From contig JAAYCY010000008.1 of the NCBI GenBank assembly GCA_012729535.1, forward strand, positions 1-64,000: 64,000 bases of DNA. Reading direction: 5' to 3'. The notes beneath the pieces were generated by a model, which ran no database searches, had not been told where the DNA came from, and was given only the letters and a program-made list of their open reading frames with translations. The translations under genes were made by a program, and so were the position numbers. Source of the DNA: Methanomicrobiales archaeon (GTDB lineage Archaea; Halobacteriota; Methanomicrobia; Methanomicrobiales; Methanospirillaceae). This document shows positions 1 to 64,000 of this stretch, piece after piece (position 1 is the first letter of the stretch; the number at the start of each line of letters is the position of its first letter).

Positions 1-8
1 GAATTTTC

Positions 9-374
9 TCATTTCTTTTTTGCCTGGTCAAGATAAAGCTGTGCGAGGTAATTCTCAGGGTCAGTTTTTAACACACGCTCACATATGGTTATTGCTTCTT
101 CACATCTTCCAAGATAATATAATGAATTGGCTTTTGCGAGCAAGGTATCCGGATCATCTGGATAAACGTGTAATACATGGTCATATGATTCATATGCTTT
201 CTCATACTTTCCAAGATCCATGTAGGCAGATCCCTTCAAAGACCAGGTTTTTGAGTCATTTGGATTTATCGACAGTCCTTTATCGAAAGCTCGTATCGCT
301 TCCATATATTTACCTTGTTGAAGAAGGCCAAATCCCTTTACATACCATGATTCAACATCTCCCTGAGATCCCAT
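9..374 (-). CDS. small TPR repeat protein
   Basis: About 121 residues made almost entirely of three tetratricopeptide repeats: successive units carry the W/Y..G..L...G.Y.EA...D.AL...P pattern (for example WYVKGFGLLQQGKYMEAI, then a unit ending in NPNDSKTWSLKGSAYMDLGKY). TPRs are protein-protein interaction scaffolds; no enzyme activity is expected. I start it at the ATG at 374. An in-frame TTG at 395 lies inside a GAGGA motif that looks like the ribosome site. No signal peptide or membrane segment is seen, so it should be cytoplasmic. It is shorter than most TPR proteins in this window, and a stop codon lies shortly upstream, so it may be the remnant of a longer protein. The 3' neighbour is outside the window. 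Confidence 0.8.
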   Translation of the reverse strand: MGSQGDVESWYVKGFGLLQQGKYMEAIRAFDKGLSINPNDSKTWSLKGSAYMDLGKYEKAYESYDHVLHVYPDDPDTLLAKANSLYYLGRCEEAITICERVLKTDPENYLAQLYLDQAKKK

Positions 375-449
375 GTATTGATAATTTATCCTCAAAAATA
401 ATAACTGCTATGAAATGAGCTGGAATGGGTATGTTAAACGGATGATTTT

Positions 450-471
450 TACCTGACAAATCAGTCAGGTA
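450..471. repeat. inverted repeat upstream of the TPR gene
   Basis: Perfect 8-base arms TACCTGAC (450-457) and GTCAGGTA (464-471) around the loop AAATCA. It sits between the divergent starts of the TPR gene (374, minus) and the methyltransferase gene (582, plus). On the minus strand it is followed by an A-run and on the plus strand by no T-run, so an operator is more likely than a terminator. The regulator is not known. Confidence 0.5.
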
Positions 472-581
472 GTGCACAGACACCGGTTTTGTCATTTTGA
501 ATAGGTATGATTGAAATATCATTCCCTGTTTGAGACACCAGTTTTTTAATTACAATTGACTTTGGTTCTGCTTATTTGATA

Positions 582-1160
582 ATGATGAAATCGAAACATG
601 TTAGCATGGCCCATGCAGTATGCCCGGCAGAACGTGCCAGGATGCTTGACAATCCTCTTCGGTCCCTTCTTGTAAGACCACACCGGCTCCTTAACCCATA
701 CATAAAACCCGGTATGACGGTCCTTGATGTCGGATGTGGACCTGGTTTTTTTATAACTCTATTAGCAGAACTGGTTGGCCCCTCTGGTCATGTCATCGCT
801 GCAGATCTACAACAGGAAATGCTTGATATCGTCAGGGAAAAATTGAAACGTGATAACATATCTGGCCGGGTAAGTCTTCATAAGACACATGCAGATTCAC
901 TGGATCTCACTGGTTCTGGTTATATTGACTTTACAATTGCTTTTCACATGGTCCACGAGGTTCAGAATCCGGATACATTTTTTTCCGAAGTATATACAGT
1001 TTTAAAACCTGGTGGATTATTCCTTGTAAGTGAACCAAGGGGTCATGTAAAAAAGAACGAGTTTGATGAAGAAATAGTCCTGGCAAAAAAAGCAGGATTT
1101 ACTATTATGTCTGATAATTACAGCCTGAGGGAATTCCAGGTAATTTTACACAAAGCATGA
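582..1160 (+). CDS. class I SAM-dependent methyltransferase
   Basis: A Rossmann-fold methyltransferase of about 192 residues. The SAM-binding motif I, VLDVGCGPG, is at about residues 47-55, followed by the acidic residue at the end of strand 2 (VIAADLQQEM). Motif VLKPGGLFLVSEP lies near the C-terminus. The N-terminal segment CPAERARMLDNPLRSL resembles small archaeal and bacterial methyltransferases of unknown substrate. An in-frame TTG at 576 is possible but the paired ATGs at 582/585 are better. Its stop overlaps the next start (ATGA at 1157-1160), so it is translationally coupled to the HD protein. The substrate cannot be read from sequence. Confidence 0.85.
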   Translation: MMKSKHVSMAHAVCPAERARMLDNPLRSLLVRPHRLLNPYIKPGMTVLDVGCGPGFFITLLAELVGPSGHVIAADLQQEMLDIVREKLKRDNISGRVSLHKTHADSLDLTGSGYIDFTIAFHMVHEVQNPDTFFSEVYTVLKPGGLFLVSEPRGHVKKNEFDEEIVLAKKAGFTIMSDNYSLREFQVILHKA

Positions 1161-1741
1161 CTGAACGATTCATTACAATCAGGGAATATGTGAAGCAGGT
1201 ACTCTGTGAAGGTGGATCACATGGATTTGATCACACTCTCCGGGTTACCCGGTTATGTCAAATCATTGGAATGGAGGAGCGTGCAGATATGAACATTCTT
1301 ATTCCTGCAGCCTTGTTTCATGACATTGCCAGGCCTGTTGAAAAAAAGATCGGTATTCCTCATGAAGAGGAAGGAGCAAAAATTGCCGGAGAATATTTGA
1401 GATTAAACCATTATCCTGAAGTAAACATCCCTCATATTATGCATGCAATCCAGACTCATCGGTTCAGGTCAGATCTGGCTCCAAAGACCCTGGAAGCGAA
1501 AATTCTTTCTGATGCCGACAAACTGGATGCAATCGGTGCAGTAGGAATTGCCCGGACATTCATTTCTGCTGGTGAAAGAAACGGCGATATAACAGATGCG
1601 ATGAATCACATCGATGAAAAACTGGTAAAGTTAAAAGACATGATGTATACAAAAACCGGGCAGGAAATCGCCAGAATGAGGCATGAATACCTTCTGTCAT
1701 TTGTAAGGACAATCAGGGAGGAAATGGATAATGAAGATTAG
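1157..1741 (+). CDS. HD-domain phosphohydrolase
   Basis: A 194-residue HD-superfamily protein with the metal-binding residues in order: H26 (SHGFDHTLRV), H55-D56 (ALFHDIARP) and D119 (LSDADKLDAIG). The family hydrolyses phosphomonoesters or nucleotides, and this small soluble subtype (YedJ-like) is usually of unknown substrate. It overlaps the methyltransferase stop by four bases, so the two are probably made together. No output or sensory domain is attached. Confidence 0.87.
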   Translation: MTERFITIREYVKQVLCEGGSHGFDHTLRVTRLCQIIGMEERADMNILIPAALFHDIARPVEKKIGIPHEEEGAKIAGEYLRLNHYPEVNIPHIMHAIQTHRFRSDLAPKTLEAKILSDADKLDAIGAVGIARTFISAGERNGDITDAMNHIDEKLVKLKDMMYTKTGQEIARMRHEYLLSFVRTIREEMDNED

Positions 1742-1754
1742 ATTTTTTAAAAAA

Positions 1755-3077
1755 CTAATGTTCTATTGCGAATGAAACAGCATTTTCATAGGTAGTAGTT
1801 GCTCCATCACCATTCCATACAATAAGGTCCAGATTACCTGATGAAATTTCATCAGATAGAGGTGCATCAATTTTCACACGGATTTTCAAAGTATTATGCA
1901 TCAGGACTGGTTTTGGTGAGAATGAAAACCATTTAAGATCCTTTCCGGAAAGCAGGATATCACATGGGGCCATAAGTTGTTTTCCGGTAATGGTAATATC
2001 TTTCCCTGCATCAGGAGTCAGAATAGGTGCTTCTATGGATATTATTTCAGGATCAATGAGTTTACTGGTTACTTCAAATGGAACTGTTGCCTTTCCATCC
2101 CTGGTTGTGATAACCAGGTCCCACATTCCCTGTTCTGTATCCGATGGTATGTCAACCATTACGACCCCATATTTCTGGTTCTCAACAAAGCAGTAATTAT
2201 ATGCCTCGATACCCTGGTTATCCTTTACCAGGGTAACGTAAACCGGAGCAGCAAAATGGTCCCCATAAATTTTTATTCCTATAGTATTGCCTGCTCCTCC
2301 ACTGTAAGGGTAAATACTGGTTACATGCAGGTTTCGTTCATTAACTATCTTCTCACTCATTCCTGCAAACCGGGGATCTGAATTATCCTCAATCTCATCA
2401 GAACTATCCGGCTTTAGAGTTTCCTCCGGTGTCGGTGTCTCTGTCGGAATCTCTATTTCTGATACACTGGTATTATTTACTGCTGTTTCTTCGGTTTTAT
2501 CAGTAATGGTCAGGTTCATCGTTCTTGTGCGGAGAGTTGATTCGTTCACAAAAGCCCTGATGGCATATACACCTGGTTGTGTAGAATCAGGTATCGTCAC
2601 TTTTTTTATTCGCTTTGTATCTCTCACGATAAGATCAGGGACTCTTGATCCAACACCAATACCAAGTAACTCTGAGTCAGGAATTACCAGGAAGTCAATA
2701 TTTTCACCGATGAGTTTTGAGGTATCAAGTGTCCAGGTTCTGTCCCTCGTTGTTTTTAATGTGGCTCCGTCTTTTCCTGTCATGGTCATTGCAGAAACAC
2801 GTAAATCAAGAATAAACTCTATTTCCTCACCTGGTTCAGCAATATCAGGAATGGCTGTTATTTCTCCTTTTAGCAGAAGTGTCCCACTGGGCAGCACACC
2901 ATCTCCTGACCAGTTTATAAATCCCTGCCCATAATTTTCAAAAAACGGGCCATTAAAGATGATGTTGTCTCCACCCGTATCTGCAGAAGTAATCATTGGC
3001 AACGTCAGAGTTACCAGGATAATTACTACTATCCATGATAAGGATTTTTTTTGTTTGTGTCCGGTTCCAAAACTCAT
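1755..3077 (-). CDS. secreted Ig/IPT-like surface protein
   Basis: A 440-residue exported protein. Residues about 12-32 form a signal peptide or membrane anchor ending near TSADTGG. A beta-rich N-terminal domain (about 40-195) is followed by a Thr/Pro/Glu linker around 205-235 (TPTPEETLKP), then two IPT/TIG-like beta-sandwich repeats, recognisable from VTSIYPYSGGAGNTIGIKIYG and ISIEAPILTPDAGKDITITG. The architecture fits the large secreted beta-domain proteins of Methanomicrobiales that decorate the sheath or S-layer. There is no C-terminal membrane helix. The ATG at 3077 is clear. It converges on the HD gene, with 13 bases between the stop codons. Confidence 0.75.
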   Translation of the reverse strand: MSFGTGHKQKKSLSWIVVIILVTLTLPMITSADTGGDNIIFNGPFFENYGQGFINWSGDGVLPSGTLLLKGEITAIPDIAEPGEEIEFILDLRVSAMTMTGKDGATLKTTRDRTWTLDTSKLIGENIDFLVIPDSELLGIGVGSRVPDLIVRDTKRIKKVTIPDSTQPGVYAIRAFVNESTLRTRTMNLTITDKTEETAVNNTSVSEIEIPTETPTPEETLKPDSSDEIEDNSDPRFAGMSEKIVNERNLHVTSIYPYSGGAGNTIGIKIYGDHFAAPVYVTLVKDNQGIEAYNYCFVENQKYGVVMVDIPSDTEQGMWDLVITTRDGKATVPFEVTSKLIDPEIISIEAPILTPDAGKDITITGKQLMAPCDILLSGKDLKWFSFSPKPVLMHNTLKIRVKIDAPLSDEISSGNLDLIVWNGDGATTTYENAVSFAIEH

Positions 3078-3202
3078 AGTTCTCCCTGCCTGTTTAAGAA
3101 ATTAAGAGTTTTGGCATTTATTAGTTACGAACAAGTATGAAATCCTTTTCTCGTGGTGAATGATGGGTTGTTGAAATTCCAAACCTCCTTTGAAGTTTTA
3201 TT

Positions 3203-3646
3203 CTAGACACCATCTGCACCTTCTGATTTCCGGTTATAATAAGAAACAGCCTCTATTTCTCCAGTCAGGTTTTCTGGATTGACAACAACATCCCCTGGTG
3301 AAATGCCAAAATATGAGAGTGTCTCCTGTATTAAAGGAATATCCAAAAATCCCTCTGTGTTCCCTGATGAAAGAGACGTAATTATGCTATGGAGGGATTG
3401 TTTTACCATTGAAAAGATTGTCTCTCCATCTTCTCCGTATGAGACATCTATTCCCAGTATCTGAAGAATATTGACAAGAGAGTTTATCGTATCATCTGAA
3501 CTTTTTTGAAAAAATATTGTATCTGTACGATCGCCACTATCATTACCTGGAACCGGGATAGTGTCATCGGCGCAAAGATACATACAGGAAAAGGCTGAAA
3601 AAATAATGGCTCCTAGAATGAACTTATGGATTAGTGTGTATATCAT
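3203..3646 (-). CDS. small exported protein of unknown function
   Basis: About 147 residues from the ATG at 3646 (a TTG lies four codons upstream). Residues 1-25 are a signal peptide (FILGAIIFSAFSCMYLCADD). A cysteine at the cleavage region could be lipidated, but the lipobox is poor. The mature part is acidic, Ser-rich and has two helical stretches; I recognise no domain. It lies 125 bases upstream of the start of the neighbouring Ig-like protein, on the same strand. Confidence 0.6.
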   Translation of the reverse strand: MIYTLIHKFILGAIIFSAFSCMYLCADDTIPVPGNDSGDRTDTIFFQKSSDDTINSLVNILQILGIDVSYGEDGETIFSMVKQSLHSIITSLSSGNTEGFLDIPLIQETLSYFGISPGDVVVNPENLTGEIEAVSYYNRKSEGADGV

Positions 3647-3747
3647 GGTAAAATGCAACTGGTTACAGGTTCCCGTTATCCGTGTTTATTAATATTGGTA
3701 CGATCTCATCATACATGTTCTGACATATTGTGAGGTTTAAAATTATA

Positions 3748-4212
3748 ATGAAGCGAAAAAGTCTTTCAATAATTCTGGCATTATTAATATTTACTCTTTT
3801 TTTGAGTGGATGCACGACTCTTTTCAAAGAGCCCACAGTAGAAGTCAGTGACATTGAACTTGCAACTATCAATGCCACAGATCTTCAGGTTAACGTAACA
3901 CTCGATGTTCAAAATCCCAATTTTTTTGGAGTGACGTTTCAAAAGATTACTGCTGATGTATATTATCTTCATGATGATTACAAGCCGTTAAGTCACATCG
4001 AAAAAGAGAATGTGGAGATATCAAGTGGTGAAAACCTGGTGGTTTTGCCAGTATCCGCAAAGAATGCAGATCTTATAAGGGCAGGATTCCGGTTTATATT
4101 ATCCGGAGAAATCACTATTAAGGTCGAAGGGATTGCAGAACCGTCATTCTTTGGAATATCTCCTCATATACCATTTAATGAAACGAAAACCATCCCATTA
4201 CCCAGATTTTGA
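3748..4212 (+). CDS. LEA2-type (LEA14-like) lipoprotein
   Basis: About 154 residues. A lipoprotein signal peptide runs to Cys22 (LFLSGC), so the protein should be anchored on the outer face of the cytoplasmic membrane. The mature part matches the LEA type 2 / WHy beta-sandwich: VEVSDIELATINATDLQVNVTL is followed by DVQNPNFFGVTFQKI, with the N-P motif typical of this fold. LEA2 proteins in archaea are linked to desiccation or stress but their role is unproven. An in-frame GTG at 3730 is part of a GTGAGG ribosome-site-like motif, so the ATG at 3748 is preferred. Its 3' end overlaps the convergent HxlR gene by 15 bases. Confidence 0.85.
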   Translation: MKRKSLSIILALLIFTLFLSGCTTLFKEPTVEVSDIELATINATDLQVNVTLDVQNPNFFGVTFQKITADVYYLHDDYKPLSHIEKENVEISSGENLVVLPVSAKNADLIRAGFRFILSGEITIKVEGIAEPSFFGISPHIPFNETKTIPLPRF

Positions 4213-4560
4213 TCTACATTTTTTTTCAGATAATTCGCATCCATTACTGATCAGGTACTCTGAACCCCATAAACAGAGCGCTTCAAGAACGGGAATTACT
4301 GATGTTCCAAGTTGTGAAAGTGTATATTCAACCCTTGGTGGAACTTCCGGATAGATCGTTCTTATGACTACTCCGTCATCCTCAAGTTCTCGTAGTTGTT
4401 TGGTAAGCATACGGGGCGAGACCATGGGAAGTCGCTCCATTAATTGGGTAAATCTGAGTGTGTCACTTTTGAGTTGCCATATAATAAGGGCTTTCCATTT
4501 TCCTCCAATTACTGCAAGGGCTGCTTCGACTGGACAATGGTAATGACCGTCACTATTCAT
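4198..4560 (-). CDS. HxlR-family transcriptional regulator
   Basis: A 120-residue winged helix-turn-helix regulator. It starts with CPVEAALAVIGGKWKALIIW, the signature N-terminus of HxlR proteins, followed by the recognition helix region (VSPRMLTKQLRELEDDGVV) and the wing (YPEVPPRVEYTLS). HxlR proteins bind palindromes as dimers and often respond to electrophiles or redox state. It is divergent from the tautomerase-flavoprotein-nitroreductase genes, which are its likely targets. Two cysteines near the C-terminus (CELSEKKC) plus one at residue 9 could be redox sensors; that is inference. Confidence 0.93.
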   Translation of the reverse strand: MNSDGHYHCPVEAALAVIGGKWKALIIWQLKSDTLRFTQLMERLPMVSPRMLTKQLRELEDDGVVIRTIYPEVPPRVEYTLSQLGTSVIPVLEALCLWGSEYLISNGCELSEKKCRSKSG

Positions 4561-4573
4561 AGGTAAAATTATT

Positions 4574-4605
4574 CTATATTTTTAAAGCAATGGTTTAAAA
4601 TATAG
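4574..4605. promoter_or_regulatory. candidate HxlR operator / promoter dyad
   Basis: Inverted repeat with left arm CTATATTTTTAAA (4574-4586), seven-base spacer and right arm TTTAAAATATAG (4594-4605); the arms match except for one extra T. It is centred 30 bases upstream of the HxlR start codon and covers the AT-rich box expected for its promoter, so binding would block transcription. Autoregulation is inferred from position. Confidence 0.55.
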
Positions 4606-4703
4606 TTACTTCCAATTGTATAGTATTGATGCCCGGCTGTTTTTTTAAGAGATGTAGTATGTTTACATGATTTTTATTCAGCCCGTGGTTTCATGGAGTT
4701 ACT

Positions 4704-4889
4704 ATGCCAGTAATATCAATTGAAATGGGTCCTGCAAATTCTGAAGTAAAAGAACAACTTATAAAAACGCTGACAAAAGATGCTGCAAAAATCACTAAAA
4801 TTCCTGAACAATCATTTATTGTCCTTGTAAAAGAGTATCCAATCGATGGAATCGGCGTAGGAGGACAGCCTTTATCGCAAAGAAGATAA
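4704..4889 (+). CDS. 4-oxalocrotonate tautomerase family protein
   Basis: A 61-residue protein, the usual length of the family, with proline directly after the initiator methionine (MPVISIEMGP). After Met removal this Pro1 is the catalytic base. The VKEYPIDGIGVGG segment matches the family's C-terminal half. 4-OT enzymes isomerise enols and some dehalogenate; here the substrate is unknown. It heads a plus-strand operon with an iron-sulfur flavoprotein 11 bases downstream, and faces away from the HxlR gene. Confidence 0.9.
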   Translation: MPVISIEMGPANSEVKEQLIKTLTKDAAKITKIPEQSFIVLVKEYPIDGIGVGGQPLSQRR

Positions 4890-4900
4890 AGGAACATTTT

Positions 4901-5473
4901 ATGGGGGACATTGTAATCATCGTTGGAAGTCCGCGAAAAAAAGGAGATACGGTAACTCTCGCATCTGAAGCTGCTCGTGGGATTCTTGACCGGAATTGTA
5001 CATTTCATATTTTTATCCTAAATGAGATGGATTATTCCGGATGTCAGGCCTGCTATGGATGTAAACGGGGTGAATCTTTTCATTGCGTCAGAAATGATGA
5101 CATGCAACAGATATATGCTGCCATTGAACAGTCATGCGGGATGATTATTGCAACCTCAATCTATTTTGGAAGTGTAACCGGTCAGACTAAATTATGGCTT
5201 GATCGTATGTTTCCGTATCTTTCTATGGAACCCGGTTCAAATCTTCCAGGAAAAATTCCAGTGTCCTGTATTTATACTCAAAATCAACCTGATTCCACTC
5301 TTTTCACCGGTTCGATGGATACCTTTGAGTATATGCTCAGGATTCCTGGGTTTGAATTCAAAACCCGGATGATAGCACCTAATTTTGATTTTGGAAGAAA
5401 ATCTCCCGTTTTAGGGCGGAAAGATTTAGTAAAACAAGCATATGATATTGGATATCACCTATGTGATGTATAG
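4901..5473 (+). CDS. iron-sulfur flavoprotein (Isf-type NAD(P)H-FMN reductase)
   Basis: A 190-residue flavodoxin-fold protein. The FMN phosphate loop is near the start (IIVGSPRKKGDTVTLA). Cysteines at 48, 51, 54 and 62 form the compact C-x2-C-x2-C-x7-C arrangement that in Methanosarcina Isf ligates a [4Fe-4S] cluster. Isf proteins pass electrons from ferredoxin to O2 or peroxide and are tied to oxidative-stress defence in methanogens. An AGGA ribosome site lies before the ATG. It is sandwiched between the tautomerase and a ferredoxin-nitroreductase, so an electron chain ferredoxin domain - flavin - acceptor is plausible. Confidence 0.88.
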   Translation: MGDIVIIVGSPRKKGDTVTLASEAARGILDRNCTFHIFILNEMDYSGCQACYGCKRGESFHCVRNDDMQQIYAAIEQSCGMIIATSIYFGSVTGQTKLWLDRMFPYLSMEPGSNLPGKIPVSCIYTQNQPDSTLFTGSMDTFEYMLRIPGFEFKTRMIAPNFDFGRKSPVLGRKDLVKQAYDIGYHLCDV

Positions 5474-5476
5474 TTT

Positions 5477-6328
5477 ATGCATATCTTCGCAGAAAAACTT
5501 AAAATGACAGACATTACTATTGATTTATCATTGTGTACAGGTTGTGGTCTTTGTGCATCTCTCTGTTCGTACTGCATCATAGAAATGAAAGCAGACTCTG
5601 AAAAAGCATCTGTGAACTCTTCATCAAAAGCATTTTGCAGCCGATGTGGACACTGTAGTGCAATATGTCCCGAAGGTGCCATATGTGTAGACTATGATGG
5701 AGCAGGACCCGTTCCTCATTTGGAGGGTGACTCATACCCGACCATCGGTCAGATGAATCGACTTATAACCATGCGACGTTCTATCCGGAGTTACAAGGAT
5801 AAAAAAGTCCCCAGAGAAACGCTCGAAGAAATCTTAAATGTCGTCAGGTACGCCCCAACTGGCATGAATGGCCAGAGTGTTCACTGGATGGTCATAGAGG
5901 ACTCACATGAATTAAGAAAACTGGTTGATGGTATTGTTGACTGGGCACGTGAACTTGTGCGAAGTAATGCCGATAATCCGCTTATGCCCATACTTCCCAT
6001 GTTCATTGCAGAATGGGAGCGAGGCATAGATCACATATGTCATGGCGCCCCACATCTTGTAATTGCATATGCCCACAAGGATAATCCGATAGGTTTAATA
6101 GATTGTACAATTGCCCTGACTCATCTGGACCTTCTTGCCCCGGTATATGGCCTTGGTACCTGTTGGGCCGGAATTGTTCAAATTGCCCTTGATAGTTCTC
6201 CTTCCCTTATGAAGCAATTGGGGCTTCCTGAAGGCTTTAAGTCCATATATGGCATGATGATTGGATATCCAAAATACCAGTACAAACGTGCTCCGAAAAG
6301 AAACGCACTTGATGTGATCTGGAAATAG
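5477..6328 (+). CDS. ferredoxin-nitroreductase fusion protein
   Basis: 283 residues with two parts. Residues about 10-75 hold two [4Fe-4S] ferredoxin motifs, CTGCGLCASLC followed by another Cys, and CSRCGHCSAICP. Residues about 95-283 are a nitroreductase-fold FMN domain that begins with MRRSIRSYKDKKVPRETLEEIL and continues APTGMNGQSVHW, the usual FMN-binding start. The family reduces nitro groups, quinones or other organic electrophiles with electrons from ferredoxin. It begins three bases after the Isf gene; an ATG at 5504 is an alternative start. Co-occurrence with HxlR, tautomerase and Isf suggests an electrophile or redox stress operon. Confidence 0.92.
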   Translation: MHIFAEKLKMTDITIDLSLCTGCGLCASLCSYCIIEMKADSEKASVNSSSKAFCSRCGHCSAICPEGAICVDYDGAGPVPHLEGDSYPTIGQMNRLITMRRSIRSYKDKKVPRETLEEILNVVRYAPTGMNGQSVHWMVIEDSHELRKLVDGIVDWARELVRSNADNPLMPILPMFIAEWERGIDHICHGAPHLVIAYAHKDNPIGLIDCTIALTHLDLLAPVYGLGTCWAGIVQIALDSSPSLMKQLGLPEGFKSIYGMMIGYPKYQYKRAPKRNALDVIWK

Positions 6329-6547
6329 GTGGCAATGAAAAGTTCATCCTGCCTATCAAACGTTATCCTGATTAATATCGCTGATACGAGAGGCTGATCA
6401 TATACATCAGTAAATTGTCCTCTGAAAAGAGGAAATTTTTCCTTTATCCAGACAATATTTTTTCGAATAAATTTACTGTTCGTCGGTATTAGAATCACTA
6501 ATACCATCTTATTTTGTGTTATCGATAATTAAGAAAAAACCGATTTT

Positions 6548-7273
6548 TTACTTACTCAACATGTACCGTTGTAAATCAGCTCCCCGAATCCGGTACATAT
6601 TTCCTTCTCTTTTTGCCGGAAGAAAACCATCTGAAATATACTCCATGAGTACTGTTTCTGACTCTCCAGCTATCGCCGCTGCCTCACTGACTGAATAATC
6701 TTTATCCCCTCTGACTCCCCCGATAGAGTCCCGCAGGGTTCGCTCGTCCACCCGGCCGGGTGCTAAAAATCCTGAACCAATCAGATCTTCCGATTCAATG
6801 GCATTTTCTGGGATATTATAATGGACATCTTCCATGGAAACATGTGATGGAAGTTGCGAATCTGTACCATCCGGTTCCTTTTCTTCTAAAAATGTTTTTT
6901 TCTTTTCTTCTACAGCAGGAGTATACGGATGCTCACCGATAGCTGTGGCATATACTGGATATTCATGCTTTATTATGTGAGTTGTTGGTGTCAGGGTTGA
7001 TAACCTGGAAATCTGGTCTCTGAGCCATGTTATTTCCTGATCCTGGCGGCGGATTATTTCCCGAAGGCCTTCTGCATCTGTTTTCCCAGTCTGACCCTTC
7101 TGTTCAATCTGAACAATCCGGAGAGCATCTCCCTTTTTCAGATGTAGAGCATGGGTTAACAGATCTACAGCAACCTGTTCTGGTGTTACCTGTTGTTCTG
7201 CCGCATACTGGTTTAATCTCGATTCAATTTCTGGAGTAACTGATAGGGTAATGTTCTTTTTTGATTGATCCAT
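6548..7273 (-). CDS. RHH / coiled-coil / MerR-type DNA-binding fusion
   Basis: 241 residues with three visible parts. Residues about 6-45 look like a ribbon-helix-helix domain (NITLSVTPEIESRLNQYAA, then EQVAVDLLTHAL). Residues about 66-92 are a likely coiled coil (LREIIRRQDQEITWLRDQIS). After a low-complexity middle, residues about 190-241 resemble an excisionase/MerR helix-turn-helix: YSVSEAAAIAGESETVLMEY, then GFLPAKREGNMYRIRGADLQRY. Two different DNA-binding folds in one chain separated by an oligomerisation segment is unusual. I know of no characterised homologue. A perfect 14-base palindrome lies just upstream and may be its own operator. Confidence 0.7.
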   Translation of the reverse strand: MDQSKKNITLSVTPEIESRLNQYAAEQQVTPEQVAVDLLTHALHLKKGDALRIVQIEQKGQTGKTDAEGLREIIRRQDQEITWLRDQISRLSTLTPTTHIIKHEYPVYATAIGEHPYTPAVEEKKKTFLEEKEPDGTDSQLPSHVSMEDVHYNIPENAIESEDLIGSGFLAPGRVDERTLRDSIGGVRGDKDYSVSEAAAIAGESETVLMEYISDGFLPAKREGNMYRIRGADLQRYMLSK

Positions 7274-7292
7274 CGTATGTCTGATGATATGA

Positions 7293-7306
7293 TTTCAAAT
7301 TTGAAA
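7293..7306. promoter_or_regulatory. 14-bp palindrome before the RHH-MerR gene
   Basis: TTTCAAATTTGAAA is a perfect palindrome 20 bases upstream of the ATG at 7273 (minus). RHH proteins commonly bind short palindromes in their own promoters, so autoregulation is a reasonable guess. No second copy was noticed nearby. Confidence 0.45.
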
Positions 7307-7433
7307 AAAGGATCTCATGTCCTGTACATAAACAAAAATCTACCCGTTTTTTCCCTCATCGGTTCAGTTTGTCGTATAAATGTTTTGGTACTGTAATATC
7401 CGGTATCAGGAGCAGCCGGTAAAAAGTGATTTT

Positions 7434-8492
7434 TTATATTGAAAAAACCAGGACTCTCCATGGTGTGTTGTGTAATGAAACAGTATTCCACATGATCATG
7501 GTTTCATCTGCTGAATTATCCTCTGTCTTTACTGACACCACATCATTTCCTGCCGGAGTTACGCTTGCCGGAGAACCATGCATCAGAGACACTTCGGATT
7601 CTTCATCCCCTGTTTGTCCAAGCAGAGTGCCATCCGGCTGGAAAACCATAACCCTGTTTTTCGATTGACCTGGAATGAAATGCAATGTTTCCTTAATGAG
7701 TCTATCCGGATTGATTAGCACGGAAAGGTATCCCGTAACTGAATGAGATGATGAAAAAACTGGATAGATGATATTTATTGAATAATTCCCTTCAACGGTC
7801 TGGATATACCTGCTCATTCCGGGAACTGGGTTTTTTAAAAGTGCAGATACCAGATCCTGGCTTTTTGTATCCATTCCTACACTTTTCTTATAGGTATCAG
7901 GGAAGGCTTCGGTAATTTTTCCTGCCCGGTCAAGAAGTGTTACTTCATAAATGGACGAATGGATCTCCTTAATTTTTTCAAGATATGGTGTGAGGTCATT
8001 TGTCTGAAGGTTTTTTCCTTTCATGTCTGCGGTGGCAGTTTTAATGCCTGTATCAATAAATTCAAGTGTTTCTCTAAGAGCAGTGGAAGATTTGAGTAAA
8101 AGTATAGACATCTCCAATTCATCTTCAGGAGTTATATCGTTTTTTTCCCCTTCATACCATGTGTCGCTATAAAATGGGTTTTCACCCGTCACTTCAATTG
8201 AATGAATCCGGAGTGGCTGACCCCACATCTGGATTGTCATAACATCCGGGTCAACCTGGCCTGATACCCTGACCGTAAGACCATCTTTTTTGTATTCATC
8301 AGGAAGATCGATGGGAAGATAGTGTTCTCCACTTTGGGTAACCAATCCAAAAAAACCACCTTCAAGGTCATTATATTGAATTTTTCCGGTAATGTTAAGG
8401 TCAGAATGAGTCTCTGAAGCTATGCACCCGCTGATACTTACCAGTGATAATGTTAAAAGCAAAACACCCGCCGGTATTGAATATGGTATCAT
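7434..8492 (-). CDS. Cache-type sensory lipoprotein
   Basis: 352 residues. The signal peptide ends in the lipobox SISGC (Cys about 23). Residues about 30-105 form a small beta domain (OB-like: ITGKIQYNDLEGGFFGLVT, then LTVRVSGQVDPDVMTIQMWG). From about 125 a PDC/Cache-like sensor follows: a long first helix, then IKEIHSSIYEVTLLDRAGKI and later YSINIIYPVFSSSHSVTGYLSVL. Cache domains bind small extracellular ligands. There is no transmembrane or signalling output domain, so it probably presents a ligand to another membrane protein or acts in binding only. Its neighbours give no partner kinase. Confidence 0.7.
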   Translation of the reverse strand: MIPYSIPAGVLLLTLSLVSISGCIASETHSDLNITGKIQYNDLEGGFFGLVTQSGEHYLPIDLPDEYKKDGLTVRVSGQVDPDVMTIQMWGQPLRIHSIEVTGENPFYSDTWYEGEKNDITPEDELEMSILLLKSSTALRETLEFIDTGIKTATADMKGKNLQTNDLTPYLEKIKEIHSSIYEVTLLDRAGKITEAFPDTYKKSVGMDTKSQDLVSALLKNPVPGMSRYIQTVEGNYSINIIYPVFSSSHSVTGYLSVLINPDRLIKETLHFIPGQSKNRVMVFQPDGTLLGQTGDEESEVSLMHGSPASVTPAGNDVVSVKTEDNSADETMIMWNTVSLHNTPWRVLVFSI

Positions 8493-8560
8493 ACTCTCTT
8501 TCTTTAGTCAGAACATGAGAAAAGAGTTCTGGTGTTTTGATGCGATATTTAATAAAAATT

Positions 8561-8836
8561 TTAAATTGGAATCTGTCCCGATGAGAATAATATATAAACA
8601 ACTGCATGTATCAGGATAAAAACGGGCACCACGATAGAAAACACTGGCTTTCGAATTTTGTGTCTGAAAAGCCTCATGCCTGTATATGCTCCAAAAGGGC
8701 CAAAGAAAGCTGCTGTTAATAGACGTTGTTCCGAAATTCTGTACTTGTCAATCATTGCACGATGCTTGTCTATTCCAAATAATGCCAGTGCAATTACATT
8801 GAAAATGAGATACAGGACTATGAAAGGTTCATTCAT
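8561..8836 (-). CDS. DUF1294 membrane protein
   Basis: 91 residues with three hydrophobic segments (about 5-20, 43-52 and 66-88). The signature FGIDKHRAMIDKYRISEQRLL, then FFGPFGAYTGMRLFRHKIRKP, is the classic DUF1294 pattern. Function is unknown; the family is widespread and is sometimes fused to cold-shock domains in bacteria. It stands alone, between the Cache lipoprotein and the cysteine hydrolase. Confidence 0.88.
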   Translation of the reverse strand: MNEPFIVLYLIFNVIALALFGIDKHRAMIDKYRISEQRLLTAAFFGPFGAYTGMRLFRHKIRKPVFSIVVPVFILIHAVVYILFSSGQIPI

Positions 8837-8892
8837 TGCATTATTTCCTTTTATATACTACACCAAAAAAGGTTTTGAAAGTAACCACCAGT

Positions 8893-9459
8893 TCAATTTG
8901 AAAAAGTCTCTTTTGTTGAAATAATCTCATTAGATGAAAGAATTTCTGCGTACAATCCGGACAGTGAACTCATGAATGCAGCATGAACCATCGGTGCTGG
9001 CACGGTTGTATGCAAAAAGGTAAGGTCCCTCGTCGCACATGCATCGTGGATAAGGATGCATGAATAGCCAAGGTCAACTGCATGCCTTGTAGTCGCATCA
9101 ATGCACATATGTGTCATCATTCCTGCAATGATAAGCCGGCTTATCCTCTGTTCTTTCAAAACCGTTGTAAGATCAGTGTCCCTGAAACTATTTGGGAAGT
9201 GTTTGATGATTACCTGCTCTCCAGGAAGAGGGGATACTAATTTATGAATCTCTACTCCAGGTGTGTCTGGCAGAAAAAAGGATGCACCTGGCCGTGTAGA
9301 GATGTGTCTGATATGGATTGGTATTATTCTCTTCTCTCTTGCCCAATTAAGTATCTTTGCGGCATTTTCACCTGCTCTTGTGCTTTCAAAGCATTCCATC
9401 TTTCCACCAGGAAAGTAATCATTCTGGAGATCAATAAGTAGCAATGCAGAATTTTTCAT
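8893..9459 (-). CDS. isochorismatase-family cysteine hydrolase
   Basis: 188 residues with the family triad: Asp10 (LLIDLQNDYF), Lys86 (VIIKHFPNSF) and Cys119 (GMMTHMCIDATTRHA), which form the nucleophile centre of nicotinamidase/isochorismatase-type amidases. Substrate is unclear; the sequence around Cys lacks obvious nicotinamidase metal ligands (D.H..H). Its ATG overlaps the stop of the cupin-GNAT gene (ATGA, 9456-9459), so the two are co-translated and probably act on related small molecules. Confidence 0.9.
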   Translation of the reverse strand: MKNSALLLIDLQNDYFPGGKMECFESTRAGENAAKILNWAREKRIIPIHIRHISTRPGASFFLPDTPGVEIHKLVSPLPGEQVIIKHFPNSFRDTDLTTVLKEQRISRLIIAGMMTHMCIDATTRHAVDLGYSCILIHDACATRDLTFLHTTVPAPMVHAAFMSSLSGLYAEILSSNEIISTKETFSN

Positions 9460-10316
9460 AGGTCCTCACAATTTTCCAGGATATACTGTCGTGGATAAAA
9501 TCCAAATTTTTGATAAAAGGCAATTACACCCTCGTTTCCCACTGTTACATGTACCCTGATATCCGTAACATTCATCTTTTTCATCCAGATGATAGCCATT
9601 TTCATCAGGCATGTTCCGATTCCCATGTTTCTTGCTTTATCACGAATGAATATTGATTCAATTTCTCCAAATGACAATGATGCAGCTGAACAGAGACAGT
9701 ACCCGATATCTGAACTTGTTCTGTCATCAACAGCCATGTATATCATTATCTGTCTTTCTTCATTCCTCCGTATAATTTCTTTTTTTCGTTCTTTAAAACT
9801 AACCTTTTTCATTTTGCTAGTAAAGAGATGATTGTCTTTAATGATATAATCACGGAGTAATTTCCACATCGGTTCTATCCTGTCAATATCTTCAGGCCCG
9901 GTTGATATGATATGATATGAAGTTTTGATGGTGGTATTGCTCTTTTTTTCACTATTATCTTCTGTTACCCGGTGAACAGTCTCTGGAGAAAAAGCCGGAA
10001 GACAAACTGCGAGATATTCAGCTTCTTTTGGTGTCTGATACCTCACCGTTGTCCCTTTCGGAATAAATATTGCCTGTCCTGAATTAACAATGAATTTTTC
10101 CTTTTCTGTTTCAATAATAAGTATTCCATGAATTACCAGAGTGTATTCATCAAATTCAGGAGTCTGAAATGGTTCAGACCATCCTGATGGGCTAATCATC
10201 CTGGCTATACTCACCTCTGAAGTACCAGAAGCAACATTTCCAATATATTCTTCAATTGTTTTGGATGGTGTCCCGGCAGCAGGAATAATACGTGGTTTTT
10301 CTATGATCCGGACCAT
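9456..10316 (-). CDS. cupin-GNAT acetyltransferase fusion
   Basis: 286 residues with two domains. Residues about 25-115 are a cupin of the EutQ-like type: FDEYTLVIHGILIIETEKEK, then SGQAIFIPKGTTVRYQTPKEA. Residues about 135-286 are a GNAT N-acetyltransferase with the acetyl-CoA loop region (SIFIRDKARNMGIGTCLMKM) and VGNEGVIAFYQKFGFYPRQ. The fusion couples a small-molecule binding or sensing barrel to acyl transfer. The downstream cysteine hydrolase overlaps by four bases, so a make/break pair on an amide or amine is possible. The substrate is unknown. Confidence 0.85.
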   Translation of the reverse strand: MVRIIEKPRIIPAAGTPSKTIEEYIGNVASGTSEVSIARMISPSGWSEPFQTPEFDEYTLVIHGILIIETEKEKFIVNSGQAIFIPKGTTVRYQTPKEAEYLAVCLPAFSPETVHRVTEDNSEKKSNTTIKTSYHIISTGPEDIDRIEPMWKLLRDYIIKDNHLFTSKMKKVSFKERKKEIIRRNEERQIMIYMAVDDRTSSDIGYCLCSAASLSFGEIESIFIRDKARNMGIGTCLMKMAIIWMKKMNVTDIRVHVTVGNEGVIAFYQKFGFYPRQYILENCEDL

Positions 10317-10396
10317 ATAATATGATTATTTGTTGTTTCTATTTGATAATTGGGAAAATGTATATTGCCCTGGAAATCAACTGTGATCACAATCCT

Positions 10397-10921
10397 ATGA
10401 AGATACCCCCCCATAGTTATACACAATCTCCGGTAGAGGAAGTTTGTTTCCGGTTTTCATATGGTATGCATGCACCAGTAGAGACGATTATTCCTGCACC
10501 CTATCCCGGGTGGCTAGTAATCAGGGAAAAAATTGAAACAGTTCTAGAGTCTGTTTCTGCTAATAAAACAATGAAATCCTGTATGCTTCGGTATACTGAT
10601 GTATTTGCTCTTCGTGAAGGGGATATTCCACACAATCTCATTTATGTGGCTCCAAAAATTCCTGGGAGTGAATTATTTTCCGCATCCGGGACATCTTTGT
10701 CTGAAATATCAATGAAAGGGATAAATCATGGCTCTGTTATTATCATTCGGTTCACTCAGGAAAAAGATCGAATGATACTGATATTTGAAGCTTTGAGTGA
10801 TAGAAAACAGGAAATCTGGTTTGATTCTGTGCTACAGTGGTTTGATTTTGCGAGGGAGGATATTCATTTGTTATTTGATCTGGTCGTTTCGGATGAATTA
10901 AAAGAAAGACTATTGATATAA
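10397..10921 (+). CDS. unknown protein, possibly TIGR04255-like
   Basis: About 175 residues from the ATG at 10397. An upstream ATG at 10322 would leave only five bases to the divergent cupin-GNAT start, so I prefer the later one. The opening SYTQSPVEEVCFRFSYG recalls the sporadically distributed TIGR04255 family, but the protein is shorter than that family and the match is weak. The C-terminus contains IWFDSVLQWFDFAREDIHLLFD. No signal peptide or membrane helix. Function cannot be assigned. Confidence 0.6.
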   Translation: MKIPPHSYTQSPVEEVCFRFSYGMHAPVETIIPAPYPGWLVIREKIETVLESVSANKTMKSCMLRYTDVFALREGDIPHNLIYVAPKIPGSELFSASGTSLSEISMKGINHGSVIIIRFTQEKDRMILIFEALSDRKQEIWFDSVLQWFDFAREDIHLLFDLVVSDELKERLLI

Positions 10922-11733
10922 AAAACCTCGATAGTCCTCTTCATTGAATATTTTTAAAAAGACCTGATTAATTCATAATATTCGGGTTACCTGTGTAAAT
11001 ACTGTGTCCATTTGAATATTGCGGACTTTTTGCTGATCTAAAATTTTTCCTTTTGATTTACGGGTTTGTCAAGGCAAAAACCACTTCAATCCTTTACTTA
11101 CCCCCCCGTTGGATTTACATAGCCATCATATAATTCACTACATGTTATGGTTCTTGAAATCTCCGGGTTCATGACCCGGATGCAGATAATTAACTGTCCT
11201 ACCTTAACCATACGAACATACTGCTATGGATAACAAGTAATAATATATTGATGCTGTCTCCTTATTCCAGGTACAACGCATCCACTAAAAAGAGGAGTCA
11301 TATCATCACTATCGATATAAATTGGAGAATATGTCTGGATAGTAATATATCGAATGGTTCCGCATCTACCTCAAATCAGACGGGAGTTTCTGATTCGGGA
11401 TTAGTAAACCATCCGGATGCATCTGGATCAGAAGGACCTGATCCAATGAATACCGGTTGAATGAGTAAACATCACTTGGGGAAGACAGATTCCAGATTTA
11501 TATCTCAACCGGGGGATGAATCCGCATTTCTTAAAAGAGTCTTGAATTCGGGTTTTTACAGGTTCAGTCCTATCTGGCCTGGTTTTCCTTTTTTATGAAT
11601 TCACCGCTTCGATATCAATGCAAGGATCTCATGATTAAGTAAATAACATCCACTTTTTATCTTAATATAGTTAATTCTATCTTACCATGATTCTATCTAT
11701 GATTAAAACAAATAAATTATACCTATATCGCTT
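10922..11733. other. 812-base gap without a convincing gene
   Basis: A moderately AT-rich stretch between two orphan genes. It holds a C-run (around 11100-11107) and a perfect hairpin at 11162-11180. An open frame at 11248-11460 codes for a Ser/Asn/Gly-rich 70-residue product with no start signal that I can support. The 3' part (11620-11730) is AT-rich and presumably carries the promoter of the 93-residue gene. The region could be decayed coding sequence or hold an RNA gene. Confidence 0.5.
11162..11180. repeat. GC-rich hairpin in intergenic gap
   Basis: Perfect 7-base arms TCCGGGT and ACCCGGA with the five-base loop TCATG, standing out in AT-rich surroundings. No T-run follows on either strand, so it is not an evident terminator. 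Confidence 0.45.
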
Positions 11734-12015
11734 ATGCAGGAAAAAAGACCTAACAAAGTTCTCGGATACCGTACAGATATCCATGGAGAACCCATACAAA
11801 CTCTCATCGGTCCGTTAACCGAAGAGATGTGTGTTATCTTCAGTTTGAATTCAGGAGAAACAGATATTGTCACATCCAAGGATGATAATCTTATTCTGGA
11901 TCCATTCCTTCCATGTGACGAATCCGTTAACATAAAAATATTCAGAATGATGAAAAAACATCCGGCTATTTACACGAAATTTTATAAAACCCTGAATGAA
12001 AAAATTCACCGATAA
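11734..12015 (+). CDS. small orphan protein
   Basis: 93 residues, charged, no signal peptide or membrane segment: begins MQEKRPNKVLGYRTDIHGEP and ends KFYKTLNEKIHR. I do not recognise a domain. The coding pattern looks natural (balanced acidic/basic composition, hydrophobic strand MCVIFSLNSGETDIV), so I keep it as a probable real gene. It lies between a long gap and the convergent transglutaminase gene. Confidence 0.5.
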   Translation: MQEKRPNKVLGYRTDIHGEPIQTLIGPLTEEMCVIFSLNSGETDIVTSKDDNLILDPFLPCDESVNIKIFRMMKKHPAIYTKFYKTLNEKIHR

Positions 12016-12232
12016 ACGAATTACAATTGCGATGAGTTATCGGGAAAATTCACTCATTTTTATGATTTCGGTACCTACAGGGTTCATCGCCTGCGAGGAA
12101 CACTCTACTTCTGTGATTTGAACCAGTTAATTAAATTAAATTGTAATATCGGAGAATATTCGCCGATATTAAAAGAACATACACCATTACCAGTTACTGG
12201 AAGATCTTTCTATCTATAATAATCCTTGACTG

Positions 12233-13747
12233 TTAGGGAGATTGGTTTGTTAAGTCTTTAAAAGAATAACTCCAGGATGCCAATCCAATCATCTCTACAT
12301 CATCATCGGAGGTTAAGCAGAGAAGTGATGGGTTTTGGTGAACTATGGTAAACATGATATCAGGATTTGGTTCTCCACTGAAGAGTTCATCCATATCTGT
12401 TTGAATAGTGAGCCGGTAAGGATCCATGTTACCGAAAAAGAATTCTGAATACTCTTTCAATTGATCAGGTGTTGTATTGTATGCCCAGCTTCCTGCTTCT
12501 GCGACGGTTACATCCACCGGAATCCATCCATATTCAGGAAGGTAAAATTCTGCCCAGAAATGAGTCCCGGCATAACCAGGAAATATCTGGTATCCTCCAG
12601 GTGTCCGAGCCGGAATTCCCACTGCCCTGCATAACGCTGCAAAGTATGCACTCTGTGTTCCGCAATCACCAAATCCGGTTTCATGCACAAAATCAGACTC
12701 TGAAATGTTCATAGCTGAAATATACGTGTGGGGAACATTACTATAGGGTAGTGTGTCCAGAATATAATCGTAGATTAATTTTGCCTTTTTATAGGGATTT
12801 GTCTCATTTCCGACAATCTGCTGAGCAAGTTCAATAATTTCCTGGCTGACATTGATACTGGTCTGACTTTGTGTATATCTTCGATACAGTTCACTTCCGG
12901 TATCATATGCCTGGATATCATCCGGGTTAACCCGGTCTATCCGTGGACTTGAAGTAAAGGTTAATTCAGTTGAGATGTTGACATATTCTTCAATCATTTC
13001 CTCCAGTGGTATCTCAAGGTATACCTCACCGATATCTCCGGATGATTTCGGGCCGGATAATAAATATGCAGATGGCTCTACGGAAAGGATAGAAATATTG
13101 TTTTGACCTGTGGTCTCAACGGGAAGCGGAAGCCAAACCTGCAATGTTCCATTAGCAGGAAGTTCTTTCCTTGGAATATTCATGACTCCTATGGCAGAAT
13201 ACGTATGATTCAAATAAAGAGGGTTATCTGGATTGTCCATCACTCCAATATGTGGGATTACCTGATCAAAAAAGGGAGATTCTCCACTTTTCCGATTATT
13301 TTCCCTGATTAACGTGGTATTATGGTAGTTGATATTTCGTGCAATCCCCTCAAAATAATAGGTTTGGCCATCTGATTCAAACTGTATGGATTTTCCGGGC
13401 TCTAAAAAAACCTCTCGTTCATCTTTGGTAAGGTTTGGGATGCTTGCTGCGATAATCTCATCCGCGCTGGTTTTATTCTGCTGCATCTCAGCAAAGATCC
13501 AGTTAATCCTTTTCGCCTGACGGAGAGATTCGCGTTTCATATCTAAATTGCCTGAATTTGCATACTCTTCAGAGGCATTCGTATACAGATAATATGCTTT
13601 TTCATACTGGTATTGTTCCACCGCTGTCTCTGCCTGTTGATAGAACTCATCAGGAGACGATGTTGTTTCATTCCCCATCAACCCGGGTATTCCTAAAAGA
13701 AGAATAATAATTAGAAAAAGGATAATACCTCTGTCCATATTTGTCAC
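12233..13747 (-). CDS. exported transglutaminase-like protein
   Basis: 504 residues. The N-terminus has a signal anchor (about 8-24) followed by a short TPR-like helical segment (about 34-90). The C-terminal half is a transglutaminase/protease fold with the catalytic triad in order: Cys362 (GFGDCGTQSAYF), His396 (GTHFWAEFYL) and Asp412 (GWIPVDVTVA). Such exported archaeal proteins probably cross-link or cleave cell-surface proteins, though most are uncharacterised. An alternative ATG exists three codons downstream. It stands alone on the minus strand. Confidence 0.88.
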   Translation of the reverse strand: MTNMDRGIILFLIIILLLGIPGLMGNETTSSPDEFYQQAETAVEQYQYEKAYYLYTNASEEYANSGNLDMKRESLRQAKRINWIFAEMQQNKTSADEIIAASIPNLTKDEREVFLEPGKSIQFESDGQTYYFEGIARNINYHNTTLIRENNRKSGESPFFDQVIPHIGVMDNPDNPLYLNHTYSAIGVMNIPRKELPANGTLQVWLPLPVETTGQNNISILSVEPSAYLLSGPKSSGDIGEVYLEIPLEEMIEEYVNISTELTFTSSPRIDRVNPDDIQAYDTGSELYRRYTQSQTSINVSQEIIELAQQIVGNETNPYKKAKLIYDYILDTLPYSNVPHTYISAMNISESDFVHETGFGDCGTQSAYFAALCRAVGIPARTPGGYQIFPGYAGTHFWAEFYLPEYGWIPVDVTVAEAGSWAYNTTPDQLKEYSEFFFGNMDPYRLTIQTDMDELFSGEPNPDIMFTIVHQNPSLLCLTSDDDVEMIGLASWSYSFKDLTNQSP

Positions 13748-13913
13748 AATCCTTTATCATATGTGTGAATTCTTTGCAGTAAAATCCTTTTGCCTTCACT
13801 GATATAAATAAGCCAAAGCCTATGAAAAATCCATTATTTTTATATTTATCTGTAAAATGGTATCATATTTGTGATAACACGAAGTATATAACCAATGTCG
13901 CTAAGTATTTTCC

Positions 13914-14216
13914 ATGCTCACTTTCATCCTGCTTGGAAGATTAACCAGTCTTGCATTAGAACAAGCCCGGGAATTTAAGGAACGTGACAGAAGAGCGGCA
14001 GATATTATCAAAAAATCCGGAGGAAATCTGGTTTCTCTTTATTATACCTACGGACAATACGATTTTGTAGCAATTATTGAGGCACCATCACAAGATGTCA
14101 TGACAATGATTCTCTTTGAAATAGGCCGGTTTAGTACCGTAAGTTCAGAAACTTTAATGGCCATTCCTCCTGATCACTTGTACAAGATAATCGAAAATTT
14201 TCCCGAATATGAATGA
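13914..14216 (+). CDS. GYD-domain protein
   Basis: 100 residues, the usual length of the GYD family (ferredoxin-like alpha/beta fold). It shows the hallmark YYTYGQYDFVAIIEAPSQD, the variant of the G-x-Y-D stretch that names the family, and ends with a helix region (MAIPPDHLYKIIENF). Function is unknown; family members may bind ligands as dimers. It is followed, 80 bases downstream, by MarC. Confidence 0.85.
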   Translation: MLTFILLGRLTSLALEQAREFKERDRRAADIIKKSGGNLVSLYYTYGQYDFVAIIEAPSQDVMTMILFEIGRFSTVSSETLMAIPPDHLYKIIENFPEYE

Positions 14217-14296
14217 TAATAACTGTGATAATATATAAACTCATATTTTTCAGACAGGCTCAATATGCCTGAACAACCAATAATTGATACAGGAAA

Positions 14297-14974
14297 ATGG
14301 TATCAGACATTGGTTATCTTGTAGGAGCAGTCGGAACATTCTTTGCAATATTAGATCCTTTTGGAAATCTTCCGTTTTTTATTGCCTATACTAGTAATCT
14401 TAGTTCCAGGGTTCGGAAAAAAACTGCTCTTATTCTTTCGGTTTTTATTTTCTTATCGATGACCTTATTTTTGTTTTCAGGTCAGGTCGTTCTGAGTTTT
14501 TTTCACATATCCATTCCAGCATTCCAGATTGCGGGAGGGATTATACTTTTTGGAGTAGCCCTTTCGATGATGAGCGGGACTCATACCATTACTATGAACC
14601 GTGTTATTCATGATACCGGGAAAGATCAGTTATTAGAGCAAAATGAATCAATTCTCCCGACTATTATTGTACCGCTGGGGATACCTTTGTATGTTGGTCC
14701 TGGATCAATTGCAGCAGCTATACTATTTGGTAGCAATGCACCGACAGAAACGGCTTTTCTGGGAGGCCTGCTGGTTATCCTGATTATCGTATTGTTTATC
14801 ACCGTGCTGAATCTTTGTTCTGATATTATTGGCAGGATCCTTGGAAACCAGGGAATTGAGATTCTTGTCAGACTCATGGGACTGGTCCTTGCAGCAATAG
14901 CTGTCCAGCTAACACTGGACGGAATTTCCGGAGCTATTACAACAATGATAATCCCGGAATTACTGCATCAGTGA
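14297..14974 (+). CDS. MarC-family membrane protein
   Basis: 225 residues with six hydrophobic helices and the family motifs FFAILDPFGNLPFFIAYT near the N-terminus and PLGIPLYVGPGSIAAAILFG in the middle. MarC (UPF0056) proteins are inner-membrane proteins once linked to drug resistance; their true transport activity is not established. An ATATATAA box lies about 60 bases upstream of the ATG and AGGAAA is just before it. Confidence 0.92.
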   Translation: MVSDIGYLVGAVGTFFAILDPFGNLPFFIAYTSNLSSRVRKKTALILSVFIFLSMTLFLFSGQVVLSFFHISIPAFQIAGGIILFGVALSMMSGTHTITMNRVIHDTGKDQLLEQNESILPTIIVPLGIPLYVGPGSIAAAILFGSNAPTETAFLGGLLVILIIVLFITVLNLCSDIIGRILGNQGIEILVRLMGLVLAAIAVQLTLDGISGAITTMIIPELLHQ

Positions 14975-14987
14975 TAAAATAAAAGTT

Positions 14988-15731
14988 TCAGAGATGGATT
15001 TCCATGTCATCCTGGCCAATTATCACCTTTGAAAAGGCATGACTGATTTTTTTTATTGCCAGTCTCTGCTCAATGGAGACATACAGGTCAGCTGCAAAGT
15101 GAACCAGGGCGAGTTCTCTGGCCCTGGCTTTTTCTGCCATATCTAATGCAATCTCTGGATTAAGGTGTGGCCAGCCGGGATTATCCTGTCCTGGAAGATA
15201 TGAACATTCGGTGATCAAAAGGTCGGCATCTGCCCCTAAATTTACAATCCCTTCACAAGGCCCGGTATCAGTACAAAATGCAATGGTTTTTTCAAGTTCA
15301 AACCGGTATCCGTTCACTGGCTGGTTATGGACAAGTCCTGCTGTTATTACCGTGAATGGAATATTAATACAACATTTTGAACATTCTTCAATTGAGACAG
15401 TATATGGAAGTTCACCGATGGGGATAGTGAATGGATACCCGATAAACGAAGTCAGCATACCCACACCTGGAGGGCCAAAAATACGGAGGCCTCTTTCAAA
15501 TTTGCATCTGGCAAGAGTATGAAAACCGGATATGTGGTCCAGATGAAAATGGGAGAGGAAAAGAAATGCAGGTTTTTGAATGGATGGATACTTATCAGGT
15601 ATCTTTGAAAAACCTTCTCCAGCATCCAGAATTATAAAATAATCAGGAGTATCGATGGTCAGACAGGTAGTACACCCGGTTTTTGATGTATACCACCCGT
15701 TTGTTCCATGCAGAGTGATAGTTATTGTCAT
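14988..15731 (-). CDS. metallo-beta-lactamase-fold hydrolase (RNase Z-like)
   Basis: 247 residues. The zinc-binding motif HFHLDH is at 61-66, with a second ligand aspartate in FCTDTGPCEG and a final His in LVHFAADLY. The N-terminus ITLHGTNGWYTSKTGCTTCL resembles RNase Z / phosphodiesterase-like members of the fold. Extra cysteines (CTTC, CSKCC) are unusual. It converges on MarC and is read in the same direction as the DUF308 gene 21 bases upstream. It may act on a phosphodiester or cyclic nucleotide; not certain. Confidence 0.85.
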   Translation of the reverse strand: MTITITLHGTNGWYTSKTGCTTCLTIDTPDYFIILDAGEGFSKIPDKYPSIQKPAFLFLSHFHLDHISGFHTLARCKFERGLRIFGPPGVGMLTSFIGYPFTIPIGELPYTVSIEECSKCCINIPFTVITAGLVHNQPVNGYRFELEKTIAFCTDTGPCEGIVNLGADADLLITECSYLPGQDNPGWPHLNPEIALDMAEKARARELALVHFAADLYVSIEQRLAIKKISHAFSKVIIGQDDMEIHL

Positions 15732-15751
15732 AATTGCCTATAATAATGCCA

Positions 15752-16288
15752 CTAATAGCTGAATTCAGAATAACCAACTTTTTTTGATCGGAAAAATCCA
15801 ATAATTCCATAGATGATTAGATATAATCCTAGAAATGCCATTACCAGTTGCATTCCTTCCTGCGGGTACAGGATCATATAAAATCCTACCAGAATGGTCA
15901 CAATCCCTCCTCCCACAAGAAAAAACCATGATAATTTGTCTTCTATGAATTTCGGGGAGAAGAATAATTGAGATATTCCCATGAGTAAAATCACAATTCC
16001 AAGAAGTAGTCCCATAAATGATACGGTTACTTCAGGTGTCAGAAGAGCGTAGAGACTTAAAAATCCTCCGACAAGGCCTAATATTACCAGAGGCAGTGAA
16101 AAAACCGTTCCTCTCATGGTAATTCCCATGCCAATGCATGCCAGTGAAAGGATGAGTATTGCTGCTGCAAGGAATATACCAATCAGGCCGGGAATGAATG
16201 GTGAAAAAACCAGGAGTACTAATCCGAAAAAAATGGAAAAAAATGCTGTCTGTTTTGATGCCTGGCTACTTACCCAAATCATCTGCAT
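15752..16288 (-). CDS. HdeD/DUF308-type membrane protein
   Basis: 178 residues with six transmembrane helices arranged as three hairpins, including FFSIFFGLVLLVFSPFIPG, LVGGFLSLYALLTPEVTVSF and GLYLIIYGIIGFFRSKKVG. This is the repeat pattern of the HdeD family, linked in Escherichia coli to acid resistance; its molecular role is unknown. It lies between the metallo-hydrolase and the radical SAM gene, all on the minus strand with short gaps, so it may belong to their transcript. Confidence 0.85.
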   Translation of the reverse strand: MQMIWVSSQASKQTAFFSIFFGLVLLVFSPFIPGLIGIFLAAAILILSLACIGMGITMRGTVFSLPLVILGLVGGFLSLYALLTPEVTVSFMGLLLGIVILLMGISQLFFSPKFIEDKLSWFFLVGGGIVTILVGFYMILYPQEGMQLVMAFLGLYLIIYGIIGFFRSKKVGYSEFSY

Positions 16289-16352
16289 ACAGGCAGGTTG
16301 GTTATGGAAGGTTTTAATGATGTCCGGTATGGCTTCAATGGTGTATCTTTCG

Positions 16353-17510
16353 TTATCTCATTGCGATTTTATGCATAAGGGCCATGATTCCCGGTTTTTT
16401 CGTCTGTGTATTGTATCCTGGATTAAAACCCCCAAACATCGGTGGTCCCTCAAACATTTCGGTGTTCATTCTTCCTGATATTTCATCGAAAATCCGTTTA
16501 TACGCAACACAATGTGGATCAACACTGGTAATTTCTCCTCCTGAAGGCGCAATGGCGTTATATGGGCATCCTCCCCGGCAGTATTGTATATGGGAACATT
16601 CTGCACAATGGTTATCAACATAAGTTTTAAAGTCATTCATGAGTCTTCCGGCTTTTGAGTTGTCAAGTTCTTCCTGGCTTGGCCTATCTGCAACATTTCC
16701 CATTACATATTCTTCCATTCCGACAAACCGGTAACAGGGATATATACTCCCGTCCGGCCCAATGGCATAGGTATTACCCATGCAGTCAGCAAAGGTGCAG
16801 ACATTTCCCCGGCGGGTAAAGACACACCTGACAAGGTCATTGATATTCATAATATCAATCTCACTGATATGCTCAAGGGATTCATCCAGCAGATATACGA
16901 GAAGTTCTCCGAATATTTCAGGAGCCAGTGCCCATTCATCCGGATTGGAGTTACGAAGGGAGGGAAGTGCCGGGTGCAGTTTCATGGTAAAACCCTGGTC
17001 AAGAAAGAACTGCAAGATTTTTTCCCGTTCGTTTACTGAATGCCTGGTAAAGGTACAGATAAATCTGACTTCAAGGCCTTGGTTTAGTGCCACAGAAAAA
17101 CCCTGCATTGTCTTGTCAAAATACCCTTCTCCCCTCTGGTAATCTGTTATCTCTTTTGGACCATCGATGCTGGAACCGACAGGCACATGATATGCTGCAA
17201 ATATTTCTGCCAGTTCAGGAGTCATCCGCCAGAGGTTTGTTTGTATGGCAAACGACGGGTTATTTTTTTTCAGACCTTCTGCAAGGATTGGAAGAGCTTC
17301 ATGGTAAAATGCAGGTCCTGCAAGGAGAGGTTCACCTCCGTGAAAGGTTATCGTAACCGGATCTGATCGAAAATTCGAAAGCCAGGATACCGTATCTTTA
17401 ATTGTCTGAATACCCATTATTGGTGAGCCCTCTTCCGAGCTCCAGCAGTATTTGCAGTTAGATGGGCAGCCAAGCGTTGGAATAATCATTATATGGAAGG
17501 GTGTTTTCAT
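16353..17510 (-). CDS. radical SAM/SPASM peptide-modifying-type enzyme
   Basis: 385 residues. The radical SAM cluster motif C-x3-C-x2-C is at Cys15, 19 and 22 (GCPSNCKYCWSSEEG), with the GGEP motif at FHGGEPLLAG. The C-terminal part holds SPASM-type auxiliary cluster cysteines: VCTFADC, YPCYRF, HCAECSHIQYCRGGCPYN and a later Cys. This places it with the sulfatase-maturase-like and peptide-maturation enzymes known in methanogens. The extreme C-terminus after the last Cys is Gly/Pro-rich (EGPPMFGGFNPGYNTQTKK). I see no small cysteine-rich precursor peptide within the adjacent gaps, so the substrate is unidentified. Confidence 0.9.
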   Translation of the reverse strand: MKTPFHIMIIPTLGCPSNCKYCWSSEEGSPIMGIQTIKDTVSWLSNFRSDPVTITFHGGEPLLAGPAFYHEALPILAEGLKKNNPSFAIQTNLWRMTPELAEIFAAYHVPVGSSIDGPKEITDYQRGEGYFDKTMQGFSVALNQGLEVRFICTFTRHSVNEREKILQFFLDQGFTMKLHPALPSLRNSNPDEWALAPEIFGELLVYLLDESLEHISEIDIMNINDLVRCVFTRRGNVCTFADCMGNTYAIGPDGSIYPCYRFVGMEEYVMGNVADRPSQEELDNSKAGRLMNDFKTYVDNHCAECSHIQYCRGGCPYNAIAPSGGEITSVDPHCVAYKRIFDEISGRMNTEMFEGPPMFGGFNPGYNTQTKKPGIMALMHKIAMR

Positions 17511-17560
17511 TTGAATACCACAATTATATTGATTCTATATCGTTGAGCAGGAGACCTAAA

Positions 17561-18874
17561 TTAGATAAGCCCCATCACATCCGCTTCATGGAGCAGGCTT
17601 TCACGGTATGCAGGATGGGCCAGATCAATAATAGCAAGCGCACGCTGCCTTGTGTCTTTCCCTTTCAGGTTTACACATCCATATTCAGTGACAAGATAAT
17701 GCACATCCGATCTCGGTGTGGTGATTGCGGCTCCTTCTTCAAGTCTTGGGACAATTTTGGATATTTTTCCTCCTTTTGCTGTAGAGTAGAATGCCAGAAC
17801 TGACTTTCCACCTCTCGAATCAAATGCACCCCTGACAAAATCAAGCTGCCCCCCTGTTCCGCTAAAAAGCGCTCCAGATAAATACTCGGCATTTGCCTGA
17901 CCTAAAAGATCAACTTCGAGAATCGAGTTGACTGATATCATATTATTATTTTTTGCAATAATGTCAGGGGCACACACATGTGAGGCAGGGTAACTTTCTA
18001 TTGAGGGATTGTTATCCATGAATTCATACATTCGTTTCGTTCCCGCTGCAGTAGTAAATACATGCTTCTCACGGTGCATCGTTTTTTTCTTCCCGGTAAT
18101 AATTCCGTCTTCTATGAGATCTACCATTCCTTCTGTAAAAAGTTCGGTATGAATACCAAGATCAGAATGTGAACCAAGATACCTTGTAACAGCATTCGGA
18201 AGACCTCCGATACCCAGCTGAAGAGTGGCCCCGTTGGGAATCATATCAGCAATGGTCTTACCAATAATTTTATCCTCTGGTTTTTCTTCTGGGATTGCGA
18301 TTTCGAGCAGATCTGTATCATACTCGACGATACCATCAACATCCGAGATATGGATCTGTGAATCACCAAAAACCCTCGGCATATTTTTATTCACTTCGAC
18401 AATCAGTTGTTTTCCACACCTTGCAGCAGTAGAAATGTAGTCATTCCCTGTTCCAAAACTAAAAAAACCAGATTTGTCCATGGGTGAAACCGTAGTAATA
18501 ACGGTATCTATTTCCATGAACTCCTGGCACAAACGGGGAATCTGATGGAGGTATGAGGGGACAAAATAACTCAACCCATACTTTGTCAATGCCCGGTCAG
18601 CTGCTCCACTGAACCAGGAATGGTGGGTTATCTGGTCACAAAGTTCGGGGGCCAGGATGGTGTTTTGTGAATGCTCTCTTGGAAGAAATGAATAAATATT
18701 AATGTTTTGGAGGTTTTCAGCCAGAATCCTGTCAGCAAGTGCACGAAGGAGAGCGGGAGGCTGGGAAATGCTCATCCCATATACAATCGTTTCTCCGCTT
18801 TCAATGGTTTTTACTGCATCATCTGGACTTTTTAAGAGGTTCTTGTACCGTGAATCAGATTTTGTATGTGCCAT
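17561..18874 (-). CDS. acetyl-CoA hydrolase/transferase family protein
   Basis: About 437 residues from the ATG at 18874 (a TTG lies six codons upstream). Family I CoA-transferase: two alpha/beta domains, with the conserved segment LGIHTELFTEGMVDLIEDG bearing the glutamate that forms the glutamyl-CoA thioester, and GATLQLGIGGLPNAV for CoA binding. Relatives are 4-hydroxybutyrate CoA-transferase and acetyl-CoA hydrolase. In a methanogen it could salvage acyl-CoAs. It starts 51 bases upstream of the radical SAM gene on the same strand. Confidence 0.9.
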   Translation of the reverse strand: MAHTKSDSRYKNLLKSPDDAVKTIESGETIVYGMSISQPPALLRALADRILAENLQNINIYSFLPREHSQNTILAPELCDQITHHSWFSGAADRALTKYGLSYFVPSYLHQIPRLCQEFMEIDTVITTVSPMDKSGFFSFGTGNDYISTAARCGKQLIVEVNKNMPRVFGDSQIHISDVDGIVEYDTDLLEIAIPEEKPEDKIIGKTIADMIPNGATLQLGIGGLPNAVTRYLGSHSDLGIHTELFTEGMVDLIEDGIITGKKKTMHREKHVFTTAAGTKRMYEFMDNNPSIESYPASHVCAPDIIAKNNNMISVNSILEVDLLGQANAEYLSGALFSGTGGQLDFVRGAFDSRGGKSVLAFYSTAKGGKISKIVPRLEEGAAITTPRSDVHYLVTEYGCVNLKGKDTRQRALAIIDLAHPAYRESLLHEADVMGLI

Positions 18875-18929
18875 TACTGTATCATATTCCAATGACCATC
18901 AGAGATGATATATAATTGGTTCGATTCGA

Positions 18930-19691
18930 ATGGCATATATGGCAACTCTTCCTACGCTTTCCATGGATCCGGTTATTGCAGCAATCAGGGAAGAACTCCT
19001 GACTGTCATTGATGAAAAAACCAGGGAGAGTTTTCATCGTTTTTTTAAAGAGGATGTAAAAGCATACGGATGTAAAACAGCAGATGTTACAAAAATCGCA
19101 AAAAAGTACTGGAAAACTGTGAAGGATCAGGAGAAAGAAGAAATATTCTCTCTTTGTGAGGAACTCTACGAGTCTGGACTGCTTGAGGAAGCATTTATCG
19201 TCTCCTCCTGGGCTTCAAATATGAAAGATCGGTTTGAACCTGAAGATATTGAGAGGTTTAGGTACTGGGTGAGCACTTATATCACCAACTGGGCTGCCTG
19301 TGATGGTTTTTGTAATCATGCAGTAGGAGATTTCATTCAAAAATATCCTGAATACTTAGATGAACTGAAAGAATGGACACAGTCAGATAACCGATGGATG
19401 CGAAGGGCTGCAGCAGTTTCTCTGATTATTCCGGCAAAACATGGAAAATATCTGAAGGATGTAATAGAAATTGCCGATCTTCTCCTCACTGATGATGATG
19501 ATATGGTCAGGAAAGGGTATGGGTGGCTGCTTAAAGAAGCAAGCAGACTTCACCAGAATGAGGTTTTTGAATATGTTATGGCTCACAAAAAAGAGATGCC
19601 ACGGACATCACTTCGGTATGCTATTGAACTAATGCCACCTGAAAGAAAAGCTGAAGCGATGAAAAAGGACTGGAATGTTAAAAAATTGTAG
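18930..19691 (+). CDS. DNA alkylation repair protein (AlkD-like)
   Basis: 253 residues, all helical with HEAT-like repeats, as in AlkC/AlkD glycosylases that excise N3/N7-alkylpurines. Recognisable parts are DVKAYGCKTADVTKIAKKYW, then ERFRYWVSTYITNWAACDGF and CNHAVGDFIQKYP with the W.D.N.vGdFI pattern, and NRWMRRAAAVSLIIPAKHGK. The gene is divergent from the CoA-transferase gene. Its 3' end overlaps the convergent TPR gene by 14 bases. Confidence 0.9.
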   Translation: MAYMATLPTLSMDPVIAAIREELLTVIDEKTRESFHRFFKEDVKAYGCKTADVTKIAKKYWKTVKDQEKEEIFSLCEELYESGLLEEAFIVSSWASNMKDRFEPEDIERFRYWVSTYITNWAACDGFCNHAVGDFIQKYPEYLDELKEWTQSDNRWMRRAAAVSLIIPAKHGKYLKDVIEIADLLLTDDDDMVRKGYGWLLKEASRLHQNEVFEYVMAHKKEMPRTSLRYAIELMPPERKAEAMKKDWNVKKL

Positions 19692-20724
19692 TATCTTCGA
19701 TAAACCTCTCTATTGCTGTTATTTGTTGTTCCAAATCGTCACTGAGTTGCAGAGCTTTTACCCGGCTGAGATACTTTCGTGCTTCAAAAAAATTTCCTTC
19801 AGTCCTGCATTCATCTGCATAGGTCATCATGAGATCTATCATATCAGGATTCGGCCCGAATGGGACATTTCTGTCTGAAAGGATCTTTTTCCCTTCTGCT
19901 ACATAGTATGATATATCTGAAAAATTACCTGTTTTTTCTCTGATATATGCCAACTCACGGGTGGTAATTGGTGAATCCTCCCATGTTGTCCCCATAAGGT
20001 AACAGGTTACCGCTCCTTCATAGTCACCAGAATCTGTAAAAAAATAACCCATGTTCCGGTATGCATGTGCCAGGTCTTCTGGTTTCCATGCATATGTAAA
20101 ACATAGTTCAGTTATTGTTCTATATTCCTCCATGTTGCCTTTGTCCCGGTAAACCTCTGCCAGTTCAAATAATACCTGACAATTTACCGGACTTATCCTG
20201 ATAACTCCATTAAAGATTGAAATTGCCTTATCTGCTTCTCTTTTTTCTGCATAATATTTCCCTTGTATTAATAAAATTTCAGTTCCCAGGTAGGGGTGAA
20301 CCAGAAGATCCGATTCTGGAGATATGTATGACATATAATATGCATACTCAATGAAGTCACGAAAAGACAGGATTTTTGCCGGTTTTTGATTGTCTGGCAA
20401 AACCTCAGCATAGGGGAGAATATATTCAAGCAAAATTGCAGCATTTTTAAGTTCCTTTTTCCAGATTAATTTCTTTGCTTCATTTATTACTTCCTGAATG
20501 ACACGATCCGGGTTTGGACAGTGAGCGACAAAAGTCCTGAACCCATCCTGTGTAAGAGTGGACACTGCAATTATGGATATTTCACCAATAATCTGGTGGT
20601 AACATTGACGCGATGAAAACCTCTCTACCATCTCCAACAGGTATTCACCGATGGCTTCATGGCTTTCAGGCATATTTTTGTGAATATAATTTAGTATTGT
20701 GTCACAATTATCCGGAATAGTCAT
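19678..20724 (-). CDS. TPR repeat protein, soluble
   Basis: 348 residues. The C-terminal half (about 155-260) contains TPR units: GKYYAEKREADKAISIFNGV, VLFELAEVYRDKGNMEEY and AYRNMGYFFTDSGDYEGAVT. The N-terminal half is helical and unassigned. No signal peptide, so a cytoplasmic scaffold. It is divergent from the DUF99 gene and the shared upstream region contains a 20-base perfect palindrome. Confidence 0.78.
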   Translation of the reverse strand: MTIPDNCDTILNYIHKNMPESHEAIGEYLLEMVERFSSRQCYHQIIGEISIIAVSTLTQDGFRTFVAHCPNPDRVIQEVINEAKKLIWKKELKNAAILLEYILPYAEVLPDNQKPAKILSFRDFIEYAYYMSYISPESDLLVHPYLGTEILLIQGKYYAEKREADKAISIFNGVIRISPVNCQVLFELAEVYRDKGNMEEYRTITELCFTYAWKPEDLAHAYRNMGYFFTDSGDYEGAVTCYLMGTTWEDSPITTRELAYIREKTGNFSDISYYVAEGKKILSDRNVPFGPNPDMIDLMMTYADECRTEGNFFEARKYLSRVKALQLSDDLEQQITAIERFIEDTTIF

Positions 20725-20865
20725 CTGTTATGTTTCCCTGGATGTATTCAGTTCAGATACGTAATCCTGGTTATACCCAGCCGGGTACGGTTTTAATAAA
20801 ACGGCATAATACACAGGTAATTCTTATGCCCGGACACCAAATGCACTTCATAGTGTAAGTGGTAC

Positions 20866-20885
20866 TTTCTGGATTAATCCAGAAA
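20866..20885. promoter_or_regulatory. 20-bp perfect palindrome upstream of DUF99
   Basis: TTTCTGGATTAATCCAGAAA is its own reverse complement. It lies between the divergent TPR gene (start 20724) and the DUF99 gene (start 20969). A TATA-like CTATATATG sits about 12 bases further downstream (20899-20907). That arrangement suits a transcription-factor site just upstream of the DUF99 promoter. The factor is not known. Confidence 0.55.
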
Positions 20886-20968
20886 CATTCTCATGATACT
20901 ATATATGTGTTTTGAATATTCAGTCCTCTGCAGGAGATTTTTTTACTTTTCATTGCTATGATAATAAC

Positions 20969-21562
20969 ATGCAACTCCAAAAGCATGGTATTCGTGTATT
21001 GGGGATCTCAGAGAGTTTTTCCAGTCGTGAAAGGTCAGTTCTCTGTGGAGTTGTTATGAGACGTGATCTGCATATTGATGGATTTTGCTTTGGCACAGTC
21101 ACCATTGGTGGAATGGATGCAACTGAGGAGATTCTCAGGATGGTAACATCCCTGGGACGGCAGGACATCAATGCAATTCTTCTAAATGGTTGCGTTATAG
21201 CGTGGTACAATATTATTGATCCCAAGGTGATCGCAAACCAATCCGGTCTTCCGGTGATATGTGTTTCGTATGAGGAATCAGAAGGTCTGGCTGGACATAT
21301 TGAGCATCATTTTCCCCATGATCGGGAACGGATTCAGGCATATGAAAAACTTGGGGAGAGGATTTCAATATCTTTGAAGACAGGGTATCATCTGTATGCC
21401 AGAGGATATGGGTGCACTGAACCTGAAGTCCGGCAACTGTGCAGGATTTTTACTCTTCATGGAAAGATACCAGAGCCTGTCAGGGTAGCCAGGCTTTGTG
21501 CAAGAACCGTTATGCAACAAACTTATGTTGAGAAAAAATCCAGCAATCTTTCATCTGGTTAA
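20969..21562 (+). CDS. DUF99 / endonuclease V-like protein
   Basis: About 197 residues from the ATG at 20969; the frame is also open upstream to a TTG, but the family start fits MQLQKHGIRVLGISESF. It matches the archaeal DUF99 family: LCGVVMRRDLHIDGFCFGT, VTIGGMDATEEILRMV, DINAILLNGCVIAWYNIID and PVICVSYEESEGL. DUF99 shares the RNase H-like fold of endonuclease V, but its activity has not been shown. The last 53 bases overlap the convergent pilin gene, an unusually long overlap. Confidence 0.87.
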   Translation: MQLQKHGIRVLGISESFSSRERSVLCGVVMRRDLHIDGFCFGTVTIGGMDATEEILRMVTSLGRQDINAILLNGCVIAWYNIIDPKVIANQSGLPVICVSYEESEGLAGHIEHHFPHDRERIQAYEKLGERISISLKTGYHLYARGYGCTEPEVRQLCRIFTLHGKIPEPVRVARLCARTVMQQTYVEKKSSNLSSG

Positions 21563-22100
21563 ACAGGTACTCAGCTTCATACTCTTCCATGTATTCTCTG
21601 TTTAACAGGTTTCCTGGAGCTGGCAGGGAAATGCGTTCATTTGTTTTTTCGTATATTTTAAGCTCAACAGTATCTCCGGGTTTTATGTATCCATTTTTTA
21701 AGTCAATCACTATTATTTCTCCCGGCGAAAAAAACTGGCCTTTACATCCTGAACCTTTGATATTTTTTACACCAAAATGCCTGGTAGGGATAAAATTATG
21801 ACCTTGTAAGGTGGTTATACAGGCCAAAATATCATTTCCATTAACTTTTAATCTTGCCATAAGCTGGTCATTGTCCAGTTCTTCCGAGTAAAATGAGCGG
21901 ATAACTACCTGACTTTCGAGTCTTGTGCCGCTATGGTTTATTCCGATTATCTTAATAAAAGCCGGAACAAGTGAATCATGAACCGGATTAATCGGTAAAA
22001 ATCCCATGGCAAGTAATAAAACGATAATTCCAAGAATAATAATAATTACTATGATGAGGATCATCCCCAATGTACTGGATTCTGCATCATCAGTTCTCAT
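21510..22100 (-). CDS. archaeal type IV pilin-like protein
   Basis: 196 residues. The N-terminus (MRTDDAESSTLGMILIIVII) has a short charged head followed by one long hydrophobic helix (about 12-36), which is the class III/DUF1628-type pilin signature; the cleavage site would precede the hydrophobic stretch. The rest is a beta-rich extracellular domain (VKNIKGSGCKGQFFSPGEII, then YIKPGDTVELKIYEK) like other archaeal pilins. It would be processed by a PibD-like prepilin peptidase and may form a pilus or surface fibre. No pilus assembly genes are nearby. Confidence 0.75.
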   Translation of the reverse strand: MRTDDAESSTLGMILIIVIIIILGIIVLLLAMGFLPINPVHDSLVPAFIKIIGINHSGTRLESQVVIRSFYSEELDNDQLMARLKVNGNDILACITTLQGHNFIPTRHFGVKNIKGSGCKGQFFSPGEIIVIDLKNGYIKPGDTVELKIYEKTNERISLPAPGNLLNREYMEEYEAEYLFNQMKDCWIFSQHKFVA

Positions 22101-22300
22101 TTAATCCAAAGTTGTTTCATTATGAGAAATATGAACTCATTGAAATGAATCTTTAAATAACTGAAAAGAAAATTGAAAAATACAGAGTTACTTAAGGTTA
22201 AACCGGTAATAATTCTGATAAAATGAAAGTCACAAATACCTCAATCCGATCAAAACCTGGATTTGGGATGATTGGTTTCCTGTGACATGAGGTGAAAGAT

Positions 22301-22888
22301 ATGAATCCAAGACGTTTGTTTGTTGGAAACCTTGCCTATTCAGTTGATGAAAAACAACTTTTCAGCCTCTTCTCACGATATGGAGAAGTATTAGGTGTCA
22401 GGATCATCGAAGGAAAGGGCTATGGTTTTGTTGAGATGGAAAGTTATGAAGATGTCCGTGCAGCGAGAAATGCTCTAAATGAAACAGAATTTCAGGGGAG
22501 GAATCTTCTTATTGATGATGTCCGCCCTCCAAAAAATAAACCCGGATTTCAGAAAGGATCTGGTAGAAAATATCAGTCCGGTAGGTCCAATCAGGGAAAA
22601 CATTCTGAAAAATCAGGACAGAGGTCTCAAACCAGAACGAAATCAGCCCGGAGTGGATATGGACGGCCAGGTATTTCTGAGTATTCAGAGCGCACCCTCA
22701 GAAGTGTTTCTCCTCCACCTGGCAGGAATAAGGAGCAGAGTGGTCGAGCAGTAAAGAATTCACCTGTCTCTCAGAAAAAAGATGACAGAGCAAGAGATTC
22801 TCGTTCGATTAGGGTAAAACCGGAAAAAGAATATTCGTCAACGCAGAAAAAATCCAAACCCCGGTTCTGGCCGGGCGGCAAACGTTGA
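22301..22888 (+). CDS. RRM RNA-binding protein with basic tail
   Basis: About 195 residues starting at the ATG at 22301. An in-frame GTG at 22292 lies inside the ribosome site GAGGTGA and is not the start. Residues 4-75 are one RNA recognition motif: RNP2 LFVGNLAYSV and RNP1 GKGYGFVEME. The long C-terminal tail is low-complexity, rich in Arg, Lys, Ser and Gly, and likely to bind RNA non-specifically. A smaller paralogue is encoded at 26074-26406. RRM proteins in methanogens are thought to act as RNA chaperones, often at low temperature. Confidence 0.92.
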   Translation: MNPRRLFVGNLAYSVDEKQLFSLFSRYGEVLGVRIIEGKGYGFVEMESYEDVRAARNALNETEFQGRNLLIDDVRPPKNKPGFQKGSGRKYQSGRSNQGKHSEKSGQRSQTRTKSARSGYGRPGISEYSERTLRSVSPPPGRNKEQSGRAVKNSPVSQKKDDRARDSRSIRVKPEKEYSSTQKKSKPRFWPGGKR

Positions 22889-23012
22889 TTTGACTAATAA
22901 TAATTAATTATTTTATAATCGGTGCAATTTGATTTGTCAGATGATCCACTTCCTAAGAAAAGATAAAGAATAATATGTTAAAAAAACTGGGAATTGCATT
23001 ACAATCTGGGCA

Positions 23013-23840
23013 TCAACTATCGGGAAACACTTCTGTTGACGGACACGTTGGATCTTTAATATATCTGGTCACCAGTTTTATTACTTCAGGATTTTTTGGA
23101 AGATGGATATGACAATAATGGTATGGTTCAGTTTCCAGTGATAAGGGATCAACCGGAATCAGATCAAATTCAGTTCCTGGCAGGTAAGTGTCAGCATACG
23201 GAATTACCCCATCACCAAGCCAGGTTTTTCTCCATTGTTTGTCATGACCCATTACCCACGTTTTCCCCTCAAAAGTTGGAAAAAATGAAGACTCTCCTGT
23301 TTTATTAGCGGCGAGGATATTTCTGTACCTGATATCTGGTCTCAAACCTGCTTTGCACAACTCTTCGGTCTCACGACTTCTGATACGAATGCCCTGAACA
23401 TTCGTATCCTCAGCAGGAATATATTGTTCTGGTACAAACTCTCCACATAATACCTGGATAATAGATGGCCCATGGTTAGGATCGTTAAAAATCTCTGCCA
23501 TGGATGAACCACGGTTTGGCACCCCTATTTCAATTATCTGTCTGACTTTTTCCTCTCTTTTTTTCCTGTCCATAACCTCGAGATAATACCGAGTTACATA
23601 CCCTCCCATTGAATGACAGACAATATCAATGGGATCTGTATATCTCAGGTTTTTTCGTTGCTCATGAATGAATTGTTTCAATCGTTTCGCGATTTCATAT
23701 ATTCCTGAGTCATGGAGATCAGAGTAATCAAATGACCATATAAACCTGTCCGGTAAGGAGATTTTTTCTTTCATTCGTTTCCATACGCCGGGATGACTCT
23801 TCCAGCCATGGACTAAAACAAGGGCTGTTGGTTCTGTCAT
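23013..23840 (-). CDS. alpha/beta hydrolase (lipase-like)
   Basis: 275 residues. The oxyanion region LVLVHGWKSHPGVWKRM is at the N-terminus and the nucleophile elbow CHSMGG has Ser77. A probable acid lies in the GDGVIPYADT segment and a His near the C-terminus (YHYCHIHLPKNP). The fold matches PGAP1/triacylglycerol lipase-like hydrolases. No signal peptide, so it is cytoplasmic. Its ATG overlaps the DUF2115 stop (ATGA, 23837-23840), so the two are co-translated. Confidence 0.88.
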   Translation of the reverse strand: MTEPTALVLVHGWKSHPGVWKRMKEKISLPDRFIWSFDYSDLHDSGIYEIAKRLKQFIHEQRKNLRYTDPIDIVCHSMGGYVTRYYLEVMDRKKREEKVRQIIEIGVPNRGSSMAEIFNDPNHGPSIIQVLCGEFVPEQYIPAEDTNVQGIRIRSRETEELCKAGLRPDIRYRNILAANKTGESSFFPTFEGKTWVMGHDKQWRKTWLGDGVIPYADTYLPGTEFDLIPVDPLSLETEPYHYCHIHLPKNPEVIKLVTRYIKDPTCPSTEVFPDS

Positions 23841-24376
23841 GATTCACTCTGGATAGCAGGACAAAAATTACATATTGAAAAAAAAACGTCCTTTTCTTTA
23901 TCCCTGATTGGGCAATAATACTTTTCTCCTCTTTTCTCAACAACATGTCCACCAGGAAAAGGCATCCCAACTGGATGGCCGGGTTTATCCATGATAAACA
24001 TGCTATACGCAGATATTAAATAGTAAAACAGACGGTTTTTCGGGTTCCATATTTCAGGATTTTTCCATGCTGTTTCATCCCACTGGGTGCACCCTTCCGG
24101 GACCATTCTGCAAAATGAAAGAAAAGTTTCAGGATCTTTTAAGCTCTGTTTCATGTGCAAAAATTTTCCCTTTCGGTATTTTGAAAGCAATTCATGATAT
24201 GACCCAAATAGCTGTTCTTCAAAATATGGTTTAACTCGTCTTTTGTAGGATGAAGGAAGTTTCGAAACCTCAATGTTCATTACACCGCCAATTACCTGGA
24301 GTTCAAATATTGAATATTTTAATACTTCTTCTGCAAGAATTATTCCCAGTTCTCCTTTGGTAGATACATATGACAT
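23837..24376 (-). CDS. DUF2115 / UPF0305 family protein
   Basis: About 180 residues from the ATG at 24376 (a GTG further upstream would add an atypical N-terminus). It has the features of this methanogen-restricted family: Leu-rich helical N-terminus, the middle segment FLSFCRMVPEGCTQWDETAW, and a C-terminal cysteine group (EKYYCPIRDKEKDVFFSICN, then FCPA). These cysteines may bind metal or an Fe-S cluster. Function is unknown. It is coupled to the downstream lipase-like gene. Confidence 0.82.
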   Translation of the reverse strand: MSYVSTKGELGIILAEEVLKYSIFELQVIGGVMNIEVSKLPSSYKRRVKPYFEEQLFGSYHELLSKYRKGKFLHMKQSLKDPETFLSFCRMVPEGCTQWDETAWKNPEIWNPKNRLFYYLISAYSMFIMDKPGHPVGMPFPGGHVVEKRGEKYYCPIRDKEKDVFFSICNFCPAIQSES

Positions 24377-24544
24377 ACGTGTTATTATTATAATTATCTC
24401 TGTAATGTGTGTGTTATTTTTCCAATTGTCGATAATACCGGGTTTCACTTCTTTACCTATATGATAATGATATGTAATAGATGATTGGAAAAAACCCTCC
24501 TACATCTGGTTATTATTCATCACTTAAGATGCTAAATATATGGT

Positions 24545-24853
24545 ATGGAACTATCAGCCATGGAACTTTTTGTACGTGAAGCACCTGAAGTAGCATCGGC
24601 ATTTAATGGTCTTATTCAATCACTTATCGAAACAAAAGGACTAGATCCAAAAACAAAGCAACTCATATATATTGCGATGAAAACTTCAATGGGTGATGAT
24701 TTGGCTGTAAAAGCACATCTTCCAATGGCAAAGGCACTCGGCGCTACCCGTGAAGAAGTTCTTGATGCCGTTCTTCTGACCCTGACCGTAAGTGGTATAT
24801 CAGGGGTTGTCAAGATACTTCCAGATGTTGTGCGGTTATATGATGAAAAATGA
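24545..24853 (+). CDS. carboxymuconolactone decarboxylase-like (CMD) protein
   Basis: 102 residues, all helical, of the CMD/AhpD superfamily: KTKQLIYIAMKTSMGDDLAV, then HLPMAKALGATREEVLDAVL. The redox-active CxxC of AhpD-type peroxidase partners is absent; there is no cysteine at all, so it is not a thiol reductase. Its stop overlaps the start of the Nre repair gene (ATGA, 24850-24853), which suggests co-expression with DNA repair. Confidence 0.9.
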   Translation: MELSAMELFVREAPEVASAFNGLIQSLIETKGLDPKTKQLIYIAMKTSMGDDLAVKAHLPMAKALGATREEVLDAVLLTLTVSGISGVVKILPDVVRLYDEK

Positions 24854-26016
24854 CCTTGGGTAAATCAGAGTATCTCCGGACTCTGACTGCTTCTACTATG
24901 CAGAGTCAGTCTGTTCAGGTGGGGACTGAACTTGACGGGAGCTCACCTCCATCGATATTTATTGGAAGTGCAGGGTACCCCAAGGTGTATGCAGGACCGT
25001 TACTAACCACGGAGCACGGGGATACAGGAATTTATGATCGGCCTGAATTATGGATTCCTACACGTACCTCACAGGAAGAGATTATGAGATACCGGCTGAA
25101 CATGGTCAGGGGAAAACGTCTGGTTGATACAACCGATATTTCAAGTCGGTTTGTAAGTCAGTTGCAGGAGATTGTCCTCTCTGATACCTCAGTTGAGAGC
25201 GAGGCAGCCTTTCATGAAATTCCGACTGGATTTTCATTAAGTGAGGATCATGCTCCCTTTGGTCCAAGTGCATCCATACAAACCCTGTCCTGCGATCCGG
25301 TCAGATGGAACCAGCGACTGGAGAAAGTATTCTATGATACTGATCTTCGTGCTTCGGAGGCAATTGTCCGGCTGCACCAGGAAAAGATACCGTTTTCGAC
25401 AATACAAAAAGCGTTTTGTGCAGGAACCATGGGAAACGGGAAAAAACGCCATCTTGTTCCAACAAGATGGTCAATCACCGCAGTTGACAGTACCCTCGCA
25501 AACAGTATGTATAATCAGGTGAAAAAATTCAGTCCCATCGATACCTGGAGAGTCCATGAGTTTAACAGTCTTCATAACAGGTATGCAGTGATTCTGACAC
25601 CAACCGGTTGGCAATACGAATGGACAGAAGCATTTATTCGCGTGCTCCGCGATGAAGAACTGATCTTTTCAGATAGTGAAATTAAAAAACCGAAGACTGA
25701 ATATTCTTTGGTTGGAGGTTGTTTTTATTCCTGTAAAATGGCAGTCCTTGAGGCACTCCTAAGAGAGAAAAAACAGGCCGGCGCAATTGTTATCAGAGAA
25801 GCAAATCAGGGATATGTTCCGCTGGGTGTGTTTAATGTCCGTGAAAATGTCAGGAATGCCATGTCTTCCGAGGGGACAGAATTTGAGACATTAAAAGAGG
25901 CTTTTTCCCATGTTTCTCAAAGCATGACCCTGCCTGCTGACCGGTATATCAAATCAGGAAGGGTGCTCCGTTCACTATTAAAAGAGCAACAAACAAGACT
26001 CTCTGAGTTTTTTTAA
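24850..26016 (+). CDS. nreA: archaeal DNA repair protein of the Nre family
   Basis: 388 residues. Matches the archaeal Nre (DUF650/DUF651) family: SIFIGSAGYPKVYAGPLLTT, then the middle repeat-poor region with KKRHLVPTRWSITAVDSTLA and the C-terminal half VGGCFYSCKMAVLEALLREK. The extreme C-terminus QTRLSEFF is a textbook PIP box, QxxLxxFF, for binding the sliding clamp PCNA, as described for NreA. The N-terminal zinc finger of some family members is absent. The gene is translationally coupled to a cysteine-free CMD protein. NreA has been implicated in repair of mitomycin C and UV damage in archaea. Confidence 0.9.
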   Translation: MTLGKSEYLRTLTASTMQSQSVQVGTELDGSSPPSIFIGSAGYPKVYAGPLLTTEHGDTGIYDRPELWIPTRTSQEEIMRYRLNMVRGKRLVDTTDISSRFVSQLQEIVLSDTSVESEAAFHEIPTGFSLSEDHAPFGPSASIQTLSCDPVRWNQRLEKVFYDTDLRASEAIVRLHQEKIPFSTIQKAFCAGTMGNGKKRHLVPTRWSITAVDSTLANSMYNQVKKFSPIDTWRVHEFNSLHNRYAVILTPTGWQYEWTEAFIRVLRDEELIFSDSEIKKPKTEYSLVGGCFYSCKMAVLEALLREKKQAGAIVIREANQGYVPLGVFNVRENVRNAMSSEGTEFETLKEAFSHVSQSMTLPADRYIKSGRVLRSLLKEQQTRLSEFF

Positions 26017-26073
26017 ATACCTTTGAGGTTTTATCTCATACTTTATTTATGAATTAAACCAAAAAAAGTTGAA

Positions 26074-26406
26074 TTAGTATCTTCTGCGGCCGCCAAAGCC
26101 TCCGCTTCCGCCACCATAGCCACCACTGCGGTTTCCACCAAAGGACCCGCTTCCGCCAAACTCACGGCGTGGCTGCATCGGACGTGCTTCATCAATACGA
26201 AGGGTTCTTCCACCAAATTCGGTCTGGTTCAATGAATCCATTGCGTTTTGTGCCTCTTCAGAAGAGCTCATTTCGACAAATCCAAATCCTTTCTGTTCAA
26301 TGAGCTTGACGTTGTCGATGGTTCCGTATGGAGCAAACAGTTCTCTGATTTGGGTTTCATTCGTTGAATAGGGGAGGTTTCCAACGTATAATCTCTTTCC
26401 TTCCAT
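26074..26406 (-). CDS. small RRM glycine-rich RNA-binding protein
   Basis: 110 residues. One RNA recognition motif at residues 4-78, with RNP2 LYVGNLPYST and RNP1 KGFGFVEMSS, followed by a short Gly/Arg-rich tail (GGSGGFGGRRRY). This is the cold-inducible RBP architecture common in cyanobacteria and some methanogens. It is a shorter paralogue of the 22301-22888 protein. It stands alone. Confidence 0.93.
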   Translation of the reverse strand: MEGKRLYVGNLPYSTNETQIRELFAPYGTIDNVKLIEQKGFGFVEMSSSEEAQNAMDSLNQTEFGGRTLRIDEARPMQPRREFGGSGSFGGNRSGGYGGGSGGFGGRRRY

Positions 26407-26614
26407 TATCTATCACTTGACTTTCTGCATCCGTGTAAATGACAGTTGGGATCATTGAGGATCTCTTCTGTCAGAGACAAAACCGAGAATAGCATGACAC
26501 AAAACACTTCAGACCGAAGGATGCTCAGGGACTATTTCAGAATAGCTCAAACGTCTGCAATACAATAATTGACTCCAAGGTATTTGAATTCTTACATAAA
26601 AATTGGAGTCTTTA

Positions 26615-27526
26615 TCAGGTTATTCTGGTATCACAGGCACCGCTCATCTGGTGTTCATTTTCAGGAAGGTAAAATGGATAGGTAAGGACCATCATGTGAA
26701 CAGGGCTATCAGCGGTGATGTTCATCAGAGCTCCTGGTGCTACATAAACAATATCTCCGTTCTTCACATCATGTTTTGTGCATCCCACAGTAATTGACCC
26801 AAAACCGGAGAGAAAATGAAACAATTGAAAACTATCGTCTATGTAATGATCAGGGATGGTGTAACCATGAGATAACGAAGCAGTTCCAAGGTCAAATGAC
26901 ATGTTATAAGGTTTTTCTGAAGGATGGAATAATCGATAGAATTCATATGATGTATTACTATTCTTATCCCCAAAATAAAGTGGATTAACGGTTTTTTCTG
27001 AGTTCATAGTAATTGTTTGGACCGAATCAATCTCTTTTGTCAGGTTATTCTGGTTTTGTAACGGTGGTATATTGCCTATAGTACCTGATTGAATAATTGA
27101 AAAGAAAGAAAGAGTTTTATTGTCGATATTTTTGATCACCCTTGTTGTATTTTCAGGAAGATATACTGCATCATGCTCACCGGCAGTTACCTTTTTATCA
27201 TCTGCATCAATTAAGGCAGTTCCTTCTGTGATAAATAAGATTTCCGGGTTCTGGATTGGATCCGGTGAAAATATTGCACCGGGTTCTGCATCGAACTGAA
27301 GAAGGTTGAACCCGGTTGTAATTTCTTCCGCTCCGTTATAGAGTAACGATTCTGTTATATTCGTAACACTCGTGAGATCATCATATTGCTGAGAAGTCGT
27401 GTCATGTTCAGTAAGAATAATTACTTCATTCAATTGCCCGGTTATATCTCCACATCCTGGTACAATAAAAGAAAAAAATATGATACAGACCAGAAATCCT
27501 GCACGGAATATATATTTAGTCATCAT
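26615..27526 (-). CDS. bicupin lipoprotein
   Basis: About 303 residues from the ATG at 27526; an upstream GTG lies within the GGTGA ribosome site. A signal peptide ends in the lipobox VPGC, so the protein is lipid-anchored outside the cell. Two cupin barrels follow: FDAEPGAIFSPDPIQNPEIL with AGEHDAVYLPENTTRVI, and HYIDDSFQLFHFLSGFGSIT with NGDIVYVAPGALMNIT. The layout recalls the bicupin ureidoglycine aminohydrolase, but an exported lipid-anchored form is odd and activity is unknown. Confidence 0.82.
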   Translation of the reverse strand: MMTKYIFRAGFLVCIIFFSFIVPGCGDITGQLNEVIILTEHDTTSQQYDDLTSVTNITESLLYNGAEEITTGFNLLQFDAEPGAIFSPDPIQNPEILFITEGTALIDADDKKVTAGEHDAVYLPENTTRVIKNIDNKTLSFFSIIQSGTIGNIPPLQNQNNLTKEIDSVQTITMNSEKTVNPLYFGDKNSNTSYEFYRLFHPSEKPYNMSFDLGTASLSHGYTIPDHYIDDSFQLFHFLSGFGSITVGCTKHDVKNGDIVYVAPGALMNITADSPVHMMVLTYPFYLPENEHQMSGACDTRIT

Positions 27527-27867
27527 AACATTCACCGATTCAGTCTATCGTAATGATATTATTATTTTTCTTTATGTAGATTATTTCTGGTTTATCTCGA
27601 TTTTGACGGGTATATCAATCATGAATAAGTTGACCATGGCACGCACCCCTCAAATATGTCTCAATATTCTAATTAATAGCAATCTAACTGAAATTTGGAA
27701 ATATCTATGCCTGGAGTTCTATTTAGGCGGTAAATAATATTCCTTGACATCAGGCTCTTAAAAATAGAAACCAATCATAAATTACCTGTTAAAACACATG
27801 AACAGTTAACAATGGATTTCACGAAGATCGGAGTAATCCGGGAGCTTAGAACAAAGAACAATTTGTG

Positions 27868-27899
27868 CCTGAAATTTATTTCAGGATTAATATTTCAGG
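27868..27899. repeat. inverted repeat with a third half-site
   Basis: CCTGAAAT (27868-27875), two bases, ATTTCAGG (27878-27885): perfect arms. A third copy of ATTTCAGG follows at 27892-27899, giving a direct repeat at a 14-base pitch. This pattern suits a cooperative protein-binding site. It lies 60-100 bases upstream of the structured region. Confidence 0.5.
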
Positions 27900-27960
27900 A
27901 TTACAAGAAGTAAACTTTAACTGTGCATCCGATGACCAATTGAATCAGAGGTACTCGTGA

Positions 27961-28270
27961 CGGATCCCCCGGAGCGGTGCCTCGCGGGTATAGGCTGGGA
28001 AAATCCGCTATAGCCCCCTATCATAATGGCATTTGTGGAGCCGGACTCCAGGTAAATGATCCTTGCAGGCAGATATGCCGCATGCCATTACAACTGTTGC
28101 ATCGGTTGGAACCAGTGTGCCAACCGGTCTGCAAACATGGATCACCTACCAGACACATCAACCCCACCAGACAGCACAAGGTAGTCCTGAGACAACCCGG
28201 CTTCGTCTTTGCCATTCATATTCGGGCAACTATCATCATTCACATCCCCCCTGAAAGCATCCCATCAGGG
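27961..28270. ncRNA. candidate structured non-coding RNA
   Basis: A GC-rich island with at least six perfect or near-perfect stems. 28024-28032 pairs with 28082-28090 (TAATGGCAT / ATGCCATTA) and encloses two hairpins: TGGAG/CTCCA at 28036-28050 (loop CCGGA) and GGCA/TGCC at 28068-28079 (loop GATA). Then CGGTTGG/CCAACCG at 28103-28126, CTACC/GGTAG at 28146-28184, and CCCTGA/TCAGGG at 28249-28270. The layout suggests a folded RNA of about 300 nucleotides. I could not match it to RNase P RNA (no GAAAGTCC core) or SRP RNA. The strand is undetermined. Confidence 0.5.
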
Positions 28271-28411
28271 CATTCTCAGCCTATGCCTGTACTTAATTCT
28301 CTACGTAATGACCTGAAATCCTGTTATGTTTTTTTTATTCTCACATCTGGTGAACATTTATACATTCTCCTGTTATATTACAACATGAGAAACCAGTGGA
28401 GTTATTAGGAG

Positions 28412-29113
28412 ATGGCCTTTTGGAATAGAAAAAAAATAGAATCTCCTTCTGATGATGTCAGTCAGGATATACCAGATAAGCCTGCAATATTACTGGATAA
28501 GGAACAAAGAGCGAAATCTGAAAATATCCCTCAAAAAAGGCTAAAGATTCCATTAAACAAGACAACAGTCGACGTTAAATACGTTCGTAATACGATTGTT
28601 TTTCCCTGCCCTATATGTAATGAATGGAACACGGCAGATCTTTCAGATCTGGATCCTATTATGGGAGGAGATCTGATGTGTTTGCACTGCCAGGTTATGT
28701 TTCATATTCCTGGAGGATATAAAACCAAAACTGAATTATCAAACCTGAAAATCTATGCAGGACTTCCTGTTGCGATAAGAAAGTTTCCAATCTTTTACTG
28801 GAACCATCCCACCATTAATGAACTTGATGAACAGGGTATTACCGGAATAATTATCCAATATGGTCTATGGGGTTATTGTCAAAAGTGTCACCACCAGTTC
28901 AGTGCGGCAGTCCTGATGAATCTTCCCCAGACTGCAGGAGAGGTTGTTGATTACCGTTCCTTAAGTTCTGACGAGATGGTAGAAATGAAGTCGTTAAGAC
29001 AGGGGAGTTGTCCCTATTGTTCCCATCGTATCCTTCTGGTAATCATTTCAGATGTTCCCCACTATGTAATATCTGCAAGTGAGAACCTTGCTCACCGGTG
29101 GGAAGAGGATTAA
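28412..29113 (+). CDS. double zinc-ribbon protein
   Basis: 233 residues. Two CxxC...CxxC zinc ribbons: FPCPICNEWN paired with MCLHCQVMFHI at about 67-95, and GYCQKCHHQF paired with GSCPYCSHR at about 152-205. The N-terminal 50 residues are charged and disordered. Between the ribbons the chain is alpha/beta (LKIYAGLPVAIRKFPIFYWN). GGAG precedes the ATG. I do not recognise the family; zinc ribbons often bind nucleic acids or partner proteins. Confidence 0.7.
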   Translation: MAFWNRKKIESPSDDVSQDIPDKPAILLDKEQRAKSENIPQKRLKIPLNKTTVDVKYVRNTIVFPCPICNEWNTADLSDLDPIMGGDLMCLHCQVMFHIPGGYKTKTELSNLKIYAGLPVAIRKFPIFYWNHPTINELDEQGITGIIIQYGLWGYCQKCHHQFSAAVLMNLPQTAGEVVDYRSLSSDEMVEMKSLRQGSCPYCSHRILLVIISDVPHYVISASENLAHRWEED

Positions 29114-29126
29114 GATTTCCTGTAGA

Positions 29127-29690
29127 CTATTTGATGGTAATATCTACAAATCTCTCAATAATCCATTCATTTCTGACTTCCGGATGAAAAAGAACCCCAT
29201 ACCAAAACTTATCAGAATACCTGACAATCTGTGCAGTATTCTTTGAATGTGCAAGGACGGTCCATGTTTCAGGAATGGTAGTAGCATATTGGTGCAGGGC
29301 ATATCCTGAAAATTCGTCTTTTCCCTTAGTCAATATGTCCTCTTTGCCATCACAGGAAAGGGTGACTGGTATCATGCCAATCTCAAGGGACTGGATTACA
29401 ACTCCTCCTGATTCAGAAAGTAACATCTGCATTCCTGCACATATGCCAAGTATCGGAACATTGTACCTGGAAACCAAAGGTTCAATTCTTTTGTCTTTAT
29501 ACCATGAATCTGCAAGTGCAGTCCCACATATAATAATACCAGTTACCTTATGTTTTATCTGGATGAGATCTGAAATATGAATTTTTTTTACACTGATACC
29601 TTTTTGCTCAATTATACGAGCAACGGGGCTTACAAATTCATCACACAGCACTGGGACAACCGGGTTTGAAATATCCAGCACTAGTATCAA
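29127..29690 (-). CDS. class I glutamine amidotransferase coupled to a Dph6-like ligase
   Basis: 187 residues. Triad-type glutaminase domain with nucleophile Cys84 (PILGICAGMQML) and His169-Glu171 (GVLFHPEVRNEW). It resembles GMP synthase subunit A, but a more orthodox one is encoded at 33429-33989. Its ATG overlaps the stop of the Dph6-like gene by four bases (29687-29690), so the ligase and this glutaminase are co-translated. That is the same pairing of glutaminase and ATP-pyrophosphatase found in GMP synthase. It probably feeds ammonia to that ligase; this is inference. Confidence 0.8.
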   Translation of the reverse strand: MILVLDISNPVVPVLCDEFVSPVARIIEQKGISVKKIHISDLIQIKHKVTGIIICGTALADSWYKDKRIEPLVSRYNVPILGICAGMQMLLSESGGVVIQSLEIGMIPVTLSCDGKEDILTKGKDEFSGYALHQYATTIPETWTVLAHSKNTAQIVRYSDKFWYGVLFHPEVRNEWIIERFVDITIK

Positions 29691-30367
29691 GAGATCAGTC
29701 CCGCCTCTTTAACATGATAATACCCTGCCCCATGTTCAAAAATTTTATCTGCATCTTTAATTATTATCCTCTGTTTAAAAAATGGGGCATAACAGACAAA
29801 ACTTTCATATTCTCCACCTTCACCTGCCAATGAAATCTGGTATTTTCCTGATATTTTTGAAATCCGATCAATGAAAGAATTGTCAATCCATGTTCCAAGC
29901 CATGATGCATCAAATGGATCTGCATAGACACCTGCAATAATCACTTCAAATCCATCGGATATCAGCGATCGAATATATGATTCCTGGTCACATAACCAGA
30001 GGGGAGATATACACCATAATCCTTCCTGGTGACATATCCGTTCAATTCGGGAAGCCTGATAAACAGACTGGATTGCTCCGGTAACAATTCCGTCCAGATG
30101 AAATTCCTTTGCAGCCCGGGTAATCGCATTATTCAGGTCATCAAGTTCTTCTTCCTCAACCCCCTGTGTTTTTTCTTCCAACAGGGTGATACCTGAAGCT
30201 TTAGCCTGCAATCTGGTAAGAGAAATGTTTGGGGTATGAAACATGTAACTTTCAGCATTTTGTGAATTTATTGTTATAAAACAAGCAATTTCTCCTCCAG
30301 TTTGCATTATTTTCCAAGTTGCATAAAGGGAATCTTTCCCTCCTGATAATAATACCCCAAATTTCAT
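29687..30367 (-). CDS. Dph6-like ATP-pyrophosphatase (diphthine-ammonia ligase family)
   Basis: 226 residues. The PP-loop SGGKDS is at 8-13. It carries the Dph6 signatures GIVTGAIQSVYQASRIERIC and AGEGGEYESFVCYAPFF near the C-terminus. Dph6 makes the last step of diphthamide on elongation factor 2, using ATP and ammonium. Here the stop overlaps the start of a glutaminase gene and its start overlaps the GNAT stop by one base (TAATG). The length matches archaeal single-domain members. A related role on another carboxylate substrate is possible. Confidence 0.85.
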   Translation of the reverse strand: MKFGVLLSGGKDSLYATWKIMQTGGEIACFITINSQNAESYMFHTPNISLTRLQAKASGITLLEEKTQGVEEEELDDLNNAITRAAKEFHLDGIVTGAIQSVYQASRIERICHQEGLWCISPLWLCDQESYIRSLISDGFEVIIAGVYADPFDASWLGTWIDNSFIDRISKISGKYQISLAGEGGEYESFVCYAPFFKQRIIIKDADKIFEHGAGYYHVKEAGLIS

Positions 30368-30927
30368 TAGTTAATCACATTATCCATGAATTCATCCTGA
30401 AGTATACCCCACATTACAATATCTGTAAATTTTCCTTTTTTAAAAACATGGTTTCGCAACACTCCTTCTTTTTGAAATCCGGTTTTATCCAGTATACGGG
30501 CTGATACATTATTCCAGGCAATAGTTGTTGCAGTTATCCGGTTCAGAGAAAGAGTTCTGAATCCATATTGTAGCATCGCCAGCACTGCTTCGGTTGCATA
30601 ACCTTTATTCTGATATGGGTATCCTATCCAATATCCGATTTCACCTCTTTTATCTGATTTTTCCAGTTCCAGCCCAATAGCACCAAGAAGATCTCCGTTA
30701 TCTTTTTGACAGACTGCAAATATTACCGCTTTTTTTTCAATAAAAGCATCTTTGTGTTCTGATATCCAGGAAACACCATTCTCGGGAGAGTAGGGATAAG
30801 GGATGTTTAGGCACATATCTGATATCCGGCGATCTCCGGCTAAAAGGCATAGAAGATCAACATCTGACAAGGTAAAAGGACGAAGAATTAATCGGTTCGT
30901 GATAAGGGACAGATAATTATTATTCAT
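30367..30927 (-). CDS. RimJ/RimL-type GNAT acetyltransferase
   Basis: 186 residues. Typical RimJ/L layout: RLILRPFTLSDVDLLCLLAG at the N-terminus, then GEIGYWIGYPYQNKGYATEA (the acetyl-CoA loop) and LNRITATTIAWNNVSARILD, GFQKEGVLRNHVFKKGKF. These enzymes acetylate N-termini of ribosomal proteins or small amines. It overlaps the downstream ligase by one base and the upstream methyltransferase stop by four. Confidence 0.93.
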   Translation of the reverse strand: MNNNYLSLITNRLILRPFTLSDVDLLCLLAGDRRISDMCLNIPYPYSPENGVSWISEHKDAFIEKKAVIFAVCQKDNGDLLGAIGLELEKSDKRGEIGYWIGYPYQNKGYATEAVLAMLQYGFRTLSLNRITATTIAWNNVSARILDKTGFQKEGVLRNHVFKKGKFTDIVMWGILQDEFMDNVIN

Positions 30928-31673
30928 ATAATCCGCTGCATCAGGTAGAACACATACCCATACGTTCCCTGGTATTCCTTAAAAATACGGATTTCATCTT
31001 CAATGAGCTTTAATTCTGCATCTTCATTTTTTGTTAATGTTGCAGAACTTCGAAGACGGAGAATTTTCTCTTTTTGAGGTTCGTAAAAAGTATCCCATGC
31101 ATGATTCGGAAGAAGAATTGAACCAATCCACTGGTATCCTGTTTCTTTTATGATTGCCTGATTTTCCGAAACACTTTGCATTGCTGGATATTCTTTATTC
31201 CAGAATTCTAAAGCTTCATGAGGTGGCTTGTCAATAAGCCATGATATCTCGGAAACTACAATATATCCATCTTTTTTCAGATATGGGTGCCATAATGTAA
31301 GGCCTTGCTTAAAACCTATGGAATAGATTGCCCCCTCACTCCAGATAAGATCAACCGGGGTTTCAGGTTTGAATGATTCCATTCCGGAGCACACACACGT
31401 TATTTTGTCTTTCAGTTTATCATTATTCAATCGTTTCTCCAATTTATCGAGGATAATTTTATGTATATCAACTGCAGTAACTCTGCATCCTTCCTGTGCC
31501 AGAACAATTGACTGTGCTCCGCTTCCACATCCCATGTCGATAATTACCGGGTCAGGAGGAAGATCCACAAGGAGACCAAGGATATGCCTGGTTATCCGGT
31601 CATCACCAGGTCCCTGACGGGGAAGGTCAGCATAAAAATTCAGAAAAAATTGAAATGATTCGTTATTGTCCAT
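30924..31673 (-). CDS. class I SAM-dependent methyltransferase
   Basis: 249 residues. Motif I VIIDMGCGSGAQSIVLAQEG is at about residues 39-58, followed by VTAVDIHKIILDKLEKRL. The insert DLIWSEGAIYSIGFKQGLTL matches a family of bacterial and archaeal small-molecule methyltransferases. The substrate is unknown. It is part of the overlapping minus-strand run: four-base overlap with the GNAT gene and a 21-base gap to TraB. Confidence 0.9.
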   Translation of the reverse strand: MDNNESFQFFLNFYADLPRQGPGDDRITRHILGLLVDLPPDPVIIDMGCGSGAQSIVLAQEGCRVTAVDIHKIILDKLEKRLNNDKLKDKITCVCSGMESFKPETPVDLIWSEGAIYSIGFKQGLTLWHPYLKKDGYIVVSEISWLIDKPPHEALEFWNKEYPAMQSVSENQAIIKETGYQWIGSILLPNHAWDTFYEPQKEKILRLRSSATLTKNEDAELKLIEDEIRIFKEYQGTYGYVFYLMQRII

Positions 31674-31694
31674 TAAAATTTCTTGTTGCGAGAA

Positions 31695-32897
31695 CTAGAT
31701 CAGGTTTGTGATTGCAGTCCACAGATTGGAAAAACCCTGTCCCAGAACTATAGTCGGATCAATTCCCAGTATTGGAAAGATGAATATAAAATATGCAAAT
31801 GTCCCGATGCTGGATCCTACATTAGCAAGTGCTGCAACCAGTACTACTTTAAAAAGCGGTATCTTTCGCATTTCTGTAATTGATTGAGCTTCCATTATCT
31901 TTTTAAAATCAGAACCTCTTGGTTTTCTTATTTTTGCCTCTGCTATCGCTGCAAACCATCCGGCGGCAATCAAGGGGTGTAGTGATGACAATGGACTTAT
32001 CAAAAATCCAACAAGCCCTGAAATTGGATGTCCTCCGGCGATTATTGTAAAGATAAAAGTCAGGCACCCGTTTATCAGGATCCAATACAAAATTGCCTGA
32101 AGCAATATCTCTGTTCCAACTCCTGAGAACACTATGGCAAGAATGAGTAGAAGGAAAATCCCTGTAATTATGACTCCAAATATCAGTCCCCAAGGTCTGG
32201 TTTTCATTTGGGATGTAAGGCTTTCAAGAGTTGGCAGGGTATCAGGGCTTCGAAGATATCCTTCAATTCCCTTCCTGTGGCCTGCACCAACAACGGCTAG
32301 TACTCGTTCATTAGCTGAAGCTAACCGGATGAGGTTATGAGACATGTAAGCGTCACGTTCACCTATAAGAGCTGTAGCCCCACGTGGTGAGTATCTATAA
32401 AACTCTTCCATGGCTGCTTCAACAACATTTTCATTTTTGAGTTCTTCGATATCAATGACATCGCCTGTTTTATCAGCAACTGCAATGGAACCGATAAGAG
32501 CGTAAAACATCTTAAATTTTTCAAATATTGACATTGATGCCCAGAAACGATGAAGTGTCATTCTGATATCCCGATCAATGAGTGCAATTTTGACCTGGTG
32601 TTCCTCTGCTGCATTTATCGCTGCTTTCATTTCTGCACCGGGTTCAACACCAACATCCATCCCGATCCTTCTTTGGATATATGCGAGAATCCATTGGACA
32701 AGCAGCTGGGTGAAGTTTTTAGCCTGAAGAATGTCTTCGATCTCCGGGTTATTCTGCTGTTGTTTCAAGCCCAGATATCTGCCCTGATCGAGTTCAATAG
32801 CCACAACGTCCGGTTGCCATTCTTCAATAGCAGTAATAACTTCTTCTACACTTTTTTGTGAGACATGTGCTGTCCCGATTATTTTTATTTCACCCAT
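31695..32897 (-). CDS. TraB/GumN-family membrane protein
   Basis: 400 residues. The N-terminal catalytic-like domain has the GTAHVSQKSVEEV motif at 8-20, ELDQGRYLGL, and YRYSPRGATALIGERDAYMS plus VVGAGHRKGIEGYL, as in the TraB family (erythromycin/pheromone shutdown type and Tiki-like proteases). The C-terminal 150 residues contain about five transmembrane helices. The family is suspected to hold metalloprotease activity, but function in archaea is unknown. It overlaps the upstream YkgJ gene's stop by eight bases. Confidence 0.9.
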   Translation of the reverse strand: MGEIKIIGTAHVSQKSVEEVITAIEEWQPDVVAIELDQGRYLGLKQQQNNPEIEDILQAKNFTQLLVQWILAYIQRRIGMDVGVEPGAEMKAAINAAEEHQVKIALIDRDIRMTLHRFWASMSIFEKFKMFYALIGSIAVADKTGDVIDIEELKNENVVEAAMEEFYRYSPRGATALIGERDAYMSHNLIRLASANERVLAVVGAGHRKGIEGYLRSPDTLPTLESLTSQMKTRPWGLIFGVIITGIFLLLILAIVFSGVGTEILLQAILYWILINGCLTFIFTIIAGGHPISGLVGFLISPLSSLHPLIAAGWFAAIAEAKIRKPRGSDFKKIMEAQSITEMRKIPLFKVVLVAALANVGSSIGTFAYFIFIFPILGIDPTIVLGQGFSNLWTAITNLI

Positions 32898-33447
32898 GGT
32901 ATTCCTTAATTCCTTCCCCGTCTATTACGACAGGTATCCCGGTTGGTATTGTTTTAGTCATTAATAATTTCCGTATTTTTTCTTCATCCTGGTGTTCATA
33001 TTCCTGGCGCTTTATGAGATCCAGGGCAATTTGATGTGGGTTTTCTGTCATCTGTTTTTTATGCAATCCGTTACAGGGGTGGGTATGCAATTGATTATTA
33101 TCCAATACAAACGGATATGTTCTGCATATCCAGGGGCGAAATTCATAGATTGTACACCTATTTTTAGAAAGGAAGATACATTTGTTTTCTTTTTGATGAA
33201 TTACCCAACCGAACGTATAATCTCTGCCGTCATCATGAATCCTTTCTGGATATGGTTCTGCAATCTCTTCAAAAGAAAGTCCGGTTCCATCCATAATCTG
33301 CCGGATCTCTTCCGGACCCACCATCACCCGGTTTGAACCGGGTTCACTTTCTGTACAACATGCACCACAACATGTGCAGGAAAAACCGGATTCCCGAATA
33401 GTCCTGACAAGTGTGGGTGGAGCAGTAGTTAATCCGAATTCTGGCAT
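32890..33447 (-). CDS. YkgJ-family cysteine cluster protein
   Basis: 185 residues. The cysteine cluster FSCTCCGACCTESEPG at about 23-38, the segment CIFLSKNRCTIYEFRPWICR and later TYPFVLDN are the YkgJ/UPF0153 pattern, thought to bind zinc or an Fe-S cluster. The fold's role is unknown. A second member of the family is at 54219-54941. It overlaps guaAA by 19 bases. Confidence 0.9.
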   Translation of the reverse strand: MPEFGLTTAPPTLVRTIRESGFSCTCCGACCTESEPGSNRVMVGPEEIRQIMDGTGLSFEEIAEPYPERIHDDGRDYTFGWVIHQKENKCIFLSKNRCTIYEFRPWICRTYPFVLDNNQLHTHPCNGLHKKQMTENPHQIALDLIKRQEYEHQDEEKIRKLLMTKTIPTGIPVVIDGEGIKEYHG

Positions 33448-33989
33448 ATTCTGCTGAAGTTTTCAAAAATTCGATAACCTTCAAATGTATGGCTGACTTC
33501 CGGGTGCCACTGAATACCAAAAATACTTTTATTCAGGTGGGCAATAGCCTCATTTCCACATATTGAGGAGGTTGCAAGCCGCTTAAATCCTGGTGGAATT
33601 GATATTACCTCATCCGCATGGGAAGCCCATACCTGCATAGTTTCAGGGTAACCCTTAAGGATTTCATCATGTTCTGTTATCGTCACATTTACTGCGCCAT
33701 ATCCGCCTTTCTGTCCTGATTGCACCTTTCCATTAAATTCATCTGCAATAACATGTAGTCCAAGACAAATACCAAGAACAGGTTTTTCCAGGTGCAGGTA
33801 TTGGGAGGATATTCCTGCACGGTTTATATCAGGGCCCCCCCCAAGAATTATTCCCTGGCACCCATCACTCACCTCCTGTATGGGGGTAGTATTTGGGATG
33901 AGTTTAGCTTCAATATCAAGATCCCGCAGGGTACGCAATATGAGATGATTAAACTGGCCATAATTGTTGACCACGAATAATGGAAGCAT
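33429..33989 (-). CDS. guaAA: GMP synthase glutaminase subunit A
   Basis: 186 residues, the usual length of the archaeal stand-alone subunit. It shows NNYGQFNHLILRTLRDLDIE, then GGGPDINRAG, Cys75 (VLGICLGLHVIADEF), the GGYGAVNVTI segment, and His162-Glu164 (IQWHPEVSH). It supplies ammonia to a separate ATP-pyrophosphatase subunit (GuaAB), which is not in this window. It starts the minus-strand run that continues through YkgJ, TraB and the ligase genes; CobT lies 36 bases upstream. Confidence 0.95.
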   Translation of the reverse strand: MLPLFVVNNYGQFNHLILRTLRDLDIEAKLIPNTTPIQEVSDGCQGIILGGGPDINRAGISSQYLHLEKPVLGICLGLHVIADEFNGKVQSGQKGGYGAVNVTITEHDEILKGYPETMQVWASHADEVISIPPGFKRLATSSICGNEAIAHLNKSIFGIQWHPEVSHTFEGYRIFENFSRICQNSD

Positions 33990-34025
33990 CTGCCCTATAT
34001 ATTGTACCGTTCAGTAGATATGCAT

Positions 34026-35033
34026 TCAGGAACTATAACCTGATACAAATGTTAAGATTGCATCCCTGATTTCTTCTTCCGAATGGTTCATCAGATATCC
34101 CAGCATCATTGCCCCTCCACAACCCATTCCTTCTTTTACTTCACCGATGCAGTACCTGACAAGGCCTGAATGTCCAATTTCTCCAAATCCGGGGTCTACA
34201 TATGTTATCGAAGTTCCAATGTCACGCGCAGTTTTTTCACAACTTGCATTCGGATCATCACGAACATAAACGGTTGTGACTACTTCCGGCACATCTATGC
34301 CAAGTGCCTTGATTATCCCAGCTACTGCAAGCATCTGAGTACCTCCGGCAAGAAACACATTGCCTGGAAAACCATTCACGATTCCAACTGCAACAGCCAT
34401 CATGGGATCGCCCATTTCACACACTATATCAAGCGGATTTTTGGGGATGGTGCTGATACGTGTTAGTACATCTTTCCACACATTTTCTTTCAAAGAATCA
34501 GGATTTTTGACCGAAGCACTGCTCACTTTTGCATCATATCCAAGTGCTCTCAGAAGACACAGTGCAGTTGTAGTTCCACCCGGCACACATTCTCCTATGA
34601 TCAGAACATCGTGAGCAGAAAGGAGATTTCCGATCCTGATACCGTCTTCGTACAGCCTGATGGCTTCAGGCACTGCTTTTTCTTTTCGGGGATCGCCTCC
34701 CGCTTTTACCTGCATGGATAAAGCAGGAACAGTTGGCTGGTGGACCAGTCCGGCATTGATGAAAAGGGGCTTTATTTTTGCAAGGTCAAGAACTGCTCTC
34801 GTAATAGTTGCAGGTGTCGGACATCCGGTTTTAGTATTCGGGGTAGCATTGGTGCTGGTTATCTTTCCCTGCCATATTAACTCTGCATCAAGAACCGGAA
34901 CCATGAGTGATCCTGTTGGATTTGGGCCTGCACCCGATAAACCAGGTACTGTTGATAACATGGTATTAGCAAGTATTCCAACGAACAGTGGGCGTTTTGG
35001 CTGAAGATTGTGTTGACGGGATAAGAAAGCCAT
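34026..35033 (-). CDS. cobT: archaeal nicotinate mononucleotide-dependent phosphoribosyltransferase CobT
   Basis: 335 residues. Archaeal CobT-like fold with the family segments GLSGAGPNPTGSLMVPVLDA, then DVLIIGECVPGGTTTALCLL, NVFLAGGTQMLAVAGIIKAL and GMGCGGAMMLGYLMNHSEEE. It activates the lower-ligand base for cobamide assembly. The divergent neighbour is cobS, the next step of the nucleotide loop, and both are transcribed from a shared short intergenic region. In methanogens the cobamide serves methyl transfer by Mtr and MtaA/B/C-type enzymes. Confidence 0.9.
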   Translation of the reverse strand: MAFLSRQHNLQPKRPLFVGILANTMLSTVPGLSGAGPNPTGSLMVPVLDAELIWQGKITSTNATPNTKTGCPTPATITRAVLDLAKIKPLFINAGLVHQPTVPALSMQVKAGGDPRKEKAVPEAIRLYEDGIRIGNLLSAHDVLIIGECVPGGTTTALCLLRALGYDAKVSSASVKNPDSLKENVWKDVLTRISTIPKNPLDIVCEMGDPMMAVAVGIVNGFPGNVFLAGGTQMLAVAGIIKALGIDVPEVVTTVYVRDDPNASCEKTARDIGTSITYVDPGFGEIGHSGLVRYCIGEVKEGMGCGGAMMLGYLMNHSEEEIRDAILTFVSGYSS

Positions 35034-35112
35034 TCATATCTGGTTATTCTGATGGAAGTATCAATTACACGGATACTGTCTCATAGTGCTGAAGTCCACA
35101 TGTAAAGTATTC

Positions 35113-35844
35113 ATGTTACAGGTTATCCGTGCCCTGCTTCAGTTTACAACAATTATTCCTCTGGGGAATCCTGCTCCTTTTGAGAGTTTTGCACGAAATA
35201 CGTGGATTTACCCTCTATCTGGATATGTGACCGGAGGGATTGCCGGAGTACTATTGTATTTTCTGCCAGTTCCTGACATGGTCAGGGCAGTATTGGCTAT
35301 TGGAATGGTATTTTTTCTTACCGGGGCAAATCATCTGGATGGCCTGTTAGATTTTGGAGATGGGCTGATGGCACATGGCTCTAGGGAGAAACGATTATCT
35401 GCCCTTACTGACCGTCAGATAGGTACTGGAGGAATTGCGATTGGAATGATTGTTACCATTCTTTCAATCTCCTCTCTCGGTTCAATTCACAATCCATTGA
35501 TTGCTGCCTCAACGTTAATTCTGGCGGAAACAGGAGCAAAATGGGGAATGGCTTTTCTTACAATCACCGGAAAACCATTCCATGAGGGAATACATGCAAC
35601 ATTTCATCATTTGGCTAAACCCTGGTTTATCATTCCTGCAAGTCTGATACTCGTTCCTGCATTTCTTTTTCCATTTTCCAATGAAGCCCGTGTCCTTGCA
35701 TTAATAATACTAGTGTCAGTACCTTTCTTTATCCGATGGCTCGCGTACCGGTTATTTGGTGGAGTAAATGGTGATGTGACCGGAGCTACTGGTGAGATAT
35801 GCCGCTCTGTCATAATCACAGCGATATCCTGCTGTCTGATGTGA
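35113..35844 (+). CDS. cobS: adenosylcobinamide-GDP ribazoletransferase CobS
   Basis: About 243 residues from the ATG at 35113 (a GTG at 35086 adds a poor N-terminus). Multi-spanning membrane protein with about six helices and the CobS hallmarks: IPLGNPAPFESFARNTWIYP, then GANHLDGLLDFGDGLMAHGS with the Asp-rich site, REKRLSALTDRQIGTGGIAI, and a C-terminal GGVNGDVTGATGEICRSVII. It joins adenosylcobinamide-GDP to alpha-ribazole. It is divergent from cobT and convergent with a small unknown gene. Confidence 0.94.
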   Translation: MLQVIRALLQFTTIIPLGNPAPFESFARNTWIYPLSGYVTGGIAGVLLYFLPVPDMVRAVLAIGMVFFLTGANHLDGLLDFGDGLMAHGSREKRLSALTDRQIGTGGIAIGMIVTILSISSLGSIHNPLIAASTLILAETGAKWGMAFLTITGKPFHEGIHATFHHLAKPWFIIPASLILVPAFLFPFSNEARVLALIILVSVPFFIRWLAYRLFGGVNGDVTGATGEICRSVIITAISCCLM

Positions 35845-35856
35845 GTCTGATAATAA

Positions 35857-36162
35857 TTACCGTGATCCAAACCGCGGAGTATATCCCTTTCCGGAGTCAT
35901 CATTACAGGAAATTGCAGTTCCATCCCGTACCAATGTGTTAAACTGCATTGCGGCTTCCATGAGGATTTCCGGAGGTGCGGTACTTCCCTTGATCTGAGA
36001 AAAAGCAGATTCATAGGGAGAAGGCATCACCCGCGCCCCAACCTGGATTCCTTTACAATGCAGGCAATACGAGCACCTGGTGTGAACTGGCAACTTTCCA
36101 CTGGCGCATTCTACATACGCTTTATCTGACTCTGAATCCCGAATTATTGGAAGTGACTTCAT
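35857..36162 (-). CDS. small cysteine-containing protein of unknown function
   Basis: 101 residues. A cysteine group TRCSYCLHCKG at about 28-38 plus C19 could bind a metal ion; a final Cys is at about 86. No membrane segment. The composition looks natural and the ATG at 36162 is clear. I know of no family. It lies between cobS (convergent) and tuf (divergent). Confidence 0.55.
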   Translation of the reverse strand: MKSLPIIRDSESDKAYVECASGKLPVHTRCSYCLHCKGIQVGARVMPSPYESAFSQIKGSTAPPEILMEAAMQFNTLVRDGTAISCNDDSGKGYTPRFGSR

Positions 36163-36258
36163 TTGTAATGAGATGTTGTTCCTGAAACCCTTTTATCACT
36201 TCTCCTTTCTGTTCTAATTGGATAATCGTCCAATTAAGAAAAAAACATGGAGCAGTCA

Positions 36259-36350
36259 AAAATATTAAAAGGGACTTCTATCAAATATGTAATACTCGCA
36301 TAACCGGACTGTACTCTACAGTACTGATATCGTGCGGAGGTATTGGAGGA
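36259..36350 (+). promoter_or_regulatory. tuf promoter and leader
   Basis: An AT box AAAATATTAAAAG is at about 36259-36271, followed by a leader of about 70 bases. The leader holds a perfect hairpin ACTGTA/TACAGT (36308-36313 and 36317-36322, three-base loop) and two ribosome-site-like motifs, GGAGG at 36336-36340 and GGAGGA at 36345-36350, the latter 10 bases before the ATG at 36360. Confidence 0.55.
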
Positions 36351-36359
36351 TTTGTATAT

Positions 36360-37637
36360 ATGGCAACTGAAAAGCCGCACATTAACCTCGCTGTTATTGG
36401 TCATATCGACCATGGGAAGTCAACTACCGTTGGTAGGCTGATGTATGAAGCCGGAGCAGTTCCGGCACACATTATTGAACAGTATAAGAAAGAAGCAGAA
36501 TCAAAAGGTAAGGGTTCTTTCGCTTTTGCCTGGGTTATGGATAACCTCAAGGAAGAGCGTGAGCGTGGTATTACTATTGATATTGCACACAAGCGGTTCG
36601 ATACCGACAAGTACTACTTCACTGTTGTCGACTGTCCTGGACACAGGGATTTTGTCAAGAACATGATCACTGGTGCATCCCAGGCAGATGCAGCAATCAT
36701 CGTTGTTGCAGCACCTGATGGTGTAATGGAACAGACTAAAGAGCACGTTTTCCTGTCCAAGACTCTTGGTATCAAACAGCTCATCGTTGCCGTCAACAAG
36801 ATGGATGCATCCAAATACGATGAGGCACGTTTCAACCAGGTCAAGGTTGATGTAGGAAACCTTCTGAAGATGGTCGGAACCAACCCTGATTCAGTTAAGT
36901 TTATTCCGATCAGTGCATTTGAAGGTGACAACATCACCAAGGTCAGTGAAAACATGCCCTGGTACAAGGGTAAAGCACTCTTCGGACTTCTTGACGAACT
37001 TGAAGTTCCGGATAAGCCAACTGAAAAACCACTCCGTGTTCCAATTCAGGATGCATATTCCATTTCAGGTATCGGAACTGTTCCAGTTGGTCGTGTTGAA
37101 ACGGGCATCCTTAAGAAAGGTATGAACGTTACTTTCATGCCAGCCAACAAGACTGGTGAATGTAAGTCCATTGAGATGCACCACGAAGAAATTCCACAGG
37201 CATTACCTGGTGACAACATCGGGTTTAACGTTCGTGGTATTGGAAAGGATGATGTCCGTCGTGGTGATGTCTGTGGGGCCGCTGATAATCCGCCAGCAGT
37301 TGCAGAAGAATTCTCTGCACAGATTGTTGTTCTTCAGCACCCAAGTGCAATAACTATCGGATACACTCCGGTCTTCCACTGTCACACAGCACAGACCGCT
37401 TGTACCTTTACTGAACTTGTAAAGAAACTTGATCCGCGTACCGGTCAGACTCTCGAGGAAAATCCTACTTTCCTGAAAGCCGGAGATGCAGCAATTATTA
37501 AATGTCACCCTACCAAGCCCCTTTGTCTTGAAAATGCAAAGGAATTCCCACAGCTGGGACGGTTTGCAATCCGTGATATGGGTCAGACCATTGCTGCAGG
37601 TATGTGTATCGATGTTGTCAAAAAGCAGATGCGCTGA
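36360..37637 (+). CDS. tuf: translation elongation factor EF-1 alpha
   Basis: 425 residues, full length for the archaeal protein. It starts with the P-loop GHIDHGKST at 14-22, then [22 protein letters not shown] and NKMD, followed by the two beta-barrel domains ending [12 protein letters not shown]. It delivers aminoacyl-tRNA to the ribosome as a GTP complex. rpsJ follows directly, the usual archaeal order. Confidence 0.98.
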
Positions 37638-37655
37638 TTGAGATTCGGTGTTATC

Positions 37656-37964
37656 ATGCAGAAGGCCAGAATCAGACTCACCGGAACCGACTATCAAAAA
37701 GTTGAAGAAGTATGCCAAAAGATTAAGGAGATCGCTGAGCGGACCGGTGTAAATCTGGCCGGCCCGATTCCCCTGCCGACCAGGAAGCTCGTCGTTCCAA
37801 TCAGGAAAAGTCCTGATGGTGAAGGCACAGCAACTTGGGATCGCTGGCAGATGAGAGTTCACAAGCGTCTTATTGATCTTGACGCTGATGAGCGTGCTCT
37901 TCGTCAGCTTATGCGTACACAGGTACCTAAGGACATTGGTATTGAAATCGTCCTTGAAAGCTGA
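37656..37964 (+). CDS. rpsJ: 30S ribosomal protein S10
   Basis: 102 residues from the ATG at 37656; an in-frame TTG at 37638 directly follows the tuf stop and is not the start. It reads [20 protein letters not shown], with [20 protein letters not shown] and the C-terminal [17 protein letters not shown], characteristic of archaeal S10. It is co-transcribed with tuf. Confidence 0.97.
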
Positions 37965-37975
37965 TGATAATAAGA

Positions 37976-38049
37976 GCGGCTTTTCAGATAAGCCGCGATA
38001 ATCCCAATATCATCCACAGTACCTCCTAAAGGAGATACCTTTTTTAATA
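37976..38049 (+). terminator. tuf-rpsJ terminator region
   Basis: Two hairpins follow the rpsJ stop. The first is a perfect 7-base stem GCGGCTT/AAGCCGC (37976-37996). The second is GTACCTCC/GGAGATAC (38019-38038, loop TAAA, one mismatch), followed at once by CCTTTTTTAATATTTTT. The stem plus T-run is the clearest terminator in the window and fits the heavy expression of this operon. Confidence 0.7.
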
Positions 38050-38159
38050 TTTTTCGGGATTTTGTAAGAACATATGTAAATATCAATCAACCACAATTTT
38101 CATGGATACTTACTCTTGTTGGTATATTTCTGGTTCAATATTTCTGGGGCATAATATCA

Positions 38160-39707
38160 ATGAATTTTGAGTCATTACGAGATAAATGTGCGAATTGTTC
38201 AATTGAAAAAATATTCGGGGTAATATTTTTAGCGGGTCTCTTTCTCCGTGTTATTGTTCCAAATCTCAAACTCCTCCACCACGATGAAGCCATCCATGCC
38301 TGGTTCAGTTATGAACTGATAACAAAAGGAGTGTATCAGTATGATCCCATGTACCATGGACCACTCCTCTATTACCTGACTGCCGGTTTTTTTAGGATAT
38401 TTGGTGATAATGACCTGGTGGTTCGTCTTCTTCCAGCACTATTTGGTACTGCAATAATAATCCTGATTTATGGGATCCATAGGACCGGATGGTTGTCAAG
38501 AAACCAGGCGATATGGTCCGCAATTTTTTTTGCTGTCTCTCCTAACATGGTATATTTTTCCCGTTTTCTTCGACATGACATTTTTCAGTTATTTTTCACC
38601 GTCCTTCTTCTTCTTTCGATACTTGCATACTTAGAATATAAAAAACCTGGATGGGCGTTGCTTGCAGGGTTTTCTGCTGCGTGTGGAATGTCGCTGAAAG
38701 AGGAAATGCCTCTGGTGGTATTCCTTTTTGGATTGTTTTTCCTGGTGTTAATTCTAAAGAACCGGATACAGATTCCATCAAGTTGGAAGCGGGATATTCT
38801 GGGTGCAATAGTTATTGCAGGATTAACCGGATTTTTCCTATATAGTTCTTTCCTGTCGCATCCAGAGATGTTTTTTGAAGCTCCTTTTAAAGCAATAGAA
38901 CACTGGTCCTCTATGCATGACCAATGCCGGCTTTGTGGGCCTCCGTACTGGTATCTTGCAATGGTTATTCTATACGAATTACCGCTGGCTGTATTGGCAG
39001 TATATGCCACCTGGCAATGGGGATGGAAAGACAAGGGTTTTTCACACGTCCTGCATCCGGATCATTTTTTTGATGGCCCTTCCGAGAATTTAAAACAGCA
39101 CTACATGATGGGACTTATGCTCATCTGGGCTGTTATTTCTATGTCATTTTATGGATATGTTGGCGAAAAAGTTCCCTGGCTTCTCATTCACCAGTTGATC
39201 CCTATTCTTGTTCTTGCTGCATATGGTATTAGTGGAAGGAAAACAGGTGCAGCAATAATTGCAGTAGTCCTTCTGGTTGGGATGACTATGCATGTATGTT
39301 TCACACCGGTTGATATAAATGAACCTATTGTCCAGGTTCAGAATTCTGAAGATATGCGTGAAGTTATGCAGCTAATCGATGTTTCAGAAAAAGTGGTTGT
39401 TACTTCTGATTCCTACTGGCCTCTCCCCTGGTATTACCGTGGCGGGAAATGGGATAAGATTCTTTTTTATGGTAAAAAAGTCGATCCGGTGATCTGGTTT
39501 GGAGATAATCCTGACCTCATAATTGCACATGACATAGACAGTTATTCTTCATTGGAAGGTTTTGAAAAGAAGCAGTACCACCTGAGTTACTGGTTTTCAT
39601 GGTATGATAATTACAGCAGGCCATTACAATGGTTTTTACTTCGTGATGGAAAGATGGGTACAGTAAACCTTGATGTTTTTGTCCGGGAAAATCTGACAAC
39701 CTTTTAG
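38160..39707 (+). CDS. Agl23-like glycosyltransferase-fold membrane protein (TIGR03663)
   Basis: 515 residues, many transmembrane helices. Matches the TIGR03663 family, flippase-activity-associated Agl23 of archaeal N-glycosylation: the N-terminus FLAGLFLRVIVPNLKLLHHD plus EAIHAWFSYELI, where HHDEAIHAWF is the GT-C acidic motif, and KGVYQYDPMYHGPLLYYLTA. GT-C enzymes use lipid-linked sugar donors. A soluble C-terminal domain follows from about residue 395. It opens the surface-glycan region. Confidence 0.85.
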   Translation: MNFESLRDKCANCSIEKIFGVIFLAGLFLRVIVPNLKLLHHDEAIHAWFSYELITKGVYQYDPMYHGPLLYYLTAGFFRIFGDNDLVVRLLPALFGTAIIILIYGIHRTGWLSRNQAIWSAIFFAVSPNMVYFSRFLRHDIFQLFFTVLLLLSILAYLEYKKPGWALLAGFSAACGMSLKEEMPLVVFLFGLFFLVLILKNRIQIPSSWKRDILGAIVIAGLTGFFLYSSFLSHPEMFFEAPFKAIEHWSSMHDQCRLCGPPYWYLAMVILYELPLAVLAVYATWQWGWKDKGFSHVLHPDHFFDGPSENLKQHYMMGLMLIWAVISMSFYGYVGEKVPWLLIHQLIPILVLAAYGISGRKTGAAIIAVVLLVGMTMHVCFTPVDINEPIVQVQNSEDMREVMQLIDVSEKVVVTSDSYWPLPWYYRGGKWDKILFYGKKVDPVIWFGDNPDLIIAHDIDSYSSLEGFEKKQYHLSYWFSWYDNYSRPLQWFLLRDGKMGTVNLDVFVRENLTTF

Positions 39708-39906
39708 ATTAGGTCATATTTTTCTTGAAAAAACACGGAAGATCTGAATTTGATATTGATTATATAAGAAATATTGTCTGAAACCATCAGGATTCTTGAA
39801 TAATATATCTATTCTTGATATCGATGTGTAATGTTAGTTCCTTAACGGTCCTCAGTGAAAATTATGAGATAGGTTTGAAATAAATTAACTATAAAAAGAG
39901 TTGAAA

Positions 39907-41103
39907 TTAAAATAACTCATCATACTGATGAGCTGTTGATTTTTTCTTTGGTTTGTCCCGGGAACCGAAACTGCCTCCGCCTCCCTTACCGCCGCCTCCT
40001 TTGCCACCACGGTTTTTCATAACTTTTACTGCAATCACTGCAACCACAATTACGATAATGATCCCAGCAATATACGGTAAAAGTCCTGAAACATCAGGAA
40101 GAGCAGCCGGTTCAGGTTCTTTCTCTATTTCCTCATTTAATGCCTGGGTTTCCTCAAAGACTTCGGTTGCTTTCTCGTATGCATCTTCTGCTTTTTTTCT
40201 GGCATCAGAATATTTCCCTTCATCATAGAGTGATTTTGCATCACCAACATCTTCTGATGCAAATTCGCGTTTTGTTATGATTGGAGCAAGTCGGGGATCG
40301 CTGCTCATCTCTTTTTCTGTTTTAAAATAGTTTATCCATTCATCTGTTTTGTCAATTGCTTCTTTAGCATCATTAATGGTTTTTAGCGCAAGTCCGGAAT
40401 CAAGCAATGCGTAGGCATCTTTGATGTAGGTATTTGCATTTTTAATATACACTTGTGCATTGGAGTAACTTGCACCTGCAGCAGAATTAAGAGCATTAGC
40501 TGCTTCTTTTAATTTTGCTTCTGCTTTTGATACATCAATACCGTCTGCTTTATACTGGGACAGATCCTTTTCCAGTTTGGAGTATGCATCTGTGGTAGAG
40601 GAGAGTTCTCCTTTTAATTCTCCTGGATTAGTGACAAAAGCAGTTACTTTTTTAACAGTATCCTTGACTCTTCCCCCTGCTGTGGCAACATTAACTGATA
40701 TAATTTCAATTTCTTTAGACTTGTCCACTTTAGGAGTCATTCCCTTGAGGTTGACTTTTACACTTTCGTCAACATTCTCATAAGATAACTCCCATCCGGA
40801 GAGGTCGAGTTGCTTTTTACTGACAGCAGGGCGTGGATTTTCAACTCCGTCCAGAATGATGGAATATGTCCACACCGGGTTTTCAAGTTCTGTATTCAGC
40901 ACAATGCTTTCATCGCTGGGAAAGGAGGTCCCACCTACCGCAATGAAATTCATTTGTAAATCTGCTGTAACATTGGACTTGCCGGATTCCAGATCTCCGG
41001 TGGGTTTTACATTTACATGTCCTACTTCAACGCTTGCCATGGCTGGAATTGCAATGGCACAAAAAATTATGCATAGAAAGATGATACACGATCTGATTTT
41101 CAT
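39907..41103 (-). CDS. exported coiled-coil membrane protein, CetZ neighbour
   Basis: About 398 residues from the ATG at 41103 (a GAGGAA ribosome site precedes it; earlier in-frame starts fall inside the CetZ gene). Residues 1-24 are a signal peptide (IIFLCIIFCAIAIPAMASVE). A beta domain (about 25-160) and a long helical, coiled-coil-like part (about 170-310, Ala/Lys/Glu/Asp-rich) follow, then one transmembrane helix (LPYIAGIIIVIVVAVIAVKV) and a cytoplasmic Gly/Lys-rich tail (KGGGGKGGGGSFG) ending HQYDELF. So the tail faces the cytoplasm. It starts eight bases after the CetZ stop. Confidence 0.7.
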   Translation of the reverse strand: MKIRSCIIFLCIIFCAIAIPAMASVEVGHVNVKPTGDLESGKSNVTADLQMNFIAVGGTSFPSDESIVLNTELENPVWTYSIILDGVENPRPAVSKKQLDLSGWELSYENVDESVKVNLKGMTPKVDKSKEIEIISVNVATAGGRVKDTVKKVTAFVTNPGELKGELSSTTDAYSKLEKDLSQYKADGIDVSKAEAKLKEAANALNSAAGASYSNAQVYIKNANTYIKDAYALLDSGLALKTINDAKEAIDKTDEWINYFKTEKEMSSDPRLAPIITKREFASEDVGDAKSLYDEGKYSDARKKAEDAYEKATEVFEETQALNEEIEKEPEPAALPDVSGLLPYIAGIIIVIVVAVIAVKVMKNRGGKGGGGKGGGGSFGSRDKPKKKSTAHQYDELF

Positions 41104-41110
41104 GTGTTCC

Positions 41111-42292
41111 TCATTCAAACAGTGGCTCAATGCTCTCATCAAGTTTCAAAACGTTTTCTTCATCGATCCGTTCTGATGTAGCTTTAGTTTCTTTTGCAAT
41201 TTCAAGAAGGTTTGTAACCCTGGGGGCATCAGCTATGGATGCAAGAAGGACTACTGCAGCGACATATCTGCTCTGGGCAGGATAATCTCCTCCCCTCACT
41301 TCAACTCCTGCAATGTTTTCTTCAACCCAGCTTTTTGCTTTTTCGATCCCCTTTCTGTCAAGGTCATCAGGTGGACCTGCAACCAATACCAGGGCCCTGC
41401 TTGAAGATGTATATTCACATGGCAATGTTAGGCGGCCAAGCATTGCCCTGCGAACCAACGATAAAATCCGAGATGTCTTATCTTCTCCCATTAATTTTTC
41501 TTCAGGACGGCGTTCCTCGATCTGTTTTTTCCCGATAATTCTGTCAAAAAATCCACGTTCTTTCTCTACTACCGGAGCGTCAGACACTTCACTTATGGCA
41601 TACCCCACCGAACTGATACCTCCCCCACGGAGGGTATTAATAATTTCACTGGAATCGACCACCATCTCTCCAATACCAAGCTGGCCGATCTCTCCTGCAC
41701 GAAACAGGAGGCCGAATCTGCGAACAATTTCATCGTTAAGGCGTTCAAATGCTCCCTTAATACTCTCCCCTTCATTTTTCCAGGCACTGTTATCAAAGAG
41801 GATAACATTATCAGCTTCTTTGACCAACGTTGCAAGACTTCTTGCAGCGTTATATGAGTAAAGCCTTCCTTCCTCTGGCGCCGGGAGAATACCAAGCACA
41901 TATACTGGTTCTTTATATATCTTTTTCAGGTGCCTTGCAAGAACCGGTGATCCACCCGATCCCGTGCCACCACCAAGTCCTGATACAATAATGAATGCCT
42001 CAGTGTCACCGATTCCTTTCCTGTCGATGGCATTCATGATGATATCGATTTCATCGAATGTTATCTGGGCTCCGGTATCGTTGTCGGTTCCGACACCATG
42101 ACCCTTTACACTTGTCTGACCAATGAGCACCCGATCCTCAAAGTCCAGGTGCTGAAGTCCCATCAGATCAGTTCTGGCCGTATTGACCGCTATTGCGCGA
42201 AAACTGTTTCCATTAGTCCGCTGATCGTACTCAACGAATCTGTCCACAATTTTTCCGCCTGCCTGACCGAATCCTATAAAAAACACTTTCAT
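41111..42292 (-). CDS. cetZ: CetZ / FtsZ-like tubulin GTPase
   Basis: 393 residues. Tubulin-family GTPase with the N-terminal KVFFIGFGQAGGKIVDRF and the tubulin signature GGGTGSGG at 107-114, plus ARTDLMGLQ and NTLRGGGISSVGYAIS. The latter segment and the overall length favour CetZ over FtsZ. CetZ proteins control cell shape and motility in haloarchaea. The last residues are acidic (LDESIEPLFE). The adjacent downstream membrane protein shares its transcript; the pair is flanked by glycan genes on the other strand. Confidence 0.9.
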   Translation of the reverse strand: MKVFFIGFGQAGGKIVDRFVEYDQRTNGNSFRAIAVNTARTDLMGLQHLDFEDRVLIGQTSVKGHGVGTDNDTGAQITFDEIDIIMNAIDRKGIGDTEAFIIVSGLGGGTGSGGSPVLARHLKKIYKEPVYVLGILPAPEEGRLYSYNAARSLATLVKEADNVILFDNSAWKNEGESIKGAFERLNDEIVRRFGLLFRAGEIGQLGIGEMVVDSSEIINTLRGGGISSVGYAISEVSDAPVVEKERGFFDRIIGKKQIEERRPEEKLMGEDKTSRILSLVRRAMLGRLTLPCEYTSSSRALVLVAGPPDDLDRKGIEKAKSWVEENIAGVEVRGGDYPAQSRYVAAVVLLASIADAPRVTNLLEIAKETKATSERIDEENVLKLDESIEPLFE

Positions 42293-42412
42293 GGAGGTAC
42301 ACCAGTTTTATGAAATATCGGGAATCGTAATATTTTGTACATCTTTCCTTTATACATTCAAAAAGCTTCTTCAATGAGCAGGATGGGAATATCTAAGGGA
42401 TTATCACAGAAT

Positions 42413-43654
42413 ATGCGAATAGCAATTATAGGAGGGGGCATAAGCGGTCTTGTTTCGGCTTATAATCTTTCTCCTGGCCATAATGTAACAATTTACGAAA
42501 AGTCAGATGAAATTGGTGGTCTGCTTACCTCGTACCACAGGGAGCAGTACTCTATTGAAAAATTTTATCATCATTTTTTTTCCCGTGATATAATGTTTTT
42601 GAATCTCCTTGAGGAATTAGGACTATCAAAAGATATTCTGTGGCTCAAGGGTTCTACTGGAACATACCAGAATGGAATGATATACCCCCTGACTACCCCA
42701 TTTGAAATACTTCGCTATCCCCTTCTTTCGATTGGTGACAAAATCCGCCTGGCTCTGTTTATGAAACAGGTACGAAATGTTGATTCTTCAGAACTGGATT
42801 TAATTAGTACAGAGAAATACCTGACAGAAAGGGTTGGAAAGAATATTTACCGCTCATTTTTTAAACCCCTTCTTAATTCAAAATTTGGTAAAAATGCAGA
42901 TAGTATTTCTGCGGCATGGGTGGTAAGCAGGGTTGCCATTAGATCTGACCGGGGAATTACTGGAGAAAGACTAGGGTATCTGAATAATGGTTTTTCCGGG
43001 TTCATTTCTGCGATTTCAGAAAAAATTCGAAATTCCGGAGGAATTATTCACACAAAAAGTCCCGTTGTTATGGTAAGAAACGAGGGAGACTTCTGGTATG
43101 TTAATGATGAACCATTCGACTACGTAATATCAACTATTGCTCCAGTACTCTTAAAAAAGTGTGGAATAAATATTCCTGATCTTCCTTACCAGGGGGCAGC
43201 ATGCGTAACGCTTGGTTTGAAAAGATCCATAACTAACGGAATTTATTGGATAAACCTTTACGACAAGGCCCCATATGGTGCAGTAATAGAACATACCTGT
43301 TTTGCTCCTTTGGAATGGTATGGAGAACATATTATGTACCTTGCTTCATATTATTCAGAGGAACCTGCTTCAGATATCAAAGACCAGATGATATCTGATT
43401 TCTGCATAAAGTTTTCTGTTAAACCTGATGAGATTTTGTGGTCTGAAATAGCAATAGAACCCTTTGCAGGTCCCCTGTATAAATCTGGATATAAAAACCT
43501 GATGAAATCGGTGTTAGTACCCGGACTTGTCCTTGCAGGTATGTTTTCTGAAGAAAATTATCCGGAAAGAAGTATTGAAGGGTCGGTTCGGGCAGGAAAA
43601 CGAGCTGCCATGGAGATTTTGGACACTATCAGGGAACGGGAAGTGAGACAGTGA
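42413..43654 (+). CDS. NAD(P)/FAD-dependent amine-oxidase-like oxidoreductase
   Basis: About 413 residues from the ATG at 42413 (an ATG at 42383 is also possible). It begins with the dinucleotide-binding motif MRIAIIGGGISGLVSAYNLS, then NVTIYEKSDEIGGLLTSYHR, and ends with LVLAGMFSEENYPERSIEGS, VRAGKRAAMEIL: the flavin amine oxidase/protoporphyrinogen oxidase fold, near UDP-galactopyranose mutase and carotenoid-type enzymes. It overlaps the downstream glycosyltransferase by four bases (GTGA), pointing to a lipid or sugar oxidation in glycan assembly. Confidence 0.88.
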   Translation: MRIAIIGGGISGLVSAYNLSPGHNVTIYEKSDEIGGLLTSYHREQYSIEKFYHHFFSRDIMFLNLLEELGLSKDILWLKGSTGTYQNGMIYPLTTPFEILRYPLLSIGDKIRLALFMKQVRNVDSSELDLISTEKYLTERVGKNIYRSFFKPLLNSKFGKNADSISAAWVVSRVAIRSDRGITGERLGYLNNGFSGFISAISEKIRNSGGIIHTKSPVVMVRNEGDFWYVNDEPFDYVISTIAPVLLKKCGINIPDLPYQGAACVTLGLKRSITNGIYWINLYDKAPYGAVIEHTCFAPLEWYGEHIMYLASYYSEEPASDIKDQMISDFCIKFSVKPDEILWSEIAIEPFAGPLYKSGYKNLMKSVLVPGLVLAGMFSEENYPERSIEGSVRAGKRAAMEILDTIREREVRQ

Positions 43655-44361
43655 AAAACACCCTGGTAACTGTTGTCATTCCTGTTTATAATGACGTTAA
43701 TGCTCTTCGTGAATCAGTTCCAAGAGTTATTAAGGTGCTGGAATCTCTTACCTCCTCCTATGAACTTATTATCGCGGAGGATGCTAGCAATGATGGATCA
43801 GCGGAGGTTGCTGCCGATTTTGCCAAAAACAATTCATTCATCATTCATTTACACCGCAATGAGCGGCTTGGAAGGGGTTCAGCTCTATCAAAGGCCGCTT
43901 TTCATGCAAAAGGTGAAATTTTTTGTTATTTTGATGTTGATATGGCAACAGATCTCTCTCATCTTGGAGAACTTCTTGGAGCGATAAAGGAAGGATTTGA
44001 TATCTCTACCGGATCCCGTCTGCTTCCAGATAGCAAAATTATCCGGAGTTATGGTCGGGAAATAAAGAGCAGAGGATATAACCTTTTGGTTCGGTTAATT
44101 CTCCACAGCAGGATTTCTGATCATCAGTGTGGATTCAAAGCGTTTAAAACCAGTTCTGTGAGGATGCTACTCCCTGAAATAATGGATAAACATTGGTTCT
44201 GGGATACAGAAATCCTTGTACGAGCCCAGAGGAAAGGATTATTGATCAAAGAAATTCCTGTAATATGGACTGAGGGGAAAGGAACAACCGTTCGTTCGGG
44301 TGATATCTGGAAGATGGGCAGACAGATCCTGCGATTATGGTGGCAGCTTCATGTATCGTAA
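43651..44361 (+). CDS. family 2 glycosyltransferase (dolichyl-phosphate-glucose synthase-like)
   Basis: 236 residues from a GTG start that overlaps the previous stop (43651). GT-A fold: TVVIPVYNDVNALRESVPRV, EDASNDGSAEVA, then CYFDVDMATDLSHLGE with the DxD-type acidic pair and KTSSVRMLLPEIMDKHWFWD, TEILVRAQRKGL. These enzymes load a sugar onto polyprenyl phosphate. It lies between the FAD oxidoreductase and the flippase-like protein, with overlap to both. Confidence 0.93.
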   Translation: MKNTLVTVVIPVYNDVNALRESVPRVIKVLESLTSSYELIIAEDASNDGSAEVAADFAKNNSFIIHLHRNERLGRGSALSKAAFHAKGEIFCYFDVDMATDLSHLGELLGAIKEGFDISTGSRLLPDSKIIRSYGREIKSRGYNLLVRLILHSRISDHQCGFKAFKTSSVRMLLPEIMDKHWFWDTEILVRAQRKGLLIKEIPVIWTEGKGTTVRSGDIWKMGRQILRLWWQLHVS

Positions 44362-45310
44362 ATTGTTTGCAATCCTTCTGTCAGTTCTTCTTGCTGCAGG
44401 AATTCTTATTGTAATGGTTGTCCGTGTATGGGATGACCTTGCAGACACGCTCTCGTTTGTGCAACCATATTACCTGCTCCCGGCGATAGGAATTTGTCTG
44501 TGTGCCTGGGGAGCCAGGAGTATTAGATACAAGTGTATTTTATCAAGGATGGGAGTATCCATATCAGGTTTATTTGGGATGGCCTGTATTTTTATATCAC
44601 AGACTGTCAACCTTGTGGTTCCTGCACGACTTGGAGATCTGATACGGGTTGTGTTACTCAAACATGATTACGATGCATCTGTTTCCCAGGGGCTGTCATC
44701 AATTGTCGTGGAAAGGGTTTTTGACATCGTGTCTGTTGCCCTTCTTGGCCTGTGTGCAGTAATTTTTGTAATTAATGCTCCTTCCTGGGTGTTTGTCATC
44801 CTGGTTTTGCCGCTCTGCCTTGGAGTCCTTTTTTTTATTGTACTATATATGACTGGAAATATCCGGTCTGAAAACAAGTATTTCCAGTATATCCTGAAAA
44901 TGCTTCAAGAAATGAGAAATGCTTCACTGACTCCGCGTTCTGCAATCATACTTGGCATGACATCTGTTGGGATCTGGATTCTTGATACTCTTATCTGTTA
45001 TCTTGTTGCGATTATGTTCCGACAGGAAATCCCATTTTTTGTGGTTTTACTTGCAGTTGTTGCAGGAAACCTGGTAAAAGCTGTTCCCCTTACTCCTGGA
45101 GGGGTTGGAACATATGAATTTGCGCTTGCGGTAATATTTGAACTTGTGGGAACGGCCCCGGCAGTATCAACTCTTATTGCAGTCATTGATCACCTGATAA
45201 AAAACGGCATTACCCTGATAGGTGGTGGAGTATCGGTTTTTTATCTTGGTAGCTGGGTTATCCCTGAACTCTCGGAGAATATTAAAAATAAGTTTAAAGA
45301 GGGTTCCTAA
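44351..45310 (+). CDS. LPG-synthase-TM / UPF0104 flippase-like membrane protein
   Basis: About 320 residues from the ATG at 44351, which overlaps the GT2 stop. Eight to nine transmembrane helices, family markers RLGDLIRVVLLKHDYDASVS and SIVVERVFDIVSVALLGL, then AGNLVKAVPLTPGGVGTYEF. The family includes lysylphosphatidylglycerol synthase membrane regions and suspected lipid-linked sugar transporters. It works with the neighbouring GT2 and DUF2298 protein, and may move polyprenyl sugars across the membrane. Confidence 0.9.
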   Translation: MYRKLFAILLSVLLAAGILIVMVVRVWDDLADTLSFVQPYYLLPAIGICLCAWGARSIRYKCILSRMGVSISGLFGMACIFISQTVNLVVPARLGDLIRVVLLKHDYDASVSQGLSSIVVERVFDIVSVALLGLCAVIFVINAPSWVFVILVLPLCLGVLFFIVLYMTGNIRSENKYFQYILKMLQEMRNASLTPRSAIILGMTSVGIWILDTLICYLVAIMFRQEIPFFVVLLAVVAGNLVKAVPLTPGGVGTYEFALAVIFELVGTAPAVSTLIAVIDHLIKNGITLIGGGVSVFYLGSWVIPELSENIKNKFKEGS

Positions 45311-45313
45311 TTT

Positions 45314-47425
45314 ATGATAGGTGCTGAACAGGTGGCAGTGATCCTTTATTGGTTTATCCTGCTCATCTTTATTCACCTATCCCTTTATCCCTCGATTAAA
45401 AAAATTCTCCCATCAGTTGCGGTTCCTGTTTCATTAACTTCCGGTTTTATTCTCCTGGCACTAACGTCCTGGTATGCAGCCTACGCAGGACTTTCCCCGT
45501 TCTTTGGACTTATTCCTTTTCTCCTGGCTTTAATTATTACCCAGTACTTTAAATGGTATGGATGGTACCGGGAAATCCCTTATGAATGGCACTATTATGT
45601 ACTTTTTTTATTTGTTTTCATTGCATTTCTCGTTATCAGGTTATTCAGCCCGGATATTAATGGTGCAGAAAAATTCATGGATCATGCATTTTTAGCTTCA
45701 ATTATTAGAAATCCCATAATTCCGCCCCTTGATCCATGGTTTGCAGGGGGAGAACTGAATGTATATTATTATTTTGGTCATTGGATGATGGCAATTCCTG
45801 CTCTTTTAACCGGTACCCCTTCGTACATCGTGTTCAATCTTGCTTTACCCACAGTTGCCGCAATATCAGCATTAAATTTATATGGAGTAGGAAATCTGGT
45901 ATTAAAACGCCTAAAACTTCTTCCGGTTTTGGCATTTTTTGTGATTAATCCCTATTTCATATATCTTGCCCTGACTGGAACCGGATCTTTTTCCCTTCTC
46001 TGGGATAGCAGCCGCGTAATTCAGAGTACCATTAACGAATATCCCTTGTTTTCATTTTTATTTGGTGATGTTCATGCTCATGTCCTGGGAATTCTGCCAC
46101 AATCGTTTCTGATTCTTTTGTTAACTTTGACAATTACATGCTGGAGATCAATTACCGGCCTGACCAGAATGATGATTATCCTCCTGAGCGCTCTTGGTCT
46201 TAGCATTATACCGGCAGTAAACAGCTGGGATGTCCTGATATGGGCCCCTATGGTTCTGGCTCTGGGAATCTGTCTTTGTTTAAGCGGGAATAGTAATTAT
46301 CCGCTGGTAAAAAAACCCGAAATTTTTATTCAATACATTCGGAAAATGCTGAGTGAGAAAGGAATCAGCTGGTTAGAGCCAGAACCTGCGTCACTGATAT
46401 ATCTGGTATTCGTTCCGCTAATCAGTTTGCTTATAATATCACCACTTCTTCTGGGTATGTATACACAGGGTATAGAAGGAATTGGTTTTGTTCATTCTCC
46501 TTCGCACATTTATGAGTTCCTGATGGTGCATGGGTGGTTCTTTCTAGCGTTTTTCCTTTCATTTCGCTCCAGACTGGTAAAAATTCCCTGGATTATTTTT
46601 GCCCTGATTCCATTTTTCCTGACCGATTACTTGTCTGCTGCATTAACCTGTATTTTTCTGTTTCTTGTTCTGTATCGGAGAGACGGTGCTTCAGATCTCC
46701 TTGCAGCTGGAGGTCTGTTTATCCTGCTTTTTTGTGAACTCTTCTATCTGGCCGATAACATGGGTGAAGTCTATTATCGTATGAATACAGTATTTAAACT
46801 CTATATTGGTGCATGGTTGCTTTGTGGAACTAGTGCTGCTCTTATGATCGGAAAGGAGGCAGATACCTATATTCAAAACAATCCGGGTTGGAAAGAACGA
46901 TTCATTAACTGGGGTATTATTGCTACTCTCTGTCTTTGCCTCATAATTCCTTCTCTGGCTGTATCAACTATCCATGGTCCTCATACTCCGACCCTTGATG
47001 GCATGGCATGGTTATCCTCATCCCACCCCTCAGATGCAGAAGCAATTGCTTTTTTGCGAACACTTCCAGGTGATCATATCCTGGTAGAAGCGACAGGGGA
47101 TGATTATCAGTATTCTTCGCGAGTTTCATCCTTTACTGGGATTCCCACGGTCATTGGCTGGCAATTCCATGAATATATGTGGCGTGGCAACAATCCTGAA
47201 GGCTGGTATTCAAAAAGAGATGCTGATGTGCGCACTATGTATGAAGATCCATTACAAACCATTCCGCTTATGAATGCTTATAATGCTGATCTCCTGTATG
47301 TAGGATTGGAAGAACATGAGAAATACCAGGTATTAATCCCGTATGAGTTCCTTGAAATAATATATCAAAACCGTGATGTGACTATTTTCCATAATAACCA
47401 GTCCGGTTTGGTTCAGCCAATATAA
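45314..47425 (+). CDS. DUF2298 (Chlor_Arch_YYY) multi-spanning glycosylation protein
   Basis: 703 residues with about a dozen transmembrane helices. The TIGR03662/DUF2298 hallmark is PLDPWFAGGELNVYYYFGHW, with GAEKFMDHAFLASIIRNPII before it, and EYPLFSFLFGDVHAHVLGI afterwards; the conserved Y-Y-Y gives the family its name. A soluble C-terminal part begins around residue 555. It is the companion of the Agl23-like (TIGR03663) protein and probably transfers sugars from a lipid donor. It begins four bases after the flippase gene. Confidence 0.88.
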   Translation: MIGAEQVAVILYWFILLIFIHLSLYPSIKKILPSVAVPVSLTSGFILLALTSWYAAYAGLSPFFGLIPFLLALIITQYFKWYGWYREIPYEWHYYVLFLFVFIAFLVIRLFSPDINGAEKFMDHAFLASIIRNPIIPPLDPWFAGGELNVYYYFGHWMMAIPALLTGTPSYIVFNLALPTVAAISALNLYGVGNLVLKRLKLLPVLAFFVINPYFIYLALTGTGSFSLLWDSSRVIQSTINEYPLFSFLFGDVHAHVLGILPQSFLILLLTLTITCWRSITGLTRMMIILLSALGLSIIPAVNSWDVLIWAPMVLALGICLCLSGNSNYPLVKKPEIFIQYIRKMLSEKGISWLEPEPASLIYLVFVPLISLLIISPLLLGMYTQGIEGIGFVHSPSHIYEFLMVHGWFFLAFFLSFRSRLVKIPWIIFALIPFFLTDYLSAALTCIFLFLVLYRRDGASDLLAAGGLFILLFCELFYLADNMGEVYYRMNTVFKLYIGAWLLCGTSAALMIGKEADTYIQNNPGWKERFINWGIIATLCLCLIIPSLAVSTIHGPHTPTLDGMAWLSSSHPSDAEAIAFLRTLPGDHILVEATGDDYQYSSRVSSFTGIPTVIGWQFHEYMWRGNNPEGWYSKRDADVRTMYEDPLQTIPLMNAYNADLLYVGLEEHEKYQVLIPYEFLEIIYQNRDVTIFHNNQSGLVQPI

Positions 47426-47488
47426 TCTTCATGGTTTTGATTTTATTCCCGGTTACGTTTTTACGAACCTTTAATTGATGACAATCAT

Positions 47489-47563
47489 AACATATATGGC
47501 ACATTCGTCATCGGCTGATGAGTGATGACGGAGGGTCATGCCCCTCCTGAATGAGGTGAATTC
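47489..47563 (+). promoter_or_regulatory. L7Ae leader with kink-turn-like hairpin
   Basis: A TATA-like CATATATGG at about 47491-47499 puts the start of transcription near 47517. Downstream, a perfect 6-base stem GGAGGG (47530-47535) / CCCTCC (47542-47547) is flanked by a GA dinucleotide on the 5' side (47527-47528), a C-T mismatch (47529/47548) and GA on the 3' side (47549-47550). Tandem sheared G-A pairs next to a stem with an unpaired bulge are the kink-turn core that L7Ae binds. The ribosome site GAGGTGA (47553-47559) follows directly. Archaeal L7Ae is known to repress its own mRNA via a kink-turn. Confidence 0.6.
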
Positions 47564-47932
47564 ATGGCAAACTACGTTACCTTTGAAGTATCTGAAGAAA
47601 TCCAGAACAAGGCTCTCGAAGCTGTCGAGGCTGCCCGTGAAAGCGGAAAAATCAAGAAAGGATCAAACGAAGCGACTAAGGCAATCGAGCGCGGCATAGC
47701 CCAACTTGTTCTTATTGGCGGAGATGTTGAACCGGCAGAAATTGTAATGCATCTCGGACCACTTTGCGATGAAAAGAAGATTCCTTATCTGTTCATATCC
47801 AAGCAGAATGATATTGGCTCTGCCTGTGGACTTGAAGTAGGTTCTGCTGCTGCAGCTATCGTAAAGTCAGGAAAAGCAAAAGAGATGATTGATGATATTG
47901 CTGCCCAGATTGCAGCTCTCAAAGCTGAGTGA
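47564..47932 (+). CDS. rpl7ae: 50S ribosomal protein L7Ae
   Basis: 122 residues, full length. It contains the L7Ae core [20 protein letters not shown] plus [20 protein letters not shown] and [20 protein letters not shown], the residues that bind kink-turns in rRNA, box C/D and H/ACA RNAs and RNase P RNA. The first gene of the L7Ae-S28e-L24e-NDK operon. Confidence 0.98.
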
Positions 47933-47937
47933 ATATC

Positions 47938-48144
47938 ATGTCTGATGGAACGCCCGCTGAAGTAATTGAGGTTATCGGGTCTACCGGTATGCATGGAGAA
48001 GCCATGCAGGTTAAGGCCCGTATCCTTGATGGCCCGAACAAGGGGCGGATTATCACCCGCAACACGGTTGGACCAATCCGTGAAGGTGATGTCCTGATGC
48101 TCCTTGAGACAGAACGTGAAGCAAAGAAACTTTCCCGGAGGTAA
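47938..48144 (+). CDS. rps28e: 30S ribosomal protein S28e
   Basis: 68 residues from the ATG at 47938 (a GTG in frame just before it overlaps the L7Ae stop). It reads [20 protein letters not shown], then [20 protein letters not shown], the archaeal/eukaryotic S28e pattern. Five bases separate it from L24e. Confidence 0.97.
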
Positions 48145-48149
48145 GATCT

Positions 48150-48341
48150 ATGATTGATACACATGTCTGTTCATTCTGTGGCGAGCAGATGGAACCCGGA
48201 ACCGGAAAGATGTATGTCAAAAAGGACGGACAGATCTTCTTCTATTGCAGTACCAAATGCCAGAAAAATCATAAACTTGGTCGTATTCCACGACGTGTCA
48301 GGTGGACTGCAGCAGGCCGGAAAGCTCTTGGTAAGGAATAA
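48150..48341 (+). CDS. rpl24e: 50S ribosomal protein L24e
   Basis: 63 residues with the L24e zinc finger [20 protein letters not shown] followed by [20 protein letters not shown]: four cysteines in two CxxC/CxxxC pairs. Archaeal members are this short. Confidence 0.97.
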
Positions 48342-48343
48342 CT

Positions 48344-48793
48344 ATGGAACAGACTTTCCTGATGGTAAAGCCGGATGGAGTTCAGCGCGGACTTATTGGG
48401 AAAATCATTTCCCGCTTTGAACGGAGAGGATTTAAACTGGTTGCTTCCCGATTTGAGCGTCTGCCAGACTCCCGGGTAATGGAGCACTATGCTGAGCATG
48501 TGCAAAAACCATTCTTTGCAGGTCTGAAATCATATATAACATCCGGACCCTGCTTTCTGATGGTGTGGGAAGGAAAAGATATTGTAAAAATCAGCAGGGA
48601 AATGATAGGGGCTACAAATCCTGCAGGTGCCGCACCAGGGACAATTCGTGGAGATTATGCCCTTGAAATAGGGATGAATGTTATCCACGGCTCAGATTCG
48701 GTTGAGACTGCTGCACGGGAAATTACAATTCATTTCAAACCTGAAGAACTGGTTTCTTATTACCGTATTGATGAAAAATATCTCTACGAGTAA
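48344..48793 (+). CDS. ndk: nucleoside diphosphate kinase
   Basis: 149 residues. It has the active-site histidine in [20 protein letters not shown] and the N-terminal [20 protein letters not shown]. It transfers phosphate between nucleoside di- and triphosphates through a phosphohistidine. Two bases after L24e; T-rich stretches follow the stop. Confidence 0.98.
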
Positions 48794-48890
48794 CATTTTT
48801 TTACCCTTTGTTATCTTTTTTCCAGTGATAGACAATTATCCGGTTGTTTCATAACTGAGGAAAAATAATATTACATCTGACTGGTGTTTC

Positions 48891-49649
48891 ATGATGTGGC
48901 CGGATATAAATTCAAACAAGGTGACTTCTTTTTTATTTGTAAGTCTCTTCTTTATTGTTATTTTCTCTTCCGGCTGCACCGAAACTGATTGGGTGAAAGA
49001 CCAGGCGAAAATGGCTTTTGATGAGGGGAAATATGCCCAGGCTGTTGCGCTGTATGATCAAGCGGCTTCCACTTCAGAAAATGACAGTGAATTGTATTTT
49101 TTTAAAGGTCTTGCACTCTTTGAACTGGTCAGATATAAAGATGCGATAGATGCTTTCACCCAGGCAATAAGAATTAATCCACGATATCACCAGGCATGGT
49201 ACTGGAAGGGTCGTGCCAGTTACATGATGGCTGATTATGATGAAGCAGTCCGGTCTTTTTATAAAGCTATTGAATTAGATGAAGCAAATACTGAATACTG
49301 GTATTACCGGGGCCTGGCTCTGAGTGGACGTGGGCAATATGACCTTGCAATTGCACATTTTGATAAAATTTTGATGATTAATCCCTCTATGGAAAAGGCC
49401 TGGAGTTCGCGTGGATTTGCATTTGTAATGGAGAAGAATTATACAGAAGCTCTCAATTCCTTTAATAGAGCACTTAATATTAATACTGACAATGCTGAAA
49501 ACTGGATAAATAAGGCTTCAGTACTTCGAGTACTTGGGCAGGCTGATGAAGCTGAAATAGCCATTAATCAGGCGAATTTACTGTATCGTAAGCAGGGGGA
49601 GGATATTGCCCGAAAGATACCAAAGACTATCATATCTGCAATTCCCTGA
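48891..49649 (+). CDS. TPR repeat lipoprotein
   Basis: 252 residues. The signal peptide ends in the lipobox SSGC (Cys about 29). Then six TPR units of the form YFFKGLALFELVRYKDAIDAF and YHQAWYWKGRASYMMADYDE, up to about residue 235. It is anchored outside the cell and should present protein-binding helices there. A shorter TPR lipoprotein follows 82 bases downstream. Tandem exported TPR proteins after the NDK operon are uncommon outside Methanomicrobiales. Confidence 0.85.
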   Translation: MMWPDINSNKVTSFLFVSLFFIVIFSSGCTETDWVKDQAKMAFDEGKYAQAVALYDQAASTSENDSELYFFKGLALFELVRYKDAIDAFTQAIRINPRYHQAWYWKGRASYMMADYDEAVRSFYKAIELDEANTEYWYYRGLALSGRGQYDLAIAHFDKILMINPSMEKAWSSRGFAFVMEKNYTEALNSFNRALNINTDNAENWINKASVLRVLGQADEAEIAINQANLLYRKQGEDIARKIPKTIISAIP

Positions 49650-49731
49650 CCGAAGAGGAAGACATTTCTAAATTCCCTGACAACAAATACGAAGGAACTG
49701 TGCACTCAGGCACCTGGAAAGTGTTTACTTC

Positions 49732-50442
49732 ATGAAGTTCATAGCAACTGTTTTATTACCTGTATCTGTAATGGTTTTACTTCTCCTATGCGGATGTCTG
49801 GGAACCGAGGGCTGGAACGCACAGGACTGGATTGAGCAGGGAAACCGGTTTGCAAAGGATGGACTTTACACTGAAGCGGTTGATGCATACAGTCGTTCTC
49901 TCCGCCTTGATCCGCTCAATCCAAAAGCATGGACTTGGCGTGGGATAGCCCTACAACATCTTGACAGGCTTCAGGAAGCGATGAACGACTTTGATGAAGC
50001 TATCAGGTTGAATCCGAATGAGAGCGGTGCATGGCAGGGAAAAGCTTCTGTATACATTGATACCGGTCAGTATAAATTAGCAATAAAATCTGCAGAAAGA
50101 TCCCTTGAACTGGCCGGACCAGGAGATAAAATGGAGAATTCCTGGCTCATCATTGGATTTGCTTATAACCGGCTTGAGCAATATGAAGATGCTTTACTAC
50201 AATTTGACAAGGCTATAGAAAAAGATCCAAAAAGAATTGATTTGTGGCAGCATAAGGCTTATACTTTAACAAAACTCGCCCGTTTTATGGAAGTTCTCAA
50301 ATGTTATGAAGTAATGACAGGGATTGAACATGATAATCCTGAATTATGGAATAAGAAGGGTGAGATTCACCTGGCACTGGGACAGATAAACGAGGCAAAT
50401 GAAGCATTCACAATAGCAAAAGGTCTGATTGAAAGAAACTAA
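49732..50442 (+). CDS. second TPR repeat lipoprotein
   Basis: 236 residues, the paralogue of the preceding gene. Lipobox LLCGC (Cys about 22) after a hydrophobic signal peptide; then about five TPR units (GNRFAKDGLYTEAVDAYSRS, AWTWRGIALQHLDRLQEAMN, GAWQGKASVYIDTGQYKLAI). The repeat spacing is similar to the first protein, suggesting tandem duplication and divergence. Confidence 0.85.
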   Translation: MKFIATVLLPVSVMVLLLLCGCLGTEGWNAQDWIEQGNRFAKDGLYTEAVDAYSRSLRLDPLNPKAWTWRGIALQHLDRLQEAMNDFDEAIRLNPNESGAWQGKASVYIDTGQYKLAIKSAERSLELAGPGDKMENSWLIIGFAYNRLEQYEDALLQFDKAIEKDPKRIDLWQHKAYTLTKLARFMEVLKCYEVMTGIEHDNPELWNKKGEIHLALGQINEANEAFTIAKGLIERN

Positions 50443-50453
50443 AAATTTTCCCC

Positions 50454-51011
50454 CTATTGTTCACCAAACAATCTTTGCAGGTCTCTGGTATGAGTCTCCA
50501 ATTCAGTGACTATCTGCTCTTGTGATGGGTTGATTCCAACAGTTTTTAATTGGGTGATGAGAGTTTTGATTGCATGAATATGGTTGATTACTTTTGTCCT
50601 TACATGTTCATGTTCTGTGGGGGGTATTATCTCTTTTTTCTTTCTGACTGACTCCCTGATTTTATATGCCAGTTCAGTAAACTGGGCACGTGGATCTCCG
50701 CCTTTCTGGATGTAAAAATTGGCTCCGGCATTTAGTGCTTCAATCACCACGTCTTCTCTTCCTCTGCCTGTAAAAATGATAAAGGGTATATTCTCTTCTT
50801 TTTCCCTGATAGCACGTAGAAAACCAAGACCATTCATTACTGGCATCTCGTAATCAGATACTACTGCATCAAAACTACGTTCATCAAGCATTTTGAGTCC
50901 TTCTTCGGCAGAAAGAACAGGGGTAACCGTAAACTCTCCAAGACGCTCAAGGAAGGCACGGGCAATATCAAGTATGACCGGTTCATCATCAACAAGCAGG
51001 ACGGATATCAT
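50454..51011 (-). CDS. response regulator with short helical C-terminus
   Basis: 185 residues. A receiver domain of about 125 residues: acidic pair DDEP at 8-9, phosphoacceptor Asp at VVSDYEMPVMNGL, Thr at IIFTGRGRED and Lys at FYIQKGGDPRA. The remaining 60 residues are helical with no DNA-binding motif. Such receiver-plus-helix proteins in methanogens probably act on histidine kinases or partner proteins. No kinase is adjacent. It converges on the TPR lipoprotein gene. Confidence 0.9.
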   Translation of the reverse strand: MISVLLVDDEPVILDIARAFLERLGEFTVTPVLSAEEGLKMLDERSFDAVVSDYEMPVMNGLGFLRAIREKEENIPFIIFTGRGREDVVIEALNAGANFYIQKGGDPRAQFTELAYKIRESVRKKKEIIPPTEHEHVRTKVINHIHAIKTLITQLKTVGINPSQEQIVTELETHTRDLQRLFGEQ

Positions 51012-51157
51012 AAACGATGAACTATTACAGTTCTATGTTTATAATTTATGGTGCCGGAAAGGATTTGATATATGTGGAAAAATTTGCAGAGCAATTCTAC
51101 ACTCAACACATTAATTATACCTTGCAGGTGAATGCAATGTGTAAAAAATTTATGCTA

Positions 51158-51257
51158 CAAATTACCGGGTTAATTTGATAAGTTTGAGAATATTCTTAGT
51201 AAAATTTGATTAATCAAAATCTGATGTGATATCTCTTTTTGTTAGTAAAAAAAGAGA
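51158..51257. repeat. three consecutive inverted repeats between EcfT and response regulator
   Basis: CAAATTA/TAATTTG (51158-51177, loop CCGGGT), the perfect palindrome TTTGATTAATCAAA (51205-51218), and TCTCTTTTT/AAAAAGAGA (51232-51257). The last, read on the minus strand and just beyond the EcfT stop, ends in a T-run and is a likely terminator of the ECF operon. The others may belong to the response-regulator promoter region. Confidence 0.5.
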
Positions 51258-51266
51258 ACCAGTGTT

Positions 51267-52055
51267 TCATATGAAAATAAAGTGAAGCAGGGCAAACGTT
51301 AGCAGAATCACTATTAACAGGATAGCACTTATCGCATCTCCGATACTAAAAACCAATCGGTGAAATGGTAATTTTTTTCTTGCACGATAACCTCGCATAT
51401 CAAGGGTTAATCCTAGTACCTGAGTTTTTGCCAGTGAATTTGCAACCAATGGGATCATAATTGGTTTCATGCTCATGATCTTACCACTGATCCCGGTTCC
51501 GGGGTTATAACCCCTGCAAAGTTGAGCTTCATGTATTCGTTTTGCCTCAAGTTGAAGGCTGGGAATAAACCTGAGTGCGATGAGCAGCATAAGGATATAA
51601 TCAACTGGGAGACGGAATGCCAAAAGTCCAGTCACCAGGTCACTTGGTTTTGTTGTAACTACAAAAAGTTGGAATGCAGTAATCATTACAACGAACCTGA
51701 GTGACAATAACACCCCAAACATGAGGCCACCCATGGTAATTCCATATCCTGCTTCTGATGGATTATGTGATGGCAGGATAGTAAAAAGAACCTCTCCTTC
51801 CTGTACGGTTAAACTAGTCAGAAGAACCAGAAAAAATGATAATAATAGCAGAAAATGAACCTGATTTTTCAGTTCATTAATAAGTCCGGAAAAAAATGCA
51901 CCAATAACCAGAACAGCAATAAGGAAACATAAAAATGTGATATGCGATGAAAGAACACAGAGAGCAACGATGAGAATTACGAGCAATAGTTTTGTGACTG
52001 GATTTAGACTGTGTAATGGACTCTTGCCAGGGATATACTGCAGAATTTCACTCAT
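51267..52055 (-). CDS. ecfT: ECF transporter T component
   Basis: 262 residues. About five transmembrane helices and the EcfT/CbiQ coupling motifs EAKRIHEAQLCRGYN and SLAKTQVLGLTLDMRGYRAR (A-R-G-type), which contact the ATPases. It overlaps the ATPase gene by four bases (52052-52055) and so belongs to a three-gene ECF operon with S component and fused ATPase. Confidence 0.92.
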   Translation of the reverse strand: MSEILQYIPGKSPLHSLNPVTKLLLVILIVALCVLSSHITFLCFLIAVLVIGAFFSGLINELKNQVHFLLLLSFFLVLLTSLTVQEGEVLFTILPSHNPSEAGYGITMGGLMFGVLLSLRFVVMITAFQLFVVTTKPSDLVTGLLAFRLPVDYILMLLIALRFIPSLQLEAKRIHEAQLCRGYNPGTGISGKIMSMKPIMIPLVANSLAKTQVLGLTLDMRGYRARKKLPFHRLVFSIGDAISAILLIVILLTFALLHFIFI

Positions 52056-53491
52056 GATGTATGGCCCCTGAGATTATGATAATCACCGATTACTCTGCCA
52101 TTTTCCATGGCAATAATCCGACCTGCATATTGTTCTGCTATCCGCATATTATGTGTCACCATAATGATGGTATGTCCGCTTTTTTGCAAGTTCAACATCA
52201 ATTCCATCATGCGGTCAGATTCTTTTTCATCAAGTCCGGTTGTAGGCTCATCAAGAATTATTATTCTAGGTTTTAGTGCAAGAATACAAGCTACTGCAAG
52301 GCGTTGGCGTTCTCCTCTTGATAAGTGCCGGGGATATGTGGTTTCTGTTCCTGAAAGACCAACAAGAGACAAAACGTGTGAAATGGTCTGATAAGGGTTT
52401 TCGTCTCCGATGTTCTCAAGACCGAAGAGGATCTCCTCCCTGACGGAATCTGCAAAGAGCATAGTGTCAGGATTTTGAAATACCAGTCCAGTCTCTTTCA
52501 CCAGTTCAATAACCGGGACAGTTGCTGCATCAAGTGAACAAACGGTAATTAATCCGCGGTCTGGACGAAGGAGGCCGTTTAAGTGCTTAACCAATGTGGT
52601 TTTTCCAGATCCGTTCTCCCCGAGTATTGCTATAAATTCACCTTCATACAGTGTTAAAGAAACTCCTGATAAAGCTTCTATATCTCCGTATTTCTTAAAA
52701 AGAGAATCGATTTTCACGATTTCTGAAGAGTTCTCTGGATGCTGATAGGGTATAAGATCAGGATCTGTGTATAGTGCTCTCATTAAACCTTGTTGTTCAG
52801 GATAGATCTCATCAAAAGTTCCTTCCTGTTTAATCATTCCTTCTCCCATTACGATAACCCGGTCTGCAACATTCCGGTACCCTTCGAGTGAATGATCGAC
52901 AATGATGATTGTTTTCCCCTTTGACTTCAGGTCCTGAAGAATTTCAATAATCCTCCCCGTAGCCATAACGTCTAGTTCAGAAGTAGGTTCATCTAATATG
53001 ATTACTTCTGTATCCATAGCCAGAGCTGCTGCTAGTGCTACCCGCTGTTTCTGACCTCCTGACAAGGCATAAGGGGGTCTTTCTTTAAGATGGGATATTC
53101 CACAAATTTCCATTACTTCTTTGACCCTATCCTCGATCTCCTGTTTGGAATCCATCCTGGTTTCAAGGCCTGATGCCAGTTCTTCTTCAACACTGGTGAA
53201 TATTAACTGGGCATCCGCATCGTCAAACACCATACTGATATGTCTGTTAAGTTCTGCAATACCTGAATAATCCCCTATAGGTTTGTTTTTCAGAGAAAGA
53301 AAACCCGATAATGTCCCTCCAAGTTCATGGTGGAGTATTCCTGATAAGGCATAACAGAGTGTAGTCTTACCTGCAGCGGTAGGGCCAGTAATAAGAACCA
53401 GTTCACCAGAATCTATGGAAAGGGTAATTTCCCGGAGAGCAGGCCGAGTGCCCACCGGGTAAGTGTAACTAAGGGACGATCCGAGAATCAT
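52052..53491 (-). CDS. ecfA: fused double ECF ATPase
   Basis: 479 residues with two complete ABC ATPase halves. First half: Walker A ITGPTAAGKTTLCYALSG, signature YALSGGQKQRVALAAALAMD and Walker B VIILDEPTSELD. Second half: Walker A ILGENGSGKTTLVKHLNG, signature HLSRGERQRLAVACILALKP and Walker B IIILDEPTTGLDEKE. In most ECF systems EcfA and EcfA' are separate genes; here both are in one chain. It overlaps both neighbours by four bases. Confidence 0.95.
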   Translation of the reverse strand: MILGSSLSYTYPVGTRPALREITLSIDSGELVLITGPTAAGKTTLCYALSGILHHELGGTLSGFLSLKNKPIGDYSGIAELNRHISMVFDDADAQLIFTSVEEELASGLETRMDSKQEIEDRVKEVMEICGISHLKERPPYALSGGQKQRVALAAALAMDTEVIILDEPTSELDVMATGRIIEILQDLKSKGKTIIIVDHSLEGYRNVADRVIVMGEGMIKQEGTFDEIYPEQQGLMRALYTDPDLIPYQHPENSSEIVKIDSLFKKYGDIEALSGVSLTLYEGEFIAILGENGSGKTTLVKHLNGLLRPDRGLITVCSLDAATVPVIELVKETGLVFQNPDTMLFADSVREEILFGLENIGDENPYQTISHVLSLVGLSGTETTYPRHLSRGERQRLAVACILALKPRIIILDEPTTGLDEKESDRMMELMLNLQKSGHTIIMVTHNMRIAEQYAGRIIAMENGRVIGDYHNLRGHTS

Positions 53492-54033
53492 GATCTCCGT
53501 GATAATGCCCGTGATGCAGGGACATACAGAAGCTGAGCAATGATGGTGTTAATAATTGCTGTGGGGATTACAATCATTATCATCATTGCACTAAAAAATG
53601 CATACATGCTTTCATAATTAAATGCCTTAAAGAGTACGCCGGGAGCAACCATGACCAACAATAAAACGATAACAATGAATGCAATTCCGCTTGCAAATGT
53701 AGCAGCAAGAGTGGCAACTGCAGGAGCTGCAGAAAATTTGGTTCTTAATGCCTGGAACATAAAAAGACAAGCTACTGCTCCTATTGGTTCACTAATCAGG
53801 TTACCTGGAGGGAATATCGAATGACTGATTAGGGCGCTGATTATTCCGCCGATAAACCCGATGCCAAGAGCCTGGGAAAACTTAGGAACTACCAGCATGA
53901 TTGCCAGACAGTAAAAGACAATAACAAAGTTCGGCACCAGGAATGGTGGGAGCGGTGCATACAATGCGGCAAATCGGGCAATAGCACCGACTGCTAATAA
54001 AATGCCAACGATGGCAATATCCTGTGATTTCAT
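53488..54033 (-). CDS. ECF transporter substrate-binding (S) component
   Basis: 181 residues with about six transmembrane helices and the alanine-rich N-terminal segment IAIVGILLAVGAIARFAALY seen in S components. The substrate is not evident; the protein does not show clear BioY, ThiT or CbiM signatures. It precedes the fused ATPase and T genes, which makes this a dedicated rather than shared module. Two inverted repeats lie in the upstream region. Confidence 0.85.
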   Translation of the reverse strand: MKSQDIAIVGILLAVGAIARFAALYAPLPPFLVPNFVIVFYCLAIMLVVPKFSQALGIGFIGGIISALISHSIFPPGNLISEPIGAVACLFMFQALRTKFSAAPAVATLAATFASGIAFIVIVLLLVMVAPGVLFKAFNYESMYAFFSAMMIMIVIPTAIINTIIAQLLYVPASRALSRRS

Positions 54034-54088
54034 GATAAATCTGAGTAAATTTTTATTTTAAGTTCTATACAAAACCGGTTAACACAAT

Positions 54089-54111
54089 ATCATCGCCACC
54101 GGTGGGGTGAT
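54089..54111. promoter_or_regulatory. 23-base dyad upstream of the ECF operon
   Basis: The core CCACCGGTGG (54096-54105) is palindromic and the dyad extends outwards as ATCA-T-C / G-G-TGAT, with only one or two central exceptions. It is centred about 67 bases upstream of the ECF S gene start. It is a good candidate operator for a vitamin- or metal-sensing repressor; which one is unknown. Confidence 0.5.
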
Positions 54112-54157
54112 CCCGGACATACACCTCGGAGCAAACAATGGACAGGTTGTATCATCT

Positions 54158-54175
54158 ATGTATGAAATTATACAT
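54158..54175. promoter_or_regulatory. ATGTAT-ATACAT inverted repeat
   Basis: Arms ATGTAT (54158-54163) and ATACAT (54170-54175), spacer of six bases. It lies between the ECF operon (start 54033, minus) and the stop of the YkgJ-type gene (54219). It could be a weak operator or a terminator-proximal hairpin. Confidence 0.35.
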
Positions 54176-54218
54176 CGACCTATATGAATATTACCAGTAT
54201 GACCAAACTTTAGCATAA

Positions 54219-54941
54219 TTATGGCCAACCAAATCCCTGGTATTCTTCAAAGCGCACAATTTTTTTAGTAAAATTTTCATGATGCCATACATTAACGATT
54301 ATTTCTTCTCCTTTTCGAAATTCCTGTATCCTTTTGTCATATGCTTTCCGCACATGTGAAAAACCATTATTCAAGAATATTTTCTCTGTTGCCGTGTAAA
54401 AACTAATCATTTGGGAAATCCAGGCAGATTCATAATCTATAGTATCTTTCGCGGCCATGAGTGATTCTTCTACTGTCATGGGATGATTGTATTCTCCATG
54501 TTCGTTAAGCCCGCTTATTTGTCTGAATACAAGCTTTTTCCTCTTATCCGGTTCCCGATGTAGCATATAGGGGTAAATTCTGCAAATAGCAAACCGGGAT
54601 TGGTATATCTCGCACCGCGAATTATTCAGATAGGGGCAGGTTCCGTCTGGCCTAGCTCTTAAGGCATATCCTGCAACATAAAAGGAACCTTCATTATCAA
54701 TCAGTTCAAAACGTGGGGCGGGAATGAGATATTCTGGATTGTGACCTAGTACATACGCTGCGTCAATATCAAGCAGGAAAACATGGCCATTAAAATCAGT
54801 AGTGCAGCATTTTCCACATAAATTACAGGAAAATCCGACCTCCCTGATAATCGCTGCAAAATCCTCAGGTTTCCATTTTTTTAGCAGGTTTTGTTCTTCA
54901 ATTAAATGGGTTATTTCATTCCTGATGTATTGAACGGACAT
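54219..54941 (-). CDS. YkgJ-family cysteine cluster protein, longer form
   Basis: 240 residues. Cluster FSCNLCGKCCTTDFNGHVF at about 35-53, and CPYLNNSRCEIYQSRFAICR, then IYPYMLHREPD: the same metal- or Fe-S-binding pattern as the 32890-33447 protein but with an extra C-terminal helical segment ending FEEYQGFGWP. Function unknown. It is transcribed towards the ECF operon. Confidence 0.9.
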   Translation of the reverse strand: MSVQYIRNEITHLIEEQNLLKKWKPEDFAAIIREVGFSCNLCGKCCTTDFNGHVFLLDIDAAYVLGHNPEYLIPAPRFELIDNEGSFYVAGYALRARPDGTCPYLNNSRCEIYQSRFAICRIYPYMLHREPDKRKKLVFRQISGLNEHGEYNHPMTVEESLMAAKDTIDYESAWISQMISFYTATEKIFLNNGFSHVRKAYDKRIQEFRKGEEIIVNVWHHENFTKKIVRFEEYQGFGWP

Positions 54942-55057
54942 TTATCATAATAATTGGCTATACATCTGCATATCATTGCTGTATGTAATGGGTAACCTGA
55001 AGATCCTATACTGAAAGGCAATAGAATAATATGCATTTTCACCTAATCAGAGATAAC

Positions 55058-56554
55058 ATGCTAGAAGCTTTTGACCTTTCCGGACGGGTTCCAAAAGGAC
55101 AATATTCATCATTAATTGAGCCTCTGGAAACCAGGGCTGGAGAGTTGCAAAGAGAAGTCCGAAATAAGGGGAAATCTGTGATCATTGTCATGGAAGGCTG
55201 GAGAGGATCTGGTATTACCGAGATGATCAACCTGTTACAACCAGTCCTCGATCCCAGGGGAACCCGTATTCATCCAATTGGGGAACCAAATGACATTGAA
55301 CGGGATCATGATTTGCTGTGGCGTTTCTGGGCAAGGCTTCCGGCATACAAACAGACAGCAATATTTGACAGAAGCTGGTATACTGCAACCATTGTCGAGC
55401 ACTATGAGTCTGATCAGACGGATGAGATACCTGCTTCCTATATTGAAGATATCAATAATTTTGAGGCACAGCTTATCAGCGATGGAAACCTTCTCCTGAA
55501 ATTTTTTTTACATATTAGTAAAGAGGAACAGAAAAAACGGCTTGCCAGAATTAAAAATGATCCTTTTACGATGCAGGCCAGGTACCTTCGAAGAAAAGAA
55601 GGAATTTACATTGTAGATCAGGATTTTACCCTGATTGATCGAATGCTCATGAAGACTGATATGCCTGCCTCCCCATGGACGATCATTGAAGCGGAACAGA
55701 TGAAATATGCATATTACAGAATCCTTCAGACATTCAATTCCGTTGTAGAGTGCTGGCTTTTAGAAAAGGATGGAGGTCAGATTGAGACAACTCATACCTT
55801 CCAGATTAAAAGTATGTCAGGGCATGAAGAGAGTACACTTCTTCAGAGGGCTGACCTTACAAAAAGTTACACAAGAAATGAGTATAAACCGATACTTCAG
55901 AACCTCAAAGACACTTTGCATTCTCTCCAGATGGAGACTTACAAAAATTTAATACCTATAATCATTGTTTTTGAAGGTTGGGATGCAGCAGGCAAGGGTG
56001 GTTGTATTATCCGTCTGGCAGAATCCTTTAATCCCCGTGGGTATGTGGTAGAGCCGATTGGCCCACCAAATGATTGGGAAAATATGCATCATTACCTCTG
56101 GAGGTTCTACACGCGGTTTCCAAGGAAAGGGCATATTACAATATTTGACCGGAGCTGGTATGGGCGGGTTCTGGTTGAACGGGTGGAAGGTTTTTGCACT
56201 GAATCAGAATGGCAGCGGGCATATCATGAAATAAATGTCATGGAAGAGGAATTGACAAGTAATGGGACAGTGCTGGTTAAATTCTGGCTTCATATAGACA
56301 AAGACGAACAACTCAGGCGGTTTAATGATCGAGAGAACACTCCTGAGAAAAACTGGAAAATAACTCCTGATGATTGGAGAAACCGCGAAAAATGGGATTT
56401 GTATGAAGCAGCAGTTAATACTATGGTACGGAGAACCACTACCATTGATGCACCATGGACCGTTGTCCCAGCCAATAATAAATATTATGCAAGGATTACT
56501 GTTTTAGAAACTGTGGTATCAGCTATGAAGAAAAAATTAAAAGAACTTAGTTAG
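55058..56554 (+). CDS. two-domain polyphosphate kinase 2 (polyP:AMP phosphotransferase type)
   Basis: About 498 residues from the ATG at 55058; the MLEAFDLSGRVPKGQYSSLI start aligns with known two-domain PPK2 proteins. The C-terminal copy has an intact Walker A EGWDAAGKGG and Walker B region ITIFDRSWYGRVLVERV. The N-terminal copy has a degenerate Walker A (EGWRGSGITE, no Lys) but keeps IFDRSWYTATIVEHYE. In the class II PPK2 of Pseudomonas (PA3455) the N-terminal half is likewise inactive and the enzyme makes ADP from AMP. A response regulator overlaps the 3' end by four bases. Confidence 0.93.
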   Translation: MLEAFDLSGRVPKGQYSSLIEPLETRAGELQREVRNKGKSVIIVMEGWRGSGITEMINLLQPVLDPRGTRIHPIGEPNDIERDHDLLWRFWARLPAYKQTAIFDRSWYTATIVEHYESDQTDEIPASYIEDINNFEAQLISDGNLLLKFFLHISKEEQKKRLARIKNDPFTMQARYLRRKEGIYIVDQDFTLIDRMLMKTDMPASPWTIIEAEQMKYAYYRILQTFNSVVECWLLEKDGGQIETTHTFQIKSMSGHEESTLLQRADLTKSYTRNEYKPILQNLKDTLHSLQMETYKNLIPIIIVFEGWDAAGKGGCIIRLAESFNPRGYVVEPIGPPNDWENMHHYLWRFYTRFPRKGHITIFDRSWYGRVLVERVEGFCTESEWQRAYHEINVMEEELTSNGTVLVKFWLHIDKDEQLRRFNDRENTPEKNWKITPDDWRNREKWDLYEAAVNTMVRRTTTIDAPWTVVPANNKYYARITVLETVVSAMKKKLKELS

Positions 56555-57192
56555 GTTATTTCATTGAAAATCATACGTTTGAGTTCTTCATGTCTTTGTT
56601 TATCCTGTTTATATCTATGAACGAATTCATAAAGCTCAGGGATTTCAAGGTCTGTTTCAATGGTTCCATCTTTTTGAATCGGATATATTCGTCCTAAAAT
56701 TTCAATCAGACGTTCTTTAACCTGAATTTTTTTTATCAGGGTTGTATATTCATCCACAACAACAGCATCCGCACCTTTTTTTAAGGCCTGTTTTTTGTGA
56801 AATGCAATCTCATCATTCCGATTTCCTACTCCCTCTATAGAGCGTATAAGGTCTGGAAGCCTGACTGGTTTAATAAGATAATCATCGATCAGATCACCAT
56901 ACCGTAATACATCCTTTATTGTCAGGCTTTTTCCTGTTTGCATAATTATTGGTACTTTGGTACTGGGTTCAAATTCCTTAATATGGAGAAGGGTTTCCCA
57001 TCCATCCATAGGTTTCATCATCACATCCAGTATGATGATATCAGGAATATCATCTTGTATGAGATCAAGAGCCTCTTGTCCACTTAAAGCTCCTCTGGCT
57101 GCAAAACCCTGTTGTTTCAAAGTTTCAACGAATGCCATCTTTAAAAGAGCTTCATCATCGACATATAATACTTTTAATATTTCTCCCTTCAT
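56551..57192 (-). CDS. response regulator with long C-terminal helical domain
   Basis: 213 residues from the ATG at 57192. Receiver domain: acidic pair at VLYVDDEALL, phosphoacceptor Asp in IIILDVMMKPMDGW, Thr in MQTGKSLT, Lys in YLIKPVRLPD. The C-terminal domain (about 130-213), with DEYTTLIKKIQVKERLIEIL, resembles that of the 60370-60996 regulator (NEYGRLVKSTEITKRLLKLL). No DNA-binding motif. It abuts the polyphosphate kinase gene in a convergent overlap of four bases. Confidence 0.9.
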   Translation of the reverse strand: MKGEILKVLYVDDEALLKMAFVETLKQQGFAARGALSGQEALDLIQDDIPDIIILDVMMKPMDGWETLLHIKEFEPSTKVPIIMQTGKSLTIKDVLRYGDLIDDYLIKPVRLPDLIRSIEGVGNRNDEIAFHKKQALKKGADAVVVDEYTTLIKKIQVKERLIEILGRIYPIQKDGTIETDLEIPELYEFVHRYKQDKQRHEELKRMIFNEIT

Positions 57193-57246
57193 CAACACAC
57201 CTTGAATATTTACCCTTGGTAATTGATTTGTAAATCAGTTGTTTAA

Positions 57247-58335
57247 TTATTCTGATATCAGTTTTTTCTCATCAATATCGGATATTCCCTTTTCTTTCTC
57301 TATTATATCTTCTTCCTTCATTATTGCACGTGTTTCTTCTTCAATGGATTTTACAACTTCATGAATCCGTTCTGCAGTAGGAATATCCCCCAGAAGGGAT
57401 TCATCAAGGGGAACTTCATATGCTTCTTTATCATCCATTACCTCAGTAGCACCAAGATATTTGGCTCCCTGCTTGATAAGGCTGGATATTTCAAATGGGA
57501 AGATGATTTTCGTAGCCTGACCCTGAGCCATGTTCTTAAGTGCATCAAAGGATAGGACGGTAATTGCTTTTTTATCTAAGGAGCGAGACCCCAGTGAGAG
57601 AATACGAAGCCCCTGTGATTCACCCTGAGCTCGTAGGATTTGAGATAAACGCTCTCCTTCAGCCTTTAATATTTTACTCTGCCGCTCTCCTTCTGCTTCA
57701 AGGATCATACTCTTTTTCAGACCCTCAGCTTTTAAAATTGCAGATCGTTTTTCTCCATCTGCTCGAAGAATTGCAGCTCTTCTTTCTCTCTCTGCAGCGG
57801 TCTGTTCTGTCATGGCCTGCTTTACAGTGCCAACCGGGTCAACCTCTTTAATTTCAACCCGCTCTACTTTTACACCCCATTGGTCAGTTTCACGGTCAAG
57901 AATATCACGAAGTTTTGTATTGATACTTTCACGGTTGTAGAGTACCTCATCTAATTCCATATCCCCTATTATACCACGAAGGGTCGTTTGTGCCAGTGCT
58001 ACCGTGGCCATCCGGTAATTAGAAACCTCGAAATATGCTTTTTCAGGATCAATTACTCTGATATATACGATTGCATCAACATTAGTAGGTGAATTGTCCT
58101 TAGTAATAACTTCCTGGCTTGGAACATCCATAACCAGTGTCCGAAGATCCAGCTTGACAACCTGGGTGATGAGTGGCACCACCCACCTGAATCCGGGATT
58201 CATCCTTCCGATATATCTTCCAAGTCTGATTTGCAGACCTTGTTCATATGGCTGGACAATGATTACCCCTCGGGCAAAGATAATTAGAATAACTATCACC
58301 AGGAACAGGGTGACTAATGTTTCAACGAATGCCAT
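57247..58335 (-). CDS. SPFH-domain stomatin-like protein
   Basis: 362 residues. N-terminal membrane helix (about 5-25: TLFLVIVILIIFARGVIIVQ), then the SPFH/band 7 domain (GLQIRLGRYIGRMNPGFRWV, VVKLDLRTLVMDVPSQEVIT), and a long coiled-coil part rich in E-G-E-R repeats (SAILKAEGLKKSMILEAEGE, RQSKILKAEG). It partners the NfeD protein, coupled by TAATG at 58335. The pair organises membrane microdomains and possibly proteolysis, as in other stomatin-NfeD operons. Confidence 0.95.
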   Translation of the reverse strand: MAFVETLVTLFLVIVILIIFARGVIIVQPYEQGLQIRLGRYIGRMNPGFRWVVPLITQVVKLDLRTLVMDVPSQEVITKDNSPTNVDAIVYIRVIDPEKAYFEVSNYRMATVALAQTTLRGIIGDMELDEVLYNRESINTKLRDILDRETDQWGVKVERVEIKEVDPVGTVKQAMTEQTAAERERRAAILRADGEKRSAILKAEGLKKSMILEAEGERQSKILKAEGERLSQILRAQGESQGLRILSLGSRSLDKKAITVLSFDALKNMAQGQATKIIFPFEISSLIKQGAKYLGATEVMDDKEAYEVPLDESLLGDIPTAERIHEVVKSIEEETRAIMKEEDIIEKEKGISDIDEKKLISE

Positions 58336-58790
58336 TATTCTTCCTCCACTACAATATGCACGCCCTGAGAAGCAATAACTTTTACTTTTGAACCTTCAGG
58401 AATTTTACCTGCCAGAGACTTTGCACTAAAAATCTGTCCTTCAATTCTGACCTTACCTGAAAGTGATTCATCGTCAAGAACATTGAGAACAACACCTGTT
58501 TTTCCAACCAATGAATCCATACTGATTGTCAGGGGTTTTTCATCACCCGGGGTCAACCTGCTGTACAGGAACACGGTAGCTACAGCCGCAAGAAGAGCAA
58601 TAATAATTCCAAATACAATCCCATATGTTGAGGAAAAAATATCAACTCCCAGCACCACCAACACGCCGATTATCAGGAGCACAGTTCCTGGAACAAGAAG
58701 GAAAAATCCTGGTGAAAACACTTCCAGAACAAAAAATAACGCTCCAAAGAGTATTATTAACCATCCATATGATAAATTTTCAAAAACCAT
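58335..58790 (-). CDS. NfeD-family membrane protein
   Basis: 151 residues. Three to four membrane helices at about 9-70, then a C-terminal OB-fold domain: MDSLVGKTGVVLNVLDDESL, and GKVRIEGQIFSAKSLAGKIP. It is the short NfeD form without the protease domain. It is co-transcribed and overlapping with the SPFH gene. Confidence 0.95.
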   Translation of the reverse strand: MVFENLSYGWLIILFGALFFVLEVFSPGFFLLVPGTVLLIIGVLVVLGVDIFSSTYGIVFGIIIALLAAVATVFLYSRLTPGDEKPLTISMDSLVGKTGVVLNVLDDESLSGKVRIEGQIFSAKSLAGKIPEGSKVKVIASQGVHIVVEEE

Positions 58791-58834
58791 ATGGTATTCT
58801 TATCAGGATGGAAGAAAAAGATGTTTATTAGTGA

Positions 58835-59695
58835 TTATCTGGAGTTTCGTAACAATGCAATTTTATCTCCTCTTTTTAAACCGAGTTCTTCGGAAATTGG
58901 TTCACACTTGGCACACATAAGAAACGCTATTGGAATAAGTCCATTCTCTTCCCTAAGGCTTTCATAATTTGCCATTCCCTTTGAAATAACGAGGGTACAC
59001 TCTTCTATTGCTTTTTCGACATCAGCAGGTAAGAGATCGAATCTAATACCAAGCTCAGCTCCGGAACCTGTGGTCAAAATTGCATCTGCGATGGTATCCA
59101 GTCCTATTCTTTTCACATCTTCAGGCGTAGCATCATTTAATATGGGCTTTTCCCGGACAACTACGGTAATTTTGCTCCCCTGTTGTTTCAGCCATTTGAT
59201 AAGTTCGCGATCAAAAACGATCTCTCCGCAATTATCGGTAAAAAAAACTACATTTTTACAGAGAGGAAGGATTTTTTCTGTATCATCAATGGCAAGGCCG
59301 GTATTGAATTCATCATTGAAAAATGAGACAAAGTCTTCACTTACCTCATGACCCTTCACTCCATAATCAAACATGTTGCCGATGACGCTTGCGAGAACAT
59401 GGTCACGAAAGCCGGATAGATATTGTGTTATATCCTGCACGATTAACAACGAAACCTCTTCTGAGGCTTTTTTTAGTTCTAAAAAGGGGTCTGATACCCC
59501 CAGACGCCGGTAAACCGACCGATGAAGAGCAGATGCAACCACTGGATGAGTCCATGGAGTGTCCTGAAGGAATTTAACCATCTCTTCCGCGTGAGCAATA
59601 ATCTCCCCTTCCCTTTTTTCCGATGGGTTTGTTAGTTCTATTTCAAGTTGAATTCTTGACAGAAGACACTCGAAACATCGTGTGTCATGTTTCAT
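58835..59695 (-). CDS. DUF89 / ARMT1-like damage-control phosphatase
   Basis: 286 residues from the ATG at 59695. Markers: CFECLLSRIQLEIELT near the N-terminus, DNCGEIVFDRELIKWLKQQG with the Asp/Asn metal site, and ISKGMANYESLREENGLIPI. DUF89 proteins hydrolyse harmful phosphorylated metabolites with a divalent metal. The family is metal-dependent; the archaeal members have an N-terminal CxxC. It is next to tRNA-Pro, transcribed in the same direction. Confidence 0.92.
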   Translation of the reverse strand: MKHDTRCFECLLSRIQLEIELTNPSEKREGEIIAHAEEMVKFLQDTPWTHPVVASALHRSVYRRLGVSDPFLELKKASEEVSLLIVQDITQYLSGFRDHVLASVIGNMFDYGVKGHEVSEDFVSFFNDEFNTGLAIDDTEKILPLCKNVVFFTDNCGEIVFDRELIKWLKQQGSKITVVVREKPILNDATPEDVKRIGLDTIADAILTTGSGAELGIRFDLLPADVEKAIEECTLVISKGMANYESLREENGLIPIAFLMCAKCEPISEELGLKRGDKIALLRNSR

Positions 59696-59715
59696 ATCAA
59701 TGCCCAAAAATGTAA

Positions 59716-59788
59716 TGGGGCCATCGAGATTCGAACTCGAGTCAGAAGACCCCCAGTCTCCTAGGATGCCAGGCTACCCTATGGCCCC
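59716..59788 (-). tRNA. tRNA-Pro (GGG anticodon)
   Basis: Acceptor stem GGGGCCA pairs with TGGCCCC, discriminator base A. The anticodon stem-loop has the loop CTGGGGG with anticodon GGG. The T arm reads CTCGAGTTCGAATCTCGA. Length 73 bases; CCA is not encoded. Immediately downstream on the minus strand is the DUF89 gene. Confidence 0.95.
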
Positions 59789-60010
59789 AAGTGTATATTA
59801 TTTTTTCAGTTTTCGCATATGTACTTACCCATTATCTTCCTGGATCTGTGAATGAAGAAAGGGAAACTATTTTATACAGACTGTTGTCCGGACTAACGCG
59901 AAGATATTTTACAGGTGGTTTTTTCTCTCCTTTTTATGACCGGACATAAAACCATGAAATAATATAGGTCTGTGACAATATCGTAATACTAGCAATTATT
60001 GGGAGGGGGT

Positions 60011-60370
60011 ATGCTTAAGGAAAAGATTGCAGGGATAATTGAGAATATCAGGACGATTGAAGGGGTAAAACTCTGTGCCCTTGTTTCCCGCGATGGGATC
60101 ATGCTTGGCCGGTATGCAACCGGCGATTTTAATGAGGCATGGTTTGCGGCGATGTGTGCTACTCTTCTGGCTTCAGCTGAGTCAGCCGCAGTGATTGTAA
60201 AAATTCAGTCGCCTGAAATGGTTACTATCCACTCTGCAGATGGAATATTATTGATCATGGGGGCAGGTGAGAAGATACTTCTGGCAGCCCTTATTGATCC
60301 ATCGAAGGACTTGAAGTATATGACTGATATGCTTCGTGAGATTGCAGAAGATGTGGGGGGTACATTCTGA
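60011..60370 (+). CDS. roadblock/LC7-domain protein
   Basis: About 119 residues from the ATG at 60011 (a TTG at 59999 is too close to the GGGAGGGGG ribosome site). The fold matches roadblock/MglB: IENIRTIEGVKLCALVSRDG, then ADGILLIMGAGEKILLAALI, DPSKDLKYMTDMLREIAEDV. Such proteins usually partner with small GTPases, but none is nearby. Its stop overlaps the start of a response regulator (TGATG at 60368-60372), so they are a coupled pair. Confidence 0.92.
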   Translation: MLKEKIAGIIENIRTIEGVKLCALVSRDGIMLGRYATGDFNEAWFAAMCATLLASAESAAVIVKIQSPEMVTIHSADGILLIMGAGEKILLAALIDPSKDLKYMTDMLREIAEDVGGTF

Positions 60371-60996
60371 TGTCCACAATAATGGTGATTGATGACAGTC
60401 CGTTTATTGTAGACATTTTTGTAACTATGCTTGAAAGGGGAGGATATGCCGTTTACTCTGCAAACAGTGGCCCTGAAGGTATAGATCTTCTGAAAACCGT
60501 CACGCCCGATCTAATTCTGCTTGATATCATGATGGAGCCTATGGACGGATGGGAGACTCTTGTGGCAATAAAACAAAACTTTTCAACAAAAGATATCCCT
60601 GTAATGATGCTTACTGCTAAGCAACTTACCCCCCAGGAAGCGCAGGAGTATGGGATGTATATTGAAGATTACATATTAAAACCCGTAACTCATTCAGAAC
60701 TATATGCAGCCATTGAAGGGGTCATAAACCGTCGCAAACAGATAGCAGAAGATATGATTAAAGCAAAAGAGGGGGGATTTGATGAAACCCTTATCAATGA
60801 ATATGGTCGTCTGGTAAAAAGTACAGAAATTACCAAGCGTCTGTTAAAACTTCTTGCATCTACCTATGATCTTTCAGACCCATCCATGAAATTTTCTGAT
60901 GATATTAATATTGCAATAAAAAGTATGGAAACTAACGTAAAATTTCAGGAGCAACGGTTGTTACAGATTCGCGAAGTCTTTTCAGGTTCATCCTGA
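60370..60996 (+). CDS. response regulator with roadblock partner
   Basis: 208 residues. Receiver domain: DDSP at 8-9, phosphoacceptor Asp52 (LILLDIMMEPMDGW), Thr82 (VMMLTAKQLT), Lys104 (DYILKPVTHSE). The C-terminal helical domain (about 125-208) with LINEYGRLVKSTEITKRLLK resembles the regulator at 56551-57192. No DNA-binding motif, so it probably signals by protein contacts, plausibly to the roadblock protein. Confidence 0.92.
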   Translation: MSTIMVIDDSPFIVDIFVTMLERGGYAVYSANSGPEGIDLLKTVTPDLILLDIMMEPMDGWETLVAIKQNFSTKDIPVMMLTAKQLTPQEAQEYGMYIEDYILKPVTHSELYAAIEGVINRRKQIAEDMIKAKEGGFDETLINEYGRLVKSTEITKRLLKLLASTYDLSDPSMKFSDDINIAIKSMETNVKFQEQRLLQIREVFSGSS

Positions 60997-61069
60997 TTTT
61001 TTACCTGCTAATTTTTTTGGCTGCACTCATCCCACACTATGATATGAATACAAGCTAACCTTATTTCCT

Positions 61070-62278
61070 ATGTTTGATCTCGTGTGCATTGGTTGTGGGG
61101 CAACATATCAGTCTGATGCTGTGATATATACCTGCAAAAGATGCGGACATCTTCTGGAGGTCAGGTATGACCTTGCAAATATAAATATCACCAGAAATGA
61201 CTGGATGTCAAGACCAATCTCGGTATGGAGGTATCGGGAACTTCTTCCCGTTTCAGGATCCCCTGTCACTCTCCAGGAAGGAGGAACACCTCTCTACCCG
61301 CTTCGTCGGATCGGGGAAGAACTTGGATTAAAAGAATTATATGCCAAACATGAAGGGATGAACCCATCAGGTTCTTTTAAGGATCGTGGTATGACGGTGG
61401 GTGTTTCTATGGCACTGCAACTAGGTATGACTTCAGTAGCATGTGCAAGTACTGGAAATACCTCTGCTTCACTAGCAGTTTATGGGGCGAAAGCGGGAAT
61501 TCCTGTCATTGTATTGTTACCTGCAGGCAAGGTCGCGGTTGGTAAGGTCGCCCAGGCCCTCATGCATGGTGCACGGGTAATCTCCATCAATGGTAATTTT
61601 GACCGGGCACTTGAAATGGTTCGTGAATTATGTGAACAAAAGGGGATTTATCTTCTTAATTCAGTTAATCCATATCGTCTTGAAGGACAAAAGACCATTG
61701 GATTTGAGACCATTGATCAGCTAAACGGTGAAGTACCAGATCGAATGGTACTTCCAGTTGGAAATGCCGGAAATATTTCTGCAGTTTATAAAGGTCTTCT
61801 GGAACTCCAGGAACTTGGATTTATTGATAAAATTCCGATGATGACCGGAATACAAGCTGAAGGTTCCCAACCTGTAGTCCAGGCGATTAAAAATAATCTT
61901 CCAGAAGTTGTCAATGAACCAAATCCGGAAACTATTGCAACAGCGATCAGGATCGGAGCTCCGGTAAATGCAGAAAAGGTCCTCAATGCTATTCGGATGA
62001 GCAAAGGGACCGCAGATTCAGTCAATGATACAGAAATTCTAGCCATGCAGCGTGATCTTGCACAAAAAGAAGGCATTGGCGTTGAACCAGCATCTGCTGC
62101 TTCTGTTGCTGGTGTGAAGAAACTAATAGAGGCTGGCGATATCGACCGGGACGAGAAGATCGTATGTGTAGTAACCGGCCATCTTCTTAAGGATCCCGAA
62201 ACAGTGATCAAACAATGTGCTCCTCCAATCGAATGCGAAGCTTCACTCGAATCACTGCTTGCTGCATTGCATCTCTGA
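61070..62278 (+). CDS. thrC: threonine synthase
   Basis: 402 residues. N-terminal zinc ribbon with Cys6, 9, 22 and 25 (VCIGCGATYQ and YTCKRCGHLLE). PLP-binding Lys104 in NPSGSFKDRGMTV, and GNAGNISAVYKGLLELQELG. It converts O-phosphohomoserine to threonine. The last 46 bases overlap the start of the next gene. Confidence 0.95.
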   Translation: MFDLVCIGCGATYQSDAVIYTCKRCGHLLEVRYDLANINITRNDWMSRPISVWRYRELLPVSGSPVTLQEGGTPLYPLRRIGEELGLKELYAKHEGMNPSGSFKDRGMTVGVSMALQLGMTSVACASTGNTSASLAVYGAKAGIPVIVLLPAGKVAVGKVAQALMHGARVISINGNFDRALEMVRELCEQKGIYLLNSVNPYRLEGQKTIGFETIDQLNGEVPDRMVLPVGNAGNISAVYKGLLELQELGFIDKIPMMTGIQAEGSQPVVQAIKNNLPEVVNEPNPETIATAIRIGAPVNAEKVLNAIRMSKGTADSVNDTEILAMQRDLAQKEGIGVEPASAASVAGVKKLIEAGDIDRDEKIVCVVTGHLLKDPETVIKQCAPPIECEASLESLLAALHL

Positions 62279-62820
62279 TTCTCCTCATTTTTCCGGTTGC
62301 CGGTATTGATATGTCCGCAACCGTTCATGAGGACGGCAAGCAGTATAGTGCTATTATTCTCGTCAACAATAGCGATAGGTTCGATCTGGTTCAGCCAGGG
62401 ATGGTTGGTGAAAGAATACCTCTGGATGTCAAGAATTTATCGGTGAGAAATGAGACTGAAGAAGTATCGGTAAAACCTGATCGGGGTGTTCTCACGTTTT
62501 CAATTGGTAATTACACTATCCGGTATGATGCGCCGGTGACCTCAAATACGTTACAATACCTGTTTACTGAACCTGCGAATGTATCGGTAACGCTTCCCAA
62601 TCCATATCTGGTTGGAAATCCCCTCCTGACATCTCTCCAACCTTCTGGATCTGAGATAACAGAAGGTAACAATTCAACCACGGTGAAATGGAGCGATGTG
62701 CGTTCTGTTGAACTGCGGTTTTATGATGAAGGACAGGAGCAACTTCTCTTCCTGTTCGCCCAAATCTGGTTGATTATTGCCGTTGTTTTGCTCATCCCAT
62801 TCTTTCTCTCAAAAAAGTAA
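62233..62820 (+). CDS. exported membrane-anchored protein, DUF5803-like
   Basis: About 195 residues from the ATG at 62233, which overlaps the 3' end of thrC. Residues 1-25 are a signal peptide (FTRITACCIASLILLIFPVA). The middle is a beta-rich domain (VHEDGKQYSAIILVNNSDRF, SNTLQYLFTEPANVSVTLPN). A C-terminal membrane helix (about 172-190, LFLFAQIWLIIAVVLLIPFF) ends in KK. It resembles the DUF5803 proteins of archaea, with moderate certainty. Confidence 0.65.
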   Translation: MRSFTRITACCIASLILLIFPVAGIDMSATVHEDGKQYSAIILVNNSDRFDLVQPGMVGERIPLDVKNLSVRNETEEVSVKPDRGVLTFSIGNYTIRYDAPVTSNTLQYLFTEPANVSVTLPNPYLVGNPLLTSLQPSGSEITEGNNSTTVKWSDVRSVELRFYDEGQEQLLFLFAQIWLIIAVVLLIPFFLSKK

Positions 62821-63044
62821 CTGGCGCATAGTTATTGAACAGATGGAAATACCAGTCCTTGTTTCTCTTGACTGGTGCCCCAATTTTTGATCGTTCACAT
62901 GCGGCACCCCCTAATTTTCATCGCGCGAATCAGGATCAGATTGTATGTTCGTCCATATATCACAATGGTGAAATAAAATGCCTTGATTTCGGGGTATTTT
63001 TAGCGATCGATTAGGTCGAGAATTGTGAGTATTATTGCTAAAAA

Positions 63045-63090
63045 GGCGTTTTAATTCAATTTTATTGAATTTACTGTGATTAAAAACGCC
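63045..63090. repeat. nested inverted repeats (GGCGTTTT / AAAACGCC)
   Basis: Outer arms GGCGTTTT (63045-63052) and AAAACGCC (63083-63090). Inside lies a second perfect stem AATTCAAT (63053-63060) and ATTGAATT (63064-63071) with a three-base loop. So the outer stem is stacked directly against the inner one on the left side. Confidence 0.5.
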
Positions 63091-63128
63091 CGTATTCACG
63101 CGCAACCTCTATTAACGTTTAGAAATGC

Positions 63129-63155
63129 TTTATTTCAATTATCCATTGAAATAAA
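63129..63155. repeat. 11-bp perfect inverted repeat
   Basis: TTTATTTCAAT (63129-63139) and ATTGAAATAAA (63145-63155) with the loop TATCC. It is the longest perfect inverted repeat I noticed in the window. On the plus strand an A-run follows, on the minus strand no long T-run, so it is not an evident terminator. Confidence 0.5.
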
Positions 63156-63338
63156 AAAATAAATTTTTGTCGTAAATTGAATTTCCCGGATAAATAGAGA
63201 TTTTTCAAATAAAATGGCAAAATATCGCCTAAAATCAAAAAAAAAGGCCAAAAATTAAAATTCTTTAATTCCTCTTGTTTTGATCGGAGTAAACCTTAAA
63301 TCCTCAGGGATACACGTGATTGAGTCAAAAGGTGATAC

Positions 63339-63782
63339 ATGATGATTGATACACTCATTCCAACAAGAGAGGGAATCCAAACTGCACCGGCAAAATCAGA
63401 TCAGGAGATAATGGAAGAGTTTAAAGTCAGGAATGCCTGGGGACTCTATGCAAGCGTGGATCTGAAAAACTGCAATCCTGAAACTATCAGGGATGCAGGT
63501 AAGATCAGAGAATTCGTTATCCAGCTTTGTGACCTTATTAAGATGAAGAGGTTTGGAGAACCACAAATCATTCACTTCGGGCCATGTGAGAGGGTAGCAG
63601 GATACTCAATGACTCAACTGATAGAGACTTCACTGATCGGTGCTCACTTTGCAAACGAGACCAATGCTGCTTACATTGATATCTTTTCATGCAAAGAATA
63701 TGCTCCACAGCTTACCGCAGAATTCTGCCGTGAATTCTTTGGTGCTGATCAGTCAACCGTTCACATTGCATTCCGGGATTAA
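63339..63782 (+). CDS. speD: S-adenosylmethionine decarboxylase (SpeD-type)
   Basis: 147 residues. The self-cleavage site is E96-T97-S98, where Ser98 would become the pyruvoyl group; His103 (S+5) and Cys118 (S+20) match the catalytic spacing of Thermotoga AdoMetDC (Ser63, His68, Cys83). Family segments: AYIDIFSCKEYAPQL and STVHIAFRD. The enzyme decarboxylates SAM to supply the aminopropyl group for polyamines; related pyruvoyl proteins can be arginine decarboxylases. An alternative ATG is one codon later. A GGTGAT ribosome site precedes the start. Confidence 0.88.
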   Translation: MMIDTLIPTREGIQTAPAKSDQEIMEEFKVRNAWGLYASVDLKNCNPETIRDAGKIREFVIQLCDLIKMKRFGEPQIIHFGPCERVAGYSMTQLIETSLIGAHFANETNAAYIDIFSCKEYAPQLTAEFCREFFGADQSTVHIAFRD

Positions 63783-63853
63783 ACCCTCAATACCCTTTTC
63801 TTTTATTCTATTTAATACTCTCCGGTTTGTTTTGAAACGAAGATAACGGGCGG

Positions 63854-64000
63854 TTAATTCGCGATTAGTGCTTTTACAACTTTTTCTCCAAAAGCTCCTG
63901 CTGCTGCAGGTCCGTTTGCCGTGACAATTCTTCCATCGACAATGATTGGATCTGCTTTATATTCAGCTCCACATTCTCTGATCCGAGAAATAGCAACATC
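63854..64000 (-). CDS. DJ-1/PfpI family protein, C-terminal end (partial)
   Basis: The 48 C-terminal residues of a protein running off the window, ending ...GEKVVKALIAN. The segment IIVDGRIVTANGPAAAGAFG is the C-terminal signature of PfpI/DJ-1 proteins (in PfpI, the loop before the last helix). The catalytic cysteine and the start are outside the window. Confidence 0.85.
   Translation of the reverse strand, partial: DVAISRIRECGAEYKADPIIVDGRIVTANGPAAAGAFGEKVVKALIAN

Follow-up and report, generated by a model that had tools for sequence, protein, structure and literature searches.

Why a glutaminase gene should overlap the gene of a Dph6-like ATP pyrophosphatase, in a gene run that already holds an orthodox GMP synthase subunit A (GuaAA), is the question raised by the window analysed here, a 64,000-nucleotide stretch of a Methanomicrobiales genome. 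A preliminary description of the window proposed that the glutaminase channels ammonia to the Dph6-like protein, or else that the pair amidates another carboxylate. Answering the question depends on what the two proteins are, how constantly their genes keep company, and whether the active site of the glutaminase is maintained wherever the gene is found.

Identity of the two genes

The upstream gene of the pair encodes the ligase, whose features are as follows.

29687..30367, minus strand: Dph6 (diphthine--ammonia ligase), a PP-loop ATP pyrophosphatase of 226 aa (TIGR03679, PF01902; nearest structures 2d13 and 3rk1)
30329..30346, minus strand: PP-loop SGGKDS, residues 8-13 of the ligase, invariant in the alignment of relatives
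30233..30250, minus strand: SYMFHT, ligase residues 40-45, with Ser, Tyr and His equivalent to S44, Y45 and H48 of PF0828 (alignment, PMC3541065)
30056..30061, minus strand: Tyr103-Gln104 of the ligase, predicted EF-2 contact residues (alignment, PMC3541065)
29804..29821, minus strand: EGGEYE signature, ligase residues 183-188 (alignment, PMC3541065)

In profile searches, the ligase scored 282.5 bits with TIGR03679, the equivalog model of archaeal Dph6 (cut-off 197.3), and 218 bits with PF01902, its only Pfam domain, which sets it outside the layout of class-II glutamine amidotransferase (GATase)/AsnB-Dph6 fusions. The closest solved structures by alignment to the PDB are Pyrococcus PH1257 (2d13) and PF0828 (3rk1). 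For PF0828, de Crecy-Lagard et al. (PMC3541065) described the residues thought to bind ATP and EF-2; the Dph6 motifs are the PP-loop and EGG(E/D)xE, and the published EF-2 contact set comprises S44, Y45, E78, Y103, Q104, A149, E183, E186 and E188 (PF0828 numbering). Counterparts of all were found in the PDB and family alignments (SGGKDS, S40, Y41, H44, E74, Y103, Q104, A149, E183, E186 and E188). The label "Dph6-like" can now be sharpened: carrying all published signature residues, the ligase is by its sequence a member of archaeal Dph6, with amidation of diphthine-EF2 as its predicted reaction.

The downstream gene encodes the glutaminase.

29127..29690, minus strand: Dph6-partner class-I glutamine amidotransferase (glutaminase subunit), 187 aa, TTG start (PF00117, own clade, model)
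29687..29690, minus strand: TTGA shared by the stop of the ligase and the start of the glutaminase (sequence)
29439..29441, minus strand: predicted catalytic Cys84, codon TGT 29441-29439, in the GICAG nucleophile elbow (sequence, alignment)
29184..29186, minus strand: predicted catalytic His169, codon CAT 29186-29184 (sequence, alignment)
29178..29180, minus strand: predicted catalytic Glu171, codon GAA 29180-29178 (sequence, alignment)

The four-base overlap and the intact triad reported in the preliminary description were both confirmed: the TGA stop of the ligase (29689-29687) and the TTG start of the glutaminase (29690-29688) lie in a shared TTGA, and all three catalytic codons are present. 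The TTG start is supported by relatives, whose ATG starts occupy the identical alignment column. Against PF00117, the glutaminase scored 67.4 bits (gathering score 22.8), with the Cys-His-Glu triad and GxCxG elbow in place, and a structural model of the protein reached a pLDDT of 93.5. To judge from these residues, it is a class-I (triad) GATase with predicted glutaminase activity.

The pair is embedded in a longer series of genes. Between 29127 and 31673, methyltransferase, GNAT acetyltransferase, Dph6 and glutaminase genes meet at three junctions, each abutting or overlapping by 1-4 bases, and the methyltransferase and GNAT genes were found close to the pair in Methanospirillum-group loci alone. 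A run of GuaAA, a CxxCxxCC-domain protein and a TraB-family protein (31695-33989) is likewise kept in loci of that group. A larger operon of common function (GuaAA, CxxCxxCC, TraB, methyltransferase and GNAT) was considered and rejected, as the genes other than GuaAA lie near the pair only in six Methanospirillum-group loci; the 70 GuaAA matches near pairs were mostly weak and fell on the paired GATase itself. Facing the pair on the plus strand, an ORF at 28412-29113 has paired, zinc-ribbon-like CxxC motifs and matches no Pfam family.

Conservation of the pair

Across 150 Methanomicrobiales genomes, the glutaminase was found in 84; in 83 of these it follows Dph6 immediately and on its strand, and in the remaining genome the two genes are on separate short contigs. 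Strand, order and immediate adjacency are therefore the same in 83/83 testable genomes. One further paired-type Dph6 (G050) is interrupted by a contig end. In 55 genomes, Dph6 is of another, solo type (mostly 33-41% identity), and none of these has the glutaminase (0/55); paired and solo Dph6 types are mutually exclusive in the Methanomicrobiales surveyed. The solo type (L070-L075, L079), present in about a third of Methanomicrobiales sampled, forms its own clade, and one type stands in for the other even within genera g4 and g15.

A single-sequence scan of genome contigs gave no match, and a profile scan of GTDB genomes recovered 338 relatives, of which the best 80 were examined. Among these best 80 of 338, Dph6 lies immediately upstream in 79, the remaining one beginning at a contig end. 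The records with the pair in this subset include Methanomicrobiales, Methanothrix, Nanohaloarchaeota, Aenigmarchaeota, Nanoarchaeota, Altiarchaeales, marine Euryarchaeota and Thermoplasmatota. Adjacency, which the preliminary description had put forward as a point on which its proposal could fail, thus holds in 83/83 Methanomicrobiales genomes and in 79/79 testable named loci across several archaeal phyla, two sets that have genomes in common and are not independent, and these counts rule out chance linkage of the two genes. Two exceptions in the phylum survey count against a glutamine-fed pair, namely a paired-type Dph6 without an adjacent GATase (G279) and a GATase located 1.4 kb downstream (G152).

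Contigs labelled Desulfobacterales (L121) and "bacterium" (L175) bear an archaeal pair, the score of L175 being that of the archaeal L169, and are probably misbinned methanogen DNA. A 98% complete genome (G002, f3 g14) has a paired Dph6, Dph5 and EF-2, and nothing in it matched the Dph2 model TIGR03682.

Natural fusions and structural models

Within one genus, three genomes (G087, G091 and G127) encode Dph6 and the glutaminase as a single open frame in which a variable linker joins them, although the contig of the G127 fusion stops short of the last residues. Another candidate, L127, was discarded because its junction is unknown sequence in the assembly. The AlphaFold2 model of the G091 fusion, computed from alignment rows of separate, unpaired subunits, has a pLDDT of 87 and a pTM of 0.85, with disorder confined to one loop and the linker. 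As the two domains are of comparable size, we read so high a pTM as the program being confident of their relative placement. A Foldseek search of the fusion model against the PDB returned no two-domain match, each domain being matched singly, and a GMP-synthetase-like arrangement is therefore neither supported nor contradicted by it.

Proposed mechanism

We consider that the pair is, with a probability of roughly three in four, a glutamine-dependent diphthine amidotransferase of two subunits, on the plan of archaeal GMP synthetase. Diphthamide is a modified amino acid of the translation factor EF-2, and Dph6 catalyses the last step of its synthesis. The Dph6 subunit would use ATP to activate the diphthine carboxylate on EF-2, while the class-I GATase subunit would hydrolyse glutamine at Cys84. 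By analogy with archaeal GMP synthetase and its A and B subunits, the ammonia would be handed to Dph6 inside a complex, where it would amidate the activated diphthine. Against this reading weigh the merely single-domain matches of the fusion model and the ability of known Dph6 enzymes to work with ammonium, so that glutamine is not strictly needed for the reaction.

Loss of the catalytic cysteine

The full triad is present in 147/199 retrieved glutaminase sequences (redundancy kept). In Methanoculleus (g16), Cys84 is replaced by Ser in 22/22 genomes examined, complete genomes included, and in the Methanotrichaceae genus g64 both Cys and His are lost (5/5 genomes). Sporadic losses affect Cys in L114, L189 and G087, accompanied in L114 by loss of His, and His alone in G199. 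The Cys-less gene still sits beside Dph6 and is under purifying selection, with a median dN/dS of 0.31 in Methanoculleus and 0.25 in g64, compared with 0.24 and 0.26 in two Cys-bearing groups. Loss of the Cys with retention of the gene speaks against a universal glutaminase role. The partner subunit thus very likely has some role besides glutamine hydrolysis, probably a non-catalytic one.

These losses are also the main attraction of a rival reading, in which the partner is chiefly a structural or regulatory subunit of Dph6 (serving, e.g., EF-2 binding or stability) and glutamine hydrolysis can be dispensed with, or does not occur, even in the organism of the window. The nucleophile has been lost repeatedly with the gene kept beside Dph6, and constraint on the Cys-less gene (dN/dS 0.25-0.31) is close to that in Cys-bearing groups (0.24-0.26). 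However, triad and elbow are kept in the window and in most lineages, distant phyla included, and such long retention of Cys, His and Glu is unexpected under a purely structural role. We therefore regard this reading as unlikely, albeit the strongest of the competitors.

Under the glutamine-dependent amidotransferase that we favour, lineages lacking Cys84 would probably have kept the partner as a structural or regulatory subunit and run Dph6 on free ammonium; a weak, Ser-dependent activity may persist in Methanoculleus. With the catalytic Cys missing from the retained partner in Methanoculleus and some other lineages, a supply of ammonia from glutamine is probably not universal. The original proposal, that the glutaminase would channel ammonia to the Dph6-like protein, is supported by comparative genomics: it came through on all three points named as able to refute it, the glutaminase lying outside GuaAA, the adjacency being conserved and the ligase having the Dph6 signature residues. 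Its extension to every bearer of the gene is improbable. Methanoculleus is prominent in high-ammonia digesters (e.g., PMC12776343 and PMC8154354), which fits free-ammonium use without testing it. More tentatively, and a little short of even odds, we envisage that archaeal Dph6 includes a deep group whose enzymes work with a class-I glutaminase subunit of their own, and that this subunit several times (all Methanoculleus examined, a Methanotrichaceae genus and others) turned catalytically dead and yet stayed under selection, perhaps where ammonium is plentiful.

Substrate of the pair

The window ligase is the sole Dph6 match in its host genome, which also encodes Dph2 and Dph5 and an EF-2 carrying the diphthamide histidine loop LHEDAIHRGPAQ. 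Diphthamide synthesis in this genome should thus be complete only if the window ligase is its Dph6, which makes the "another carboxylate" alternative of the preliminary description the less likely one. A glutamine-dependent ligase with a substrate other than diphthine has some appeal in that PF01902 is not confined to Dph6: one subgroup is linked to B12 (PMC3541065), and the divergent second PF01902 copies in a few genomes of the family (L077, L078) probably belong to it. Such a substrate nevertheless appears improbable for the pair, more so than a structural partner, given that the ligase exceeds the TIGR03679 cut-off with all Dph6 signature residues present, that it is the only Dph6 candidate in genomes keeping the upstream pathway and the EF-2 loop, and that paired and solo Dph6 exclude one another.

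In a careful Dph6 tree, solo rows group with AsnB-fused ones (97/96), separately from every paired row; with its root unsettled, this tree is compatible both with gain of the pairing and with ancestral pairing followed by loss. A quick tree differs in that the paired rows form a clade (94) adjoining the AsnB-fusion clade. One locus of the latter kind, L086, has class-II GATase, Asn synthase and Dph6 in a single chain (Pfam).

Relation to GMP synthase subunit A

33429..33989, minus strand: orthodox GMP synthase subunit A (GuaAA), outside the pair and in a different clade (NF001975, tree)

This GuaAA scored 253.5 bits against NF001975 (cut-off 198), whereas the window glutaminase fell below the GuaAA cut-offs (67 vs 198 bits for NF001975 and 74.4 vs 172 for TIGR00888) and no NCBIfam model reached its cut-off on it. 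In a tree of 105 rows, paired glutaminases (SH-aLRT 93) and GuaAA (SH-aLRT 97) form separate clades, and in the phylum search the glutaminase family scored at least 118 bits (92 for one split gene), compared with at most 87 for GuaAA and others. The glutaminase model is nearest to GuaAA structures (TM about 0.8, identity 20-27%), which, together with the separate clades, marks GuaAA as a relative in fold and not as its orthologue group. The earlier view that this second glutaminase has no obvious role in GMP synthesis, with a true GuaAA in the same gene run, is thereby borne out; placement within GuaAA, the outcome that would have undone it, did not occur, and a GuaAA paralogue is ruled out by cut-offs and tree. 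Among the seven class-I GATases of the host genome (the other six being TrpG/PabA, CarA, PyrG, GuaAA, HisH and CobQ-type), the window glutaminase is the only one without a standard role. That it is a second GMP synthetase A subunit, beside dph6 merely by position, is already contradicted and hardly credible: GuaAA supplies its closest solved structures and sequence relatives, but the scores and clades differ, the true GuaAA lies 3.7 kb off, and the protein is constantly linked, and in one genus fused, to Dph6.

Comparison with known systems and implications

The window ligase has fold, PP-loop, EGGExE and EF-2 contact residues in common with archaeal Dph6 (TIGR03679; PF0828, 3rk1; PH1257, 2d13), although PH1257 falls among Dph6 rows without a linked class-I glutaminase in the careful tree. 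Two-subunit archaeal GMP synthetase (GuaAA and GuaAB) is alike in that a separate class-I triad GATase serves a PP-loop ATP pyrophosphatase and in having the GATase fold closest to that of the window protein; it is unlike in that the window ligase is Dph6 and not GuaAB, and the window GATase forms its own clade below the GuaAA cut-offs. Dph6 requires NH3, and fused GAT-II/AsnB or RidA modules have been proposed as its source (PMC3541065). The AsnB/GAT-II-Dph6 fusions, which occur in Methanosarcina relatives and others (de Crecy-Lagard 2012, PMC3541065), also tie a glutamine-hydrolysing module to Dph6, but through an N-terminal fusion of a class-II GATase with an extra Asn-synthase PP-loop domain, in another Dph6 clade. 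Fungal and plant Dph6 bear a C-terminal RidA/YjgF module, likewise proposed to supply ammonia (PMC3541065, PMC3585130), which belongs to an imine-deaminase family and is no glutaminase; yeast Dph6 needs its RidA domains, and human Dph6 is without them (PMC3585130).

Glutamine-derived ammonia for Dph6 was thus already proposed in 2012 for the class-II GATase/AsnB fusions (PMC3541065). Our full-text search, covering open-licence papers only, found no class-I GATase named as a Dph6 partner, and an earlier description elsewhere is possible. What emerges here, and is well supported by comparative genomics, is a predicted class-I glutaminase subunit with Dph6, its most surprising feature being recurrent loss of the active site. 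While earlier proposals for ammonia supply concern domain fusions (class-II GATase/AsnB, RidA), the pair adds a third, widespread, separate-subunit solution, and suggests a function for a GATase claimed by no NCBIfam model at cut-off. As a natural two-gene operon, it makes directly assayable whether diphthamide can be made from glutamine, and the Cys-less lineages are natural mutants in which glutamine hydrolysis is separable from any structural role.

Many archaea carry, next to Dph6, a dedicated glutamine-splitting partner gene that probably supplies ammonia. If the dead-subunit reading is true, the subunit would contribute to diphthamide synthesis in a second way, with archaea switching the nitrogen source of the modification between glutamine and free ammonium.
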